From contig NZ_JBCFBA010000010.1 in NCBI RefSeq assembly GCF_038562415.1, positions 1-64,000 of the forward strand: a DNA stretch of 64,000 nt, given 5' to 3'. The notes below the pieces were generated by a model. That model was given only the letters and a program-made list of their open reading frames with translations, made no database searches and was not told where the DNA came from. The stretch's first letter is position 1; each line of letters starts with the position of its first letter. Of this stretch, positions 1 to 64,000 are shown piece by piece. This stretch comes from Solidesulfovibrio sp. (GTDB lineage Bacteria; Desulfobacterota; Desulfovibrionia; Desulfovibrionales; Desulfovibrionaceae). A program made the translations under genes and the position numbers.

Positions 1-110
1 CTGGCCAGACGCGTGATGGCCGCGGTCAGCGTGGTCTTGCCGTGGTCGATGTGGCCGATGGTGCCGATGTTGACGTGCGGCTTTTTCCGCTCGAATTTCG
101 CCTTGCCCAT
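1..110 (-). CDS. tuf: Elongation factor Tu, N-terminal fragment cut by the window edge
   Basis: EF-Tu is the GTPase that carries aminoacyl-tRNA to the ribosome. Only the first 36 codons are visible. They read [20 protein letters not shown], followed by the P-loop GHIDHGKTT. Bacterial EF-Tu usually has GHVDHGKTT, so Ile for Val is a conservative variant. The gene follows fusA on the same strand after a 67-nt gap, the usual rpsL-rpsG-fusA-tuf order. The rest lies outside the window. Confidence 0.97.
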
Positions 111-177
111 GTCGTCCCCCTAAGCGCTGCCTGCGCGGGTCGTTTTGGTTTAACCTCGCCCGGTTTCGCCGCGGGCG

Positions 178-2250
178 TTATTTCTTCTTCATGATCTCGT
201 CGGCCAGGGCCGCCGGGACCTTCTCGTAATGGTCGAACTGCATGCTGAAGGTGGCCCGGCCCTGCGACTTGGAGCGCAGGTCCGTGGCGTACCCGAACAT
301 GGAGGAAAGGGGCACGTGGGCGGTGATGATCTGGGCGCTGCCCCGGGAGTCCATCTTGGCGATGCGGCCGCGACGGCCGTTGAGGTCACCCATGACGTCG
401 CCCATGTACTCGTCGGGCGTGACCACTTCCACGGCCATGATGGGCTCGAGCAGCACCGGGCCGGCCTTGTGCACGGCCTCCTTGAAGCACTGGGAGGCGC
501 AGATGAAAAACGCCTGCTCCGAGGAGTCGACTTCGTGGTAGGAGCCGAAGACCAGCTTGGCCCGGATGTCCACCAGGGGAAAGCCGGCGATGACGCCGCC
601 CTTCATGGCGTTCTGGATGCCTTTGTCCACGGCCGGGATGTATTCCTTGGGGATGACGCCGCCCACGATGTCGTTGACGAATTCGTAGCCGCCGTCTTCC
701 TTGGGCTCGATCTCCAGCACCACGTGGCCGTACTGGCCGCGGCCGCCGGTCTGCTTGACGTAGCGCAGATCGTTCTTCACGGCCTTGGTGATGGTCTCGC
801 GGTAGGCGACCTGCGGCGCGCCCACGTTGGCGTTGACGCCGAACTCGCGCATGAGCCGGTCGACGATGATCTCCAGGTGCAGCTCGCCCATGCCGGCGAT
901 CAGCGTCTGGCCGGATTCCTCGTCGGACTTGACGCGGAACGACGGGTCTTCCTTGGCCAGCTTGCCCAGGGCCTGGGACAGCTGGTCGCGGTCGGCCTTG
1001 GTCTTGGGCTCGATGGCCACCTCGATGACGGGCTCGGGGATGGTCAGCGATTCCAGGGCCACGGGCCGGCTTTCCGCGCACAGCGTGTCGCCGGTGGAGG
1101 TGATCTTCATGCCCACGGCGGCCACGATGTCGCCGGCGTCGGCTTCCTTTATCTCTTCACGCTTGTTGGCGTGCATCTTGAGCAGGCGGCCGATGCGTTC
1201 CTTCTTGCCGGTGTTGGCGTTGAGCACGGTCATGCCGGACTCGATGCGGCCGGAATAGATGCGCAGGAAGGTCAGGTGGCCGATGAACGGGTCGCTCATG
1301 AGCTTGAACGCCAGCGCGGCCAGGGGCTGCTTGGGGTCGCACGGGCACTCGATGAGCTTGTCCTCGTGGTCGGGATCGCGGCCGACCATGGCCGGGATGT
1401 CCACGGGCGAGGGCAGGAAATCGACCACGGCGTCGAGCAGGGGCTGCACGCCTTTGTTCTTGAAGGCCGAGCCGCACAGCACCGGGCAGATGGCCAGCCC
1501 GATGGTGGCCTTGCGGATGCCGGCGATGAGTTCCTCGGGCGTGAGCTCCTCGCCGCCGAGGTACTTCTCCATGAGGCTCTCGTCTTCCTCGGCGATGGCC
1601 TCGAGCATCTGCAGGCGCAGTTCCTCGTACAGGTCGGTCAGGTCCGCGGGGATGTCCTTGTAGACGTAATCCCGGCCCTGGCTGTCCGTGTCGAAGTAGA
1701 TGGCCTTGCCCTGGATCATGTCCACCACGCCCTGGAAATTCTCCTCGGCGCCGATGGGGATCTGCAGCGGCACGGGCTTGGCGCCCAGGCGGTCGCGGAT
1801 CATCTCCACGCAACGGAAGAAGTCCGCGCCGGTGCGGTCCATCTTGTTGACGAAGCTCATGCGGGGGACGCGGTAGCGCTCGGCCTGGCGCCAGACCGTT
1901 TCGGACTGGGGCTCGACGCCGGAGACGGCGTCGAACACGGCGACCGCCCCGTCAAGGACACGCAGGGAACGTTCCACCTCGATGGTAAAATCCACGTGGC
2001 CGGGCGTATCGATGATGTTGATGCGATGGTCACGCCAAAAGCAGGTCGTGGCGGCGGAGGTGATGGTGATGCCGCGCTCCTGTTCCTGGACCATCCAGTC
2101 CATGGTGGCCTGGCCGTCATGGACTTCGCCTATCTTGTGCGACACCCCGGTGTAAAAAAGAATACGTTCGGTGGTGGTCGTCTTCCCGGCATCGATGTGG
2201 GCCATGATGCCGATGTTGCGTTGCCGCTCAATGGGTACAGTCTTAGACAC
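178..2250 (-). CDS. fusA: Elongation factor G
   Basis: EF-G is the translocase GTPase that moves tRNA and mRNA through the ribosome and helps recycle it. The 690-residue length is normal for the family. GTP-binding motifs are all present: AHIDAGKT at about 17-24, DTPGH at 81-85 and NKMD at 135-138. The C-terminal domains IV and V follow (GGRGQYGHV, then [18 protein letters not shown]). The start is ATG, shortly after the rpsG stop (18-nt gap), so it is co-transcribed in the str operon. Nothing unusual was seen. Confidence 0.98.
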
Positions 2251-2268
2251 GACGCGATCCTTGTGCGA

Positions 2269-2739
2269 CTACCACCGGTAATGGGCAAACGCCTTGTTGG
2301 CGTCGGCCATGCGGTGCGTATCCTCTTTCTTTTTCACGGCGCCGCCGCGATTGTGATAGGCATCCAGCAGTTCGCCGGACAGTTTCTCCGCCATGCCCTT
2401 CTCGCCGCGGTTGCGGGCGTTGCCCACCAGCCAGCGCAGGGCCAGGGTGAGCTGGCGCTCGGGCCGCACTTCCATGGGCACCTGGTAGGTGGCGCCGCCC
2501 ACGCGGCGGGGCTTGACTTCCATGTGCGGCTTGACGTTGGCCACGGCCTTCTCGAAGGCCTTGAGGGGATCCTCGCCGGACTTCTCGGCCAGCACGTCCA
2601 CGGCCTTGTAGAAAATGCCCTCGGCCACGCCCTTGTTGCCGTCGTACATGAGACGGTTGATGAACTTGGTCACCAGATGGCTGCCATACCGGGGATCGGG
2701 CAGCACCGAGCGCTTGGAAACCGGACCTTTGCGCGGCAT
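2269..2739 (-). CDS. rpsG: 30S ribosomal protein S7
   Basis: S7 binds the 3' major domain of 16S rRNA and nucleates assembly of the 30S head. The 156 residues begin [10 protein letters not shown] and contain the typical [14 protein letters not shown] segment and the [18 protein letters not shown] helix region, full length for the family. It lies between rpsL (24-nt gap) and fusA (18-nt gap) on the same strand. ATG start; an AAGGAG-like ribosome-binding site lies just upstream. Confidence 0.98.
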
Positions 2740-2763
2740 ACGCGTCTTCTCCTTTGACCGAAA

Positions 2764-3135
2764 TTACTTGGGCCGCTTGGCGCCGTACTTGGAACGGCCC
2801 TGGCGGCGATCGGACACGCCGGCGGTATCGAGCGTGCCGCGGATGATGTGGTAGCGCACACCGGGAAGGTCCTTGACGCGGCCGCCCCGGATCATCACCA
2901 CCGAGTGCTCCTGCAGGTTGTGGCCCTCACCCGGGATGTACGAGGTCACCTCGATGCCGTTGGTCAGGCGCACGCGGGCGACCTTGCGCAAGGCCGAGTT
3001 CGGCTTTTTGGGCGTCGTGGTGTACACGCGGGTGCACACGCCCCGGCGCTGCGGGCAGGCTTGCAGGGCGGGCGTCTTGCGGCGCTTGGCCACCTTGGCC
3101 CGCTCCTTGCGGATAAGTTGATTGATCGTGGGCAT
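2764..3135 (-). CDS. rpsL: 30S ribosomal protein S12
   Basis: S12 sits in the decoding centre and controls accuracy. The 123 residues contain the conserved [13 protein letters not shown] loop and the [10 protein letters not shown] loop. Asp89 in the second loop is the position that RimO methylthiolates in other bacteria. The lysines linked to streptomycin sensitivity (K43/K44 and K88) are wild type, so no resistance allele is visible. It is the first gene of the str operon, directly downstream of a clear promoter, with a GGAG ribosome-binding site before the ATG. Confidence 0.98.
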
Positions 3136-3182
3136 GGCCGTCTCCGTTCAATAAAAATCGTATTGTATGGCAAAGACAGAGG

Positions 3183-3211
3183 CATATAGACCCATCACCA
3201 CCCCCTGTCAA
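3183..3211 (-). promoter_or_regulatory. Sigma70-type promoter of the rpsL-rpsG-fusA-tuf operon
   Basis: On the minus strand a perfect TTGACA (-35, plus positions 3206-3211) is separated by exactly 17 nt from TATATG (-10, 3183-3188). It lies about 50 nt upstream of the rpsL start and is the only such arrangement in that gap. It is assigned from sequence alone. Confidence 0.7.
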
Positions 3212-3232
3212 GCGGCAATGGGACTGCCAGCG

Positions 3233-3273
3233 AAAAAAACAGGCCCCCCCACCCCTGCGGGCGGGAGGGCCTG
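3233..3273 (-). terminator. Intrinsic terminator of the outer-membrane protein gene
   Basis: A 15-bp inverted repeat with two mismatches (3240-3254 with 3259-3273) is followed on the minus strand by seven T residues (3233-3239). It lies 33 nt past the stop of the gene ending at 3306 and separates it from the ribosomal operon promoter. Confidence 0.75.
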
Positions 3274-3305
3274 ACTTGTTACCCTACTTGTTCGGGTTTG
3301 TCAGC

Positions 3306-3923
3306 CTAGAAAGTGATGCGAAGGCCGGCATGACCACCCCAGCCGTCGAGGCCGGCGCTGTCGAAGCCGATGCGCTGGTAACGGCCGGCCAGCTCGAAGG
3401 ACACGCTCGGCGAGAAGGCCACGGTGAAGCCGACGTCCACGGGCACGGTCGGGTTGGAGGTGTTGCCGCGGTGCCCGTCGGAATAATACGGGACGCGGTC
3501 GCCGGAGAACAGGCCGCCGATGCCGGTGCCGATAAAAAACGCGGCCTTGTCCGTGCGCACCGGGTAGTACCGGATCAGGGCGTTGGCGCCGAAGGCCCAG
3601 GGATTCTGGGAATAGCCGTCATGGCTGACGGCCGTGTACAGGAAGTTCCCGGCCGCCGTGTTGCGGTCGATCTTCTTCTGGTTGAACGAATAGGCCAGGG
3701 CCTCCAGGCCCAGGGACAGGCCGTCCATGACGAAATAGCCGCCGCTGGCGCCAAAAGTGAAATACGACTCCACTTCCTTCTGTCCGGTTCCGTAGAAACC
3801 GAATTCCGGCGTGACATAGGCGGTTCCCGCCTCGCCGATGGCGAACGACCGGGACGGTAACGCCGTAAAGCCGATCGCAACGGCTAACGCCAGCACCAAA
3901 ATCTTTTGCAAACGCGCATTCAT
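3306..3923 (-). CDS. Predicted outer-membrane beta-barrel protein
   Basis: A 205-residue protein with an N-terminal signal peptide (MNARLQKILVLALAVAIGF, cleavage near SFAIG) followed by alternating polar and hydrophobic strands, several ending in Phe or Tyr. The last residue is Phe (GLRITF), the usual C-terminal signal for barrel insertion. These traits fit small OmpA/OmpW/PagP-sized barrels, but no specific family is recognised. The start at 3923 was chosen over an upstream in-frame extension because it gives the signal peptide and has an AAGGAGG site 6-8 nt upstream. Ligand and role are unknown. Confidence 0.75.
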   Translation of the reverse strand: MNARLQKILVLALAVAIGFTALPSRSFAIGEAGTAYVTPEFGFYGTGQKEVESYFTFGASGGYFVMDGLSLGLEALAYSFNQKKIDRNTAAGNFLYTAVSHDGYSQNPWAFGANALIRYYPVRTDKAAFFIGTGIGGLFSGDRVPYYSDGHRGNTSNPTVPVDVGFTVAFSPSVSFELAGRYQRIGFDSAGLDGWGGHAGLRITF

Positions 3924-4241
3924 GGCCTTCCTCCTTGACTCCGTACACGTTAAGCGTTGCTTTCCGTCGGCGAGGCGTCCCTGTCCGTTCCGACCTTGAA
4001 ACGAGCGCCGGACCAGCCCGCCTGGAGTAAGACATAAGTCGCCTTCGGGCTTTGACCAGGGGCCGGGGGCCTTTTCCTCCCCAGGTAAGACACCCGGCCA
4101 GACTCTTGCCTTCTTGCCGTCTATCAAACTGCTCAAGGCCGCGCAAGAGGCGTTTTCAGGGAGTGCCCGCGCCGCGCCCGGCTTGCCCTCTTGGCGCCAT
4201 TCCGTTATCTTCCGGGATATTGCCGGCGAACCGGAGGGGGC
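3924..4241. other. Intergenic region without a recognisable gene
   Basis: This 318-nt gap separates the divergent barrel gene (minus) and small coiled-coil gene (plus). It must hold both promoters, but I could not assign convincing -35/-10 pairs. A few weak open frames here have no ribosome-binding site. Confidence 0.5.
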
Positions 4242-4526
4242 ATGGACGAAAAGAAGCCTTTCGGCGTGGACATGGAAGAACAGCTGGCCAAATACAAGGC
4301 CAAAATCGATTCCGCCCGCGAAGCGGCCAGGGAAAAGGGGCCGGACTTTTTCGACCGCTGGGCCGGCGAACTCGAGCACCTGCTCGAAAAATACGACAAG
4401 GCCCGCTACAGGCTCACCCTGCTGCGCAAGGGCGGCGGCGACGCCCTGTCCGAACTGCGCGAAGGCGTGGAGGCCGCCCTGGCCGACCTCAAGGCCGCCC
4501 TGGCCCGGGCCAAGGACAAGTTCTAG
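4242..4526 (+). CDS. Small charged helical protein of unknown function
   Basis: A 94-residue cytoplasmic protein beginning MDEKKPFGVDMEEQLAKYKA. It is almost entirely predicted helix, rich in Lys, Glu, Ala and Leu, with heptad-like spacing that suggests a coiled coil. There is no signal peptide, membrane segment or known motif. A GGAGGGGG sequence directly before the ATG supports this start over an in-frame upstream start. It stands alone, with DgkA on the opposite strand downstream. Function unknown. Confidence 0.7.
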   Translation: MDEKKPFGVDMEEQLAKYKAKIDSAREAAREKGPDFFDRWAGELEHLLEKYDKARYRLTLLRKGGGDALSELREGVEAALADLKAALARAKDKF

Positions 4527-4625
4527 CCCGCCCGCCGCGTCCCCGGCCGCTGCGCGCGGGCGTTGGCTCCGGGTATCGGGCCGGGGCCTCCAGATGCCCC
4601 GTTTCCGACCGGCCGCGTCCGGGTT

Positions 4626-5018
4626 TCAGGGGCCGGGCCAGGCGTCCACCAGGTAGCCCGCCTCCCAGACGATCACCAGCAGCCAGAAAGCGATGCCGAT
4701 ACCCGCCCCGGCGGCGGCCATGTCCTTGATGGCCTTGATGCGCTTGTCCTCGTGGGCGACCAGGAAGTCGCACACGCCCTCGATGGCCGAATTGACGAGC
4801 TCCACGGCCAGCATCTGGCCCGTGGCCACCAGCACGATGCAAAAGTCCCGCCAATGGCCGGCCCAGGCGAAAATGGCCAGCACCGCCACCGAGACCACCA
4901 CCTTCCAGGCCACGCTCGCGTCGTAGAGCACGGCGAAACGCAGACCGGACAGGACCACCAGCACCTTGCGCACCGGGTGCCAGCCCGGCTCGCCGGTTCC
5001 GAGGAACTTGTTGCGCAC
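4626..5018 (-). CDS. dgkA: Diacylglycerol kinase
   Basis: A small integral-membrane kinase that phosphorylates diacylglycerol to phosphatidic acid, recycling lipid released by envelope biosynthesis. The 130-residue length and three hydrophobic segments fit the DgkA family. The signature is clear: ELVNSAIEGVCD (catalytic Glu and Asn region) followed by HEDKRIKAIKDMAAAG. The GTG at 5018 is preferred because GGGGAGGG lies just upstream. An in-frame TTG at 5090 would add 24 unlikely basic residues. It appears monocistronic. Confidence 0.88.
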   Translation of the reverse strand: MRNKFLGTGEPGWHPVRKVLVVLSGLRFAVLYDASVAWKVVVSVAVLAIFAWAGHWRDFCIVLVATGQMLAVELVNSAIEGVCDFLVAHEDKRIKAIKDMAAAGAGIGIAFWLLVIVWEAGYLVDAWPGP

Positions 5019-5106
5019 CGTCGCCCTCCCCGCCCGAACAACCTCCTTCCCCTGTACGGCAGCCCTGCCCCGGCGGCAACCGGCCGGCAAAACTTTCCGG
5101 CCCCCG

Positions 5107-5141
5107 AAAACACAAAAGGCGGCCCAATGGGAACCGCCCTT
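5107..5141 (-). terminator. Intrinsic terminator of the Ser/Thr-rich protein gene
   Basis: On the minus strand a GGCGG/CCGCC stem with an inner CCC/GGG pair (5118-5138) is followed by TTTTGTGTTTT (5107-5117). It lies about 40 nt past the stop at 5178. Confidence 0.6.
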
Positions 5142-5177
5142 CGTGTCGCGGCCGTCGCCGGCCGAAAACGCCTCCGT

Positions 5178-6350
5178 TTACGCGTCCACGGACAAGCCGC
5201 CTTGCTGCGCGCCCAGGTCGAAAAGCCCCTGCTGCTCGGCGTAGCGGCCCGCCCCGTAACGGTTGGCGGCGTACTGGCCGATCAGCTCGGACAGGCCCTG
5301 GCCCTCGGTCAGGGAGGAACCGAAGGTGTTCCCCTGCGCCGTGGAGGAGAAGGGAATCTCCTTGGTGGACTGGCTGACGAGGTTGCCGTCGGCGTCGGTC
5401 ACGGTGGTGGTTTCCTCGATGCCCTCGGAAGTGAAGGCCATGGTCACGGTGGTGGTGTTGCCGCTGCTGTCGGAGGACGAGGAACCGGAGGAGGCGCCGG
5501 ACGAAGACGAGGAGCTGCTCGACGTGCCCGAAGCCGTCGATGTGCTGGTCGAATCGGAACTTGTGCTGGTGCTCGAGGAATCGGCGGAGGCCGTGATCGT
5601 CGGCGCGGTCGAGGACGACGTGGACGACACGAGGTTGCCGTCGGCGTCGTAGCTGGCGCTTTGCGTCATCGAGCCGCCGTCGGGGCCGTTTCGGGTCATG
5701 GAGGTGGTGACGCTGCCGTCGGCGGCGGTCAGGATGGTGCCGGTCTCCAGGACGGTGCCGTCGGCGGCGGTGAGGGTTTGGGTTTCCTTGAACCCGTCGG
5801 TGGTATTTTCCCCGGTGATGGTCCGGGTGGAGGTCTTGCCCGACGGATCGGTCATGGTGATGGTGGTGCTGTAGGAGCCGTCGGCGTTTTCGACGGTTTT
5901 TTCCGTGCCCACCTGGTTGCCGGAGGCATCGGTCAGGCTGGCGGAGGTGGTGGTCGAGCCGTCGTCGTTTTTGGTCACGGTCTCGGAGCGGGAGAGCCCG
6001 CCGCCCTCCCCGCCTTGCCCGCCCGCTCCGCCCTGGGCGCCGTCCATGGGTGGCGGCATTTCCCCTTCCTCGCCCTGGCCGGCGGTGGTCAGGCTGCCGG
6101 TTTCCATGTCGTAGGACAGCGAACCGTTGCTGGAAAGCAGTGCCGCGAGGATGTCGTTGAAGCTTCCGACGGAACTCGAGGTCGAGGACCCGGAAGAAGT
6201 TGCCGACGTGGCGTCGGTGGCGTCGCTTCCCTGCGACAGGAGACTCAGAATGGACGACTGGCTGTCGGTCGAGGAGGACTGCCCGTAGCTGGCGAGCAGT
6301 TGCTGCAACCAATAGTCGCTGCCGGATTGCCCTATGGACGATACGCTCAT
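5178..6350 (-). CDS. Ser/Thr-rich low-complexity repeat protein
   Basis: A 390-residue protein, unrecognised. Residues 1-100 are Ser/Ala-rich with two short hydrophobic helices. Residues 130-260 contain about four degenerate repeats of 26-28 residues built on an ADGS-x-TT...TD-x-SG pattern. Then comes a long run of Ser and Thr, another VTDADGNLVS unit, and a helical C-terminus ending GGLSVDA. No N-terminal signal peptide is visible. Two ATGs lie six bases apart; AAAGGAG is better spaced (8 nt) for the second at 6350, though 6356 is possible. The repeats suggest a surface or appendage-associated protein, but this is inference. Confidence 0.75.
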   Translation of the reverse strand: MSVSSIGQSGSDYWLQQLLASYGQSSSTDSQSSILSLLSQGSDATDATSATSSGSSTSSSVGSFNDILAALLSSNGSLSYDMETGSLTTAGQGEEGEMPPPMDGAQGGAGGQGGEGGGLSRSETVTKNDDGSTTTSASLTDASGNQVGTEKTVENADGSYSTTITMTDPSGKTSTRTITGENTTDGFKETQTLTAADGTVLETGTILTAADGSVTTSMTRNGPDGGSMTQSASYDADGNLVSSTSSSTAPTITASADSSSTSTSSDSTSTSTASGTSSSSSSSSGASSGSSSSDSSGNTTTVTMAFTSEGIEETTTVTDADGNLVSQSTKEIPFSSTAQGNTFGSSLTEGQGLSELIGQYAANRYGAGRYAEQQGLFDLGAQQGGLSVDA

Positions 6351-6489
6351 GTCCATCTCTCCTTTGGGCGGGAATTTTTTGCCGGATGTGGCCTGTCCCG
6401 TCTGGAGAGTGGCAAAAGACGTGCCGCAGCATGGCAAAAACTGCCGACGCGGCGGCCGGCGACAGGTTACAAGCAAGGCATGGGCCAAC

Positions 6490-6523
6490 AAAAAAAGCCC
6501 GGCCGGGCGATGCCTGACCGGGC
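6490..6523 (-). terminator. Intrinsic terminator of the liv operon
   Basis: An 8-bp stem (GCCCGGTC with GGCCGGGC, 6497-6504 and 6516-6523) with an 11-nt loop is followed on the minus strand by seven T residues (6490-6496). It begins 17 nt past the livF stop. Confidence 0.85.
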
Positions 6524-6539
6524 CATGCGTCGGGAGGCG

Positions 6540-7268
6540 CTAGCCGCCGAGATAGGCCTTTTTGACCTCGGGGTCGCGCCCGAGCTCCTCGGCCGTGCCC
6601 GAGGTCTTGATCTCGCCGGTGTCGAGCACGTAGCCGCGGTGGGCGAACGACAGGGCCACCTTGGCGTTCTGCTCGATAAGCAAAATGGTCAGCCCCAGCT
6701 CGTTGAGCTTTTTGAGCGTGCGAAACATCTCGTACATCAGAAGCGGCGCCAGGCCCATGCTCGGCTCGTCGAGCAGGATGAAGTCGCAGCCGGTCATGAT
6801 GGCCCGGCCCACGGCCAGCATCTGCTGCTCGCCGCCGGAAAGCGATTCGCTGCGCTGCTTGCGCCGCTCGGACAGGCGCGGGAAAAGCGACAGCACCTTG
6901 TCCAGGTCGCGGGCCACGGCGTGCTCGCCGTCGGTGCGGGCGTAGGTGGCCAGCACCAGGTTCTCCATGACCGTGAGGTTGCCGAAGATGCGCCGGCCCT
7001 CGGGCGAGAGGTCCATGTGGAGCTTGCGCACCACGTCGTGGGGCTCCATGCCCAGGATGGAGGCCCCATCGTACTTGATGTCGCCCTCCACCACCTTGGG
7101 CGCTTCGGGGGGCGGCAGGCGCATGATGGACAGCAGCGTGGTGGTTTTGCCCGCGCCGTTGGCCCCAATCAGCGTGACGATCTCCCCCTTGTTGACGTGG
7201 AAGGAAATGCCGTGCAGGGCCTCGATGTTGCCGTACTTGACCCGGAGGTTTTCAACGGAGAGCAGCAT
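6540..7268 (-). CDS. livF: Branched-chain amino-acid ABC transporter, ATPase LivF
   Basis: The second ATPase of the high-affinity Leu/Ile/Val importer. It acts on the cytoplasmic face with LivG to drive LivH-LivM. At 242 residues it has Walker A GANGAGKT (35-42), signature LSGGEQQ (143-149) and Walker B FILLDEP (163-169). The C-terminal KVALSFAHRGYVLDTGEI region is typical of LivF. The ATG at 7268 shares one base with the livG stop (TGATG), so translation is coupled. It is the last gene of livKHMGF, just before a terminator. Confidence 0.95.
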   Translation of the reverse strand: MLLSVENLRVKYGNIEALHGISFHVNKGEIVTLIGANGAGKTTTLLSIMRLPPPEAPKVVEGDIKYDGASILGMEPHDVVRKLHMDLSPEGRRIFGNLTVMENLVLATYARTDGEHAVARDLDKVLSLFPRLSERRKQRSESLSGGEQQMLAVGRAIMTGCDFILLDEPSMGLAPLLMYEMFRTLKKLNELGLTILLIEQNAKVALSFAHRGYVLDTGEIKTSGTAEELGRDPEVKKAYLGG

Positions 7269-8035
7269 CAGATTGTCTCGTCTCCCAGGTAGGCTTTGAT
7301 GACCTCGGGGTTGTTCTGGATGGCCTCGGGCGTGCCCTCGGCGATGGTGGCCCCGAAATCGATGACCTTGATCCACTCGCAAAGGCTCATGACCACGTCC
7401 ATCTGGTGCTCGATCATCCAGATGGCCAGGCCGAAATCCTTGTGGATGTCGGCGATGAGCTTGATGAGCCCGTCCACGTCGGCGGAGTTGAGCCCGGCGG
7501 CGGGCTCGTCGAGCATGAGCAGGGCGGGTTTGATGGACAGCGCCCGGGCGATCTCCACCAGCCGCTGCACGCCGTAGGGCAGGTTTTTCGGAAACTCGTG
7601 GGCGACCTCGCGCAGCCCCAGGCGGGCGAGGACCTCCATGGCGTGGTCCTCGATCTCGCGCTCGCGCTTCATGTAGCGCGGCGTGCGCAGGAAACAGTCG
7701 AGCAGGCCGTAGCCCAGGGCGTGGTACTGGGCGATGCGGATGTTGTCCAGCACCGTCATGTCGAACCACAGCCGGATGTTCTGGAAGGTGCGGGCGATGC
7801 CCCGGGCCGTGACGTCATGGGGCTTGAGGCCCTTGATCGACCGGCCCTTGAACAGGATATCGCCTCGCGTGGGCTTGTAAAAGCCGCTGACGAGGTTGAA
7901 GACCGTGGTCTTGCCCGCGCCGTTGGGGCCGATGAGCGCCACCAACTGCCCGGCCTCCAGGGCGACGGAAAACTCCGACACGGCGCACAGCCCGCCGAAG
8001 TACTGCGTCATTTCGTTTACTTCCAAAAGCGCCAC
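7268..8035 (-). CDS. livG: Branched-chain amino-acid ABC transporter, ATPase LivG
   Basis: A 255-residue ATPase of the LIV importer. It has Walker A GPNGAGKT (36-43), Walker B ALLMLDEP (171-178), the IRLWFDMTVLDNIRIAQ segment typical of LivG and a C-terminal NNPEVIKAYLGDE tail. The signature motif reads LPYGVQR (152-158) rather than the common LSYGQQR, a tolerated variation in this family. The ATG lies 4 nt from the livM stop. Part of the minus-strand livKHMGF operon. Confidence 0.95.
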   Translation of the reverse strand: MALLEVNEMTQYFGGLCAVSEFSVALEAGQLVALIGPNGAGKTTVFNLVSGFYKPTRGDILFKGRSIKGLKPHDVTARGIARTFQNIRLWFDMTVLDNIRIAQYHALGYGLLDCFLRTPRYMKREREIEDHAMEVLARLGLREVAHEFPKNLPYGVQRLVEIARALSIKPALLMLDEPAAGLNSADVDGLIKLIADIHKDFGLAIWMIEHQMDVVMSLCEWIKVIDFGATIAEGTPEAIQNNPEVIKAYLGDETI

Positions 8036-8038
8036 GGC

Positions 8039-9055
8039 CTACCCCTTGAACGTGTAGAATTTGCGCAGTCCCGGAAACACATCGGCCAGTTCCCGCCGGC
8101 CCATGATGCCCTCGGGCCGAAACTGCATGAGAAGGACGAGCAGCAGCGGGATGACCACCCACTTGATGATCTGCAGGGGCCGCAGCGCCTCCATGAGCAG
8201 CGTGATGAGGATGGCCGACAGCACCGAACCCGACAGCGAGCCCATGCCGCCCAGATAGACCATGACCATCACTTCCGTCGACTTGAGGATGGTAAACGAC
8301 CCCGGGTTCACGTAGCCGAGGATGTGGGCGAAAAGCCCGCCGGCCAGCCCGGCCAGGCCGCAGGAGACCATGAAGGCCACCAGTTTCACCCGGTCGGTGT
8401 TGACGCTCATGATCTCGGCCGCGATCTCGTCCTGGCAGATGGCGTCCACGCCCTTGCCGAAGGTGGAATAGATGAAGCGGCGAATGAGCCACACGGAAAA
8501 GATGGTGCCGACGATGACCCAGATCATGATCCAGGGCAGGTTGGCCGTGTCGTTCATGGCGTTCATGACCGAGGTCATGCCCATAAATCCCCTGGCCCCG
8601 CCGATGACGCCGATGTTCTCGATGGTGGACTTGACGATGTAGGCGGCGGCGATGGTGATGATGGCCAGATAGTCGCCCCGGGTCTTGAACGACGGGATGG
8701 CCACGAGCAGCCCCACCAGGGAGGCGCCCAGGGCTCCGGCCAAAAGGACCAGCGGAAACAGCCACACGGCCATGTCCGGCGACAGCAGCGGGTCGCCGAA
8801 GGCGGCGGACTTGGCGAAAAGGGCCACGGACAGCACCGAGGAGACGTAGGCGCCCACGGCCATGAACCCGGCGTGGCCGCAGGAAAACTCGCCCATGTTG
8901 CCGTTGATGATGTTCAGGCTCGACGACAGGATGATGTTGACGCCCATGAACATGACCACCGACTGCCAGTAGATGTTCATGGTTCCGGATTTGGAGGCCC
9001 AGACCAGCACGGCGAAAACGACGGCCAGCAGGGCGGGGACGGTCAGGCGCTTCAT
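8039..9055 (-). CDS. livM: Branched-chain amino-acid ABC transporter, permease LivM
   Basis: A 338-residue inner-membrane permease that pairs with LivH to form the translocation path. It has about nine hydrophobic segments and the conserved LivM stretch SSSLNIINGNMGEFSCGHAG near residue 50, followed by a GALGASLVGLLVAIPSFKTRGDYLAI region. Its ATG is 21 nt downstream of the livH stop, with a GGGAGAC site before it. Length and gene order match the family. Confidence 0.95.
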   Translation of the reverse strand: MKRLTVPALLAVVFAVLVWASKSGTMNIYWQSVVMFMGVNIILSSSLNIINGNMGEFSCGHAGFMAVGAYVSSVLSVALFAKSAAFGDPLLSPDMAVWLFPLVLLAGALGASLVGLLVAIPSFKTRGDYLAIITIAAAYIVKSTIENIGVIGGARGFMGMTSVMNAMNDTANLPWIMIWVIVGTIFSVWLIRRFIYSTFGKGVDAICQDEIAAEIMSVNTDRVKLVAFMVSCGLAGLAGGLFAHILGYVNPGSFTILKSTEVMVMVYLGGMGSLSGSVLSAILITLLMEALRPLQIIKWVVIPLLLVLLMQFRPEGIMGRRELADVFPGLRKFYTFKG

Positions 9056-9076
9056 GGCGGGTCTCCCTGGCTGGTC

Positions 9077-10000
9077 CTAGATTTTGGTCCGCCGGGCCAC
9101 GCCGAAAAGGCCCGTTGGCCGGATGGACAGGATGAGCAGCAAAATCGAAAAGGCGATGAGGTCGCGGAAGGTGGACGGGAAAAAGGCCACCACCATGATC
9201 TCCACGAACCCGAGCAGAAACCCGCCGGCAAAGGCCCCGGCGATGGAGCCGATGCCGCCGACCACCGCGGCGATGAAGGCCTTCCAGCCGATCAGCGCCC
9301 CCATGTAGGGGTCGAGCACCGGATAGGTCATGGCGAAGAAAAGCCCGGCCAGCCCGGCGAAGCCCGAGCCCAGCACGAAGGTGAAGACGATGACCGTGTC
9401 GGCCGGAATGCCCATGAGCGGCACGGCGAAGCGGTCGTAGGAGATGGCCCGCATGGCCATGCCGATCTTGGTGCGGGTGACGATGAAGTGCAGGAGCAGA
9501 AAGGACAGGATGGCCACGCCGATGACCATCAGCTTGATGTTGGTCACGGTGACGCCGAAAAGATTGTAGACCTGGGTCGGGATGAGCGTGGGGAAGCTCT
9601 TGCGGCTGGCCCCGAGCAGGGCCAGGTTGCCGTTTTCCAGGATCAGCCCGCACATCAGCGCCGTGATGACGACGTAGAGGCGGTTGACGCCCTTGCGCCG
9701 CAGCGGCCGATAGGCCACGCGCTCCAGGGTCACGCCGACCACGGCGGTCAGCAGCATGGTCAGCGGCACGGCCAGGGAAAGGACCAGCCAGCCGGGCAGG
9801 CCGGGGATGGCCCCGTACTTGCCAAGCAGGAAGGTGCACACGAAAAAGGCGATATAGGCCCCGACCATGAAAATGTCGCCGTGGGCGAAGTTGATCAAAA
9901 GCAGCACGCCGTAGACCAGGCAGTAGCCAAGGGCGATCAGGGAATAGAAACTTCCCCACTGCAGGGCGTTCAGCAGGTTTTGCAAGAGGCTTTGCAGCAA
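9077..10000 (-). CDS. livH: Branched-chain amino-acid ABC transporter, permease LivH
   Basis: A 307-residue inner-membrane permease. It carries the family-typical NALQWGSFYSLIALGYCLVYGVL start, INFAHGDIFMVGAY and the GIGSIAGAFAGG segment. The start appears to be TTG at 10000, with GGGGGTC upstream; the nearby ATG at 10020 is out of frame. An intergenic stem-loop separates it from livK, which is commonly more highly expressed than the permeases. Confidence 0.93.
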   Translation of the reverse strand: MLQSLLQNLLNALQWGSFYSLIALGYCLVYGVLLLINFAHGDIFMVGAYIAFFVCTFLLGKYGAIPGLPGWLVLSLAVPLTMLLTAVVGVTLERVAYRPLRRKGVNRLYVVITALMCGLILENGNLALLGASRKSFPTLIPTQVYNLFGVTVTNIKLMVIGVAILSFLLLHFIVTRTKIGMAMRAISYDRFAVPLMGIPADTVIVFTFVLGSGFAGLAGLFFAMTYPVLDPYMGALIGWKAFIAAVVGGIGSIAGAFAGGFLLGFVEIMVVAFFPSTFRDLIAFSILLLILSIRPTGLFGVARRTKI

Positions 10001-10074
10001 CGGAGACCCCCTTGGCGCATGTTGTGGCCTGTCCGGCGGGCGTGGCCGCCATCCAGGCGAAATGTTGCGGCATG

Positions 10075-10111
10075 GCGTCCGGGACGCGCGCCAAGGCGGC
10101 GTCCCGGACGC
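10075..10111 (-). promoter_or_regulatory. Perfect 13-bp inverted repeat between livK and livH
   Basis: GCGTCCGGGACGC (10075-10087) and its exact complement (10099-10111) form a stem with an 11-nt loop. There is no U-run, so full termination is unlikely. Such stems between a binding-protein gene and its permease genes often stabilise or attenuate the transcript, giving excess binding protein. That role is inferred here from position. Confidence 0.5.
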
Positions 10112-10141
10112 GCCGGAGGCCGGCCGACGGCCGGTCCGGGG

Positions 10142-11308
10142 CTACGGGCAAACGGACTTGTAGAAGGCGAACTTGCCGGCGTCGTCGATTTTCACCACCA
10201 CGGCGCACTTGATCGGGTCGTGGTCGCCCGTGGCCGGGTAGGACATGTCGCCGGTGATGCCCTCGAACTTCTTGATGCCGGCCATGGCCTTCATGAGGGC
10301 CTCGCGGTCCTTGGCCATGTCGCCGGTGATGGCGGGCAGGGTCTGGACGGCGGCGAGCATCAGGTTGGCGCCGTCCCAGGTGAGGGCGGCGACGTCATCG
10401 GGGGTCTTCTTGTAGAGCTTGGTGTACTCGTCGATGAATTCCTTGGTCTTGCCCTTGGCGCCGGCGGCGGCGTAGTGGGTGACGAAGAAATAGCCCTTGC
10501 AGTCGTCGCCGCAAAGCCCCATCAGGTCGCCGGAACCCCAGGAGTCGCTCCCGAGTACGGGCTTGTTGAAGCCCAGGGACTTGGCCTGCTTCACGACCAG
10601 CGGCACCTCGTTGTAGTACTGGGGCACGAACAGCACGTCGGCGCCGGACTTGGCGATGTTGGTCAGCTGGGCCGAGAAGTCCACGTCTTTGGTGGTGAAG
10701 GTCTCGAAGGCGACCACCGAGCCGGGGCCGTTGATCTTCTCGAAGGCGGCCTTGAAGTCCTCGGCCAGGCCCTTGGGGTAGTCGGAAGCGATATCGTAGA
10801 GGACGGCGGCCTTTTTGGCCTTGAATTCCTCGGAGGCGAACTTGGCGGCCGTGGGGCCCTGGAAGGTGTCCAGGAAGCAGCCGCGGAAGACGTAGGGGCG
10901 GTTTTTCGTGGTGTTGGGGTTGGTGGACCAGGGGGCCATCATCGGGGTCTTGAGGTCATTGGCGGCCTCGCCGGCGGGCACGGCCTGCTTGCTCGACTGG
11001 GGACCGACCATGCCCAGGACGCCATCCTGGGTGATGAGCTTGCGGGCGGTGGACAGGGCGGATTCGGCCTTGGACTCGTTGTCCTCGTAGATGAACTCCA
11101 CCAGGTACTTCTTGCCGCCCACTTCGATCCCACCGGCGTCATTGATCTTTTTTTTGAGCATTTCGGCGGCGTTTTTCGAGGATTCGCCAACGTCCGGAAT
11201 GTCGCCGGTCATGGGGATGTTAAACCCCAGTTTGATGGTGTCCGCGGCGCGGGCCGGGGCGGCCATCCCGAGGACGAGAAAAAGGGCAATGAGCCAGGAC
11301 CTTTTCAT
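10142..11308 (-). CDS. livK: Branched-chain amino-acid ABC transporter, periplasmic binding protein
   Basis: A 388-residue periplasmic protein that captures branched-chain (or related) amino acids for LivHMGF. A signal peptide (MKRSWLIALFLVLGMAAPARA) is likely cleaved after residue 21. The mature part starts with DTIKLGFNIPMTGDIPDVG and follows the type I periplasmic-binding fold (Peripla_BP_6), including GMVGPQSSKQAVPAGE and ALTWDGANLML. Internal cysteines (CFLDTF, CGDDCKG) could form disulfides. The exact ligand cannot be read from sequence. It is the first gene of the operon, with an AGGAGG site before the ATG. Confidence 0.93.
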   Translation of the reverse strand: MKRSWLIALFLVLGMAAPARAADTIKLGFNIPMTGDIPDVGESSKNAAEMLKKKINDAGGIEVGGKKYLVEFIYEDNESKAESALSTARKLITQDGVLGMVGPQSSKQAVPAGEAANDLKTPMMAPWSTNPNTTKNRPYVFRGCFLDTFQGPTAAKFASEEFKAKKAAVLYDIASDYPKGLAEDFKAAFEKINGPGSVVAFETFTTKDVDFSAQLTNIAKSGADVLFVPQYYNEVPLVVKQAKSLGFNKPVLGSDSWGSGDLMGLCGDDCKGYFFVTHYAAAGAKGKTKEFIDEYTKLYKKTPDDVAALTWDGANLMLAAVQTLPAITGDMAKDREALMKAMAGIKKFEGITGDMSYPATGDHDPIKCAVVVKIDDAGKFAFYKSVCP

Positions 11309-11432
11309 GAGCGCCTCCTGTTTACAGTCGATTTCAAGGACTTACGACCATCGATAAGTTCTTGAGGCAATACATGATCTCGACCGGGATGGGAATCCCC
11401 CGCAGCCCCTCTGACACATATTTGTGAAACAT

Positions 11433-11466
11433 CGCCGGGGGAAGGCTATTTTTTCCTCCCCCGGCG
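11433..11466 (-). terminator. Stem-loop downstream of alanine dehydrogenase
   Basis: A 10-bp GC-rich stem (CGCCGGGGGA at 11433-11442 with its complement ending at 11466) contains an A/T-rich loop. It sits 15 nt past the ald stop. No clean U-run follows on the minus strand, so it may be a weak terminator or an RNA 3'-end stabiliser. Confidence 0.5.
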
Positions 11467-11480
11467 AGAGGTCTGACGTT

Positions 11481-12587
11481 TTAGGCCAGGGCGGCTTCCA
11501 CCGGTGTCAGCGGCAGGTCGAAGGCCTCGGCCACGCCGGCGAAGGTCAGCATGCCGGCATGGGTGTTGAGCCCCAGCGCCAGGGCGCTGTCCTCGCGCAG
11601 GGCGTCGATGCCCTTGGCCGCGAGCTTCAGGGCATAGGGCAGGGTCTGGTTGCACAGGGCGTAGGTCGAGGTGCGGGGCACGGCGCCGGGCATGTTGGCC
11701 ACGCCGTAATGGACCACGCCGTCGATGACGTAGGTGGGGTCGGCGTGGGTGGTGGCCTTGATCGTCTCCACGCAGCCGCCCTGGTCCACGGCCACGTCCA
11801 CGATGACCGAGCCTTCCTTCATGGTGGGCAGCATGTCGCGGGTGACCAGGTGCGGGGCCTTGGCGCCGGGGATGAGCACCGCGCCGATGAGCAGGTCGGC
11901 GTAGGTCACGGCCTTGCGGATGTTGGCCTCGTTGCTGGCCATGGTGACCACGCGGCCCTGGTAGATGTCGTCGAGGTACTGGAGCCTGGCGTGGTTGATG
12001 TCGAGCACGGTCACTTGGGCGCCCATGCCCACGGCCAGCTTGCAGGCGTTGGAACCCACCACGCCCGCGCCGACCACCACCACCGAGGCTTGGGGCACGC
12101 CGGGCACGCCGCCAAGGAGAATGCCCCGCCCGCCCTGGGATTTTTCCAGGGCGTGGGCGCCGACCTGCGGCGCCATGCGGCCGGCCACCTCGCTCATGGG
12201 AACGAGCAGCGGCAGGGCGCCCTCGGGCAGCTGCACGGTCTCGTAGGCCACGCCCGAGGTGCCGCAGGCGAGCAGCGCATCGGTCAGGGCCCGGTCGGCG
12301 GCCAGGTGCAGGTAGGTGAAAAGCAGCAGGTCCTTGCGCAGGTATTTGTACTCGCAGGCGATGGGCTCCTTGACCTTGATGACCATCTGGGCGCCCCAGG
12401 CCGTGGCGGCATCGACAAGTTTGGCCCCGGCCTTTTCGTATTGTTCGTCGGACAGCCCCGAACCCAACCCGGCCCCGGCCTCGACCAGGACCTCGTGCCC
12501 GCGGCGCACCAGAGTGGCCACGGCTCCGGGGGTCATGGCGACGCGATTTTCCAGGGTTTTGATTTCCTTGGGGATACCGATGATCAT
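11481..12587 (-). CDS. ald: Alanine dehydrogenase
   Basis: NAD-dependent enzyme that interconverts L-alanine with pyruvate plus ammonia. The 368 residues match the family length. Visible features are [17 protein letters not shown] (Arg15 region), KVKEP with the substrate-binding Lys73, TYLHLA with catalytic His94, the Rossmann GAGVVG at 173-178 and NAD-ribose Asp197 (LDINHA). The ATG at 12587 is preceded by GCGAGGAA. It stands next to the liv operon on the same strand, which suggests linked amino-acid catabolism, but a stem-loop separates them. It is divergent from purU. Confidence 0.95.
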
Positions 12588-12703
12588 ATGGGTTCCTCGC
12601 TGGGAATTTTTTTGCATGGTTGGGCTTCCCTTCGGCCCGGGCGCGCTCGAAGCGGGGGCGTGCCCGTTCTGGATGGCGGTTTGTAAACGAATTTGCGGAA
12701 AAT

Positions 12704-12715
12704 GACAATATTGTC
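12704..12715. promoter_or_regulatory. Perfect 12-bp palindrome in the ald-purU divergent gap
   Basis: GACAATATTGTC is fully self-complementary and AT-rich against a very GC-rich background. It lies in the divergent promoter region, 117 nt from the ald start and 104 nt from the purU start. It has the form of a dimeric regulator operator; the regulator is unknown. Confidence 0.4.
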
Positions 12716-12818
12716 CGAATAATCTTTGGAGAAACCCGACTGGCCTCCGAAACCGTTCTGCGTTATGGGCATTTCCCCGGCGCCGCCCGGCGGCAATCCA
12801 GCAAAGGACATTTTCCGT

Positions 12819-13676
12819 ATGAGCCATATCGCCCGTTTGCGCATCACCTGCCCGGACAAGCCCGGCATCGTGGCCTCGGTCACGGGCTTCCTCCACGCCC
12901 ACGGGGCCAACATCATCGACCTGGACCAGCACTCCACGGACCCCGAGGGCGGGACGTTCTTCATGCGCCTGGAGTTCTACACGCCCTACATGGACATGTC
13001 GCGGGCGGCCTTCGAGACGGCCTTCGGCGAGGTGGTGGGGGCGCGCTTTTCCATGGACTGGCGCCTGAGCTACACCGACGTGCCCAAGCGGGCCGTGTTC
13101 CTGGTCTCGCGCCACGACCATTGCCTGATGGAACTGCTGTGGCGCCACGCCCGGGGGGAGCTGCCCTGCGAGGTGGCCAGGGTCATCAGCAACCACGAGG
13201 AGCTGCGGGGGAGCGTCGAGGGGTTCGGCGTGCCGTTTAGCTGCGTGCCGGTGGGCGACGGCGGCATGGCCGAGGCCGAGCCCCGGATGGCGGAGCTTCT
13301 GGGCGAGGACACGGACCTGGTGGTCCTGGCCCGCTACATGCGGATCCTGTCGGCGGAGTTCCTGCGGCCCTACGGGCAGCGGGTCATCAACATCCACCAT
13401 TCGTTCCTGCCGGCCTTCGTCGGGGCCGACCCCTACCGCCAGGCCCACGAGAAGGGGGTCAAGCTCATCGGGGCCACGGCCCATTACGTCACGGCCGAAC
13501 TCGACGCCGGCCCCATCATCGAACAGGACACGGCCCGGGTCACCCACCGCTTCTCCGTGGCCGACCTCAAGGCCACCGGCAGCGACCTGGAGCGCACGGT
13601 GCTGGCCCGGGCGGTCCAGTGGCACCTGGAGGACCGGGTGATCGTTTTCGGCAACAAGACGGTGGTGTTCCGGTAG
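12819..13676 (+). CDS. purU: Formyltetrahydrofolate deformylase
   Basis: PurU hydrolyses 10-formyl-tetrahydrofolate to formate and tetrahydrofolate, balancing one-carbon pools and feeding formate to PurT. The 285-residue protein has an N-terminal ACT domain ([20 protein letters not shown], residues 1-85) and a formyltransferase-like catalytic domain. Catalytic residues are visible in [10 protein letters not shown] and in [20 protein letters not shown] (His and Asp). The ATG at 12819 was chosen because residues upstream do not fit the ACT domain and AAAGGA lies about 10 nt before it. It converges with the following TPR gene, one base apart. Confidence 0.94.
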
Positions 13677-13677
13677 A

Positions 13678-14442
13678 TCAGGCCGAATCGGCGGGGGGCG
13701 CGGCGGCCAGCCCCTTGGCCGCCGCCTTCTTGAGCTTGCCCGCGATCAAAAACCCGGGGTTGATGGCCAGGCACCTGTCGGCCTCGGCAATGGCCTCGGC
13801 GAAGCGCCCCATCTCGTAGTGGATGCGGCCCAGGTTGAAGTGCAGGTTCTCGTCGGCCTCGGAGGCGGCCAGCGCCTTTTCGTAGTAGGCCTTGGCCATG
13901 TCCAGCAGCCCGCACTTGCGCATGCGGATGCCGAACTCGTTGAACAGGAACTTGTTCTCCGGGCCGAAGGCCAGCTCGATGGACATGATCTTCTCGAAGA
14001 CCTCCTTGGCCTCCTCCATCTTGCCGGCCGACAGATACGTGTTGCCGAGCCCGAAGATGGCCCGGAGGTTCCCGGCGTCGAACTCCAGGGCTTTCTGAAA
14101 GGCTTTCTCGGCCTTGTCCGTGCGGCCGGCCTCGAGATGCTTTTCACCCTTCCCGATCTCGGCCAGCATCCCCTCCATGCGCGGCTTGACCTGGTTGTAA
14201 TAGATCAGGGGCTCGGGCTTGTAGCGTTCGAAAAACTCCGGCTCCGAAACCGGCGAGCGCTCGCCGCTCGGCACGCTGTTGGCGTTGAGCGCCTGGATCA
14301 GAATGCCGGCCTCGGGCGTCTTTTCGGCGTAATAATAGAGGACCCGTTCGCTCTCCTGGGTGGTGGTCCCGAAACCCACCTTGTAGGATTCCCGAACGGA
14401 CACGGCCACGGCAAACCGCTCGGCCTCGTAGGCATCAGTCAT
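13678..14442 (-). CDS. Tetratricopeptide-repeat protein
   Basis: A 254-residue cytoplasmic protein. The N-terminal 85 residues (VSVRESYKVGFGTTTQES...) resemble no domain I can name. Residues 100-245 contain about four TPR units, for example AEKAFQKALEFDAGNLRAIFGLGNTYL and ENLHFNLGRIHYEMGRFAEAIAEA, implying protein-protein binding. The ATG at 14442 has GGAGG at ideal spacing; the ATG six bases upstream abuts the site. Partner and role are unknown. Confidence 0.8.
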   Translation of the reverse strand: MTDAYEAERFAVAVSVRESYKVGFGTTTQESERVLYYYAEKTPEAGILIQALNANSVPSGERSPVSEPEFFERYKPEPLIYYNQVKPRMEGMLAEIGKGEKHLEAGRTDKAEKAFQKALEFDAGNLRAIFGLGNTYLSAGKMEEAKEVFEKIMSIELAFGPENKFLFNEFGIRMRKCGLLDMAKAYYEKALAASEADENLHFNLGRIHYEMGRFAEAIAEADRCLAINPGFLIAGKLKKAAAKGLAAAPPADSA

Positions 14443-14931
14443 CCCCATCCTCCGTTTCGGGCCTTGCCCCGGGCGATCGGCCGTTCCTAGCAAGAAAGGC
14501 CGCCGATTTCACCCCCTCGGCGAGCCGCCGCGCAAGCAGTGTTGACTATAGAAGGATCGACAAACAAACAGGCAAGCATTTCAGGAACAAACAGACGAAA
14601 TGAACATTTTTCCCTTGCCAGACCTATTGCGATTCGATACCGTTTTGCATCTTGATTTCAAGTCGTAACGCTCCCGCGCCAGCCGCCAACGCGGCCGGAA
14701 GCGGCCTTGCGCGAACGACTCGCTTGGGGAGTCAAAAGAGAGTGCGCGCCGACCGTTTGCTACCTCCTCGCAGCCAGAACCGACGGATGCACTCCGACTA
14801 TCGGGCCATTCCGGCCGACCGGCCGATGGAATCGTCCTGGGAAGGAGCGTAACCGGCGGTTTGTTCCACGACGGACCTCCGTACACGCTTCGCGTTCGCA
14901 TTGACGTCAACCGTTTGGGAGTCCGTGCCTC
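14443..14931. other. Long 5' region of the RNA-binding protein gene
   Basis: These 489 nt have no convincing gene. Positions 14530-14670 are distinctly AT-richer than the surroundings, and TTGACT occurs at about 14542, but no matching -10 element at 16-18 nt was found. The gap to the RRM gene could contain a long 5' leader, as is common for cold-inducible RNA-binding protein genes. That is inference only. Confidence 0.4.
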
Positions 14932-15210
14932 ATGTCCAAGAACATTTACGTTGGCAACCTGCCCTTCCGCACCACCGAGGAAAGCGTCCGCGACCTGTTC
15001 GCCCGCTACGGCGAAGTCCAATCCGTCAAATTGATCTCCGACCGCGAGACCGGCAAACCGCGCGGCTTCGGGTTCGTGGAGATGGATGACGACGCCGCCG
15101 CCGACGAGGCCATCCGCGCGCTGGACGGCGCCGAGTTCGAGGGCCGCAGCCTCAAGGTCAACGAGGCCAAGCCCCGCGCTCCGCGTCCGCCCCGCCGGCC
15201 GGCCTGGTAA
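14932..15210 (+). CDS. RRM-family RNA-binding protein
   Basis: A 92-residue protein made of a single RNA-recognition motif. RNP2 is IYVGNL (4-9) and RNP1 is RGFGFVEM (about 44-51), with the aromatic residues that stack on RNA present. The C-terminal tail is short and basic, rich in Pro and Arg (PRAPRPPRRPAW). This architecture matches the bacterial/cyanobacterial Rbp family, often cold- or stress-induced. A GGGAG site lies about 10 nt before the ATG. Followed by a strong stem-loop. Confidence 0.92.
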   Translation: MSKNIYVGNLPFRTTEESVRDLFARYGEVQSVKLISDRETGKPRGFGFVEMDDDAAADEAIRALDGAEFEGRSLKVNEAKPRAPRPPRRPAW

Positions 15211-15232
15211 CCCCCGGCACAATCTTTCGCCT

Positions 15233-15262
15233 CCCGGAGCCGCGCCAGCCGGCGGCTCCGGG
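15233..15262 (+). terminator. Stem-loop downstream of the RRM gene
   Basis: A perfect 11-bp inverted repeat (CCCGGAGCCGC with GCGGCTCCGGG) with an 8-nt loop begins 23 nt past the stop. No U-run follows, so it may act with Rho or as a 3'-end protector. Confidence 0.5.
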
Positions 15263-15439
15263 ATCCGTTCGCCGACCGGCCTGCCGCCGCCGGCTTCTTC
15301 CCGACGCGCGATCGACCGCGGGGGCCACGCCCCGCTTGCCCCCCGCGCCCCTCCCGCCGCAGCGACGGCAACGACCCGAGGCCCGCTTCCCTCCCCGCCC
15401 GCTTTCTGGTATCCGGGCCAAAACCTTCGGGGGAAGACC

Positions 15440-16819
15440 ATGCGCGTCAAATATCTCATCATCGGCGCAGGCCCCACCGGACTCGGCGCCGCCTGGAGGT
15501 TGGCCGAGCTCGGCGAAAACGACTTTCTCGTCCTCGAACGCCACCCCTACGTCGGCGGCCTGGCCGCGAGCTTCACCGACCAGGCCGGCTTCACCTGGGA
15601 CGTGGGCGGCCATGTGGTCTTCTCCCATTACGAGGCCTTCGACCGCCTGCTCCGAACGCTTCTGGGCGACGACGTCCTGTATCACGAACGCGAGTCCTGG
15701 ATCCGCCTGGCCGGCACCTTCGTGCCCTACCCCTTCCAGAACAACATCCGCCGCCTGCCGCCCGAACTCGCCTGGGAATGCGTGGAAGGCCTGCTGGAGG
15801 CCGGTCGGGCCTTCGCCGCCGGCACCTACGCGACACCGCCGGCCCATTTTCGGGAATGGGTCGACCGGGTGTTCGGCCCGGGCATCGCCCGGCTGTTCAT
15901 GGTGCCCTACAACTTCAAGGTCTGGGCTCACCCGGGCGAGATGATGTCCCACCGCTGGATCGGCGAACGCGTCTCGGTGGTGGACGCGGCCCGGGTGATC
16001 AAGAACATCATCCTCGGCCGCGACGACGTGGCCTGGGGGCCCAACAACACCTTCACCTTTCCGCTTCGCGGCGGCACGGGGGAAATCTACCGCCGCCTGG
16101 CCGGGCGCTTCGCCGACCGGGTGCGGCTCGCCGCCCCCACCGCGCGCCTGGACGCGGCCGCCAAAACCGTGCGCACCGCCGACGGCGACACCATCGCCTA
16201 TGAGCACGTCCTGTCCACCATGCCCCTGGACATCCTGGTGCGCGACGTCCTGGCCGACCCCACGCCGGCCATGGTCGAAGCGGCCGGCCGGCTCAAGCAC
16301 AACGGCTCGGCCATCCACGGCCTGGGGTTTGCCGGCGCGCCGCCCGACCCGCGCTGCTGGATGTATTTTCCCGAGGCGAACTGTCCGTTCTACCGGGTGA
16401 CCAACTTCCACAACTACTCCTACAACAACACCCCGGACCCCGACGGCACCCGGCCGCGCCAGCGCGCCATCATGACCGAGACCAGCTATTCGGCCTACAA
16501 GCCCGAGGACCTGGACAACCTCGTGCCCCGCACCGTGGACGGCCTGGTCGCCACCACCCTGATCGCGCCCGAGGACCGGGACAACCTCGTGTCCACCTGG
16601 GAGATGCGCGTGGACTACGCCTACCCCATTCCCTGCCTGGAGCGCGACGCCGCCCTGGCCGTGCTCCAGCCGTCCCTGGAAGCCCGGGGGGTCTTTTCGC
16701 GGGGACGCTTCGGCGGCTGGAAGTACGAGGTGGGCAACATGGACCATTCCTTCATGCAGGGCGTCGAGTGGGCGCAGCGCCTGGTCACGGGGGCGCCGGA
16801 AACGGTCTACGCCTTGTGA
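15440..16819 (+). CDS. FAD-dependent oxidoreductase, UDP-galactopyranose mutase-like
   Basis: A 459-residue flavoprotein. The N-terminal dinucleotide-binding motif is GAGPTGLGAAWRL, preceded by YLII, with VLERHPYVGG as the end of the fold. GGHVVFSH and the segment PFQNNIRRLP and FMVPYNFKVWAHPGEMM resemble the Glf/protoporphyrinogen-oxidase-like amine-oxidase superfamily, especially sugar-nucleotide mutase-like proteins of polysaccharide clusters. The isomerase activity itself cannot be confirmed. The ATG at 15440 follows GGGGGAAG and starts right at the FAD fold. It appears monocistronic. Confidence 0.8.
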   Translation: MRVKYLIIGAGPTGLGAAWRLAELGENDFLVLERHPYVGGLAASFTDQAGFTWDVGGHVVFSHYEAFDRLLRTLLGDDVLYHERESWIRLAGTFVPYPFQNNIRRLPPELAWECVEGLLEAGRAFAAGTYATPPAHFREWVDRVFGPGIARLFMVPYNFKVWAHPGEMMSHRWIGERVSVVDAARVIKNIILGRDDVAWGPNNTFTFPLRGGTGEIYRRLAGRFADRVRLAAPTARLDAAAKTVRTADGDTIAYEHVLSTMPLDILVRDVLADPTPAMVEAAGRLKHNGSAIHGLGFAGAPPDPRCWMYFPEANCPFYRVTNFHNYSYNNTPDPDGTRPRQRAIMTETSYSAYKPEDLDNLVPRTVDGLVATTLIAPEDRDNLVSTWEMRVDYAYPIPCLERDAALAVLQPSLEARGVFSRGRFGGWKYEVGNMDHSFMQGVEWAQRLVTGAPETVYAL

Positions 16820-16907
16820 CGCGCCCCGGTTGACGTCGCCGGCCCGATCTGCGACACCGGCCGGCCAGGGGTCCTTCCCCGTCAACCGAAAAGGAGCGCC
16901 AAGCATC

Positions 16908-17990
16908 GTGACTGCGACGACGGACTCGGCCGTGTATGCGGCCAGGCGCGACAAGCTGCGCCAGCGGCTGTTGGAATCGGGCCACCAGGCCCTGCTCGTT
17001 TCCCACGCGGCCAACCGCTTTTATTTGAGCGGGTTCGAGCTGCACGACCCCCAGTGCAACGAGACCGCCGGCTATTTGTGCGTGGCCGCCAACGGCCGCG
17101 ACGCGCTTTTCACCGACGCCCGCTACCGCGACGCCGCCCTGCGCCTGTGGCCGGCCAAGGACCTGTGCATCTACGGGGCCGGGCGCTACGCCTCCATCGT
17201 CGACTTCCTCAAGGACCGGGGTGTGTCCCACCTGGCCTTCGAGCCGTCGTCCCTGTCGTACGACACCCACGCCCGGCTGGCCGAACACATCGGCCTGACC
17301 CCCATGCACCAGGCCGTGGAACCGCTTCGCCTGTGCAAGGACGCCGACGAGATCGCGCGGCTGCGCTGCTCGGCCGCCGTCAACCACGCCGTCATGGACC
17401 GCCTGCCCGAGGTGCTCGTGCCCGGCCGCACCGAGGCCCAAGCCGCCTGGGAAATCGAAAAGCTCTTCCGCGAACTCGGGGCCAGCGAACTGGCCTTTTC
17501 CTCCATCGTGGCCGTGGACGCCAACGCCGCCCTGCCCCACGCCATCCCCGGCCAGACCGTCATCACCGACGGCTGCCTGGTGCTCGTGGACGTGGGCGGC
17601 CGGCGCGACGCCTACTGCTCGGACCAGACCCGCACCGTGTGGGTGGGCGGAAATCCCCCGGACCGCTTCCGCCAGTTGCTCGACCGGGTGCGGCGGGCCC
17701 AGGCGGCCGCCCTGGCGGGCCTGCGCCCGGGGCTGTCCTTCCGCGAGGCCTACGGCCTGGCCCGGGAGGTCTTCGTGCGCGCGGGCGTGGCCGAGCGCTT
17801 CACCCACTCCCTGGGCCACGGCATCGGCCTGGAAACCCACGAGGGGCCAAGCCTCAATCCGTCTTCCGAAGGAACGCTCGCCCCGGGCATGGTGGTCACG
17901 GTGGAGCCGGGGCTTTACTATCCCGAATGGGGCGGGGCGCGCTGGGAGCACATGGCGCTGATCACCGAGGACGGGTGCCAGACGCTGTGA
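16908..17990 (+). CDS. M24-family Xaa-Pro aminopeptidase
   Basis: A 360-residue dinuclear-metal peptidase that removes N-terminal residues preceding proline. It has an N-terminal creatinase-like domain (residues 1-130) and a pita-bread catalytic domain. Metal ligands are visible in LVDVGG, CSDQTRT, GHGIGLETHE, VTVEPG and the final Glu in RWEHMALITEDG. The GTG start at 16908 is preferred, with AAAAGGAG 11 nt upstream; the longer in-frame version adds a non-homologous tail. Its stop overlaps the start of the next small gene (GTGA), so the two are probably coupled. Confidence 0.92.
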   Translation: MTATTDSAVYAARRDKLRQRLLESGHQALLVSHAANRFYLSGFELHDPQCNETAGYLCVAANGRDALFTDARYRDAALRLWPAKDLCIYGAGRYASIVDFLKDRGVSHLAFEPSSLSYDTHARLAEHIGLTPMHQAVEPLRLCKDADEIARLRCSAAVNHAVMDRLPEVLVPGRTEAQAAWEIEKLFRELGASELAFSSIVAVDANAALPHAIPGQTVITDGCLVLVDVGGRRDAYCSDQTRTVWVGGNPPDRFRQLLDRVRRAQAAALAGLRPGLSFREAYGLAREVFVRAGVAERFTHSLGHGIGLETHEGPSLNPSSEGTLAPGMVVTVEPGLYYPEWGGARWEHMALITEDGCQTL

Positions 17991-18283
17991 AACGCCCGCG
18001 TCGCCAGCCTCCCTACCGCCCTGCCGCGGCCTCGGGCCGCCTGTACCTGCGCCTGCCGTCGCGCCAGGTGGCCCTGCTGACGTTTCTGCTCGAGGCGCGC
18101 GACAACCTGGCCCTGCCGACGGTGGTGGACCGTTTCGCCGCCGTGGTGCGTCTGTTGTACGCGCCCCAGGCGGCCGGGGAGGTGGAGGCGTTCATGCGCG
18201 ACTTCGCCGTTGTCTGTCCCGAGGCCCGCGTCTGCCTGCGTCCCGGCCCTTTTCCTGTTGCCAAGGCGGCGTCCCTCGACTAA
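17987..18283 (+). CDS. Small protein, DUF4911-like
   Basis: A 98-residue protein starting at a GTG that overlaps the peptidase stop by four bases (GTGA). It contains LYLRLPSRQVALLTFLLEARDNLALPTVVDR and a hydrophobic VVRLLYAPQAAGEVEAF segment. Length and pattern fit the uncharacterised DUF4911 family, from memory. No catalytic motif is seen. Coupling to the M24 peptidase suggests joint expression, not necessarily shared function. Confidence 0.65.
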   Translation: MKRPRRQPPYRPAAASGRLYLRLPSRQVALLTFLLEARDNLALPTVVDRFAAVVRLLYAPQAAGEVEAFMRDFAVVCPEARVCLRPGPFPVAKAASLD

Positions 18284-18356
18284 TTTCCATGATGCAAGGA
18301 CCCGGTCCGCGGTTTGGACGCCCGCGCCCAAAACCCCTCAAATCGGTGGCCCGACC

Positions 18357-19076
18357 ATGTCCCCCGCAGCCCCATTGCCCCGCATCCTCCTTGTGGATGA
18401 CAACAGCGACAACCTGCTCCTCATGCAACTGTATCTGGGGGGCCAGGCCTATGCCGTGGAGGTGGCCCTCAACGGCCGCGAGGCCGTGGACAAGTTCACC
18501 GAGGCGCCTTACGACCTGGTGTTCATGGACCTGGAGATGCCGCTGCTCGACGGCTACGGGGCCACCCGGGCCATCCGGGAGCTGGAGCGGCGGGCGGGCG
18601 GCCGGCCCGTGCCCATCCTGGTGCTCACGGCCCATGCCCTGGACGAGTTCCGCACGCGGTGCGAGGCGGCCGGCTGCACGGATTTCCTGGTCAAGCCCGT
18701 ACGCAAAAACGCCGTGCTTTCGGCCGTGACCCGCTACCTCGGCGAGGCGGCGCCCCAGGCCCGCCCGGCCGCCCCGGCCTGCCCCGTCCCGGACATCGAA
18801 CTGCTGCGGCCGCTTTTCCCGGTTTTTTTCGCCACCGCCGCCGGCACCCTGGACGAGGCGCGCCGGGCGCTGCGCCAGGGCGACATGGAAGGGATGCGCC
18901 GGCAAGGCCACAAGCTCAAGGGTTCGGCCCTGTCCTACGGCTTCGACGCCCTGGGCCGGGCGGCCCTGGACCTGGAGCGGGCCGGCGAGGACGCCGATCC
19001 GGCCGCCGGCCGGACCGCCCTGGAACGGGCGACGACCCTTCTGGACGAGGCCAGGACGGCCGCATCCGGCTCCTGA
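18357..19076 (+). CDS. Receiver-Hpt two-domain signalling protein
   Basis: A 239-residue protein with an N-terminal receiver domain (residues 8-125: acidic DD at 14-15, phospho-acceptor Asp58 in VFMDLEMP, LTAHA, LVKPV) and a C-terminal histidine phosphotransfer domain with His185 in GHKLKGSA. It likely relays phosphate in a multistep pathway from an unlinked kinase. There is no DNA-binding domain. The ATG at 18357 directly precedes the receiver fold; a longer in-frame start gives an unstructured basic leader. No clear Shine-Dalgarno site. Confidence 0.88.
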   Translation: MSPAAPLPRILLVDDNSDNLLLMQLYLGGQAYAVEVALNGREAVDKFTEAPYDLVFMDLEMPLLDGYGATRAIRELERRAGGRPVPILVLTAHALDEFRTRCEAAGCTDFLVKPVRKNAVLSAVTRYLGEAAPQARPAAPACPVPDIELLRPLFPVFFATAAGTLDEARRALRQGDMEGMRRQGHKLKGSALSYGFDALGRAALDLERAGEDADPAAGRTALERATTLLDEARTAASGS

Positions 19077-19168
19077 GGCGCCCCCGACAACGAAGACACC
19101 TTCCTTCAAGGAAAAGAGACGAAGCCAAGCGGAAGAAAGGCTTGCCCGACCGGGCGGCGCCAGCGGTC

Positions 19169-19546
19169 TTAGGCCTCCGGCCCGCCGATGAGGTCGGCGG
19201 CCTTGCCCAGCAGGGTCACCGCGTCGAAGGGCTTTTCCAGCACGGCGTCGGCGCCGAAGATGGTGGCGTGGCCGAGCAGGTCCATGCCGATCTTGGCCGA
19301 ACCGCCGGAGATGGCCATGACCTTGCAGGACCGGCACTGCTCCCGCAGCTTTTGCAGCACCTCCAGGCCGTCCATCTCGGGCATGAAGATGTCGAGGACC
19401 ACAAGGTCGGGCGGCTGGTCGGCCAGCAGCCGCATGGCCTGGCGTCCGTCCCCGGCCTCGCGCACGCCGTAGCCCGCGCCTTCCAGGTACAAGCGGATCA
19501 GCGCCCGGATGCTCGGGTCGTCGTCAACGACCAGGACGGTTTTCAC
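19169..19546 (-). CDS. Single-domain CheY-like response regulator
   Basis: A 125-residue receiver domain alone: VLVVDDD (5-10), phospho-acceptor Asp52 in VVLDIFMPEMDG, AISGG at the Thr/Ser switch position and LEKPFD with the conserved Lys. No output domain, so it probably signals through protein contact. The GTG at 19546 is chosen because GGAGG lies 5 nt upstream and the receiver begins at once. It converges on the receiver-Hpt gene. Confidence 0.88.
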   Translation of the reverse strand: MKTVLVVDDDPSIRALIRLYLEGAGYGVREAGDGRQAMRLLADQPPDLVVLDIFMPEMDGLEVLQKLREQCRSCKVMAISGGSAKIGMDLLGHATIFGADAVLEKPFDAVTLLGKAADLIGGPEA

Positions 19547-19656
19547 GAGGGCCTCCGTATGCGGTTGCGCGGCGCGGCACGGAAAATCCGCCGCCTTGCG
19601 ACAGTCTATACGGACAAGGCGGTTTCGCGTCAAGGAAGGCGGCCGCGTCTCGCGGA

Positions 19657-20298
19657 TCAGGCGAAATCGTACATGTCGAGCAGGGCGCCGTCGCGGCCGA
19701 TGAGCAGCGGGTCGATCATGCTCTTGCCCCGCGACTGCCCGGTCTCCATGGACAGGGTCCGGCCGTCGTAGGCCAGGCCCGTGACGATGGCCTCCTCGCA
19801 GTACAGGTCGCTGAGGCGCTCCACGCGCACGCTGAGCTTGTCCGGGTCGAAGGGGCCGGTGCAATCCGGCAGGGAGAAGGTCATCTCGCCCTTGTCCACC
19901 GCGCCGAGCAGGCACAGCACTTCGCCCTGGCCGATGCGTTCCAGGAAATCGGCCAGGCGCGGCCGCGTCTCCACGACCTCCAGGCCGGCGACGGCCACGG
20001 TGACCGGCCCGTCGCCCGCGTCCACGGCCAGGGTCAGGCCGTGCTCGTAGCAGGCGCCGGTGCGGTGGTGGAATTTGGGGACCGACAGCCAGCCGTTCCA
20101 GGACAGTCCCAGGTCCTCGGCGTATTTGCCGGCCAGGCGCTCGTCGAAATAGAGCACGCCCCGGAAGCAGTTGCCGGCGAAATAGGGGGTGTTGTTCTTG
20201 CCCCAGCAATGGCGGTAGATTTTGCGAACGAATTCCCGCGACAGCGACGAGACGACGATCTGATCGATATCGCCGTGGGTGGTGATGTGTAGGGCCAT
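19657..20298 (-). CDS. Conserved-looking hypothetical protein
   Basis: A 213-residue soluble protein, not recognised. It begins MALHITTHGDIDQIVVSSLS and has a globular, mixed-composition sequence with CWGKNNTPYFAGNCFRGVLYFDE near residue 30 and GLTLAVDAGDGPVTVAVAGLEV mid-protein. No signal peptide, membrane segment or catalytic motif. GGGAG lies 9 nt before the ATG. The composition looks like a real folded protein. It stands alone between a response regulator and the AT-richer Mrr island. Confidence 0.7.
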   Translation of the reverse strand: MALHITTHGDIDQIVVSSLSREFVRKIYRHCWGKNNTPYFAGNCFRGVLYFDERLAGKYAEDLGLSWNGWLSVPKFHHRTGACYEHGLTLAVDAGDGPVTVAVAGLEVVETRPRLADFLERIGQGEVLCLLGAVDKGEMTFSLPDCTGPFDPDKLSVRVERLSDLYCEEAIVTGLAYDGRTLSMETGQSRGKSMIDPLLIGRDGALLDMYDFA

Positions 20299-20692
20299 GG
20301 GCTGCGTCTCCCGGGGTTGCGGTTTGCCGGCCGATACTATCCTCGGCCGGCGTTTTCGGCAACCGGCGGGCGCGCCGGCCGGCCCTTGCGCGGAAAGCCG
20401 CAAGATCACCGGCGGGTGGAATCTGCTCGGACAAAAGAATGCCCGATCCGTACGCTGTTCGGCCGAGAGGCTACGATGCCTTCCTGGCGGCCACGGCAGC
20501 GCGCCGTCCAGAAGTCACGAGGAGATACCCGCATGTCGTCACTGCGAACCATTTTCTTCCATGACCCGAAAAGCCTCATCGAAACAAAGAGGTTTTTCGA
20601 CCCAATCAAACACAAAAGGCAAGCATGACGCATATTCGAACAAGTTTTTCGCCTGTAATTATTCAAAAAATAGCGCAAATCCTGACAACGAT
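20299..20692. other. AT-richer gap with one possible micro-ORF
   Basis: This 394-nt gap flanks the mrr gene. From about 20560 base composition drops in GC, as in mrr. On the plus strand GAGGAGATACCCGC precedes an ATG at 20533 opening a 31-codon frame to 20628 (MSSLRTIFFHDPKSLIETKR...). The ribosome-binding site is good but the peptide is unrecognised. It may be a remnant of a longer gene at an insertion junction. Confidence 0.3.
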
Positions 20693-21604
20693 TCATTGTT
20701 CATCCGAAAAATAATCAGAATCGACCTTTTTAATTTCATATCGTTGCACAACAGAAACACCGACATTGTAATCGACCATAAGCTCGGTCAGCCGCTTCCC
20801 GTCAATCAATATTATCTTGGCGTCTATGGAACGAACAAAATCAGCCGCTTCCCTGGTAAAACACGATGTCGTTATAAAAATCCCCTTCTTCGCTTTCTTT
20901 CCCAGCAAGGCCCCGGCAAATTTCTGTATCTCCGGTCGGCCGACAGGATTCTCCCATTTCTTGGCCTGCACATAGATCACATCCAAACCGAGCTTATCTT
21001 CATTGATGATACCGTCGATGCCTTCGTCCGCACTTTTTCCGGTCAATGCCCCGGCATCCGTACGGGAATCGCCGTAGCCCATGGCCAGCAAGAGGTCGAC
21101 CACGAGTTTCTCGAAAAAATAGGCCGAGCTTCGGCGTATGTTTTCAACAAGCTCCCCGGACACTTCTTGCATCATTTTTTCGAAACCAAGATCAATATAT
21201 TCCTGCGGTGTTATGGCATCACCACCATTCACCACAGCCTCGCCGACGCCGGCCTTCTCCTTTTCACCTCGAAAGGCTCGAAACTCGGGATATCGAAAGA
21301 GATCCCTAATGGTCAGCAGCTCAGGAGCTTCACGCAGGAGTACGCGCCCTCTGTCGGTAATACGGTACACGCCTCGTTGCGGTGAATCCACCAGTCCGGC
21401 CTGCTTCAAATGTGTCTTCGCCCAGGCGACTCTATTCCCAAAAATACGCTGTCTTCCACTAGGGAGCAGTTGCTGGATTTCCGTCTCTGATAATTTGAAA
21501 TATTCATTTAGGCAATTTGTTATTTCGGCATTGTTTTTGGATTGTCCATCTTCAAGACAGCGAAGCAAGGGAAGCATAATTGATTGGAAGTCTGGAATGG
21601 CCAC
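20693..21604 (-). CDS. mrr: Mrr-type methylation-dependent restriction endonuclease
   Basis: A 303-residue type IV restriction enzyme predicted to cleave methylated foreign DNA. It has an N-terminal winged-helix domain (VAIPDFQSIMLPLLRCLEDG..., residues 1-95) and a C-terminal Mrr catalytic domain. The PD-(D/E)xK-like core is visible as DEGIDG (193-198) followed by YVQAKKW (211-217, Gln213 and Lys215). The GTG at 21604 is chosen because Mrr proteins start at this point and GGAGG lies 10 nt upstream. GC content is clearly lower than in neighbours, a sign of horizontal gain. Confidence 0.9.
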   Translation of the reverse strand: MAIPDFQSIMLPLLRCLEDGQSKNNAEITNCLNEYFKLSETEIQQLLPSGRQRIFGNRVAWAKTHLKQAGLVDSPQRGVYRITDRGRVLLREAPELLTIRDLFRYPEFRAFRGEKEKAGVGEAVVNGGDAITPQEYIDLGFEKMMQEVSGELVENIRRSSAYFFEKLVVDLLLAMGYGDSRTDAGALTGKSADEGIDGIINEDKLGLDVIYVQAKKWENPVGRPEIQKFAGALLGKKAKKGIFITTSCFTREAADFVRSIDAKIILIDGKRLTELMVDYNVGVSVVQRYEIKKVDSDYFSDEQ

Positions 21605-21657
21605 TGCGCATCTGCCTCCGGCTTGCAAAAGGAAACCGCTCCAACGCTGGCCCAACC

Positions 21658-21685
21658 AATATCCACAATCGGATAAGCATTGCAA
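21658..21685 (-). promoter_or_regulatory. Possible mrr promoter
   Basis: On the minus strand TTGCAA (21680-21685) and GATATT (21658-21663) are 16 nt apart, about 55 nt upstream of the mrr GTG. Matches are moderate. Confidence 0.3.
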
Positions 21686-21772
21686 GCCGGAAAGAGCGAC
21701 GGCGAAAAGGCACATGTTTTTTCTGGTCGTGCCTCCTCCCTCCGGAAGCCTTTGGATGAAAGGGCGGACCGT

Positions 21773-22600
21773 CTACAATCCGAACACCCTTCTGGCGTTG
21801 TCGCCGGTCAGCCGCCAGACCTCGGCCGGCTCCCGGCCGGTCAGCTCGGCCACGCGCAGGCAGGTGAAGGCCAGAAAGGCCGGCTCGTTGCGCTTGCCCC
21901 GCCAGGGCTCGGGCGCCAGATACGGCGCGTCCGTCTCCAGAAGCACCCGCGACAGGTCCATGGCCGCAACCGCCCGGGCCAGGGCCACGTTTTTCGGATA
22001 CGTCACCGGCCCGGGAATCGAGAGATGCCAGCCGCGCGAGAAGATCGCCCCGGCAAGCTCCGCCCCGCCGCCGAAACAGTGCCACACCAGCGGCCGGTCG
22101 CGAAAGCCCATGTCGTCCAGGATGGCCAGCGTGTCGGCCTCGGCCTCCCGGCTGTGGATGACCGCCGGCCGGCCAAGCCCCCGGGCCAGTTCCAACTGCT
22201 CCCGGAAAAGCCGCTTCTGCGCCTCGGCCGTGGCCGCGTCCCAGTAATAGTCGAGCCCGATCTCGCCCACTCCCCGAAGGCGCGCCTCGGCGGCGAAGGC
22301 CGCCGCCATGGCGGCCACGTCCCCGGGGCCGGCCTTGGCCGCGTCGCAGGGATGCACGCCCAAAAGAAAAAACACCTCCGGCCGGCCGTCGAAGCGCTCC
22401 CGGTGGGCCGCGTAGGCCGCCGGCCCCAGAAAGACGTTGCCAACGGCGGACACTCCCGCCGCCCTGGCCCGGTCCAGGACCGCGCCGACCCCCTCCTCGT
22501 CGTATTCCCCTATGTCCAGGTGGGCATGGCTCTCGACGCCGACGCACGGCAAGCCGAGCGAGGCCGGCTCCGGGCGCGGACGCGATTTCTTCTTGGACAC
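21773..22600 (-). CDS. TatD-family metal-dependent hydrolase
   Basis: A 275-residue TIM-barrel hydrolase; TatD relatives are 3'-5' deoxyribonucleases. Metal-ligand motifs are in order: SHAHLD (family usually THCHLD), LLGVHPC, GEIGLDYY, VIHSREAE, WHCFGGG and ETDAPYLAP. The GTG at 22600 follows GGGAGG at 8 nt; the longer in-frame leader lacks homology. The C-terminus ends GDNARRVFGL, as in the family. It is divergent from the MscS-like gene. Confidence 0.88.
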   Translation of the reverse strand: MSKKKSRPRPEPASLGLPCVGVESHAHLDIGEYDEEGVGAVLDRARAAGVSAVGNVFLGPAAYAAHRERFDGRPEVFFLLGVHPCDAAKAGPGDVAAMAAAFAAEARLRGVGEIGLDYYWDAATAEAQKRLFREQLELARGLGRPAVIHSREAEADTLAILDDMGFRDRPLVWHCFGGGAELAGAIFSRGWHLSIPGPVTYPKNVALARAVAAMDLSRVLLETDAPYLAPEPWRGKRNEPAFLAFTCLRVAELTGREPAEVWRLTGDNARRVFGL

Positions 22601-22688
22601 CGCCAAAACCTCCCTTCCCGTCCCCGCGTTGACGCCGGGCCAGCGGCAACGTAGGACGAAACAAGCCATTTTAAGGAGCCGACCGACC

Positions 22689-24182
22689 TTGCTTCCAAGT
22701 CTTTTCAGCCGAACCGACGCCCTGGCCGAACTGGGCCGCCAGACCCTCGACGTGGGCGGACGCCTCGTCGGCTTCGTCGCGATCTTCCTGTGCCTGGCCG
22801 CCGTCCTGTCGCTGCTGCGCCGCCGGGGCATCATCAGCCGGCCCCTGGCCGGGCTGCTGCGCTGGCTGACCGGCCTGGCCCTGCTGTGGCTGCTGCGAAA
22901 CACGCTGCCGGACGCCCCGGCCGAAAGAGCCGGCACGGCGCTTGCCGTCGCCGGCCTGGCCATGACCTTCCTGGCCGCCTGCCAGGCCGTGGACTACCTC
23001 TTCTACAAGCTGATCCCGGCCCGCTCGCCGGGCAAACCCGGCCGCCACATCCTGCAGGACCTGCTCAAGTTCTGCGCCCTGGCCCTGATCGTCGGCTGGG
23101 GCCTGCGCCAGTTGACCGACATCCAGCTCGGCTCCCTGCTGACCTCCTCGGCCATCCTCACGGCCGTCATCGGCCTGTCCATGCAGGACACCATCGGCAG
23201 CCTGTTTTCCGGCCTGCTGCTCCAGGTGGAAAAACCCTTCCAGGAAGGCGACTGGATACGCGCCGGCGACGTCGAGGGCAAGGTGACGGAGGTCAGCTGG
23301 CGCTACACCAAGGTCGTGACGCTGGACAACAACGAAGTCCTTCTGCCCAACAACGCCGTGGCCAAGGACCGGCTCGTCAACTACGACCGCCCGGCCTCCC
23401 ACCTGCGCCAGATCCTCCACGTGCCGGCACCCCTCGACACGCCGCCGGTCAAGGTCAAGTCGGCCATCCAGACGGCCCTGTCCCGGGCCGAGGGAGTGCT
23501 CAAGACCCCGGCGCCCGTGGCCCGGCTGCACGAAATCCAGGCCGACCGCGTGGTCTACGCCGCCGTGTTTTACATCGCTGCCTTCAACGGCCGCCTGGCC
23601 GCCGCCGATGCCGTGCTCTCGGCCGTGTGGTACCAGTTTCTGGAGCGCGGCATCGAGATTCCCGCCCCGACGCGCCGCGTGGTCATGGACACCCCGGACC
23701 CGGACCGCAGCCGCCCCGAAGGCCTGGCCGCCCTGGCCGACGTGGAACTGCTGTCGGGCATGACCGACGCTGACATGGACATGCTGGCCCGGGCCTCGGT
23801 GGTGCGCCAGTTCGCCCCGGGCCAGCTCATCATGGCCACGGGCGAGGCCGGCTCCACCATGAGCTTCATCCTGTCCGGCAAGGTGGCGATCGTTATCGGC
23901 GGCACGGAAGTGGCCCAGCTGTCACCGGGCCAGATCTTCGGCGAAATGGCGCTCCTTACCGGCGAACCGCGCCAGGCCGACGTGCGGGCCGTGGAGGCCA
24001 CGCGTTGCCTGGAGGTGGACCGGGAGGGCTTCCGCATGGTACTGGCCCGCCACCCCGAAATCATCGACCGTGTCCGGGCCATCTTCGCCGCCCGCGCCGC
24101 CGCCAACCGCAGCGCCGCCGCGCCCGAGGCCGTGGACGAAGCCACCAACCTTTTCGCCCGCTTCTGCAAGTTGTTTTTATGA
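22689..24182 (+). CDS. MscS-like channel with C-terminal cyclic-nucleotide-binding domain
   Basis: A 497-residue inner-membrane protein. The first 150 residues have about five transmembrane helices. The MscS core follows, with pore-helix-like SAILTAVIGLSMQDTIGSLFSGL, the beta domain EKPFQEGDWIRAGDVEGKVTEV and DNNEVLLPNN. Residues about 350-480 form a cNMP-binding domain (FAPGQLIMATGEAGSTMSFI, IFGEMALLTGEPRQADVRA). Such fusions are thought to be ligand-gated rather than purely tension-gated. A TTG start is inferred from AAGGAG 10 nt upstream. Its stop overlaps the next ATG (ATGA). Confidence 0.88.
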   Translation: MLPSLFSRTDALAELGRQTLDVGGRLVGFVAIFLCLAAVLSLLRRRGIISRPLAGLLRWLTGLALLWLLRNTLPDAPAERAGTALAVAGLAMTFLAACQAVDYLFYKLIPARSPGKPGRHILQDLLKFCALALIVGWGLRQLTDIQLGSLLTSSAILTAVIGLSMQDTIGSLFSGLLLQVEKPFQEGDWIRAGDVEGKVTEVSWRYTKVVTLDNNEVLLPNNAVAKDRLVNYDRPASHLRQILHVPAPLDTPPVKVKSAIQTALSRAEGVLKTPAPVARLHEIQADRVVYAAVFYIAAFNGRLAAADAVLSAVWYQFLERGIEIPAPTRRVVMDTPDPDRSRPEGLAALADVELLSGMTDADMDMLARASVVRQFAPGQLIMATGEAGSTMSFILSGKVAIVIGGTEVAQLSPGQIFGEMALLTGEPRQADVRAVEATRCLEVDREGFRMVLARHPEIIDRVRAIFAARAAANRSAAAPEAVDEATNLFARFCKLFL

Positions 24183-25288
24183 ACCACTGCCCCTGTCCCA
24201 CGGGACGCCCCACCCCCGCCGCCCTGGCCCTCGGCTTTGGCGTCGCGGCCCTGGCCTGCCTGCTCGCCCGGGAATTGCTCCTGTCCTTTTGCGGCGACGA
24301 ACCGGCGCTCGCCGCCGCCCTGGCCGTGCTGCCCCTGGCCATGGCCGGCGGCGAACGCCTGGCCCGGCGCGTCGGCGCGGCCATCCACCCGGCCGACCTG
24401 CTGGCCCCGGCCCTGGGGCTGCTGGCCCTGACGCTGCCGCTGTCGCTTTTGGCCCTTCGGGCCGCGCGGCCGTTTCTGGCGCCGGCCGGGACGGCTGTCG
24501 CGGCCGGCCCGGCCCTGGTCGTGGGCTCGGCCCTGGCGGCGTTCTTGCCCCTGGGGTTGGCCGCCGGCGCGGTACTGGCCCTGACGGCGGCCGCCGACGC
24601 CCGGCTGGCCCGGCCGCCGCGCCTGCCCCTGCCCGTGGTCGTGGCCGCCGGAGCCGCCCTGGGCGCGCTTTTCGTGCAGTTGGTGGCCATCCCCAAGCTC
24701 TCGCCCATCAACGCCGCTCTCGACGCCGCCATCGGCTGCTGCGCGGCCGGGGTGCTGTGCGCCGCCGGGGCGCCCGACGGACGGCGCATGGAGACGTGGC
24801 TGTCGCTGTTGGCTTTTCTCTTGCTGGTGCCGCTGCCGCTGTCCGGGATCGTGGACGAGCGGCTGGCCGCTTTTGCCTGGAGTTGCCCGGTGGAAGCGGT
24901 CCCGGCCGCGCCCGCGGGATCGGCGCCCGCCCTGGCGGCCGGGCTGGTGGCGGTCCTGTGGTCCGTGGGGCCTGTGCTCGTGGCCGGCCTGGCCCTGCGC
25001 GCCTGGGCCGGGCGCCAAGGCGCCGACGCGGCCGACCGCCTCCGGCTGGCCGAGGGAATGTGCGACGCGGGCCTGCTCGTCGGGCTTTGCTTCGCCTACC
25101 GGGCCGTGGGCGGCGACCTCTACGGCCGCCTGTCCGCCCTGGTGGCGGCCTACGCCGCCGGGCAAGCCCTGGCCCTGTACCTGCCCTGGCGGCGCGAAAA
25201 CCGCCCGTCGGCCCTGACCGCCTCCCCTGCCCTGCTGCTCGGCTACGCCCTGGGCTTCGCCCTGCCGGCCCTGCTGGCGCTTATTTAG
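24179..25288 (+). CDS. Polytopic membrane protein resembling the membrane half of spermidine-synthase-like fusions
   Basis: A 369-residue, highly hydrophobic protein with about ten helices, translated from an ATG overlapping the MscS stop. The segment ARELLLSFCGDEPALAAALAV resembles the RELL...GNE motif that opens the membrane domain of deltaproteobacterial proteins fused to a spermidine-synthase-like methyltransferase. LVAIPKLSPINAALDAAIG fits a later segment of the same domain. The methyltransferase part is absent here. Function unknown. Confidence 0.7.
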   Translation: MNHCPCPTGRPTPAALALGFGVAALACLLARELLLSFCGDEPALAAALAVLPLAMAGGERLARRVGAAIHPADLLAPALGLLALTLPLSLLALRAARPFLAPAGTAVAAGPALVVGSALAAFLPLGLAAGAVLALTAAADARLARPPRLPLPVVVAAGAALGALFVQLVAIPKLSPINAALDAAIGCCAAGVLCAAGAPDGRRMETWLSLLAFLLLVPLPLSGIVDERLAAFAWSCPVEAVPAAPAGSAPALAAGLVAVLWSVGPVLVAGLALRAWAGRQGADAADRLRLAEGMCDAGLLVGLCFAYRAVGGDLYGRLSALVAAYAAGQALALYLPWRRENRPSALTASPALLLGYALGFALPALLALI

Positions 25289-25301
25289 TTCTTCCCCTGT
25301 C

Positions 25302-25348
25302 GGGAGGTCCAGGAGGGGGTGACCCCCTCCTGGCCGCCGGAGGCTTCC
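25302..25348 (-). repeat. REP-like palindromic element, copy 1
   Basis: Read on the minus strand it has the arm GAAGCCTCCGGCGGCCAG, a central hairpin of G-rich then C-rich bases, and the closing arm CTGGACCTCCC. The same arms occur at 27512-27558 and 55312-55358. It lies between two convergent genes. Confidence 0.85.
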
Positions 25349-25351
25349 CTT

Positions 25352-25942
25352 TTACCCTTTCCCTTCTTCTCCCTCACATCCGAAGCGCCCGGGCGAAACG
25401 CCCATGCGGCGGCGAAACTGGCGGGTGAGGTGGCTTTGGTCGCAAAAGCCGGCGGCCAGGGCGGCGACGAGCCGGGAAAGCCGGGCGGCAACGGCCGCAT
25501 CGCGCCAGACCCGGGGCAAAAGGCTCGCCGCCGCCGGACCGGGGGCCGGCAGCAGGCCGGGCGCGATGGCCAGGCTCAGATAGTCGTGGCCCACGGGATG
25601 AAGGGGCGAACAGGCGTGGGCCAGGCCGGCCGGAATGACGAACCCCTCGCCCGGCCCCACGTGCCAGGTCGCGCCGGCGGCCTCGATGCGCCGCCCGCCG
25701 CTTTGGCAAAGCCCCACCACCAGCCGGGCGTGGACATGGGGCGAAAGGGCCTTTCCCGGGCCGACCCGCACCAGGTGGCAGCTGATGGCCCCGCCGGTAT
25801 CCGCGCCGCGCAGCAAGTGCTTGAGGGCCACGCCGTCAAAGGCGGGATGGGCGTTCCAGGCCAGCCCGGCGACATCGCGGGCACCCGCCGGGGTATGCGC
25901 CGAGCGGGCGAAGCGGGACACTGAATCGTTCTCCATGGACAT
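25352..25942 (-). CDS. AraC-family regulator lacking the first DNA-binding helix-turn-helix
   Basis: A 196-residue protein with a cupin-like sensor domain (LSPHVHARLVVGLCQSGGRRI and WHVGPGEGFVIPAGLAHAC, residues 60-130). It ends with the AraC signature AAGFCDQSHLTRQFRRRMGVSP. Normal AraC DNA-binding regions have about 100 residues with two helix-turn-helix units; here the signature follows the sensor after only about 30 residues, so the first unit is missing. The frame is open, so it could be an in-frame deletion or a natural short form. GGAGG lies 6 nt before the ATG at 25942. Confidence 0.75.
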   Translation of the reverse strand: MSMENDSVSRFARSAHTPAGARDVAGLAWNAHPAFDGVALKHLLRGADTGGAISCHLVRVGPGKALSPHVHARLVVGLCQSGGRRIEAAGATWHVGPGEGFVIPAGLAHACSPLHPVGHDYLSLAIAPGLLPAPGPAAASLLPRVWRDAAVAARLSRLVAALAAGFCDQSHLTRQFRRRMGVSPGRFGCEGEEGKG

Positions 25943-26100
25943 GGCGAACCTCCTCATCGCATTTCGGGCAGGCTGCCGGGATTTGGGAAAACAATCTTGG
26001 ACGATCTTGCAGTTGCGGCCTTGAGCCTCTTTACGTCCCTCGAAGCCCTTGGTACGGTGGAAGTACTTTTTTTCACAAATTACAGGACACGGTTTCCGGC

Positions 26101-26562
26101 ATGCTCATCTCCGACATCATGCGCACCACGCTCATCAAGGTCCGCCCGGAAGCGCCGGTGGGGCACGTGCTCATCTGGTACGGCGGCATGGCCCACGTGT
26201 TTCGCAACACCTACGTGGTGGACCACTGCGACCGGCTGCTCGGCGTGGTCACCATCCACACCTTCCTGTCGGTCATCGTGCCGCCCTCGGTCACGGAAGA
26301 GGCCAAGGCCGGCCGGCTCGACGGCCGCGAGGACCTCCTCGACGCCCTGCGCCGCAACATGGCCGCCATTTCCGAAACCACCGTGGGCAGCCTCATGGAT
26401 TGCGACCATCCTTTCGCCCATCCCGAGGACCTTTTCGTCATGGCCAGCGAACTGATCGTGGAAAAGGGCATCACCGCCCTGCCGGTCATCGATCCCAACG
26501 GCGTGCTGGTGGGCGAGATCACCCGGCGCATGATCCTTCACTTCCTGGTGCAAAACCTGTAG
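26101..26562 (+). CDS. Two-CBS-domain protein
   Basis: A 153-residue protein consisting of a tandem CBS pair: residues 1-60 (SDIMRTTLIKVRPEAPVGHVL and RLLGVVTIHTFLS) and 95-153 (VGSLMDCDHPFAHPEDLF and ITALPVIDPNGVLVGEITRR). CBS pairs bind adenosyl ligands such as AMP, ATP or S-adenosylmethionine and regulate partners. It stands alone without a linked enzyme. Its 5' region contains CTTTTTTTCACAAAT 21 nt before the ATG, repeated elsewhere in the window. Confidence 0.85.
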   Translation: MLISDIMRTTLIKVRPEAPVGHVLIWYGGMAHVFRNTYVVDHCDRLLGVVTIHTFLSVIVPPSVTEEAKAGRLDGREDLLDALRRNMAAISETTVGSLMDCDHPFAHPEDLFVMASELIVEKGITALPVIDPNGVLVGEITRRMILHFLVQNL

Positions 26563-26573
26563 GGAACCCGGCC

Positions 26574-26750
26574 ATGAAAATCACCCTTCCCCTGTGCCTG
26601 CTGGCCCTGGCCCTGGCCGCCGGACTGTTCGCCCTGGGCCGGGCCGCCCCGGCCGAGGCGCTTAGCGCCTACCGCGACGCCGTCCAGGCCGCGCCCCAAA
26701 GCTGCCTGGGCTGCGGCGGCTGCAACTGCCTCAGCTGCGGCTGCGGTTGA
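26574..26750 (+). CDS. Tiny exported cysteine-rich peptide
   Basis: A 58-residue protein 11 nt after the CBS gene. Residues 1-29 form a signal peptide (MKITLPLCLLALALAAGLFA, cleavage near AEA). The predicted mature part of about 29 residues ends QSCLGCGGCNCLSCGCG. Six cysteines lie at 44, 47, 50, 52, 55 and 57, a CxxCxxCxCxxCxC spacing. This could bind metal, form disulfides or be a modified peptide; no known family is recognised. No tailoring enzyme is adjacent. Confidence 0.6.
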   Translation: MKITLPLCLLALALAAGLFALGRAAPAEALSAYRDAVQAAPQSCLGCGGCNCLSCGCG

Positions 26751-26762
26751 TATCGGGGAAGC

Positions 26763-27494
26763 CTAATCGCCGCCCGGCTCGGTGACGGCGCTGACGGCGA
26801 ACCCGGGCAGGTCGATTCCGGCGGCCGGGCGCTCGGAGAGGATCTCCAGGCGCGGCCCGTCCTCGCGGCCCGGGCGCAGGGCATAGACCCGCCGGGCCCG
26901 GTCGGCGAAATGGTCCACCGGATGGTGGCTGATGTAGAGCACCTGCAGGCCCAGGCGGTCGGCGATGTCGGCGATGAGCCGCACGAAGCCGGGCACCAGG
27001 TCGGGCCGCAGCCAGCAGTCCTGCTCGTCGAGGACCAGAAACGGCCGGTGGCTGGCCGGGTCGAGCTGGGACAGGGCGATCAGGCGCAGGCCCACCGACA
27101 GGATGTTGCACACCGACCCGCCCTGGCCGGTCAGGATGTCCTCGGTGCGGCCGTCCTGCTCCATGTCGAATTCGATAAAAAGCCGGTTGCCCTTGACCTC
27201 CCGGCGCGAGACGACCTTGCGGTCCTGGCCGAGGATCTCGCGCACGGCGTGGCTGAGGTCCGTCTCGACCTCGTCGAGGACGGCGCCGAACAGTTCGCGG
27301 GTCAGCTCCTCCAGTCGGGCGGCCACGCGCGGGGCCATGTCCAAAAAGCCCGAAACCGCGCCCACGGCCCCGCGGCAGGCCAGAAATTCGCGCACCTGGC
27401 CCTCGGCCACGCCCGAAAGCCGGTCCAGGCGCCGCGTCAGGTCCCGGCGCGCCCGCGCTGTTTCCTGCCAATCGGGGAGTGGGGACTGTTCCAT
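26763..27494 (-). CDS. Rad50/SMC-like ATPase, C-terminal half (split protein)
   Basis: A 243-residue protein containing only the C-terminal ATPase lobe of a Rad50/SbcC-type ABC ATPase. Visible are a short helical start (1-40), the signature-like TGQGGSVCNILSVGLRL (122-138), Walker B PFLVLDEQD (151-159) and an H-loop ISHH (188-191). There is no Walker A and no CxxC hook. The missing N-terminal lobe is encoded separately at 28852-30216 in the same cluster. The ATG at 27494 follows AAGGTG. It is separated from the upstream coiled-coil gene by 106 nt containing a REP-like element. Confidence 0.8.
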   Translation of the reverse strand: MEQSPLPDWQETARARRDLTRRLDRLSGVAEGQVREFLACRGAVGAVSGFLDMAPRVAARLEELTRELFGAVLDEVETDLSHAVREILGQDRKVVSRREVKGNRLFIEFDMEQDGRTEDILTGQGGSVCNILSVGLRLIALSQLDPASHRPFLVLDEQDCWLRPDLVPGFVRLIADIADRLGLQVLYISHHPVDHFADRARRVYALRPGREDGPRLEILSERPAAGIDLPGFAVSAVTEPGGD

Positions 27495-27511
27495 AAAAAA
27501 CACCTTGGGGG

Positions 27512-27558
27512 GGAAGCCTCCGGCGGCCAGGCGGGGGTCACCCCCTCCTGGACCTCCC
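27512..27558 (+). repeat. REP-like palindromic element, copy 2
   Basis: Same arms as copies 1 and 3, with central GCGGGGGTCACCCCCTC. It sits inside the split-Rad50 cluster, between the coiled-coil gene and the C-terminal ATPase gene, where a strong mRNA hairpin could modulate expression of the last gene. Confidence 0.85.
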
Positions 27559-27600
27559 GGCCGGGGGAGGCCGTTTCCCTTTTCCTGTGCTGCGCCCGCG

Positions 27601-27921
27601 TTACCCTTCGAACTGGCGTTCCACGGCTTCCAGGTCGCGGCGCACGCCCTGGATGTGCTCGCGATACTCGGCCACAAGCCGCGCGTTTTCCTCGCGCAGG
27701 CGGGTGAGCAGAGCCGCCAGCTCGGCCGGGTCGGCCGTGCCGTACTCGGCCCTGGCCCGGGCCTCCAGCTCGGCCAACTGGCGCGTGAGGTTGGCCAGGT
27801 CCTGCTCGGCCCGGACCTTGTCGTCGCGCAGGCGTTCGTATTCGGCCTTGAGCCCCTCCAGTTCGCGCTGGGGGCCGGCGTCGGCCGCTTGGGGCTGGGG
27901 GCGGCTATTTGTCGGCGGCAT
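27601..27921 (-). CDS. Small coiled-coil protein of the split-Rad50 cluster
   Basis: A 106-residue protein. After a Pro/Gln-rich start (1-20), residues 22-104 are almost pure coiled coil (QRELEGLKAEYERLRDDKVR, LANLTRQLAELEARARAEYG, LTRLREENARLVAEYREHI). It overlaps the phosphoesterase stop by 17 nt, with GGAGGTGACCC before the ATG, so it is translated with it. Position suggests it may supply or stabilise the arm of the split ATPase. No enzymatic motif. Confidence 0.75.
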   Translation of the reverse strand: MPPTNSRPQPQAADAGPQRELEGLKAEYERLRDDKVRAEQDLANLTRQLAELEARARAEYGTADPAELAALLTRLREENARLVAEYREHIQGVRRDLEAVERQFEG

Positions 27922-28855
27922 GGGTCACCTCCCGGTAGAGCTCCCAGATGACGGCCGTCTCCGGGCTTTCGGGGTTGAGGTTGGCGCGCAGGAATTCCCC
28001 GAGCCCGGCCCCCTCGCGGGTGCGCCGCCAGGCCAGCCTGGCCAGGCCCTCCAGGAAGCGCGACGGCTCGGCCGCGGCCTGGGCCTCCTCGGGCGGGAAG
28101 TCCTGGTCCGGAAAGACTTCCGCGAAGGGCCGGTGGGGAATGGGCCAAAATTCCAGGTCCACCGCCCCGGGCCGCCAGATCGCGGCGGCGGGCACGCGCT
28201 CCATGGCCCGGCGGTTGAACTTGAGCCGGGTGATGTTGCCCGGGTTGGCCCAGCGGGTGCCGCCGGCCGCGACCGTCGGCTGGGGCCGATGGATGTGGCC
28301 GTTGATCACCCAGTCCAGGCCCGGGATCTCGCGGATCTTGACGTGCTTGTCCAGAAAATCGGGAAAACCCACGTTGTGGTGGGCAAGCCACACGCTTTCC
28401 TCGCCGGGTGCCTTTTCCACCGAGGCGGGCAGGGGCGCGCCGTCGGGCGAGGCGCCGAGGACGGCCGTGCCCGTGGGGCTGACGAGCCTGGCGAAAAGCC
28501 CGGGCTCGGCCAGCACCGTGGCCACGCCGGCGGCACGCAGCACGGCCAGCGACGTGTCGTCGGTGAAGCGCGCCTGGTACTTGTCGTGGTTGCCCACCAG
28601 GACAAAGGGCCGATGCGGCCGAAACAACTCGATGAGCGCCACGATGAGCGCGTTGGGGTTCTCGCGCGGCCAGTGGAAGAGGTCGCCGAGGACCACCGGC
28701 GCCAGGCGATGGGCGGCGGCATGCTCCAGGCAGGCGGCCAGCTTGGCCAGCACGTCGTCCATGTAGGAATCGAGGCGCTGCATGGGCGGCGTGGCGGCCA
28801 CGTGGGGGTCGGGGACAAGCAGCAGCCCGTCGGCTTCGAGGCGGGGCAGGCTCAC
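27905..28855 (-). CDS. Mre11/SbcD-like metallophosphoesterase
   Basis: A 316-residue calcineurin-type phosphoesterase. Motifs in order: PDPH (Asp16, His18), VVLGDLFH (57-61), VGNHD (87-91), LAHHN (158-161) and NGHIHRP (185-191), giving the usual two-metal site. The C-terminal 70 residues are helical, where Mre11 proteins bind the Rad50 coil base. Its GTG overlaps the stop of the N-terminal ATPase gene by four bases (GTGA), with GGGAGG upstream. Pairing with Rad50-like halves supports a nuclease role in DNA ends or repair. Confidence 0.85.
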   Translation of the reverse strand: MSLPRLEADGLLLVPDPHVAATPPMQRLDSYMDDVLAKLAACLEHAAAHRLAPVVLGDLFHWPRENPNALIVALIELFRPHRPFVLVGNHDKYQARFTDDTSLAVLRAAGVATVLAEPGLFARLVSPTGTAVLGASPDGAPLPASVEKAPGEESVWLAHHNVGFPDFLDKHVKIREIPGLDWVINGHIHRPQPTVAAGGTRWANPGNITRLKFNRRAMERVPAAAIWRPGAVDLEFWPIPHRPFAEVFPDQDFPPEEAQAAAEPSRFLEGLARLAWRRTREGAGLGEFLRANLNPESPETAVIWELYREVTHAADK

Positions 28856-30216
28856 GGCGTGCCTCCCTCGGACGCCCCGTGGCCGTGGCCGCCGCCGAGG
28901 AAGGCCTCGGCGGACAGCTCGCCCCCGCACAGCGGACACGAGCCCAGGGCGGCCAGCCGCGAGGCGATGCGGCCGGAAAGATCGTCCAGGGCCTGGCCGC
29001 GCCGGGCCAGCGTCGCCCCGGCGGCCTCCACGGCCCGGCGGGCGCCGCCAAGGGCCGCGAGCAGTTCGGCCAGGGGCCGGGTGTCGGCCAGGGACGGCGG
29101 CCCGGCCAGGGGGGAAAGGGCGGCGCTTCTGGCCGCCAGGCGATCGGCGGCCGCCCGGGCCGTTTCCAGACGGCGGGTGGCTTGTGCCAGAACGGCCGTG
29201 TCGCCGAGTGTTGGCGGCGGGGTCAGCCCGGCCAGGGCGACGCTTTTGGCCCGGGCCTCGGTCAGGGCCAGCCCCAGGCGCCCCCGCTCCGCCGCGCGCC
29301 GGGCCAGCAAGGCCGTGTCGGCCAGGGACGGCGGCGCGGCCAGACGCGAGGCGGCCGCGCGCCGGGCCAGGGCCGCCGCGCGTCGCCGCGCCAGCGACCG
29401 CTCCTGGGCGAGGCTGGCGGCCAGGGAGGCCGTGTCGGCCAGGGACGGCGGCGCGGCAAGCCCGGAAAGGGCCTGACCGGCGCGCGAAAGCGCCTCCCGG
29501 CGGCGTTGGCGGGCCTCCCGCTCGGCCAGATGGACGCCGAGCGCCGCGATGCGCCGGTCCGAGGCGGTCAGATCGGCTTCCAGGGCCGCCGCCCGTTCCA
29601 GGCGCAGGTCCAGTTCCGGCAGGGGCGCCAGGCGGTCGAGGGCGGCGGCCAGGTCAGCCAGCCGCTTCTCCTGGCGTTTTTTCTCGGTGGCCGCCTTGCG
29701 GATGCGGTCCGTCAGCCTGTTTTGCATGGCGATCAGGTGGGCCGCTTCGGTTGCGGCGGCGAAAAACCCCGACAGGACCGAGCCGGGCTTGTCGAGCAGA
29801 AACACCGGTTCGCGCTGGTTGCCGATGTGCACGTCCACGGCGTCGCCGCCCTCGATAGGCACGCTGGAAAGCCCGAGTATCCGGGTGATTTCCTCGGGCG
29901 GCGTGCGGCCGAATTTGGCGAAGACCTCGGGTTCGGCAGCCCCGGGTCGGGTCAACTCGTAGAGGGCGTATTTCGGCCGGCGCACCCAGGTGACGACGGT
30001 GCCGTCGTCGAGTTCGGCCGTGACCCGGGCCTCGGCGGCGCCGTGGCGGATGACGTGGCGCGGCGCGGGGTTTTCGGCCAGGCAGCGCAGGGCCTCGACC
30101 ACGGCGGACTTGCCGGTGTTGTTGGGGCCGGTGAGGACGGTCAGCCCGGGCGACAGGTCGAGGGTCGTCCGGGCATGGGCCATGAAATCGGTCAGCATCA
30201 GTCGGGTGATCGCCAC
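28852..30216 (-). CDS. Rad50/SMC-like ATPase, N-terminal half ending at a zinc-hook motif (split protein)
   Basis: A 454-residue protein with the N-terminal lobe of a Rad50-type ATPase: ITRLMLTDFMAH and Walker A GPNNTGKS (30-37). Residues 165-425 form an Ala/Arg/Leu-rich helical arm that contains four exact 39-residue repeats, each opening with PP(S/T)L(A/G)DT (at 256, 295, 334 and 373). The arm ends with CPLCGGEL (Cys427, Cys430), like the Rad50 zinc hook, and the protein stops 24 residues later. No signature or Walker B is present. A GTG start at 30216 fits the fold; its Shine-Dalgarno is weak. Confidence 0.82.
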   Translation of the reverse strand: MAITRLMLTDFMAHARTTLDLSPGLTVLTGPNNTGKSAVVEALRCLAENPAPRHVIRHGAAEARVTAELDDGTVVTWVRRPKYALYELTRPGAAEPEVFAKFGRTPPEEITRILGLSSVPIEGGDAVDVHIGNQREPVFLLDKPGSVLSGFFAAATEAAHLIAMQNRLTDRIRKAATEKKRQEKRLADLAAALDRLAPLPELDLRLERAAALEADLTASDRRIAALGVHLAEREARQRRREALSRAGQALSGLAAPPSLADTASLAASLAQERSLARRRAAALARRAAASRLAAPPSLADTALLARRAAERGRLGLALTEARAKSVALAGLTPPPTLGDTAVLAQATRRLETARAAADRLAARSAALSPLAGPPSLADTRPLAELLAALGGARRAVEAAGATLARRGQALDDLSGRIASRLAALGSCPLCGGELSAEAFLGGGHGHGASEGGTP

Positions 30217-30347
30217 CGGGGCAACAGACCAGAAGCGGCCGGAGAATTCAAGGGCCAAGGCGCCGGGGCCAGGGCGCGTCCGGCGCTTTACATTGCGCCC
30301 GGACTCCTTAACAAAGAGCATGACAGGTCGCAGCCAGGAGTACCCGC

Positions 30348-31493
30348 ATGTCCGCCGCCCCAGACCAAACCTGCTTCGCTCCGGCCGAACGGGCCCCGAG
30401 CGCCGAGATCGAACAGCAGTACGCGATCCTTTCCGGCCACGAGATCCCGGTGGTGTTAAACGCCATCCCGGTGATTTCCATGGTGCTCAACCGCTGCCGC
30501 CAGGTGGTCTTCGGCAACCGCAAGTTCGCCGACGTCATCGGCGTGGCCGACATCCGCGAGGCCCTGGGCAAGCGGCCCGGGGAGGCCTTTCGCTGCGTGC
30601 ACGCGGCCGCGGCGCCAAGCGGCTGCGGCACCGGGGAATTCTGCGCCCACTGCGGCGCGGTGCGCTCCATACTGCTGGGGCTGGCCGGCCGGGACAACAT
30701 CCAGGAGTGCAACATCAACCGCGACCACGACGGCAAGGTCGAAGCGCTCGACCTGCGGGTGTCCTCCTCTCCCTTCCTCCTCGACGAAGAACGGTTCCTG
30801 ATCTTTTCCATCACCGACGTCAGCCACGAAAAACGCCGCCGCGCCCTGGAGCGCATCTTCTTCCACGACATGCTCAACACCGTGGGCGGCCTGCAAGGCC
30901 TCATGGAATTCCTGGCCGAGGAGGTCCCCGGCGACCTGCGCCCCGACGCCCAGCTCATCCACAAGGCCATGGTCCAGCTGGCCGACGAGATCACCTACCA
31001 GAAGCAGCTGCTCGCCGCCGAAACCAACGAACTGGAAACCAATTTCGCCCCCCTGTCCTCCAACGACATCCTGGAGCTGGTGGAAGCCACCTTCCAAAAC
31101 GCCGAACAGGCCCGCAGCAAACGGATCGACGTGCGAAACGCCTGCCAGGACGTGCTGGTGACCACCGACCCGGTGCTGCTGCGCCGGGTGCTCGGCAACA
31201 TGGTCAAAAACGCCCTGGAAGCCACGGCCCCGGGGGGCGTGGTGACGCTCGGCTGCGACGCCGCCGGGCAGACCGTGCGCTTCTGGGTGGGAAACGACGC
31301 CGTCATCCCGCGCGGCGTGCGCATGCGCATCTTCAACCGCTCCTTTTCCACCAAGGGCGTGGGCCGGGGACTCGGCACCTACAGCATCAAGCTTTTGACC
31401 GAGCGTTACCTGGGCGGCACGGCGGATTTCCGTTCCGCGACCGGGGAAGGGACCACTTTCTGGGTGCGCCTGCCCCTGTCCCCGGTCGCCTGA
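30348..31493 (+). CDS. PAS-type sensor histidine kinase with a five-ligand Cys/His motif
   Basis: A 381-residue soluble kinase. The N-terminal PAS-like domain (residues 35-160) carries C83-x-H85, C93, C99 and C102 (FRCVH...GCGTGEFCAHCG), which could bind a metal, Fe-S cluster or respond to redox. His173 (FFHDMLNTVGG) is the likely phospho-site. The ATPase domain has N-box VKNALEA (287-292), IFNRSFSTKG and GRGLGTYSIK. No membrane segment, so it senses an internal signal. No response regulator adjoins. CAGGAG precedes the ATG by 7 nt. Confidence 0.9.
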   Translation: MSAAPDQTCFAPAERAPSAEIEQQYAILSGHEIPVVLNAIPVISMVLNRCRQVVFGNRKFADVIGVADIREALGKRPGEAFRCVHAAAAPSGCGTGEFCAHCGAVRSILLGLAGRDNIQECNINRDHDGKVEALDLRVSSSPFLLDEERFLIFSITDVSHEKRRRALERIFFHDMLNTVGGLQGLMEFLAEEVPGDLRPDAQLIHKAMVQLADEITYQKQLLAAETNELETNFAPLSSNDILELVEATFQNAEQARSKRIDVRNACQDVLVTTDPVLLRRVLGNMVKNALEATAPGGVVTLGCDAAGQTVRFWVGNDAVIPRGVRMRIFNRSFSTKGVGRGLGTYSIKLLTERYLGGTADFRSATGEGTTFWVRLPLSPVA

Positions 31494-31504
31494 GCCCCGG
31501 GGGC

Positions 31505-34810
<3,306 letters not shown>

Positions 34811-34876
34811 CGGCGCCCTCCTTTTTTCGGGTTCCTGCCTCCCGTATACGGCTTTTCGCAGTTTTTTCCAGCCGCC

Positions 34877-35647
34877 TCAGCGGGCCGCCACCACCACGTC
34901 CACCCGCGCCGCCCCGGCCCGGCGCAAGGCCCGGGCGGCGGTGTCCACCGTGGCCCCGGTGGTCATGACGTCGTCCACGAGCAGCACCGCCCGGCCGGCC
35001 ACCAGGGCGGGGGCGGCGGCGAAGGCCCCGGCGATGTTGGCCTGGCGCGCGGCGCCGGGCAGGCTGCTTTGCGGCGTGGTGTGGCGGATGCGGGCCAGGG
35101 CGGCCGGGACCACCGGCCGGCCGAGCCGGGCCGCCAGGACCCGGGAAAGCTCCAGGCTCTGGTTGAAGCCCCGCCAGGCCAGGCGCCGGGGATGCAGCGG
35201 CACGGGGACAAGGAGGTCCGGCCCGGCCGGGTCCATGGCCCCCTCGCCCGTACGCGCCGCCGCGCGCAGGTAGGCCTCGGCGACAAGGCCGGCCAAGAGC
35301 CGGCCCTGGCCCAGGCGGCCGTGGAACTTGAACGCCAGCACCAACTGGCGCAAAAGCCCCTCGTAGGCCCCGTGGAAGGCGAACCCGTCCCAGGGCCGGC
35401 CCTGGCGGCGGCAATCGGGACAGACCAGCGGCGCGGCACTCGCCTGGGGGCCGAGCTCCCCGCAACGGGGACAGTGGCCGCCAAGGCGCGGGGCCAAGCG
35501 CGCGGCACAGGCCGGACAGAGGGGATGGGGCTGGTCCGTGTCGGGCAACAGCCCCGAACAGGCCTGGCAGCGGTCGCACAGCGACAGCAGTCCCCGGCCG
35601 AAAAAGCGGACCAGCCGGAGAAGCCGGCCCTCAGGCGCGCAGGCCAC
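34877..35647 (-). CDS. comF: ComF-family phosphoribosyltransferase-like protein
   Basis: A 256-residue protein with an N-terminal double zinc-ribbon (CDRCQAC, CPACAARL, CPRCGELG, CPDCRRQ) and a C-terminal PRTase domain: VPVPLHPRRLAWRGFNQSLELS and the PRPP loop VLLVDDVMTTGATVDT. ComF proteins assist DNA uptake in competent species, but many non-competent bacteria carry them with unknown role. The GTG at 35647 overlaps the upstream gene by 17 nt and has GAGG 6 nt upstream. Last gene of a three-gene minus-strand operon. Confidence 0.9.
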   Translation of the reverse strand: MACAPEGRLLRLVRFFGRGLLSLCDRCQACSGLLPDTDQPHPLCPACAARLAPRLGGHCPRCGELGPQASAAPLVCPDCRRQGRPWDGFAFHGAYEGLLRQLVLAFKFHGRLGQGRLLAGLVAEAYLRAAARTGEGAMDPAGPDLLVPVPLHPRRLAWRGFNQSLELSRVLAARLGRPVVPAALARIRHTTPQSSLPGAARQANIAGAFAAAPALVAGRAVLLVDDVMTTGATVDTAARALRRAGAARVDVVVAAR

Positions 35648-36224
35648 GGGCGGCCTCGCCGGCCAGGGCGGCGATACCGGCCAGGGCGGCGGCGTCGCCG
35701 GCCAGATCCCCCGGCGCGTCCAGGCCGCGGCCCAGCCACGACGAACCGAGCGCCCGGCCCAGGGGACGCAGGAAATACTTGAGCGTCAACAGCGCCCCCT
35801 CGAACAGCCGCTCGCCCCGGGGCCGGCCGGCCACGAGCAGGGCGTGGGCCGGCCCGGGCCCGGCGGGGACGGCGTCGCCGGCCAGGGCGTAGCGGCGCTG
35901 GGCCCGGTCGATGAAGGCCTTACACAGCGCCGGCAGGTGGTAGAAATAGATGGGCGCGGCAAAGACCGCGATTGAGGCCGTCTCGATGACGTCGAAAAGC
36001 GCCTCGGCCGCGTCGCCGTCACGGTCCAGCGGGCAGCGGTGCCCCGGCCCGGCGCAGGCCCCGCAGCCCCGGCACGGGGCCACCGCCTCCTCGCGAAGCC
36101 GGATCAGGCGCACGGCAATCCCCGCCCCGGCCAGCCCCTCGGCGAAGGCCAGGCCGGCCGTGTCGGAATTGCCCCCGGCCCGGGGGCCGCACAGGAACAC
36201 GGCCGCCGGCCCGGGCCGCGTCAC
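35631..36224 (-). CDS. NAD(P)H-dependent FMN reductase-like flavodoxin-fold protein
   Basis: A 197-residue protein with a flavodoxin-like fold. VFLCGPRAGGNSDTAGLAFAEGL forms the FMN-phosphate loop and CRGCGACAGPGHRCPLDRDGD is the Cys-rich segment of iron-sulfur-flavoprotein-like reductases. APIYFYHLPALCKAFIDRAQRRY is the typical second flavin loop. Four cysteines could hold a cluster. The GTG overlaps the metallo-hydrolase stop (GTGA). Electron partner unknown. Confidence 0.85.
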   Translation of the reverse strand: MTRPGPAAVFLCGPRAGGNSDTAGLAFAEGLAGAGIAVRLIRLREEAVAPCRGCGACAGPGHRCPLDRDGDAAEALFDVIETASIAVFAAPIYFYHLPALCKAFIDRAQRRYALAGDAVPAGPGPAHALLVAGRPRGERLFEGALLTLKYFLRPLGRALGSSWLGRGLDAPGDLAGDAAALAGIAALAGEAARGLRA

Positions 36225-36847
36225 CGGGCGAACTCCGAAAAAAACGGATTGTGGCGCCGCTCGTCGCCGACGGTGGTGGCCGGGCCGTGGCCGCTGTAGA
36301 CCACCGTGTCCGGCGGCAGGGCGAAGACGGCCTCCCGCACGGAACGCAGGAGCGTGTCGTAGTCGCCGCCGTCGAAATCCGTGCGGCCGATGGAGCGGTA
36401 GAAAAGCAGGTCCCCGACGAACACCAGGCCGGCCTGGGGGAAATAATAGGACAGGCTGCCCGGCGAATGCCCCGGCGTGGCCAGGACCCGGCACGGTTGG
36501 CCGAGGTAGGTCGCCTCGCCCGGCGCGATGGGCTCCCAGGCGAATGCGGGCACCCGGGGCAGGCCCATGAACCCGCCCCGGCCGAGTTCCGTGTCGAGCA
36601 GGAAGGCGTCGGCCGCCCCGGCGAGGACCGGAACGGCGAAGGCCCGGGCCAGCTCGCCCACGCCGTAGAGGTGGTCGCAGTGCAGGTGCGTGACCAGCAC
36701 CGCTTCCAGGGAAAGTTTTTTTTCGGTCAAAAACGCTGCAACCGGGGCGGGATCGCCGCCGACATCCACCGCGACGGCCACGTTGCCGACGGTGGCCAGA
36801 TAACAGTTCGTCTCCAGGGGGCCGAGGGGAAACGTCTTGATGTCCAT
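36221..36847 (-). CDS. MBL-fold metallo-hydrolase, glyoxalase II-like
   Basis: A 208-residue hydrolase of the metallo-beta-lactamase fold. The zinc-binding motif is THLHCDH (53-59), with downstream ligands in TPGHSPGS, VGDLLFYRSIGRTDF and SGHGPATTVGDERRHNPFF. This is the short GloB2/YcbL-like type found widely in bacteria. Substrate cannot be assigned beyond thioester-like. AAGGAAGG lies before the ATG at 36847. First gene of the operon with the FMN reductase and ComF. Confidence 0.9.
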   Translation of the reverse strand: MDIKTFPLGPLETNCYLATVGNVAVAVDVGGDPAPVAAFLTEKKLSLEAVLVTHLHCDHLYGVGELARAFAVPVLAGAADAFLLDTELGRGGFMGLPRVPAFAWEPIAPGEATYLGQPCRVLATPGHSPGSLSYYFPQAGLVFVGDLLFYRSIGRTDFDGGDYDTLLRSVREAVFALPPDTVVYSGHGPATTVGDERRHNPFFSEFAR

Positions 36848-36986
36848 GTCCGTCCTTCCTTGCGTACCCAGGCGTGGGTCCCTGCCGGATGGGGTGCCGT
36901 TTCGGGGCGGGCACTGTCAAGCCCCGGCCGGCCCGGGGGCCGCCCGCGCTTGTTTTCCCGACGGGTCAACGGTAGATGAAGGCCCC

Positions 36987-39422
36987 ATGCAGCCAACAAT
37001 CACGCCAGCTTCCCCGGACGGACCGCCCCTTGCCCAACGCGACCTCATCGCCGGCGAACAGTTCCTGCGGGAGGTCTTCTCCCGTTTCCTGAACTTCAAG
37101 ACGCACAGCCTGTACTTTCCGCGCGCCGCGGACGACCCCGCCGCCGGCGGCTTCGGCCCGGATTTCTCCCAGGCCGTGCATCTGCCGGCCGAGCGCAAGG
37201 TGCTCATCCCGCTGGCCGAGGCCGGCCGGCTGCTGGGGGTTTTCGTGGCCCGGGGGGCGAATCTTTCCGCGCCGCGCACCCTGCTGCCGCTTTTGCCGCG
37301 CGTCGCCGCCATGGCCCTGGCCCAGGCGCGACTGGCCCGGGCCGTGGCGACCGACCCGCTCACGGGCCTGGCCCGGGGCGAGGAGCTCCTGCGGGCGCTT
37401 TCCCGCGAGGTCGAGCTGGTCCAGGACCGCATCCTGCCCGGCTCGTCCAGCCTGGTCGACCCGGGGTTGGCCGGGCCGCGCGGCGGCTTCGGGCTGGCCG
37501 TGGTCGACCTGGACTATTTCAGCCGGGTGTCCGGGCAGCACGGCTTTTTGGCCGCCGAGGCGGTCCTGGCCGAGGTCGGGGCGCTTTTCGGCCGGCTGTC
37601 CCCCCAGCAGGGGCTGGCCTCCCGGCTGCACGACGACCTGTTCGGCTTTTTTTTGCCCGGGGCCTCGGCGGCCCGCTGCCGCGAGGCGGCCGAAACCTTC
37701 GTGCGGGAGCTCTCGCGCCTGACCTTTCCCGTGGCGGCCACGGGCGAATCCTTTCGCTTAACGGCCAGCGCCGGCTGCGCCGCCTATCCCCAGGACATGC
37801 GCGGCGGCCAGTTCGTGGCCCCGCCGGCCGAGCAGGCCCGCATCCTGCTGCGCAAGGCCAAGAAAGCCCTGGCCGTGGCCAAGGACCTGGGCCGCGACCA
37901 GGCCATGGCCTGCCACCGCATCCTGGCCGAGGGCGGCGTGGTCCTGGAGACTCTGCCCCTGTCGCGGCTGTCGGTCGGCCTGGGGCGCTTCGCCGACGCC
38001 GAGCCCGGCCAGCGCTTCCTGGTCTGGTCGCCGCGCAACGAACGTCCCCGCGACATCCGCAAGTCCGACGGCGAACGGGTGTCGGGCCGCTCGCCCACGG
38101 TCATCAAGGGCGAGATCGTGCTCATGGAAGTGGCCGAGGACATGGCCTTCGCCGAGGTGCTCCAGCTTGCCGACCCGCACCTGCCCATCGAGGCCGGCGA
38201 CCGGCTGCTGCTGGCCAGCCAAGCCGGCGACGAGGCGCCGCCCGCCGGCGAACCGGCCGCCCCGCCCCGGCGCGACAAGGTGTCCGGGCTCTACGAACAC
38301 CGCGATTTCCTGCGCCTGGTCGCCGCGGACCGGGAAAAGCAGGCCGCCCACGCCATGGCGCTGGTGCTGTTGCCCGTCTCGGCCGCCGAACGCCGCCAGG
38401 GCCGGCCGGCCGAGGCGGACATGGCCGAGGCGGCCGCCGCCTGCCGGGCTCATTTCGGCCAGGACGCCCTGGGCGGACGCTTCAGCGCCTCCAAGCTCGT
38501 CTTCTACCTGCCCGGCCGCGCGGCGGCCGAGCTTCGCGAGGCGGCCGAGGGCGCCCTGGCCGCGCTGTCCGACTGTCTGGGCGCGCCGGCGGCCCTGGGC
38601 CTGGCCGGCCATCCCTGCCTGGACTATTCCCGGGCCGACGTGCCGGAAAACTGCCGCAAGGCCCTGGACCACGCCCTGCTCCTGCCCAAGGGCCCCAAAC
38701 TGGCCGTGTTCGACTCCCTGTCGCTGACCGTCAGCGGCGACCGGCTTTTCGCCATGGGCGACATCTACGCGGCCATGGAGGAATACAAGCAGGCCCTTTT
38801 GGCCGACGACACCAACAGCCTGGCCCGCAATTCGCTGGGCATCTGCCTGGCCCGGCTGGGCCGGCTGGAAGCGGCCCGGGCGGAATTCACCCGGGTCATC
38901 GGCGGCGACCCCAAAAACACCATGGCCCTGTACAACCTGGGCTGCGTGTGCCGCCGCCTGTCCGAGACCAAGGCCGCCCGGGGGGCCTTCCGGAAATGCC
39001 TGCGGGCCGACCCGGGCCATGTCTACAGCCTGCTGCGCCTGGGGCGCATGGCCGAGGAGGACCGGCGCTTCGAAACGGCGCGCAAGTACTACCGCCAGGC
39101 CATGGAGTGCCGCGACGGGCCGCAACTCACCCTGCGCCACCTGGCCCGGCTGGCCTTTGCCCGGGGCCGGCGCGACGAGGCCCGGGAGCACCTGCACCAG
39201 GCCCTGGTCCACGACCCCCGGGACGCCTTTTCGCTGCACCTCATGGCCCGGCTCTACCTGGAGGAAGGCCAGGACCCGGCCATCGCCGAGGCCATGGCCC
39301 GGCAGGCGGCGGCCCTGCGGCCCGAGCGCCCCGAATTCTGGCGGGAACTGGCCAGGGCCTGCGACGCCCAGGGCAAGGCCGAGGCGGCCCGGGAGGCCAG
39401 GGCCCGGGCCGACGGCGTCTGA
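36987..39422 (+). CDS. Degenerate GGDEF-like and TPR protein
   Basis: An 811-residue cytoplasmic protein. Residues 120-300 form a GGDEF-like domain with DPLTGL (123-128) and VVDLDYF, but the GGDEF signature reads LHDDLF (214-219), so diguanylate cyclase activity is unlikely. Residues about 435-590 look like a second, more eroded GGDEF fold (GRFSASKLVFYLPG). Residues 600-805 contain about six TPR units. It is probably a binding or scaffold protein. GAAGG precedes the ATG at 36987. It stands alone. Confidence 0.82.
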   Translation: MQPTITPASPDGPPLAQRDLIAGEQFLREVFSRFLNFKTHSLYFPRAADDPAAGGFGPDFSQAVHLPAERKVLIPLAEAGRLLGVFVARGANLSAPRTLLPLLPRVAAMALAQARLARAVATDPLTGLARGEELLRALSREVELVQDRILPGSSSLVDPGLAGPRGGFGLAVVDLDYFSRVSGQHGFLAAEAVLAEVGALFGRLSPQQGLASRLHDDLFGFFLPGASAARCREAAETFVRELSRLTFPVAATGESFRLTASAGCAAYPQDMRGGQFVAPPAEQARILLRKAKKALAVAKDLGRDQAMACHRILAEGGVVLETLPLSRLSVGLGRFADAEPGQRFLVWSPRNERPRDIRKSDGERVSGRSPTVIKGEIVLMEVAEDMAFAEVLQLADPHLPIEAGDRLLLASQAGDEAPPAGEPAAPPRRDKVSGLYEHRDFLRLVAADREKQAAHAMALVLLPVSAAERRQGRPAEADMAEAAAACRAHFGQDALGGRFSASKLVFYLPGRAAAELREAAEGALAALSDCLGAPAALGLAGHPCLDYSRADVPENCRKALDHALLLPKGPKLAVFDSLSLTVSGDRLFAMGDIYAAMEEYKQALLADDTNSLARNSLGICLARLGRLEAARAEFTRVIGGDPKNTMALYNLGCVCRRLSETKAARGAFRKCLRADPGHVYSLLRLGRMAEEDRRFETARKYYRQAMECRDGPQLTLRHLARLAFARGRRDEAREHLHQALVHDPRDAFSLHLMARLYLEEGQDPAIAEAMARQAAALRPERPEFWRELARACDAQGKAEAAREARARADGV

Positions 39423-39559
39423 GGCCCGCCGCGGCCGGCGCACAATCGTGTGGACCTTCGGGGCGAAGTCTTTTAAACGAGGTGATACCCCGCGTCGGCC
39501 CAAGCATTTCCGGCGTCGTGCGAATCCCAATCATTTCAAGCTAGGAGCAAACGACGCCG

Positions 39560-40573
39560 ATGCGCTATTATTCCATCCAGTTTCTCCGTCTGTTCTTCAT
39601 GGCCGAGGTTCTATATCTCCATATCCAGGCCTACCTCAGCATCTACGGCCTCCCGGGGGGCACGATCTTTCATACCGTACCGTCCGCCTTCATGGCCGCC
39701 GCCCTGCCTTTTTTCAGCATTTCCGGCTTCATCATGGCCTTTCTCATCGACATCGGCTACCGCAACTTCCTGCCCCGGCGCCTGCTGCGCGTGTACCCCA
39801 CGTATTTTTGCGGCGTGGCCATCGCCGTGGCCGTCAACTGGTTTTTATGGAACAAACCGCCCACCACCCACCTGTTCGCCGCCGCCTCGCTGTTGCCCCT
39901 GGGGCCGGCCGACCTGCCCCTGCGCGTCGAATGGACGCTCATTTACGAGATCGCCTATTACGTCGTCATCGCGCCCTTCGCCCTGCCCCGGTTTCGCCGC
40001 TATTTCGTGCCGTTCCTGTTCGTCTGGGCGGCGGCCATCTTTTTCGCCTATTACGTCCTCGACATGCAGGAGGCCCACATCTTCACGACCTGGCGCACCG
40101 TCTTGCTGTCGAACTTCGGCCTCTACTTCATCACCGGCGCCCTGGTCTACCATCTGCAAAAAAGGACGCCGACCTGGCACTGGAGCCTCTCCGTCGGCCT
40201 CATTTGCCTCAGCGCCGCCATCTGCGTCGCCACCTCCTGGAACCGGCCCCCCGGACTGATCAAGGACATGGGCGAAATCCTGCTCTGGAGCCTGTGCTCG
40301 GCCGTAAGCCTCTATTGCGTGGTCAAACTCGAGGACAAGTGGCGCCATCCCCTCCTCGAAACCATCTCCAACTTCGGCGACTACGCCTATGCCTACTACC
40401 TCATCCACGCCACCATCCTGTCGGCCTTTTTCTCCATCGCGGTCTACACCTTCGGCTGGCGCCTCAACAACGCCACGGCCCTGGCCGGCCTGGGCCTGGT
40501 GGCCGTGCTCGGCTATTTCTTCGGCAGGCTGGACATGCGCCTGCATGGCTTCTTCAAAAAAAGGTTGCGCTGA
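39560..40573 (+). CDS. Acyltransferase 3 family membrane protein
   Basis: A 337-residue protein with about ten transmembrane helices. Family features include MRYYSIQFLRLFFMAEVLY, the RRLLRVYPTYF motif near residue 72, EWTLIYEIAYYVV and the late YAYYLIHATI segment. Such OafA-like proteins O-acylate surface polysaccharides or lipids. The next gene, an SGNH-type protein starting 2 nt after its stop, probably acts with it. AGGAG lies 12 nt before the ATG. Confidence 0.88.
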   Translation: MRYYSIQFLRLFFMAEVLYLHIQAYLSIYGLPGGTIFHTVPSAFMAAALPFFSISGFIMAFLIDIGYRNFLPRRLLRVYPTYFCGVAIAVAVNWFLWNKPPTTHLFAAASLLPLGPADLPLRVEWTLIYEIAYYVVIAPFALPRFRRYFVPFLFVWAAAIFFAYYVLDMQEAHIFTTWRTVLLSNFGLYFITGALVYHLQKRTPTWHWSLSVGLICLSAAICVATSWNRPPGLIKDMGEILLWSLCSAVSLYCVVKLEDKWRHPLLETISNFGDYAYAYYLIHATILSAFFSIAVYTFGWRLNNATALAGLGLVAVLGYFFGRLDMRLHGFFKKRLR

Positions 40574-40575
40574 CC

Positions 40576-41703
40576 ATGGCCCACCACATCCGACATCGCC
40601 CGACAGGCCGCGGACAGCGCCTGGCCCTGGTTTTCGTCTGCGCCCTGTGCGGCCTGCTGTGGCCCGCCCTGCCCGGGCGCGGCCAACCGCTGCCGCTGGG
40701 ATTCCAGCCGGACCGCGTCTTCGAGCAGATCGCGGCCAACCGGGCGGCCTACGACCGGGTGGTGTTCGTCTTCGGCGATTCCGTGGTCATGATGTGCTCC
40801 CTGGAACCGGTGGATTTTTCCCAGTTGCAGGCCAAAAAAAACGACACCCAGTTCATGATCTCGGCCATGGCCGAGAAGATGCGCCAGGCCAACGACCCCG
40901 GGGAGCAGGTCCGCGACCCCTTGTGGTGCATGCGCTCCCCGGCCTCGGCCCTCAACGCCCTGTTCGCCGATTCGGGCCTGCTCACCGCCTCGGACCACGG
41001 CCTGACCGTCCCGGCGGCCCGGCTGGTGGCCGCCTACGCCGGGGCGCTGGGCATGCCCCTGCCCAAGGACGTGGCCGCCCGAGCCGAGGAAATCGCCGGG
41101 CTTTTCGCCTCGGGCGTCATCCGCGACGGCGACGTGGTCATCCTGGAGGACGCGGGCTACAACGGGCAAAACCCCGATGCCTACGAGCAGGACTGGCTCG
41201 TCCTGGGGCGGACGGTGCTGCGCGGGGCGGCCGTGACGCTGGTGCTGTTCGACATGTTCGACGACATCCCCGAGGAGCCGGTCATGGGCATCCCGCCCGA
41301 CGGCTTCCGCTTCGAGGCCGCCTTCCCGAGCCCGGCCACGGGCGGCAGCCGCAGCCACAACCAGGCCCTGCGCGACGCCGCGGCCAAGCTGGCCAAGGAC
41401 CCGGACAACAAGGGCACACTCGTCTTCCTGGACATGCGCCGGCGCATGGACGCCTTCCGGGCCGCCCTGGACGCGACCTTCGGCCTGGCCGCCCTGACCC
41501 CGGAGGGCATCCACCCCAACCTCTGGGGCGAAGCGTATCTGGCCCGGGAACTGCTGCGCGCCGCCGGGCTGGCCCCCCTTCTCACCAACACGGGGCCCTA
41601 CCGCGAGATGCTCGCGGCCAACGCCTCGCGCCTGGCCCTGAGCGGCCGGGAAGTCGACCCGGCCAAGGCCCGGGAATTCATCGACGCCTGGCTCCTTCCC
41701 TGA
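40576..41703 (+). CDS. Exported SGNH-hydrolase-like protein
   Basis: A 375-residue protein with a signal peptide (basic start, LALVFVCALCGLLWPALPG). The SGNH block I motif is VFGDSVVM (about 66-73) and the final His is in EGIHPNLWGEAYLARELL, although the usual Asp two residues earlier is replaced by Glu-Gly-Ile. A catalytic triad is therefore plausible but not certain. It starts 2 nt after the acyltransferase stop, so it is coupled and likely transfers or removes acyl groups outside the membrane. Confidence 0.78.
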   Translation: MAHHIRHRPTGRGQRLALVFVCALCGLLWPALPGRGQPLPLGFQPDRVFEQIAANRAAYDRVVFVFGDSVVMMCSLEPVDFSQLQAKKNDTQFMISAMAEKMRQANDPGEQVRDPLWCMRSPASALNALFADSGLLTASDHGLTVPAARLVAAYAGALGMPLPKDVAARAEEIAGLFASGVIRDGDVVILEDAGYNGQNPDAYEQDWLVLGRTVLRGAAVTLVLFDMFDDIPEEPVMGIPPDGFRFEAAFPSPATGGSRSHNQALRDAAAKLAKDPDNKGTLVFLDMRRRMDAFRAALDATFGLAALTPEGIHPNLWGEAYLARELLRAAGLAPLLTNTGPYREMLAANASRLALSGREVDPAKAREFIDAWLLP

Positions 41704-41715
41704 CCCTGTGGCCGG

Positions 41716-41760
41716 GACAACAAAACGGGCCGCGACCGGGAACACCCGATCGCGGCCCGT
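41716..41760 (-). terminator. Intrinsic terminator of the Pro-rich protein gene
   Basis: A perfect 11-bp stem (ACGGGCCGCGA with its complement, 41725-41735 and 41750-41760) is followed on the minus strand by TTTTGTTG. It may also end transcription from the convergent SGNH gene. Confidence 0.75.
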
Positions 41761-41794
41761 TGCCGCGCCCGGCCCGTCCGGGCGCGGATCCGCC

Positions 41795-42163
41795 CTACCG
41801 GGGGCGCGGCCCCAGGGGCCCGGGACCGAATCCCGGGCCAGGCCCCAGAGGCAGGGGCGCCAGCGGCGGGCGCGGCGCCACCACCGGCCCCACGGCCACG
41901 GGCCGCACCGGCGGCCCGTAAGGCCTGGGGCCGACCCACACCGGCGGCGGCAGATAGGCCGGGCCGACATAGACCGGCGGCGGCGCATAGACCACCGGCG
42001 GCGGCGCGTAGACCGGCTCCACGTACACGGGCGGCGGACCGACCGCGGCGTAGACGGGCAGGCTCACGGCGAAGCCCGGCCCGGCCACGGTGAGCGCCCT
42101 GGCCGACGCGGCCGTGGCCAGCACGGCCAGACACAGGATGGCAATGGCAAGCAGACGTTTCAT
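41795..42163 (-). CDS. Small exported proline-rich protein
   Basis: A 122-residue protein with a signal peptide (MKRLLAIAILCLAVLATAAS, cleavage near SARA). The mature part is dominated by Pro, Val, Tyr and Gly with recurring VYxPPPV units (VYAPPPVVYAPPPVYVGP). No enzymatic motif; likely extended or disordered in the periplasm or envelope. GGGAGG lies before the ATG at 42163. Similar Pro-rich exported proteins are common and uncharacterised. Confidence 0.75.
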   Translation of the reverse strand: MKRLLAIAILCLAVLATAASARALTVAGPGFAVSLPVYAAVGPPPVYVEPVYAPPPVVYAPPPVYVGPAYLPPPVWVGPRPYGPPVRPVAVGPVVAPRPPLAPLPLGPGPGFGPGPLGPRPR

Positions 42164-42419
42164 GGTGTACCTCCCGGTGACGCATCGCAGGAACGCCACA
42201 CGTGATGCCAAAACCATGCCAGGCGAAAGGCCGGCCGGCCGGCCCGGATTCCCGCGCCGGGCCCGGGCGCGGCCGGGTTCGCGCCCACCCGCCGGTTTCA
42301 CGGATTGCACCCGCCGACGCGCCGGTTACGGAAGTTGCCCACACCGCCGACATCTCGGCAAAGTCCTTGCCCGCCGGCCGCAACGGCATTATTTTTCCTC
42401 GGACGCCAAGGGGGAGGCC

Positions 42420-42638
42420 ATGGTCTTTTCGGATCGCATCTGGGAACGCACCGTCGCCATGACCAGGTTCGGCCACAGTTCCACCGACGCCCTGCTGACC
42501 GGCCTGGCCGCCAGCCATTTCGCCCTGGAGCGCCTGGGGCCGCGCATGGGCGACAACGTCCCGGACGACACGCCCCGGGCCATCACCACCCGCATGCTGG
42601 ACACCGGGCTCGGCGCCCTCGTGCGCGCCCGCATCTGA
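42420..42638 (+). CDS. Small hypothetical protein
   Basis: A 72-residue cytoplasmic protein beginning MVFSDRIWERTVAMTRFGHS. GGGGGAGG lies 2 nt before the ATG, tight spacing but strong. Balanced composition and a defined stop suggest a real gene, yet no family is recognised. It converges with the DUF169 gene, separated by a terminator. Confidence 0.5.
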   Translation: MVFSDRIWERTVAMTRFGHSSTDALLTGLAASHFALERLGPRMGDNVPDDTPRAITTRMLDTGLGALVRARI

Positions 42639-42670
42639 CGCCACCCCGACGCCAGCCGCCGCCGGCCATG

Positions 42671-42697
42671 AAAAAGGCGGCCCCGAGGGACCGCCCC
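42671..42697 (-). terminator. Intrinsic terminator of the DUF169 gene
   Basis: A GGCGG/CCGCC stem with inner paired Gs and Cs (42676-42695) is followed on the minus strand by five T residues (42671-42675), about 25 nt past the stop at 42722. Confidence 0.7.
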
Positions 42698-42721
42698 AAA
42701 CGCGCGAAGCGCCCGTTTGGC

Positions 42722-43522
42722 CTATTCGGCGGCCACGACCGGCGCCTCCACCTTCTTGAACACGATCAACGGACAGTTCTTGCAGATGTCCGCGCCCGGG
42801 AAGGGATGGCCGGCGCGGGTCACCGAGGCGCCGCCCGTGGCCTGCTTGCGGGCCAGGAGGCGACCGACCACCAGGGGCATGTCCGGGCCGGGAATGGCCA
42901 CGTTGATCTCGCCGCGCTCGGTCTTGCCGGCGTTGTAGCTGCCGCTGCAGGCCAGGAAGACATTGGCCTCGCCGGTGTTGAAGGCCTGGACGTTGCCGGC
43001 GCAGGCCGCCGAGTTCATGGTCATGTTGGGCCGCAGGGGATGGATGTCCCGGGCGGCCATCCAGTCCACCACCAGGTGGTAGGCCTGCATGTTGTCGCAG
43101 TAGAAATGCACCACGTCCGGGGCGAAGGGGGCCTCGGCCAGGGGGGAGACGACCACGGCCAGGAGTTCCTTTTGCAGGCGCGGCTTGCTGCGCACGAAAC
43201 GTTCGGCCTGCTCCAGGTCGCGCACGTACTTGAGGTGGCCCTTGATCTCGGCCTCGTCGATGTCCTTCCAGCCGAACACGCACTTGGCGTTGCCGCAGCC
43301 GAGCTGCTCCTTGCCCATGAGCACGGTCAGACCTTCCATGCGGGCGCCGAGTTCGGCCTGGCAGAAGGTCAGGGCCTTGGCCGGCAGGTAGTAGCCGCCT
43401 CTGGCCTTGAGGGCGTCGAGTTCGGCCTGGTCGAAGAAGTACTTGATGGCCACGGGGTAGTGCATCAGCCGCAACTCGTCCATGAGGACGCGCTGCATTT
43501 CCTGGTACGACATGGTTTCCAT
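42722..43522 (-). CDS. DUF169-family protein
   Basis: A 266-residue protein of the uncharacterised DUF169 family, frequent in anaerobes and archaea. Family hallmarks are ALTFCQAELGARMEGL and LGCGNAKCVFGW, with further cysteines in CAGNVQAF, LACSGSYNAGK and the C-terminal DICKNCPLIVF. The conserved cysteines suggest metal or cofactor binding. AAAGGAG lies 5 nt before the ATG at 43522, and a promoter-like pair lies about 105-135 nt upstream. No functional neighbour. Confidence 0.85.
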   Translation of the reverse strand: METMSYQEMQRVLMDELRLMHYPVAIKYFFDQAELDALKARGGYYLPAKALTFCQAELGARMEGLTVLMGKEQLGCGNAKCVFGWKDIDEAEIKGHLKYVRDLEQAERFVRSKPRLQKELLAVVVSPLAEAPFAPDVVHFYCDNMQAYHLVVDWMAARDIHPLRPNMTMNSAACAGNVQAFNTGEANVFLACSGSYNAGKTERGEINVAIPGPDMPLVVGRLLARKQATGGASVTRAGHPFPGADICKNCPLIVFKKVEAPVVAAE

Positions 43523-43627
43523 GATGGCTCCTTTTGGCCGAGGCCCTCGGGGCATGGCCCGAAATCCAGCCTTGCGCCCGGGGCGTTGCGCCTTCGGACG
43601 ATCGATCTGGCTTGACGATAGCCGGTG

Positions 43628-43655
43628 GGTATCGACTTTGGCCAGGTACTGTCAA
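43628..43655 (-). promoter_or_regulatory. Possible promoter of the DUF169 gene
   Basis: On the minus strand a perfect TTGACA (43650-43655) is 16 nt from GATACC (43628-43633). The -10 match is moderate. It is the best candidate in the 316-nt gap upstream of the gene. Confidence 0.45.
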
Positions 43656-43713
43656 CAAAAAAGGGATATTGCCTGATTTATCACGTGGGGGGTGGCGCGG
43701 GGATTTGCTGGAC

Positions 43714-43749
43714 GCGGCAGACTTGCTCTTTTTTTCACAAATCTGCCGC
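43714..43749. other. 12-bp stem-loop with a T-rich loop
   Basis: GCGGCAGACTTG (43714-43725) pairs with CAAATCTGCCGC (43738-43749) with one mismatch. The loop contains CTTTTTTTCA, and the right arm overlaps the CTTTTTTTCACAAAT motif also found before the CBS gene. It lies downstream of the nitroreductase gene and could end its transcript. Confidence 0.45.
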
Positions 43750-43838
43750 TTTTCTTATGGGATCACAGGACACACACCAACAGGCATCCTACGGGCATGC
43801 GATGTTCACGCACACGCCATACCAGTCGAGGCGTGATC

Positions 43839-44489
43839 CTAGGCCTTGGGATAGCCCAGGCTCTGGGCCAGGGTGACGCGCTTGCCCTCGGCCAGGCCCA
43901 TGGCCTTGGCCAGGGCCGCCGTGTCGATGCTGGCCCGCACCACCGTGGCCAGCCCCATGGCGGCGCAGTAGAGGTAGACGTTCTGGCTGACGAACCCGGT
44001 GTCGGCCCCGGCGTAGAAGAGTTTCTCCTCGGCCGTCGATCCGGCCACCTTGCCCATGTCGGCCACGTAGACCAGGTTGACCGGCACCGTGCCCGCCAGG
44101 GCCTGCTTGCCCGTGGCCGCCCGGATGTCGGCGCCGGAAAGCTGCATCAGGGCATGGTCCTTGGGCGCGTACAGGTACAGCCCGTCGGCCTTGGCCACGT
44201 AGATGTCGATCTCCTGGCGGTTCTGGGCCGTGGGCGCGGTACGCTTGCCCGCCTCGGGCCGGTTGACGCCGCCCGCCGCCCACAACAGCCCGGACAGGAC
44301 GTCGTCGGGCACGGGGCGCGAATCGATGTCCCGCCGGGTCTGGCGCAGCCGCAACGCCTCTTCCAGGGTCTTGGCCCCGGGCAGGGCCGGCGCGGGAAGC
44401 GTCGACGCCGGCCCGGCCAGGCCGGTCCCGGGCACGGCCCAACCGGCCGCAACCACGCCCGCCGCCATCAGAAAATGCCTTCGATCCAT
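43839..44489 (-). CDS. Tat-exported nitroreductase-family protein
   Basis: A 216-residue flavin-fold protein of the nitroreductase family. The N-terminus MDRRHFLMAAGVVAAGWAVP is a twin-Arg type signal, implying export of a folded, cofactor-loaded protein. The domain has LRLRQTRRDIDSRPVPDDVLSGLLWAAGGVNRP, APTAQNRQEI and the late GADTGFVSQNVYLYCAAMGLATV segment, as in SagB-type members. AGGAGG lies 7 nt before the ATG at 44489. Substrate unknown. Possibly monocistronic. Confidence 0.87.
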   Translation of the reverse strand: MDRRHFLMAAGVVAAGWAVPGTGLAGPASTLPAPALPGAKTLEEALRLRQTRRDIDSRPVPDDVLSGLLWAAGGVNRPEAGKRTAPTAQNRQEIDIYVAKADGLYLYAPKDHALMQLSGADIRAATGKQALAGTVPVNLVYVADMGKVAGSTAEEKLFYAGADTGFVSQNVYLYCAAMGLATVVRASIDTAALAKAMGLAEGKRVTLAQSLGYPKA

Positions 44490-44627
44490 ACGCAAACCTC
44501 CTGAACGCCCTGCGTTCGCCGGCCCAGCATAGTCCCGGCCCGCCCGGCCGGCAACCGCCTCGACCGCCCTTGCCCCGGCCCATGAAAAAGGCCATATACG
44601 GAAAACCCGTCTTTCCAGGCATCCCCC

Positions 44628-47162
<2,535 letters not shown>

Positions 47163-47239
47163 CCGCCCGCCCGACGGGCCTGCATCCTTCTTGCATGACC
47201 CTTGGGCCAGCCCCGCCCGGCGGGGAGCAAGGACGCCCC

Positions 47240-47674
47240 ATGCACGCCCGACGCCCCCTGGAAAAAACCGTCGCCTTCCTGTGCGGGCTGCTGGCCGTCG
47301 GCTGGATCGGCGGAGCCTGCGGCGCGACGCTCTACAAGGCCGTCTATTGGCTCGCCTGCGACGCCTGGCCGGACACCGGCCTCTACGGCCTGCTTCCCGG
47401 CCCCGCCGTGCGCGCCGTCCTGGCCATGCCCAGGGACGAGCCGCTGCGCCAGATCCTGCTTTACCTGCTCACCGGCGACCTGCTCACCTATATCCTCCTC
47501 GTTCCGCCGCTTGTGCTCCTGCCCTGCCTGGCCTGGCTGCTGTCGGGCCACGGCCCGCAGGAAACCTGGCGCCTGGCCGCGCGGCCCTTCACCCCGGCCT
47601 CCCCCGGCCGGGGCGACCCGGTTTCCGAATCGGGCCGGTTGCGGCGCGGCCGTGGATTGCCGGGCCCAGGCTAG
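47240..47674 (+). CDS. Small membrane protein of unknown function
   Basis: A 144-residue protein with two clear hydrophobic segments (AFLCGLLAVGWIGGACGATL near residue 12 and LLTYILLVPPLVLLPCLAWLL near 78) and a charged Gly/Arg-rich C-terminus. AAGGA lies 6 nt before the ATG. It follows the hybrid kinase by 77 nt on the same strand and may share its transcript. No family recognised. Confidence 0.6.
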   Translation: MHARRPLEKTVAFLCGLLAVGWIGGACGATLYKAVYWLACDAWPDTGLYGLLPGPAVRAVLAMPRDEPLRQILLYLLTGDLLTYILLVPPLVLLPCLAWLLSGHGPQETWRLAARPFTPASPGRGDPVSESGRLRRGRGLPGPG

Positions 47675-47725
47675 GCCGGGCATTCCACCGATCGTGGAAC
47701 ACGCCGCCGGCCGCCCCGCGCCACG

Positions 47726-47756
47726 AAAAAGGCCGGGGGACACGCGTCCCCCGGCC
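47726..47756 (-). terminator. Intrinsic terminator of the RND efflux operon
   Basis: A perfect 11-bp stem (GGCCGGGGGAC with GTCCCCCGGCC) with a 4-nt loop is followed on the minus strand by five T residues. It begins 25 nt past the pump stop. It may act on both strands. Confidence 0.85.
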
Positions 47757-47780
47757 CCGAAGGCTTGGCCCCAAGACCGC

Positions 47781-50700
47781 TTAGCGCCGCAGCCGCTCCA
47801 CCAGGCGCTGGATGAACCAGAAAAGCGCCGGCACGAAGTAGACGCCGAGGATGGTGGCCGCGAGCATGCCGCCGAACACGGCCGTGCCCAGGGCGTGGCG
47901 GCTGGCCGCGCCGGCGCCCGAGGCGACCAGCATGGGCACGACGCCGAGGATGAAGGCGAAGGAGGTCATGAGGATGGGCCGAAAACGCAGGACGGAGGCG
48001 GAAACCGCGGCCACGTCCGGCGCGTCCCCGGCCTCGCGGCGCATTTTGGCGAACTCCACGATGAGGATGGCGTTCTTGGCGGCCAGGCCGATGAGCATGA
48101 CCAGGCCGATCTGGGCGTAGACGTTGTTGTCGAGCCCGCGCAGCATCTGCCCGGCCATGGCCCCGAACACGGCCAGGGGCACGGCCAGGATGACGGCGAA
48201 GGGCACGGCCCAGGATTCGTACTGGGCGGCCAGGACCAGAAAGACCATGACCAGGGCCAGGCCGAAGATGAAGACCGACTGGCTGCCGGATTTGACTTCC
48301 TGGTAGGCGATGCCGGTCCAGTCGTAGCCGTAGCCCTGGGGCAGCGTCGTCCTGGCCAGGTCGGCCATGGCGGACAGGGACTGGCCCGAGGAGAAGCCCG
48401 GGGGCGTGCCGCCGGCGATCTCCACGGCCCGGAACAGGTTGAAGCGGCGGATGTATTCCGGCCCCCGGATGTCCGTGGTCCGGCCAAGGGTGCTTAGGGG
48501 GACCATCTCGCCGGAAGCGCTTCGCACGAAAAAGCGCTCGATGTCGGCCGGTGAGCGGCGAAACCGCGGCTCGGCCTGGAGCATGACCCGGTAGGTGCGG
48601 CCGAATTTATTGAAATCGTTGACGTACAGGCCGCCGAGGTAGGTCTGCAGGGCCTCGAACACGTCGCTTGGCGGGATGCCCAGGGTCTGCACCTTGTCGC
48701 GGTCGAGGTCGTAGAACAGTTGCGGCACCTCGACGCTGAAGTCCGAGAACACGCCGGTCACGGACGGCAAAGCCCGGGCGTCGGCCATGAACCCGTAGGC
48801 CGTGCGGGCGAGCGCCTCGACCTTGCCGCCCGAGCGGTCCTGCAACTCGAACTGGAAGCCGCCCGTGGACCCCAGGCCCGGGATGGGCGAGGGGTTGAAG
48901 GCCATGACCACCGCCCCCTGCACCCCGGCGAAAAAGGCCTTGGCCCGGCCCATGACCGCGTCCAGGGCCAACTCCGGCGTCGCGCGCTCCTCCCAGGGTT
49001 TCAGGATGACGAACAGGGCGCTGGAATAGGAGCTGTAGGTGCCGGTCAGCAGGTTGTAGCCGCCCAGGGCCAGCACGTCGGCCACGGCCGGGTCGGCGGA
49101 CAGGTACTGTTCCAGGCGCGTGACCACGGCGTCGTTGCGCTCGACCGAGGCGCCTTCGGGCAGCAGCGCGTTGACGATGAAATAGCCCTGGTCCTCGTCC
49201 GGGACGAACCCCGTGGGCAAGGTTTTCAGCAGCCAATAGGTGCCGCCGACGACCAGGCCGAGCATGACCACGGTGACGAGGAAAAAGCGGATGGCGGCGC
49301 GCACCCCGGCGGCGTAGCCGTTGGTGGTCTTCTCGAAGACCGCGTTGAAGCCCCGGAAAAACGCCCCCAGCGGCCCCCGGGGCAGGCTGGCCGGCCGCAG
49401 GATCAGCGCGCACAGGGCCGGGGAAAGGGTCAGGGCGCAGATGGCCGACAGGGCCACGGACACGGCCAGCGTCAGGGCGAACTGCTGGTACAGCCGGCCG
49501 GTGACCCCGCCCATGAAGGCCACGGGCACGAACACGGAAATGAGCACCAGGGAAATGGCGATGACCGGCCCGGACACCTCGGCCATGGCCGCCTTGGTCG
49601 CCTCCTTGGGCGCCATCCCGCCATGGTCGATCTTGTGCTGCACCGCCTCCACCACGACGATGGCGTCGTCGACGACGATGCCGATGGCCAGGACCAGGCC
49701 GAACAGGGTCAGCGTGTTGATGGAGAAGCCGAAGACCTGCATGAAGGCGAAGGTGCCGACCAGGGACACGGGCACGGTGAGCATGGGAATCAGCGTGGCC
49801 CGGCCGTTTTGCAGAAAGATGTAGACCACGAGCAGGACGAGCAGCACGGCCTCGAACAGGGTCTTGACGACCTCGTGAATGGAGGCGGTGACGAATTTCG
49901 TGGTGTCGTAGGGAATGGTGTAGGCCACGCCGGCCGGGAAATAGCCGGCCTGCTCGGCCATGACGGCCCGGATCTTGGCCACCACGTCCAGGGCGTTGGC
50001 CCCGGGCAGCTGGAAGACCTGGATGGTGCAGGTGGGCTTGGCATTGAGCCGCGTGAAGGCGCTGTAGCTCTGGCTGCCGAGCTCCACCCGGCCCACGTCG
50101 CGCACGCGCACGATCTCGGCGCCCTTGCCCGTGCGCACGATGATGTTGGCGAATTCCTCGGGGTCGGACAGCCGGCCCTTGACCTGCACCGTGAGCTGGA
50201 ACTCCTGGCCGGGCGGGGCCGGCGGCATGCCGATCTGGCCGGCCGGGGCCTGGACGTTTTGCTGCTTGATGGCGTTGGAGACATCCGAGGCGGTCAGCCC
50301 CAGTCGGGCCAGCTTGTCCGGGTCGAGCCAGACGCGCATGCCGTAGTCGCGCTCGCCGAACACGGCCACGTTGCCGACCCCGGGAATCCGGGCCAGGGCG
50401 TCGGTGATGTTTATTTTCGCGTAGTTGTTGAGAAAAAGCGTATCCCGGCTGCCGTCGGGGGAATTGAGGTTGATCACGACCAGCATGTCCGGGGACTGCT
50501 TTTTCACCGAGATGCCGCGCCGGACGACTTCGGACGGCAGGCGGGAGTTGGCCAGGGCGACGCGGTTTTGCACGTCCACCGTGGCCAGGTCCAGGTCGCG
50601 GGCGATGTCGAAGGTGACGTTTAAGACCATGCGCCCGTCGTTGGAGCTCACGGAATTCATGTAGAGCATGTCCTGGGCGCCGTTGACCTCCTGCTCGATG

Positions 50701-50891
50701 GGCGTGGCCACGGACTCTTCCACGACCTGCGCGCTGGCCCCGTCGTAGGTGGCCACGACCTGCACCGTCGGCGGCACGATCTGCGGGTACTGGGCGATGG
50801 GCAGGGTCAGGATGCAGATGGCCCCGACCAGGGTGATGACGATGGAGATGACCGTGGAAAAGACCGGCCGTTCGATGAAGAAGTTGACCAT
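47781..50891 (-). CDS. RND-family multidrug efflux pump (AcrB/MexB-like)
   Basis: A 1036-residue proton-driven inner-membrane transporter of the HAE1 class. It starts MVNFFIERPVFSTVISIVIT and has twelve transmembrane segments in two groups. The proton-relay motif GIVVDDAIVVVEAV is in TM4, and the periplasmic porter domains include YDTTKFVTASIHEVVKTLFEA. It pumps drugs, bile acids or solvents in complex with the fusion protein encoded just upstream; an outer-membrane TolC-like factor is not adjacent. The ATG is 10 nt past the fusion-protein stop. Confidence 0.95.
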   Translation of the reverse strand: MVNFFIERPVFSTVISIVITLVGAICILTLPIAQYPQIVPPTVQVVATYDGASAQVVEESVATPIEQEVNGAQDMLYMNSVSSNDGRMVLNVTFDIARDLDLATVDVQNRVALANSRLPSEVVRRGISVKKQSPDMLVVINLNSPDGSRDTLFLNNYAKINITDALARIPGVGNVAVFGERDYGMRVWLDPDKLARLGLTASDVSNAIKQQNVQAPAGQIGMPPAPPGQEFQLTVQVKGRLSDPEEFANIIVRTGKGAEIVRVRDVGRVELGSQSYSAFTRLNAKPTCTIQVFQLPGANALDVVAKIRAVMAEQAGYFPAGVAYTIPYDTTKFVTASIHEVVKTLFEAVLLVLLVVYIFLQNGRATLIPMLTVPVSLVGTFAFMQVFGFSINTLTLFGLVLAIGIVVDDAIVVVEAVQHKIDHGGMAPKEATKAAMAEVSGPVIAISLVLISVFVPVAFMGGVTGRLYQQFALTLAVSVALSAICALTLSPALCALILRPASLPRGPLGAFFRGFNAVFEKTTNGYAAGVRAAIRFFLVTVVMLGLVVGGTYWLLKTLPTGFVPDEDQGYFIVNALLPEGASVERNDAVVTRLEQYLSADPAVADVLALGGYNLLTGTYSSYSSALFVILKPWEERATPELALDAVMGRAKAFFAGVQGAVVMAFNPSPIPGLGSTGGFQFELQDRSGGKVEALARTAYGFMADARALPSVTGVFSDFSVEVPQLFYDLDRDKVQTLGIPPSDVFEALQTYLGGLYVNDFNKFGRTYRVMLQAEPRFRRSPADIERFFVRSASGEMVPLSTLGRTTDIRGPEYIRRFNLFRAVEIAGGTPPGFSSGQSLSAMADLARTTLPQGYGYDWTGIAYQEVKSGSQSVFIFGLALVMVFLVLAAQYESWAVPFAVILAVPLAVFGAMAGQMLRGLDNNVYAQIGLVMLIGLAAKNAILIVEFAKMRREAGDAPDVAAVSASVLRFRPILMTSFAFILGVVPMLVASGAGAASRHALGTAVFGGMLAATILGVYFVPALFWFIQRLVERLRR

Positions 50892-50900
50892 GGCGGCAGC

Positions 50901-52112
50901 CTAGGGCTTGGCCGGGGCGGCGGCTGTTCCCGTGGCCGCCGGGGGGGCGTCCTCGGCCACCTTGACCGTCATGCCCGGCCGCACCTTGGACACGCCCTCC
51001 ACCACCACCCGGTCGTCGGGGGTCAGGCCGGTGTCGATGACGAAGGAGCCGTCCTTGCTCCCGCCGAGCGTGACGGCCTTGGCCTCGATGACGTCGCCCG
51101 GGCCGACCACGTAGACCGACTTGCTGCCCTGGACGTCGACAATGGCCCGCTGGGGCACGAGCAGCGCGCCCTTGCGCTCGTCGATGAGCGCCCGGACCTT
51201 GGCGAACTGGCCGGGCTTGAGCAGGCCCCGGGGGTTGGCGAAAACGCCCCGCACGCCAAGCGTGCCCGTCTTGGCGTCCACGGCCCGCTCGGCCATGTCC
51301 GGCACGCCCTTTTGCGGATAGACCGAATCGTCGGCCAGGATGAGGGTCAGGGAAAGGCGGGGTTCCCCCTCCTTGCCGCCGCGTTCCTGCATGGCCCGGG
51401 TGAATTCCAGGTAATCGCGCTCGCTGATGGAAAAATCGACGTAGATGGGGTCGGTGGAGGAGATTTCGGCCAGAAGCGTGTTGTCGCCCTTGCCGACCAG
51501 GTTGCCGACGTTGACCAGGGCCTTGCCGATGCGGCCGGTGATGGGCGCCGTGACCTTGGTGTAGCCGAGGTCGCGTTCGGCCGTTTCCACGGCGGCCTTG
51601 GCGCTGTCCAGGTTGGCCGCGATTTCGCGCTGGTTGGTGAGCTTGGTGTCGTATTCGTCGCGGCTGACGGCCTTTTGCTTGTAGAGCTGCTCGAACCGGG
51701 TGAAATCCACTTGCGCCTTGGACAAAAGGGCCTGCTGGCGGGCGAGCTCGGCCTGGGCCTTTTTCAGGTTTTCCATGTACTGGCGCGATTCGATGACGAA
51801 GAGCACGTCGCCCTGCTTGACCATGGCCCCTTCGGTGAACAGCCGCTCCTTGAGGTAGCCCTCGACCCTGGCCCGCACTTCGATATTCTCCTTGGCCGCC
51901 AGGCGCCCGACGTATTCGATGACGATGGGCACGTCGGCCACCACCGGCCGTTGCGCCGTCACCAGTACGGCCGGCGGCGCGGCGCTTGGCGTGGCGGCCT
52001 GCTTCTTGTCCGCCTCGCCCTGTCCGCAACCCGAAAGGAGCAAGGCGGCGCAAAGGGCCAGGGCCGAGGCAAGACCGATACGAGCAACAGGACGGGGCGA
52101 CAGGCTGGGCAT
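50901..52112 (-). CDS. RND efflux periplasmic adaptor lipoprotein (AcrA/MexA-like)
   Basis: A 403-residue membrane-fusion protein. Residues 1-28 form a lipoprotein signal with lipobox LLSGC. The lipoyl half-motif KENIEVRARVEGYLKE is followed by a coiled-coil hairpin (ENLKKAQAELARQQALLSKA), the second lipoyl half and beta-barrel domains, ending with a low-complexity Ala/Pro tail. It bridges the RND pump to an outer-membrane channel. CAAGGAGC precedes the ATG. No local repressor gene is seen; the upstream 301-nt gap is divergent. Confidence 0.94.
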   Translation of the reverse strand: MPSLSPRPVARIGLASALALCAALLLSGCGQGEADKKQAATPSAAPPAVLVTAQRPVVADVPIVIEYVGRLAAKENIEVRARVEGYLKERLFTEGAMVKQGDVLFVIESRQYMENLKKAQAELARQQALLSKAQVDFTRFEQLYKQKAVSRDEYDTKLTNQREIAANLDSAKAAVETAERDLGYTKVTAPITGRIGKALVNVGNLVGKGDNTLLAEISSTDPIYVDFSISERDYLEFTRAMQERGGKEGEPRLSLTLILADDSVYPQKGVPDMAERAVDAKTGTLGVRGVFANPRGLLKPGQFAKVRALIDERKGALLVPQRAIVDVQGSKSVYVVGPGDVIEAKAVTLGGSKDGSFVIDTGLTPDDRVVVEGVSKVRPGMTVKVAEDAPPAATGTAAAPAKP

Positions 52113-52413
52113 GCGGGGCTCCTTGACTGGTCTTCACGGTATTGTTGTCTGAATACGCCATGATACTTATCCGGCGCAACCGGAAAAGTGGCCCGCGCCG
52201 TGACGCAGTCGCCCTGGAAACGGAGAAAGCCCCGTGCCCGATGCAACGGCCGGGAATGCGGCGCCGTGGCCGCCATGTCCGACGCCCTGGCCGCCGCGTC
52301 GTGAATCGGCTCGGCCCGGCGGCCGACCGGTTGACAGGGACGCCGGATTTGCCGCATGCCTGGGGTCCGGTTTTCCGGCGCCCATTACGGCGCCCCATGC
52401 CAAGGAGCCCCGC
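52113..52413. other. Divergent promoter region without a gene
   Basis: This 301-nt gap separates the efflux operon (minus) from the DUF47 gene (plus). On the minus strand TTGCGC and GTATTC lie 17 nt apart near 52160-52190, a weak promoter candidate for the pump. No convincing operator or gene was found. Confidence 0.35.
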
Positions 52414-53088
52414 ATGCTGCCGTCCTTCCTTCGCTTTGCCGGCCCCCGCCGCCAGGATTACCTGCCGGGCCTGCTCGACCATTACCGGCCCGTCGCCCGG
52501 GGGATGGCCCTTTTGCACGAGGCCCTCAAACACGCCGTCAACAAGCGCCCGGACAAGGGATTCCGCGTCCTGACCGGCGAGATCGACATCCTCGAGGCCG
52601 AGGCCGACAAGGTCAAACGCCGCATCCGCAACCACCTGCCGGCCGGCTTCCTCATGGTCGTGGACAAGACGCTGTTCCTCAACTACACCGGCCGCCAGGA
52701 CAACATCCTCGACGCCGTGCAGGAGGCCGTCACCTGGCTGGCCCTGGCCCCCTTCGACGTCCCGCCGGCCCTGGCCGAGGCCATGACCGGAAGCGTGGCC
52801 GAGGCCGCCGAGACCGTGGCCCTGCTCCATACGGCGCTGTCGGAAGGCATCGGGCTCATCCTGCACGCCAAGGGCGATCGCGGCGCCACCAAAAAACACA
52901 TCCAGGACGTGCGCGGCCAGCACCTCAAGGTCGTCAAGGCCAAGCGCGGCCTCATCGCCGCCGCCTACGCCTCGGGCCTGGAATTCGGGCGCGTCTACCA
53001 GGTCATCCGCTTCGTGGAATACGTCTACCGGGCCAGCCACAACGCCGAGGGCTGCGCCGACATCCTGCGGGCCATGCTGGCCCGCTGA
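52414..53088 (+). CDS. DUF47 (PhoU-like) protein
   Basis: A 224-residue all-helical PhoU-fold protein of the DUF47 family. Typical features are the helix LLDHYRPVARGMALLHEALKH, a short acidic EIDILEAEADKVKRRIR helix (ExxxD metal-binding style) and GRQDNILDAVQEAVTWLA. DUF47 proteins usually accompany Pit phosphate transporters. This copy has no transporter next to it; a Pit gene with its own DUF47 partner lies 3 kb downstream. AAGGAG lies 6 nt before the ATG. Confidence 0.85.
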   Translation: MLPSFLRFAGPRRQDYLPGLLDHYRPVARGMALLHEALKHAVNKRPDKGFRVLTGEIDILEAEADKVKRRIRNHLPAGFLMVVDKTLFLNYTGRQDNILDAVQEAVTWLALAPFDVPPALAEAMTGSVAEAAETVALLHTALSEGIGLILHAKGDRGATKKHIQDVRGQHLKVVKAKRGLIAAAYASGLEFGRVYQVIRFVEYVYRASHNAEGCADILRAMLAR

Positions 53089-53099
53089 GGCCGCGGCGC

Positions 53100-53144
53100 G
53101 GCGGCGGGTGTGCCCCGGCCGCCGCCCGGGGCACACCCGCCGCC
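53100..53144 (+). terminator. 19-bp perfect stem-loop between DUF47 and perR-like genes
   Basis: A perfect 19-bp inverted repeat (53100-53118 with 53126-53144) and a 7-nt loop, with no U-run after it. It is the longest perfect GC-rich hairpin noted in the window and starts 11 nt past the DUF47 stop. It probably ends or protects that transcript. Confidence 0.6.
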
Positions 53145-53162
53145 CTCCGCACCAGGAACGCC

Positions 53163-53609
53163 ATGTCCCAGGGACAAGACAGACTCGAGGCCATCCTCGG
53201 CCGCCTGCGCGGCCACGGTCACCGCATCTCCCCCCAGCGGCTGGCCATCCTGCGCCTTTTGGCCGAAACCCCCGACCATCCCACGGCCGAGGACCTCCAC
53301 CGGCGGCTTTTGCCCGAATTCCCGGACATGAGCCTGGCCACGGTCTACAAGGCCATCGCCGTGCTCAAAAAGCACGGCGAGATCCTGGAGCTCCAGTTCA
53401 GCGACCGCGACAACCGCTACGACGCCCGTTTTCCGACCCCCCATCCCCATTGCGTCTGCCTGGCCTGCGGCGCCATCGCCGACCCGCCGGCCCCGGGCCT
53501 TGCGGCCGTGACCGAGGCCCTGGCCGCCGCCAGCGGCTACGCCATCACCTCCCATCGCCTGGATTTCTACGGCCTGTGCCCGGCCTGCCGGGCGAAACCG
53601 GGCCCATGA
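53163..53609 (+). CDS. Fur-family regulator, PerR-like
   Basis: A 148-residue Fur-family repressor. The winged helix (HRISPQRLAILRLLAETPDHPTAEDL, SLATVYKAIAVLKKHGEI) spans residues 20-75. Candidate regulatory ligands include His39, Asp87 and His94/His96 (PTPHPHC), with Asp107. The structural zinc site is formed by C99-x2-C102 and the C-terminal CPAC. The catalase gene follows 166 nt downstream, which supports PerR-type peroxide sensing over iron control. AGGAAC precedes the ATG. Confidence 0.85.
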   Translation: MSQGQDRLEAILGRLRGHGHRISPQRLAILRLLAETPDHPTAEDLHRRLLPEFPDMSLATVYKAIAVLKKHGEILELQFSDRDNRYDARFPTPHPHCVCLACGAIADPPAPGLAAVTEALAAASGYAITSHRLDFYGLCPACRAKPGP

Positions 53610-53632
53610 CCGCGCCGCCCCCGGTCCGACAG

Positions 53633-53672
53633 GCCCCCTCCGGCGTTTTTCGCCGGGAGGGGGCTTTTTTTT
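53633..53672 (+). terminator. Intrinsic terminator of the perR-like gene
   Basis: A strong GC-rich stem (GCCCCCTCCGGCG with CGCCGGGAGGGGGC, one bulge) and a five-T loop are followed by eight T residues (53665-53672). It isolates the regulator from katA. Confidence 0.9.
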
Positions 53673-53681
53673 GTTTTTCCA

Positions 53682-53710
53682 TTGCCAGGCTGCCCCGCTT
53701 CTTGTAGAGA
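53682..53710 (+). promoter_or_regulatory. Candidate katA promoter and overlapping operator
   Basis: TTGCCA (53682-53687) and TAGAGA (53705-53710) are 17 nt apart. The AT-rich stretch TAGAGAATCACTATCCATAAG overlaps and follows the -10 and could hold a regulator site, though it is not a clear match to the Gram-positive PerR box. Confidence 0.35.
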
Positions 53711-53775
53711 ATCACTATCCATAAGTTCCCGCCAGTTCACGGCGACAACAGGCCCAAAGGCCAGGGAGACGTCAC

Positions 53776-55284
53776 ATGCCCGAAAACAAGACCATGACCA
53801 CCGGATTCGGCGCGCCCATCGGCAACGACCTCAATACGGCCACGGCCGGCCCGCGCGGCCCGGCGCTCATGCAGGACGTGCATCTTCTGGAAAAAATGGC
53901 CCACTTCGACCGGGAACGCATCCCCGAACGGGTGGTCCACGCCAAGGGCGCCGGCGCCTACGGCTTCTTCGAGGTCACGGCCGACGTGACCGCCTACACG
54001 AAAGCCAAATTTCTTTCGGCCGTGGGCAAGCGTACCGAGGTCTTCGCCCGCTTCTCCACGGTCGGCGGCGAGCGCGGCTCGGCCGACACCGCCCGCGACC
54101 CGCGCGGCTTCGCGCTCAAGTTCTACACCGAGGACGGCAACTACGACATGGTCGGCAACAACACGCCGGTCTTCTTCATCCGCGACCCCCTCAAGTTCCC
54201 GGATTTCATCCACACCCAGAAGCGCAACCCCAAAAGCAACCTCAAAGACGCCAACATGTTCTGGGATTTCCTGTCGCTGACCCCGGAATCCCTGCACCAG
54301 GTGACCGTGCTCTTCTCCGACCGCGGCACGCCCGACGGCTACCGCCACATGAACGGTTACAGCAGCCACACCTACAAATGGTACAACGCGGCCGGCGAAT
54401 ACTTCTGGGTGAAATACCACTTCAAGACCGACCAGGGGATAAAAAACCTCACCCGGCAGCAGGCCGACGAACTGGCCGGCGCCAATCCCGACTACGCCAC
54501 CGAGGACCTCTACAAGGCCATCGAAGCCGGCAATCCGCCCTCCTGGACCCTGGAAATGCAGATCATGAGCCCGCAGCAGGCCAAGGACTACCGCTTCGAC
54601 ATCTTCGACGTGACCAAGGTCTGGCCCCACGCCGACGTGCCGCCCCTGGTCATCGGCAAGATGGTCCTTGACCGCAACCCGGTGAACTACTTCGCCGAGG
54701 TGGAGCAGGCGGCGTTTAATCCCAGCAACCTCGTGCCCGGCATCACCGTCTCCCCGGACAAGATGCTACAAGGCCGGCTTTTCTCCTACCACGACACCCA
54801 CCTGCACCGCCTGGGCCCCAACTACCAGCTCATCCCGGTCAACGCGCCCAAGGCGGCCAACGTCGCCAACTACCAGCGCGACGGCTTCATGCGCACCGAT
54901 GACGGCGGCGGCGACGGCCCCAACTACTGGCCCAACAGCTTCGGCGGCCCGGCCCCGGACCCCGACGCCCTGGAACCCCGCTTCCCCCTGGAGGGCGAGG
55001 CCGGGCGCCACGAATACAGCCATCCCAACGACGACTTCTCCCAGCCCGGGGAACTGTATCGCAAGGCCATGGGCGACATGGACCGCGAGCACCTTATCGG
55101 CAACATCGTGGCCCACCTCGGCGGCGCCCTGCCGCGCATCCAGAAGCGCCAGTGCGCCCTGTTCCACAAGGCCGACCCGGCCTGGGGCGAGGGCGTGGCC
55201 GCCGGGCTGGGGCTCGACCTGGCGGAAGTCAGGAAGCTCGCGGACATGACCAAGGAAGAACGCGCCGCGGCCACGGCGCAGTAA
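53776..55284 (+). CDS. katA: Clade-3-type heme catalase
   Basis: A 502-residue monofunctional catalase that dismutates hydrogen peroxide. Catalytic His55 ([10 protein letters not shown]) and Asn128 (DMVGNN) are present, with proximal heme ligand Tyr338 in [10 protein letters not shown]. Length and the absence of the large C-terminal flavodoxin domain fit the small-subunit type. GGGAGAC lies before the ATG. It is preceded by a PerR-like gene and followed by a REP-like element. For a sulfate reducer this points to oxygen tolerance. Confidence 0.96.
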
Positions 55285-55311
55285 GGAGTGAGCGGTAAAA
55301 CGGGGGTGTGA

Positions 55312-55358
55312 AAGCCTCCGGCGGCCAGGAGGGGCTTTCCGCCCCTCCTGGACCTCCC
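55312..55358 (+). repeat. REP-like palindromic element, copy 3
   Basis: Arms AAGCCTCCGGCGGCCAG and CTGGACCTCCC as in copies 1 and 2, with a longer central hairpin GAGGGGCTTTCCGCCCCTC. It lies between the convergent ends of katA and the Pit transporter gene, where it may also act as a terminator. Confidence 0.85.
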
Positions 55359-55403
55359 CGCAAGGGCATCGGGACGCGGGGGGAAACGTGGGGCGCCGGC
55401 GCA

Positions 55404-56414
55404 TTACCGGGCGATGCCGGTCAGGGAAAGGGCTTCGTAGCAGACCGCCGCCACCACGGCCGAGGCCGGAATGGTCATCACCCAGGCCACCACCAGCCGG
55501 CCGGCCACCCCCCAGCGCACGGCCGACAGCCGCTTGGAGGCGCCCACGCCGATGACCGTGGTGGAGATGGTGTGGGTGGTGGAAATGGGCGCGCCCAGGG
55601 CCGAGGCGCCGCAGATGACGGCCGCGGCCGCCGTCTCGGCGGCGAAACCGTGGATGGGTTCGAGCTTGAAGATCTTGTGGCCCATGGTCTTGACGATCTT
55701 CCAGCCCCCCGAGGCCGTGCCCAGGCCCATGGCCATGGCGCAGGAGAGCTTGACCCAAAACGGCACGACCATTTCCGGGATCTCGCCGAAAAGGAACAGG
55801 GCCAGCGTGATGATGCCCATGGTCTTCTGGGCGTCGTTTAAGCCGTGGCTCGTGGCCATGAAGGCCGAGGACAGGATCTGCAGCTTCTTGAACAGGAAAT
55901 TGACCCGCCGGGGCGTCGAGCGCCGCACCAGCCACGACAGGATGACCATCAGCGCGTAGCCGGAGAGAAACCCGGCCAGGGGGGACAGGACCAGGGGCAG
56001 CAGGACCTTGCTGGCGATGGAGCCGTAGCTCGGCGCGTCAAAGCCGCCGTAGGCGATGGCCGCGCCCACCAGGCCGCCCACCAGGGCGTGGGAGGACGAC
56101 GAGGGCAGGCCCCAGTACCAGGTGAGCAGGTTCCAGAAAATGGCCCCCAAAAGCGCGGCCAGGACCACGCCCTGGCTGCCGGCCACCACCTCGGGCCGCA
56201 CGATGCCGCTGCCGATGGTGTGGGCCACGGCCGTGCCCAGAAACGCCCCCAGCAGGTTCAGGGCCCCGGCCATGCACACCGCCGCCAGGGGCGAGAGGAC
56301 CTTGGTGGAGACGATGGTGGCGATGGCGTTGGCGCTGTCGTGGGCGCCGTTGGTGAAGTCGAAGACGAGCGCGATGGCCACCACCGCCACGAGCAGGAAG
56401 GGGATGTCAGGCAT
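55404..56414 (-). CDS. pit: Low-affinity inorganic phosphate transporter, PiT family
   Basis: A 336-residue inner-membrane transporter (about ten helices) of the PiT family, which moves metal-phosphate with a cation gradient. The duplicated signature is visible as FDFTNGAHDSANAIATIVSTKVLSP near the start and MATSHGLNDAQKTMGIITLAL mid-protein, each with the conserved GxxDxxN/NDxxK core. GASALGAPISTTHTISTTVIGVG also fits. Its ATG overlaps the end of the upstream DUF47 gene by 8 nt, giving the usual DUF47-pit pair. Confidence 0.94.
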   Translation of the reverse strand: MPDIPFLLVAVVAIALVFDFTNGAHDSANAIATIVSTKVLSPLAAVCMAGALNLLGAFLGTAVAHTIGSGIVRPEVVAGSQGVVLAALLGAIFWNLLTWYWGLPSSSSHALVGGLVGAAIAYGGFDAPSYGSIASKVLLPLVLSPLAGFLSGYALMVILSWLVRRSTPRRVNFLFKKLQILSSAFMATSHGLNDAQKTMGIITLALFLFGEIPEMVVPFWVKLSCAMAMGLGTASGGWKIVKTMGHKIFKLEPIHGFAAETAAAAVICGASALGAPISTTHTISTTVIGVGASKRLSAVRWGVAGRLVVAWVMTIPASAVVAAVCYEALSLTGIAR

Positions 56415-57042
56415 TTTTGAGCACCACGCCTTCCAGGACGTCGGAGAGGGCCTCGGTGCGCTCCACGGCCGCCTCGATGCGGTCGAAGAGGTGCTTCCAT
56501 TTGACGATGTCGAGGATGGCGGCGTAATCGCCCGTCTCCTCGCCGCCGTCGTAGAGTTCGCCGATGCCGACCATGAGCAGGGTCTCGCACTCGTGCTTGA
56601 GGTTCTCGATCTTGAGGAAATACTCCTCGGCCTGCTTGTTTTGGCGCATGCGCACGAGCACCGCGCCGATCTCCTCGATCATGGCCCGCAGGTTGGAGAT
56701 GATGCGCCGGGCCGGATAGCGGATGCGGGTGAAGCCGAAAAGCCCCACCCGCGAGGCGATGGCCTTGATGAGGTTGAGGATGTCTTCCTGGGTGAGGTTG
56801 ATTTCGTGGATGTCCTCGCGGTCGATGGGCGTGATGAACGTCAGCGACAGCTCCTTGGCGATGCGCCGGCTGATGGCGTTGCCTTCGGATTCGATGATGG
56901 TGATGCGCTTGCAGCGCTCCTCCACGTCGTCGAAGGTGGTGAAGAGCTCGTCGAGGATGATGGCCGCCTTGACGAGCTTGCGGTGTTGCTCCGTAAAAAG
57001 GTCGTAGAATTTCACCGACCTGGGAAACAAGCTGAAACCCAT
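56407..57042 (-). CDS. DUF47 (PhoU-like) accessory protein of the Pit transporter
   Basis: A 211-residue helical PhoU-fold protein. It begins MGFSLFPRSVKFYDLFTEQH and contains DDVEERCKRITIIESEGNAISRRI and a TPIDREDIHEINLTQEDILN segment, both typical of DUF47. It overlaps pit by 8 nt, and family knowledge supports a role in controlling that transporter. The ATG at 57042 has GGAG 5 nt upstream and begins the conserved domain; the longer in-frame leader is not conserved-looking. Confidence 0.9.
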   Translation of the reverse strand: MGFSLFPRSVKFYDLFTEQHRKLVKAAIILDELFTTFDDVEERCKRITIIESEGNAISRRIAKELSLTFITPIDREDIHEINLTQEDILNLIKAIASRVGLFGFTRIRYPARRIISNLRAMIEEIGAVLVRMRQNKQAEEYFLKIENLKHECETLLMVGIGELYDGGEETGDYAAILDIVKWKHLFDRIEAAVERTEALSDVLEGVVLKNA

Positions 57043-57102
57043 GGCGTCTCCGCTACAAAGTGTTGACGGCCCGATTGCCGTTGCGCGCACGCACGCGCGC
57101 CC

Positions 57103-58797
57103 CTAGCCGCCGGCCAGGGGCAGTCGCACCACCCTGGTCGCGCCGTCCAGAAAGGCCTCGCCGCCGCCCTCGGCCAGCTCCCGCACGGGCAGCACGAGGC
57201 CGAGCTCGGCCGGCCCCTCGAAACGCACCTCCGCATGGCCCGCCTCGAGCCGCACGGTCGCGGCCACGGACATGGCGTCCGGGGTCTGGGTCAACAGCGC
57301 GCCGAAAGCCTTGACCATGGCCTCGTGCCCGGTCCGGGCCAGCACGGGGCCGGCCGGCGCGTCCACCAGCCGGGCCGTGACCCCCTTGGCCCGCAACAGC
57401 GGCGCGGCGGCGGCCAGGGCCTGCCGCAGGGCCGCCAGGACGTCGGCGCCGACCCGGGCCGCGGCGAAGCGCTCGCGGGCGGCGGCCAGCAACCCGTCGA
57501 TGATGCCCTTCATGTCGTCGGCGGCCCGGATGACGGCACCCAGGGCCCGGGCCGGGTCCGGGCCGGCCTGGTCGCCGGGGCCGTCCGGGCCGTCCGCCTC
57601 CGGTCGCGGCAGCAGGTCCAGGGCGGTTTCGGCGAAGCCGCGCACCTTGGTCAGGGGCGTGCGCAGGTTGTGGGAGGCGTCGATGACGAAATCGCGGAAG
57701 ATGCGGTCCATGGTGGCCGCCTCGGTGACGTCGTGGACGGTGACGACCCGTTCGGCCCTGTCCCCCTCGCCGGCCAGCACGGCCACGGTCAGCTCCACCA
57801 CCCGGCCGTTTGGCAGTTCGAAGCGGCCGATGCGCTGGGCCGGGCCGGCCTGGGGGTCGAAGGCGGCCAGGGCGCGCTCCACGCACAGCGGCATGCCGGC
57901 CTCGATGGGCGAACGTCCCAGGCGGTCGCCAAGCAGCGGAAACATCTCGCGCAACGCCCGGTTGCCGGCGACGATGCGCCCCGAGGCGTCGAGCATGGCC
58001 ACGCCCTCGGCCATGCTTTCCAGGACGGCCTCCTGGCGGCGGCGACGGTCCTCGATCTCCCGGACATGCTCGCCGATGCGCTCGGCCAGGCGGTTGACGG
58101 CCCCGGCCAGGGGAAGGAAATCCTTGGCCGCCACGATATGGATGCGCCGGTCGTAGTGGCCCTGGCCCACGGCCGCGACCACCCCGGCGATCTCCTCGAC
58201 GGAGCGGGACATGCCCCGGGCCAGGAAAAAGGCGGCCACGCCGCCGGCCACGAAGGCCAGGGCCAAAACGGCCAGCAAGGCGTCCCGAAAGCGCGCCAAC
58301 TCCCCGGAAAGGGCCGAAACGGGCAGGGCCAGGCGCAGGATGCCCGCCGGCACGCCGCCCCCGCCGGGGTAGGCCCGGGCCACGTAGACCATGTCGCGGC
58401 CCAGGGTATGGCTTGTGCGCACGTCCTGGCCGAAGCCGTCGCGCAGGGCCAGGCGCACCTCGGGCCGGTCGCCGTGGTCCTCCATCTCCCCCAGGCCGGC
58501 GGCGTGCACGGTGGAATCGGCCACCACCCTTCCCGCGACGATGTAGGTCAGGCGAAAGCCCAGATGGGCGCCCAGGGCGTCGGCGAAGGCGGCCAGCCCG
58601 GCCTCGCCGTCCAGGCCGGGCTCCCGGGACAGCAGGAAGCCGACCAGGTCCAGGGAGGTCTTGGCCCGCGCCTCGGCCTCGGCCAGAACGGCCCGTTCGG
58701 CCCGGCCCGTGGCGAACACGAAGGCGGCGCTTAAGACCAGCAGGAAAAAACCCCAGGTCCAAAGCAGAAAATGCAAGCGAATGGAACGGTTGGCCAT
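57103..58797 (-). CDS. PhoR-like membrane histidine kinase with an eroded ATPase domain
   Basis: A 564-residue protein. TM1 (8-30), a periplasmic sensor, TM2 (172-193), a HAMP linker (RSVEEIAGVVAAVGQGHYDRRI) and a PAS domain (255-355) lead to a HisKA region with His376 in DASHNLRTPLT. The C-terminal 160 residues keep the length of an ATPase domain but lack recognisable N, G1 (DxGxG) and G2 (GxGLGL) boxes. It may be a phosphatase or a non-kinase sensor. It sits beside the DUF47-pit genes, hinting at phosphate sensing. No response regulator adjoins. Confidence 0.82.
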   Translation of the reverse strand: MANRSIRLHFLLWTWGFFLLVLSAAFVFATGRAERAVLAEAEARAKTSLDLVGFLLSREPGLDGEAGLAAFADALGAHLGFRLTYIVAGRVVADSTVHAAGLGEMEDHGDRPEVRLALRDGFGQDVRTSHTLGRDMVYVARAYPGGGGVPAGILRLALPVSALSGELARFRDALLAVLALAFVAGGVAAFFLARGMSRSVEEIAGVVAAVGQGHYDRRIHIVAAKDFLPLAGAVNRLAERIGEHVREIEDRRRRQEAVLESMAEGVAMLDASGRIVAGNRALREMFPLLGDRLGRSPIEAGMPLCVERALAAFDPQAGPAQRIGRFELPNGRVVELTVAVLAGEGDRAERVVTVHDVTEAATMDRIFRDFVIDASHNLRTPLTKVRGFAETALDLLPRPEADGPDGPGDQAGPDPARALGAVIRAADDMKGIIDGLLAAARERFAAARVGADVLAALRQALAAAAPLLRAKGVTARLVDAPAGPVLARTGHEAMVKAFGALLTQTPDAMSVAATVRLEAGHAEVRFEGPAELGLVLPVRELAEGGGEAFLDGATRVVRLPLAGG

Positions 58798-58808
58798 GGC
58801 CTCTCCCC

Positions 58809-58850
58809 GCGTGACGAAACCGTGGCGGCAAGGTGGCGGTTTCGTGACGC
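58809..58850 (-). promoter_or_regulatory. 14-bp inverted repeat upstream of the PhoR-like gene
   Basis: GCGTGACGAAACCG (58809-58822) and CGGTTTCGTGACGC (58837-58850) are inverted with one mismatch and a 14-nt spacer. The repeat ends right before the GGGGAGAGG ribosome-binding site, so it could be an operator or a leader hairpin. Regulator unknown. Confidence 0.4.
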
Positions 58851-58910
58851 AGAGATATAGGCGGCAAGGGCGCCGGGGGCAAGGGGCAAGGCGTCGGTCG
58901 GCGGCCGGGG

Positions 58911-60818
58911 TCAGGTGCCGGGGGCGGCGGCCGGGGCCTCCTCCAGGTGCAGCAGCAGGATGCGGCGCATCTCGCGGATGGCCAGGGGATGTTCGTGGGC
59001 GCCGTGGCCGGAGCGGACGACCAGTTCCGAGCGGGCGCCGTCGAGGTGGGAGCTGGCGTAGGGCACGACGCCGTCCGTGCCGCCGGTGCGTCCGGCGGCC
59101 TTTTCGTCGCCGATGATGGAATGGTAGGGCACGGTCAGGGGCGCCTCGGCCAGGCCGAGCAGGACCGGGTTTTTCGGCGAGAGGCTGTCGATGCCCGTGG
59201 CCACGGCGGCGGGCTCGCCGGCCTTGCCGGCCGCCGGGCCCATGGCGTGCAGCAGGGCGGCGCCCACGGTGGCCAGGGGTTTGAGCACCGTGGCCGGCAG
59301 GGTGATGAGCGCCCGGCCGAGGCGGCCGATGGTCCCCAGCGCCAGGTCCGAGCCCCGGTGGGGCACGGCCACGAAGATGATCCGGGAGACGTACGGCCGG
59401 GGGGTGAAGAAAAAGGCCTGGCGCACGGCCTCCTTGTCGTCGGGCGGCACGGCCAGGGAATCGAGGGGGATCTTGGAGACCCGGGCCCACAGCGCCTCGC
59501 CCCCCGTCTCGGCCAGGGTCTTGGACAAAAGCCCGCCCATGCTGTGGCCGATGACCACCATGCGCGAGAAATCGGGGTTGTCGCCCCTCGGGTCCACGGT
59601 CTGGCGGACCTCGTCCAGGGCCCGGCGCAGGGCGGCGGCGGAATAGAGCACCGGGTTGCCGGTGGGGTAGCGGAAAAACCAGAACTGGTAGCGGGCGCGC
59701 AGCGCCGGGTCGCCCATGAGGCCGTTGAGGACGTTGGCGAAGGTGGACGGGCTGGACATGAGCCCGTGCACGAAGACCACGGGGATCTTGCCGGGGTCGT
59801 AGGGCTGGAGCATGTAGAGGCCGGAGAGCTTTTCCCAGGCGGCCGGGTTGATCATGCCCTCCAGGCCGTTGGGTTCCGGGGACTGCTGCATCATGAGGGC
59901 CAACGGCGTGGTCAGGTCGTACTCCATGGCCACACGCCGCCCGGCGACATCCAGGCTCGTGCCCTGCATGGGGTCGTGGAGCTCCAGGGCGGCGTCGTAG
60001 ACGAGCGCACCCGTGGATTTGCGGTCGGGCTCGGGAGCGAGGCGCAAAAAAAGCGTGGCGGCGAAGGTCTGGCGCACCTGGGGGGTGAAGCGGTCGACGA
60101 CCCGGCGCTCGTCGGGCGGGGGCGGCCGGCGGGTCACGGCCATGGGCACGCCCAGGCCCAGGCGCACCTGCTGGGGGGTCAGGCCGGTCACCGCGAATTC
60201 GTAGGCCAGGTGGTAGCTCTCCAGTTCCTCCAGGGAAAAGGCCAGCTGCGAGGCCCGGGCCGTCAGGCGCACCTTGCCCCGAAGCCAGGGCAATTCCTTG
60301 CCGGGAGTCGCGGCCAGCCCCGTCTCCCGGGCATGGAGGGCGTATTCGGCCAGGGAGCGGTTGTAAAACGCCATGGCCTGGCGCGAATAGGGATGGTAGA
60401 TGTCCAGGGCGGGCAGCAAGGCGTCGTCGAAGAGGTAGGCATAGGCGTAGACGGCGCTGGACAGGAAGTACGAGGCCGCCCGTTCCCTGTCCCGGCCTTG
60501 GCGGGAGGCTTCGTACCAGCACAGCTCGGACAGGACGAAGAAGGCTTCGCGATCGTTTTCCCGCCGGGCTTCGCGGTCCAGGGCCAGGAGCATGGATTCG
60601 GGGTCGGCCTTCCAGGCCGCCTCCAGGTCGCGCTGGCGCACGAACACCAGGGAGCGCTCCGAGGGGCTGGCGGAATTGAGCGCGGTGCGGTCGAATTCCC
60701 GGGCCCGGGTGTCCACGGCGACCGGGGTCACGCCGACGCGGGCGCAGCCGGCCAGGACGGACAGGGCGGCCAGGGCCAGGCAACCCAAGAGAAGAACAGG
60801 TATTTTTCGCGGCCTCAT
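58911..60818 (-). CDS. Alpha/beta-hydrolase (lipase-like) lipoprotein
   Basis: A 635-residue protein. Residues 1-24 form a lipoprotein signal with lipobox SVLAGC. The first 320 residues are helical and unassigned. Residues 325-620 are an alpha/beta-hydrolase with oxyanion VVFVHGLMSSPSTFANV, nucleophile elbow VVIGHSMGGLLSK and a late His in SGHGAHEHP. An esterase or phospholipase acting in the envelope is likely. GGAGAAG precedes the ATG. Substrate unknown. Confidence 0.85.
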   Translation of the reverse strand: MRPRKIPVLLLGCLALAALSVLAGCARVGVTPVAVDTRAREFDRTALNSASPSERSLVFVRQRDLEAAWKADPESMLLALDREARRENDREAFFVLSELCWYEASRQGRDRERAASYFLSSAVYAYAYLFDDALLPALDIYHPYSRQAMAFYNRSLAEYALHARETGLAATPGKELPWLRGKVRLTARASQLAFSLEELESYHLAYEFAVTGLTPQQVRLGLGVPMAVTRRPPPPDERRVVDRFTPQVRQTFAATLFLRLAPEPDRKSTGALVYDAALELHDPMQGTSLDVAGRRVAMEYDLTTPLALMMQQSPEPNGLEGMINPAAWEKLSGLYMLQPYDPGKIPVVFVHGLMSSPSTFANVLNGLMGDPALRARYQFWFFRYPTGNPVLYSAAALRRALDEVRQTVDPRGDNPDFSRMVVIGHSMGGLLSKTLAETGGEALWARVSKIPLDSLAVPPDDKEAVRQAFFFTPRPYVSRIIFVAVPHRGSDLALGTIGRLGRALITLPATVLKPLATVGAALLHAMGPAAGKAGEPAAVATGIDSLSPKNPVLLGLAEAPLTVPYHSIIGDEKAAGRTGGTDGVVPYASSHLDGARSELVVRSGHGAHEHPLAIREMRRILLLHLEEAPAAAPGT

Positions 60819-60966
60819 GAATGGCTTCTCCGGGCTTTGCGCCCAAGGGCAGGCCCTTACCCGAATTCGCGCCCCGAGGAAAGCCGGTCCGTCAAGGCCG
60901 CTTTACAGTCGCGGGGAAAAGGAATACCCCATAGTATCCAAAAATTTCCAATGAGGAGCCACCGCC

Positions 60967-61383
60967 ATGCGTCGCCTGATCCTGCCGGCCTGCCTCGTCT
61001 GCGTCTCCCTGGCCCTGTTGTCCTGCAACGGACTCAACGCCATCGGTTCCCAGAACATCTCCGGCAAGCCGACCGTCTACGCCGTGGTGAACAAAGCCCC
61101 CGATCCGGCGCTTCTCGGCTGTTTCCTGCGCAGCCGGCCCAGCGAATACAACCGCCCCAACAAGTACGAATTCTGCCTCGTCAAGGAAGGCGACCAGTAC
61201 GCCATGTTCTACTACGTCATGGACGGCAAGACCCTGGCCACGTTCAAGGACTGGACCGGCGCGGTCATAAGCGGCGATTCGGTCACGGCCAACTACGACG
61301 GCTCGCGCTACTTCGTCAAAGACGGCGAGGTCTGGCAGATGACCACCTCGGGCGGCCCGTTCCGGATGCTGCGCTCGAACTGA
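60967..61383 (+). CDS. Small lipoprotein of unknown function
   Basis: A 138-residue lipoprotein with signal [20 protein letters not shown] (lipobox LLSC). The mature part is Tyr/Asp-rich and globular, with [33 protein letters not shown] and a C-terminal [10 protein letters not shown]. Two further cysteines could pair. AATGAGGAGCC precedes the ATG. It is divergent from the lipase lipoprotein. Family not recognised. Confidence 0.75.
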
Positions 61384-61495
61384 GCCTTCCCGGCCGCGCC
61401 CGCGCGGCGACGTCCCGGACCGACCGGCACGGCGGGGATTCCCGGCGCCCCGATGCCGGCGTGCTCCTGCCCCGCGCCGGGAAGGGGAGGCGAAT

Positions 61496-63058
61496 ATGGC
61501 CGCGCGCACGTGGTGTTCTCTTGGCGCGGTGGCGGTGTCCGTCGCCGTGGCGACGGCAATGGGCTGGCTTTGGCTCGACGCACCGGGCGCGGCCCTGGCC
61601 GGGGCCTGTCCGCCGGCCGCCGTGGCCGTGGCCGTGGCGCTTTCCGGGGCCGCGGCCCACCGCAAGGCCCTGGAGGCCGTCCGGAACGCCCTGGCGACCA
61701 TCGCCGCCGGCCGGGCCGAGCCCGCCCAAGGCGTGCCGCCGGAACTGGGCGCCCCGTTGCGGGCACTGGCCGAAAAAAACCGGACCACCCAGGGATTCTT
61801 GACCGGCATCACCGGCGGGTTGCCCATTCCCTACCTCCTGGTCGACCCGGCCGAGCGCACCCTCTACACCAACGAGGCGACCATGCGGATGCTCGAAATC
61901 GACGCGCCGCCGTCGTCCCAGCTCGGGCGCACCCTGGCCGAGGTCTTCTACAACGACGCCAAGCGGGAAACCGTGGTCGGCAAGGCCATGCGCCAGGACT
62001 TGGTCTTCGCCAACAAGGAGGTGACCATCACCGGGCACAAGGGCGGCCGGCGCGACGTCTACTACAACGTCTTTCCCTTGAAGGACGCCTCGGGCGCCGT
62101 CATCGGCGGACTTTGCCTCTACCTCGACGTCACGGAACTGCGGGCCAAGGAGGCGGCCATCTGCCGCCAGAACGAGGAAACCGCCTCCCGGGCGGCCAAG
62201 GCCGCGACCATCGCCGGCGATCTGTCGGCCACGGCCAAGACCCTGGCCGACCGGGTCGGCCAGGCCAGCCGGGCGGCGCGGGAACAACGCCAGCGCCTGG
62301 AACAGGTGGGCGACGCCGTGGCCCGCCTGGGCCGTTCGGCGACGCACATCGCCGACCAGGCCCGGGAAACCGACGCGGCGGCGACCGGCGCCCGGCAACG
62401 GGCCGACGAGGCCACCCGGACCATGGAGCGCGTGCTCACCGGCATGGACCAGCTGTCGCGAAAGGCCGGCGACCTCGGCAGCCACATGCGCACGCTTTCG
62501 GACCAGGCCCGGGAGGTGGGCGGCATCCTGGGCGTGATCTCCGACATCGCCGACCAGACGAACCTGCTGGCCCTTAACGCCGCCATCGAGGCGGCCAGGG
62601 CCGGCGAGTCCGGGCGCGGCTTCGCCGTGGTGGCCGACGAGGTGCGCAAGCTCGCCGAGAAGACCATGGCCGCGACCAAGCAGGTGGAGCAAAACGTCAC
62701 GGCCATCCGGGACAGCGCGCAAACCAACAGCCAGGCCACGGCCGAAGCCGTGAACCTGGTCGGGGAAACGGTCACGGTCACCCGCGAGGCCGGCAAGGCC
62801 CTGGCGGCCATCCAGGAACTGGCCCAGCGCACCTCCGTCCACATCCGGGCCATCGCCGAAGCGGCCACGGCCCAGCGGGCCGCCGGCGACGAGGCCAGCC
62901 GGGCCGGGGGCGATGTCGCCGGGGCGGCGGCGGACACGAGCCAGGCCATGGACGTGTCGGCGGCGGCCGTGGCGGAACTGGCCCGGGTGGCCGGCGACCT
63001 GGAGGCGCTTTTCAGCGCGCCGGCCGCCCCGGATGACAGCCGGCCCCTTTGCGGCTAG
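61496..63058 (+). CDS. Methyl-accepting chemotaxis protein with a PAS domain
   Basis: A 520-residue chemoreceptor. Two adjacent N-terminal hydrophobic segments (about 8-28 and 33-53) form a hairpin with little periplasmic domain, so sensing is by the cytoplasmic PAS domain (about 100-215). The signalling domain includes the highly conserved tip [20 protein letters not shown] near residue 350, which contacts CheA and CheW. GGGAGGCG precedes the ATG. Ligand unknown; PAS domains in receptors often sense redox or energy. Confidence 0.93.
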
Positions 63059-63067
63059 TATCCGCCC

Positions 63068-63262
63068 ATGTGGGAAACGATCCTCGTCATCGTCGGGGTT
63101 TTCGCGGCCTTGAGCGGTTGCCTGTGGTTTCTGATCGGCAGGACGGCGCGCCGGCGCCATGATGCCATCGCTCCGGGCAAGTTCGATTTCGACGCGTTCA
63201 AATCCCGCGAGATCGCCCGGCGCGGCGTGCACGACACGACGCGCTACGGCAAGAAACACTAG
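63068..63262 (+). CDS. Small single-span membrane protein
   Basis: A 64-residue protein with one transmembrane helix (ETILVIVGVFAALSGCLWFLI, residues 3-23) and a basic cytoplasmic tail rich in Arg and His, ending YGKKH. It starts 9 nt after the receptor stop on the same strand. No family recognised; it may be co-transcribed with the receptor. Confidence 0.6.
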   Translation: MWETILVIVGVFAALSGCLWFLIGRTARRRHDAIAPGKFDFDAFKSREIARRGVHDTTRYGKKH

Positions 63263-63273
63263 CAGGAGCCGTC

Positions 63274-63876
63274 ATGCCCCTTTTCCGTTTGAGCATCCTG
63301 ATCCTTGGCCTGTGCCTCGCGGCCACGGCCGCCGGCGCCGAGGCCCCGTCCAGCCTGGCCGGCCTTTCCCTCGGCGACGCGGTCGAACATTCCAGGAACC
63401 GGCTGGAACTCGCCAAGGCCAGGCCCCTGGCGGACGCGCCCTGGCTGCGTCGCGTCCCCGTCAAGGGGGACGCCCATTTCGCCACGGGCTACGTGCTGGT
63501 CGGCACCTGCGCCGCGCCGGGCCGGGTGGCCCGCATCAAGATGCGCTACCGCGACGGCAGCCTGGATTTTTTTCGCAAGATCAGCGGCGAGATGCTCTCG
63601 CGCTACGGGGACCCCACCGAATACAAGGGCGAGATCGACGGCCGGGTCATGGGCAACAAGTGGGGGTTTTCCGATCCGTGGCTGCGGCCCGTCAGCCTCA
63701 TCCTGCAGCGCGTGGAGGGCGAGGACCCGGAAAGCGGCAGCGGCAACACGGTCAAATTGACAAATTGGGGATTACTCGAGGCCGAGCGTACCTGCTGGCA
63801 GGAACGCCGCGCCCCGGCCGTGGCCAGAAAAACGCCGGCCAAAACCGGCCCGGACAACGGCTACCTGCCCCGCTGA
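63274..63876 (+). CDS. Exported protein of unknown function
   Basis: A 200-residue protein with a signal peptide (MPLFRLSILILGLCLAATAAGA, cleavage near AGA-EA). The mature part is soluble, with SLAGLSLGDAVEHSRNRLEL and a central FATGYVLVGTCAAPGRVARIKMRYRD segment. CAGGAGCC lies before the ATG. It follows the small membrane protein by 11 nt. No motif identifies a function. Confidence 0.7.
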   Translation: MPLFRLSILILGLCLAATAAGAEAPSSLAGLSLGDAVEHSRNRLELAKARPLADAPWLRRVPVKGDAHFATGYVLVGTCAAPGRVARIKMRYRDGSLDFFRKISGEMLSRYGDPTEYKGEIDGRVMGNKWGFSDPWLRPVSLILQRVEGEDPESGSGNTVKLTNWGLLEAERTCWQERRAPAVARKTPAKTGPDNGYLPR

Positions 63877-63892
63877 CACGTAGGTTCGCCTC

Positions 63893-64000
63893 ATGAGCCA
63901 GACACCGCCATTCGACGACAGCCTGCGCACGGGATTTGCCGACATCGACGAGCAGCACCGCTATTTCCTGGATATGCTTGGTGAATTGGTGCAACGCATC
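63893..64000 (+). CDS. Bacteriohemerythrin, N-terminal fragment cut by the window edge
   Basis: The visible 36 codons read MSQTPPFDDSLRTGFADIDE followed by QHRYFLDMLGEL, matching the first helix and the first iron-ligand motif (DEQH) of bacterial hemerythrins, which bind oxygen at a di-iron site. It starts 16 nt past the previous gene. The rest, and possible fusion to other domains, lie outside the window. Confidence 0.85.
   Translation, partial: MSQTPPFDDSLRTGFADIDEQHRYFLDMLGELVQRI

Follow-up and report, generated by a model that had tools for sequence, protein, structure and literature searches.

A four-gene Mre11–Rad50-like cluster in Solidesulfovibrio with a Rad50-type ATPase that is probably split at its hook side

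The window analyzed here, a 64,000-nucleotide stretch of a Solidesulfovibrio sp. contig, carries four minus-strand open reading frames at 26763..30216, which we call N, M, X, and C. N (28852..30216; 454 aa, GTG start) is a Rad50-like N-half, M (27905..28855; 316 aa, GTG start) an Mre11/SbcD-like phosphoesterase, X (27601..27921; 106 aa) a small helical protein, and C (26763..27494; 243 aa) a Rad50-like C-half. The frames of N and M overlap by 4 bp and those of M and X by 17 bp, and the 106-bp gap between X and C contains a dispersed genomic repeat. Re-checking the coordinates and translations confirmed the earlier note in its description of an N-half with Walker A GPNNTGKS and CPLCGGEL near its end, a C-half with neither Walker A nor hook, and a phosphoesterase and a 106-aa protein between them, the first three genes overlapping. 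The nearest neighbors of the cluster encode a histidine kinase, a CBS protein, and an amylase-family enzyme, and an Mrr-type restriction enzyme is encoded ~5 kb away.

N comprises an N-lobe, an arm of ~39-aa repeats, and a C-terminal hook. In a 28-row alignment, from which two hookless loci (L122 and L141) were left out, residues G30, N32, N33, G35, K36, and S37 of Walker A (residues 30–37; 30106..30129, minus strand) and both cysteines of the hook CPLCG (residues 427–431; 28924..28938, minus strand) were invariant. In the window protein, CPLCGGEL starts 28 residues before the C-terminus. The arm (28939..29751, minus strand) begins, by our own reading, with a helix at about residues 156–197 and continues up to the hook with PP joints at residues 256, 295, 333, and 373; it consists of 39-residue proline-jointed repeats, not heptads, and its length varies across species in steps of approximately one repeat. 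Of 66 loci of other genomes with the gene order N-M-X-C, 64 have a CxxC at 19–43 residues from the C-terminus of N, and in 60 the motif takes the form CPxC; no CxxC was found near the end of N in L122 and L141. A profile search of N against the PDB retrieved Rad50 N-lobe chains (3qkr_A, 8e-9; 1f2t_A, 2e-8) and Rad50 zinc-hook structures (6zff, 1e-5; 1l8d, 2e-4), with SMC6 heads ranking slightly above Rad50 at the top (3e-9). The best NCBIfam match was an archaeal SMC-related family and, judged by score, N is no closer to Rad50 than to SMC. An hhalign comparison with eight SbcC proteins aligned N to the SbcC N-lobe (97.8%), and the Pfam hook model gave 14.2 bits on N, below its cut-off of 24.3.

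C carries the complementary motifs on the minus strand: an ABC signature equivalent, GQGGS (residues 123–127; 27114..27128), Walker B LVLDE (residues 153–157; 27024..27038), and an H-loop at His190–His191 (26922..26927). The standard Rad50 signature is LSGGE. Among 80 chromosomal C proteins the signature read QGGS in 76, TGGS in three, and QGGA in one; overall it followed [QTKRN]GG[SAG] and not LSGGE. The top PDB matches of a 28-row C profile were Rad50 C-half chains (3qkr_B, 2e-11; 1ii8_B; 1f2t_B), whereas a profile of 36 chromosomal rows matched a cohesin head only (8e-4); the Rad50 match of C therefore depends on the phage and fused members described below. In hhalign against the eight SbcC proteins, the 36-row profile aligned in the expected register at E 0.035. 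The best PDB match of the window C alone was an OLD-family protein (0.0026).

M shows the Mre11/SbcD phosphodiesterase motifs D-x-H, GD, GNHD, H, and GHxH in 26/26 aligned rows. Motif I (D16-x-H18; 28802..28810), motif III (GNHD, residues 88–91; 28583..28594), and G186, H187, and H189 of motif V (GHIH, residues 186–189; 28289..28300) were invariant across these rows, all on the minus strand. The M profile matched Mre11/SbcD (2e-6), the family whose motifs the earlier note had read in M. On the window M itself, the curated SbcD model TIGR00619 gave E 0.042 and 13.7 bits, under its cut-off of 77.65, and the PdeM model scored better than SbcD. A C-terminal extension at about residues 265–310 (27926..28063, minus strand), with F267, L271, L274, T279, G282, G284, L285, and L306 invariant, may form Rad50-binding helices. 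In two orphan M loci (L053 and L054) this extension was without a match, and neither N nor C was found in those two genomes. Six of the 12 plasmid loci examined, each of them gammaproteobacterial, carry an M that lacks GNHD and GHxH, so nuclease activity is not kept throughout. With N matching Rad50/SMC N-lobes and Rad50 hooks, C the Rad50 C-lobe, and M Mre11, the profile searches supported the split Rad50–Mre11 complex proposed in the earlier note, as did the co-occurrence of the genes.

In X, the fourth protein, two helical stretches flank a conserved YGTxD turn (our own reading of the alignment), and neither X nor M matched the eight SbcC proteins in hhalign. The earlier note had suggested that X completes a short second arm. 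Over 54 loci, X length ranged from 97 to 124 aa (SD 5.6), while the hook position in N ranged from 379 to 548 (SD 49), with a weak positive correlation (r 0.36; the r of 0.25 obtained over 56 loci counted placeholder hook positions for the hookless L122 and L141). X thus stays near-constant in length while the N arm varies, so the suggestion is unsupported: its length does not follow that of the arm as a return strand would, and we reject X as a second arm of full length.

All four genes were present as separate frames in 22 of 59 relatives, although contig ends truncate N in some of them (down to its final portion in G018). The set occurred in 14 of 14 same-genus genomes, each with a single strong match. 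In other genomes, mainly of Desulfobacterota and Planctomycetota, the order N-M-X-C on one strand was found in 66/80 loci, with N-M overlap in 58 and M-X overlap in 59. Because these relatives and loci keep all four, the set is not a chance assembly, and the co-occurrence that the earlier note wished to see checked is present. The same observations bear on a decayed or mis-assembled sbcC lying in pieces, a reading for which the combined length of N and C, below that of each of the eight SbcC proteins compared, could be cited. The break, the order, and the mostly overlapping frames recur in those 66 loci, M sits between the halves, and X is conserved; the conserved separate frames refute a broken gene, and we consider its probability negligible.

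In plasmids, C is followed by N within one permuted open reading frame in all 12 loci examined (of 21 matching records), with X upstream in 11 and M downstream in 11. Judged by domain order, the Rad50 ATPase of these homologues is circularly permuted. The earlier note had envisaged homologues in which N is fused to a different signature domain; in all 12 loci its partner was C. Since the two halves form one gene there, N and C very probably build a joint ABC head. One could suppose instead that they share no head, N partnering M and C something else, as C lies ~6 kb off and inverted in two genomes (G003 and G011) and apart from N-M-X in two others (G354 and G355). By motif, however, each half lacks part of the ATP site, and besides the plasmid fusions both were found in 22/22 positive relatives (N partial in some), which makes this arrangement very improbable. 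Even where C stands alone, in five planctomycete loci, N was located elsewhere in the genome in three of the five.

The viral loci have the order N-X-C-M in 27/27 cases, all kin of one query. Scans of viral contigs with the C alignment and with a fused protein gave no match, and a scan with the phage N recovered only that phage itself. PHROGs keeps the phage N, X, C, and M as separate families, namely phrog_16465 (exonuclease), phrog_18563 (unknown), phrog_15167 (ATPase), and phrog_100 (SbcD-like). Besides gene order, the phage members differ in arm period (47 vs 39) and signature ([RN]GGG). Another rearranged Mre11–Rad50 is known from Mimivirus-type fusion proteins, in which nuclease and ATPase are reportedly joined (PMC3175470), whereas in the split set Rad50 itself is divided or permuted. 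In jumbo phages, SbcC and SbcD are counted as near-universal (PMC7824862).

The distribution of the set is patchy (15/296 genomes of a phylum sample and 17/244 genomes) and complementary to that of SbcD-like nucleases (TIGR00619, E ≤1e-8). Such nucleases occurred in 1/22 split-positive vs 31/37 split-negative relatives (p 1e-9) and in 0/15 vs 151/281 genomes of the phylum sample (p 1.5e-5), most of these matches lying below the curated cut-off, which only 3/59 relatives and 63/296 genomes of the phylum sample exceeded. Above the cut-off the counts were 0/22 vs 3/37 (p 0.29) and 0/15 vs 63/281 (p 0.047); all of these p values, above and below it, ignore phylogeny. As to canonical sbcCD elsewhere in the same genome, a point raised in the earlier note, PF13558 was without a match at 1e-3 and SbcD without one at 1e-8. 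We did not retain the mutual exclusion between the split set and PF13558 (SbcC_Walker_B) as an argument, because on our own reading most rows of the top ten PF13558 loci (L220–L229) look MukB/JetC-like and not like SbcC, and because two split-positive genomes of the phylum sample (G301 and G339) have a match alongside the set.

Split-negative relatives carry a nuclease and ABC ATPase pair that we take to be of SbcEF type (YhaO/YhaN): in 9/10 loci fetched, a 356–499-aa GNHD protein adjoins an ATPase frame of 767–1290 aa, some of these frames running off the fetched stretch or contig. The tenth locus (L248 in G007) had neither the GNHD protein nor the ATPase frame. This pair resembles the split set in composition, but its ATPase is in one piece and a CxxC pattern search gave no hook. 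In the two samples, only a 94-aa fragment with a stop (G007) was of this type alongside the split set. The split set thus seems to replace another Mre11–Rad50 in its hosts, and the lack of SbcD-like nucleases in split-positive genomes, one relative excepted, points to general repair and not to defense.

An anti-phage or anti-plasmid system of Lamassu or Gabija kind, in which a Rad50-like protein acts as sensor and an Mre11-like nuclease as effector, would fit the patchy distribution and the nearby Mrr-type enzyme. PADLOC matched 74 models on N at E ≤1, the best being GajA and LmuB (1e-8), as well as the MADS proteins mad3 on N (250 residues, 1.5e-5) and mad8 on C (0.007). Yet most of the 25 N matches listed span just the first 45–80 residues, M had no match, and no system model was matched by a full-length ATPase and effector. 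The presence of one strong match in every same-genus genome, the adjoining genes, the missing SbcD-like nucleases and, more weakly, carriage of the set by phages themselves also argue against defense, which we regard as unlikely. Of the roles offered in the earlier note, phage defense is therefore not favored, since another Mre11–Rad50 seems to be replaced, and repair is suggested.

Rad50 is usually pictured as a single chain running head-arm-hook-arm-head. The split set shares with Mre11–Rad50/SbcCD both Rad50 lobes, which are separate A and B chains in the Pyrococcus-type structures 1f2t, 1ii8, and 3qkr, an Mre11-type nuclease gene adjoining the ATPase genes, and a CPxCG hook. It differs in that the halves are separate genes or a C-N fusion instead of two lobes on one chain, linked via the hook by an antiparallel coiled coil of heptads. 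Its hook sits close to the end of the chain and no arm leads back from it, its arm is made of 39-aa jointed repeats where Rad50 has heptads, its signature is QGGS rather than LSGGE, and it has the additional protein X. We conclude, with a probability of about 0.82, that the cluster encodes a four-subunit Mre11–Rad50 complex with a Rad50 ATPase naturally split at the hook side, which likely serves general DNA-end processing.

From the gene set, motifs, homology, fusion, co-occurrence, and complementary distribution, we infer how such a complex might assemble and work. N would contribute lobe I (Walker A, Q-loop), the jointed arm, and the near-terminal zinc hook, and C would contribute lobe II with signature, Walker B, and H-loop, together with a short helix whose probable partner, at the base, is the first helix in the arm of N. 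The two would form one ABC head, and two such heads would enclose ATP, with the Walker A of N on one side and the GG signature of C on the other, while the hook would join two N arms. The C-terminal helices of M would attach it to the arm base, and M would cut DNA ends once ATP-driven movement lets them in. X may bind at a fixed site or in several copies. The cellular job would likely be to process DNA ends in general, taking the place of SbcCD or SbcEF.

A split or permuted Rad50 appeared nowhere in the literature searched, which did not extend to the ABC ATPase classification of Krishnan et al. (2020), where these proteins may be described. The chances seem to us even that the set represents a distinct, old Mre11–Rad50 branch open at the hook, with a heterodimeric or permuted head, no covalent return arm, an arm acting as a species-variable ruler of 39-residue units on which X docks, and a place as the main Mre11–Rad50 of its hosts, the branch being shared with phages and large plasmids. 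If so, head-to-hook signaling must pass through a single jointed strand. A question for Rad50 in general is how the hook senses the ATP state of the head. Here the return arm has seemingly been removed and the chain cut or permuted, yet lobes, hook, and nuclease are kept, which offers a natural test of which Rad50 connections are needed, with an arm that looks countable in its repeat-sized steps. The split set looks able to replace the standard complex, and some bacteria in which searches give no SbcCD or SbcEF may still have an Mre11–Rad50.

The four genes of the cluster, encoding a Rad50-like N-half (N), an Mre11-like nuclease (M), a small helical protein (X, 106 aa) and a Rad50-like C-half (C), follow one another on the minus strand (30216-26763), with overlaps of 4 bp between N and M and 17 bp between M and X. 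N carries the Walker A motif GPNNTGKS and a CPLCG zinc hook followed by 23 residues to its C-terminal end, M has Mre11-type motifs, and C contains GQGGS, LVLDE and SHH without a Walker A. GC content is 0.71-0.75 in the cluster genes versus 0.68 for the window, and GC3 is 0.87-0.91 versus 0.92 in one adjoining gene. The neighbours encode a histidine kinase, a CBS-domain protein, an AraC-type regulator and an amylase-family enzyme; an Mrr-type restriction endonuclease gene lies ~5 kb away (20693-21715). Just past the end of C, a small ORF on the other strand (about 26574-26750, start codon picked by eye) has a signal-like start and a Cys-rich end, CLGCGGCNCLSCGCG. A palindrome-like dispersed repeat (CCAGGAGGGGGTGACCCCC...) occurs between X and C (27516-27551) and again 2 kb off (25309-25344). 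Its pattern matched 70 times genome-wide at ≤2 mismatches, a count that may include both arms of one copy; a reversed-control pattern had no genome match at ≤2 mismatches.

Single-sequence searches of the window proteins matched known families weakly. N matched AAA_23 (5e-8), an archaeal SMC-related family (3e-12) and the phage family phrog_16465, named exonuclease (1e-25); M matched Metallophos (6e-7) and PdeM (2e-5), with SbcD at 0.04 only; C gave no firm match, and its top scores, each near 0.002, went to an OLD-family structure and an ABC transporter model. Profile searches were clearer. The N profile matched SMC6 heads (3e-9) and Rad50 N-lobe chains (8e-9), with a separate stretch matching two solved Rad50 zinc hooks, and the M profile matched Mre11/SbcD (2e-6). 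A 28-row C profile that took in fused and phage members matched Rad50 C-half chains at 2e-11 over residues 29-210, ahead of any SMC; a profile of 36 chromosomal rows reached only a cohesin head (8e-4) and SbcC (0.035). The split Rad50/Mre11 cluster described in the earlier note is real. In the matched Rad50 entries the N- and C-halves are already distinct chains (A and B), and the natural break between N and C thus resembles the one made for crystals; such fragments, produced separately, reportedly reassemble into a working head.

Twenty-one plasmid records matched C, and we examined 12 of them. These 12, whose plasmids measure 0.27-1.3 Mb, come from Alteromonas, Vibrio, Bosea (2), Pseudomonas (3), Variovorax, Aeromonas, Rhizobium, Acidiphilium and Methylorubrum. 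All 12 loci encode a single ORF with C first and then N; fusion of N to a different signature domain, which would have spoken against the split, was not seen among them. CxxC lies 11-62 residues before the C terminus, and 10/12 ORFs have a strict Walker A pattern. X was detected upstream of the fusion in 11/12 loci and M downstream in 11/12. The M gene has both GNHD and GHxH in six loci; in the other six, all on gammaproteobacterial plasmids (L144, L145, L149, L151, L152 and L153), the slot is kept by a gene with neither motif. The fusion amounts to a Rad50 whose chain has been cut at the hook and joined at its former termini, and this permutation is strong evidence that N and C form one head.

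G125, G126, R137, D156, E157, Q184 and H190 are invariant in C across 28 chromosomal, fused and phage rows. The signature is QGGS in 76, TGGS in three and QGGA in one of 80 chromosomal proteins, and RGGG (23) or NGGG (4) in 27 phage proteins. In M, the motif residues are unchanged across 26 rows, and a C-terminal extension is conserved as well.

The arm of N, the stretch before the hook, is unusual. PP recurs at 38-40 residue steps in 109/129 spacings, with 14 more near multiples of 39. Autocorrelation (15 shuffles per set) peaked at 39 over 56 arms, at 47 over 27 phage arms, where near-copies inflate the score, and weakly at 40 over 11 plasmid arms; for eight SbcC proteins it peaked at heptad-type steps (7, 14, 10, 21). 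In 54 hook-bearing loci the hook falls at 379-394, 418-435, 459-470 or 501-509, with singles at 536 and 548. X spans 97-124 aa across these loci, and its length is steady (SD 5.6) whereas hook position varies (SD 49; r 0.36). X is thus not a return arm of matching length, and the earlier suggestion that X completes the second arm is not supported. In our reading of the alignment, X probably forms two helices around a YGTxD turn.

The four genes co-occur well beyond this genome: 22/59 relatives searched have the full set, namely all 14 same-genus genomes (own included) and eight others of the family. This count leaves out G046 (weak C), G019 (weak N), and G023 and G037, in which neither N nor C was found and M is an orphan. 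The orphan loci had no match to the M C-terminal extension (14 query rows), which a control locus does match; the G023 copy may be truncated, since a stop lies inside its match. In G018 the search found just the final part of N, at a contig edge. In two same-genus genomes (L033, L041), C is kept though ~6 kb off and inverted. A C-alignment scan with one genome per species gave 129 relatives, of which 80 were kept, mainly Desulfobacterota and Planctomycetota; tree rows also include a near-identical pair of Bacillota MAGs and a single MAG labelled Myxococcota. N-M-X-C order on one strand holds in 66/80 loci; several of the remaining 14 stop at a contig edge and some have C alone. A search for N in ten genomes, some of these and some for comparison, recovered it in seven (three of five C-alone planctomycetes, G360, G361 and the comparison genomes G362 and G363), and in G354 and G355 N-M-X are grouped away from C. 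C is present in 15/296 genomes of the phylum sample and 17/244 Planctomycetota genomes.

Bacillus phage vB_BboS-125 encodes N (gp32), X (gp34), C (gp35) and an unannotated Mre11-like M (L143, 9247-10227; phrog_100, 3e-21). All 27 viral contigs matched by phage C have N-X-C-M order, but as kin of one query (56-100% identity) they are not independent. In the C-lobe tree, phage rows group together on a branch of their own (97/98), as do chromosomal rows (100/99). Fused plasmid rows fall between the two and include several long branches; they make up a grade and are not shown to be a clade.

In the own genome, where the earlier note proposed looking for a canonical sbcCD, searches with PF13558 (at 1e-3) and for SbcD (at 1e-8) gave no match. 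Most top phylum matches to PF13558 (SbcC_Walker_B; L220-L229) look MukB/JetC-like to us rather than SbcC, a trap when counting SbcC. With TIGR00619 (E up to 1e-8), SbcD-like nucleases turn up in 1/22 relatives with the split set, as a 94-aa frame with a stop (G007), versus 31/37 without it. Among one-per-genus family members (G014-G034) the figures are 0/8 versus 9/13 (p 0.005), and in the phylum sample 0/15 versus 151/281 (p 1.5e-5). Most matches fall below the curated cut-off; with only those above it (3/59 relatives, 63/296 phylum sample), the contrast shrinks (p 0.29 and 0.047). A large ABC ATPase gene adjoins the match in 9/10 loci fetched, which supports the weaker matches as real nucleases of the SbcD kind. 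Families f1, f9, f53 and f91 hold both split-positive and SbcD-positive genomes. This complementary pattern suggests that one Mre11-Rad50 type was replaced by another, though the tests are overstated, as genomes were treated as independent.

The complex itself, what X does in it and its function in the cell are inferred. By sequence, N-M-X-C is an Mre11-Rad50 that is divided here and permuted elsewhere; its arm is unusual, and it extends far beyond the Solidesulfovibrio genome studied.
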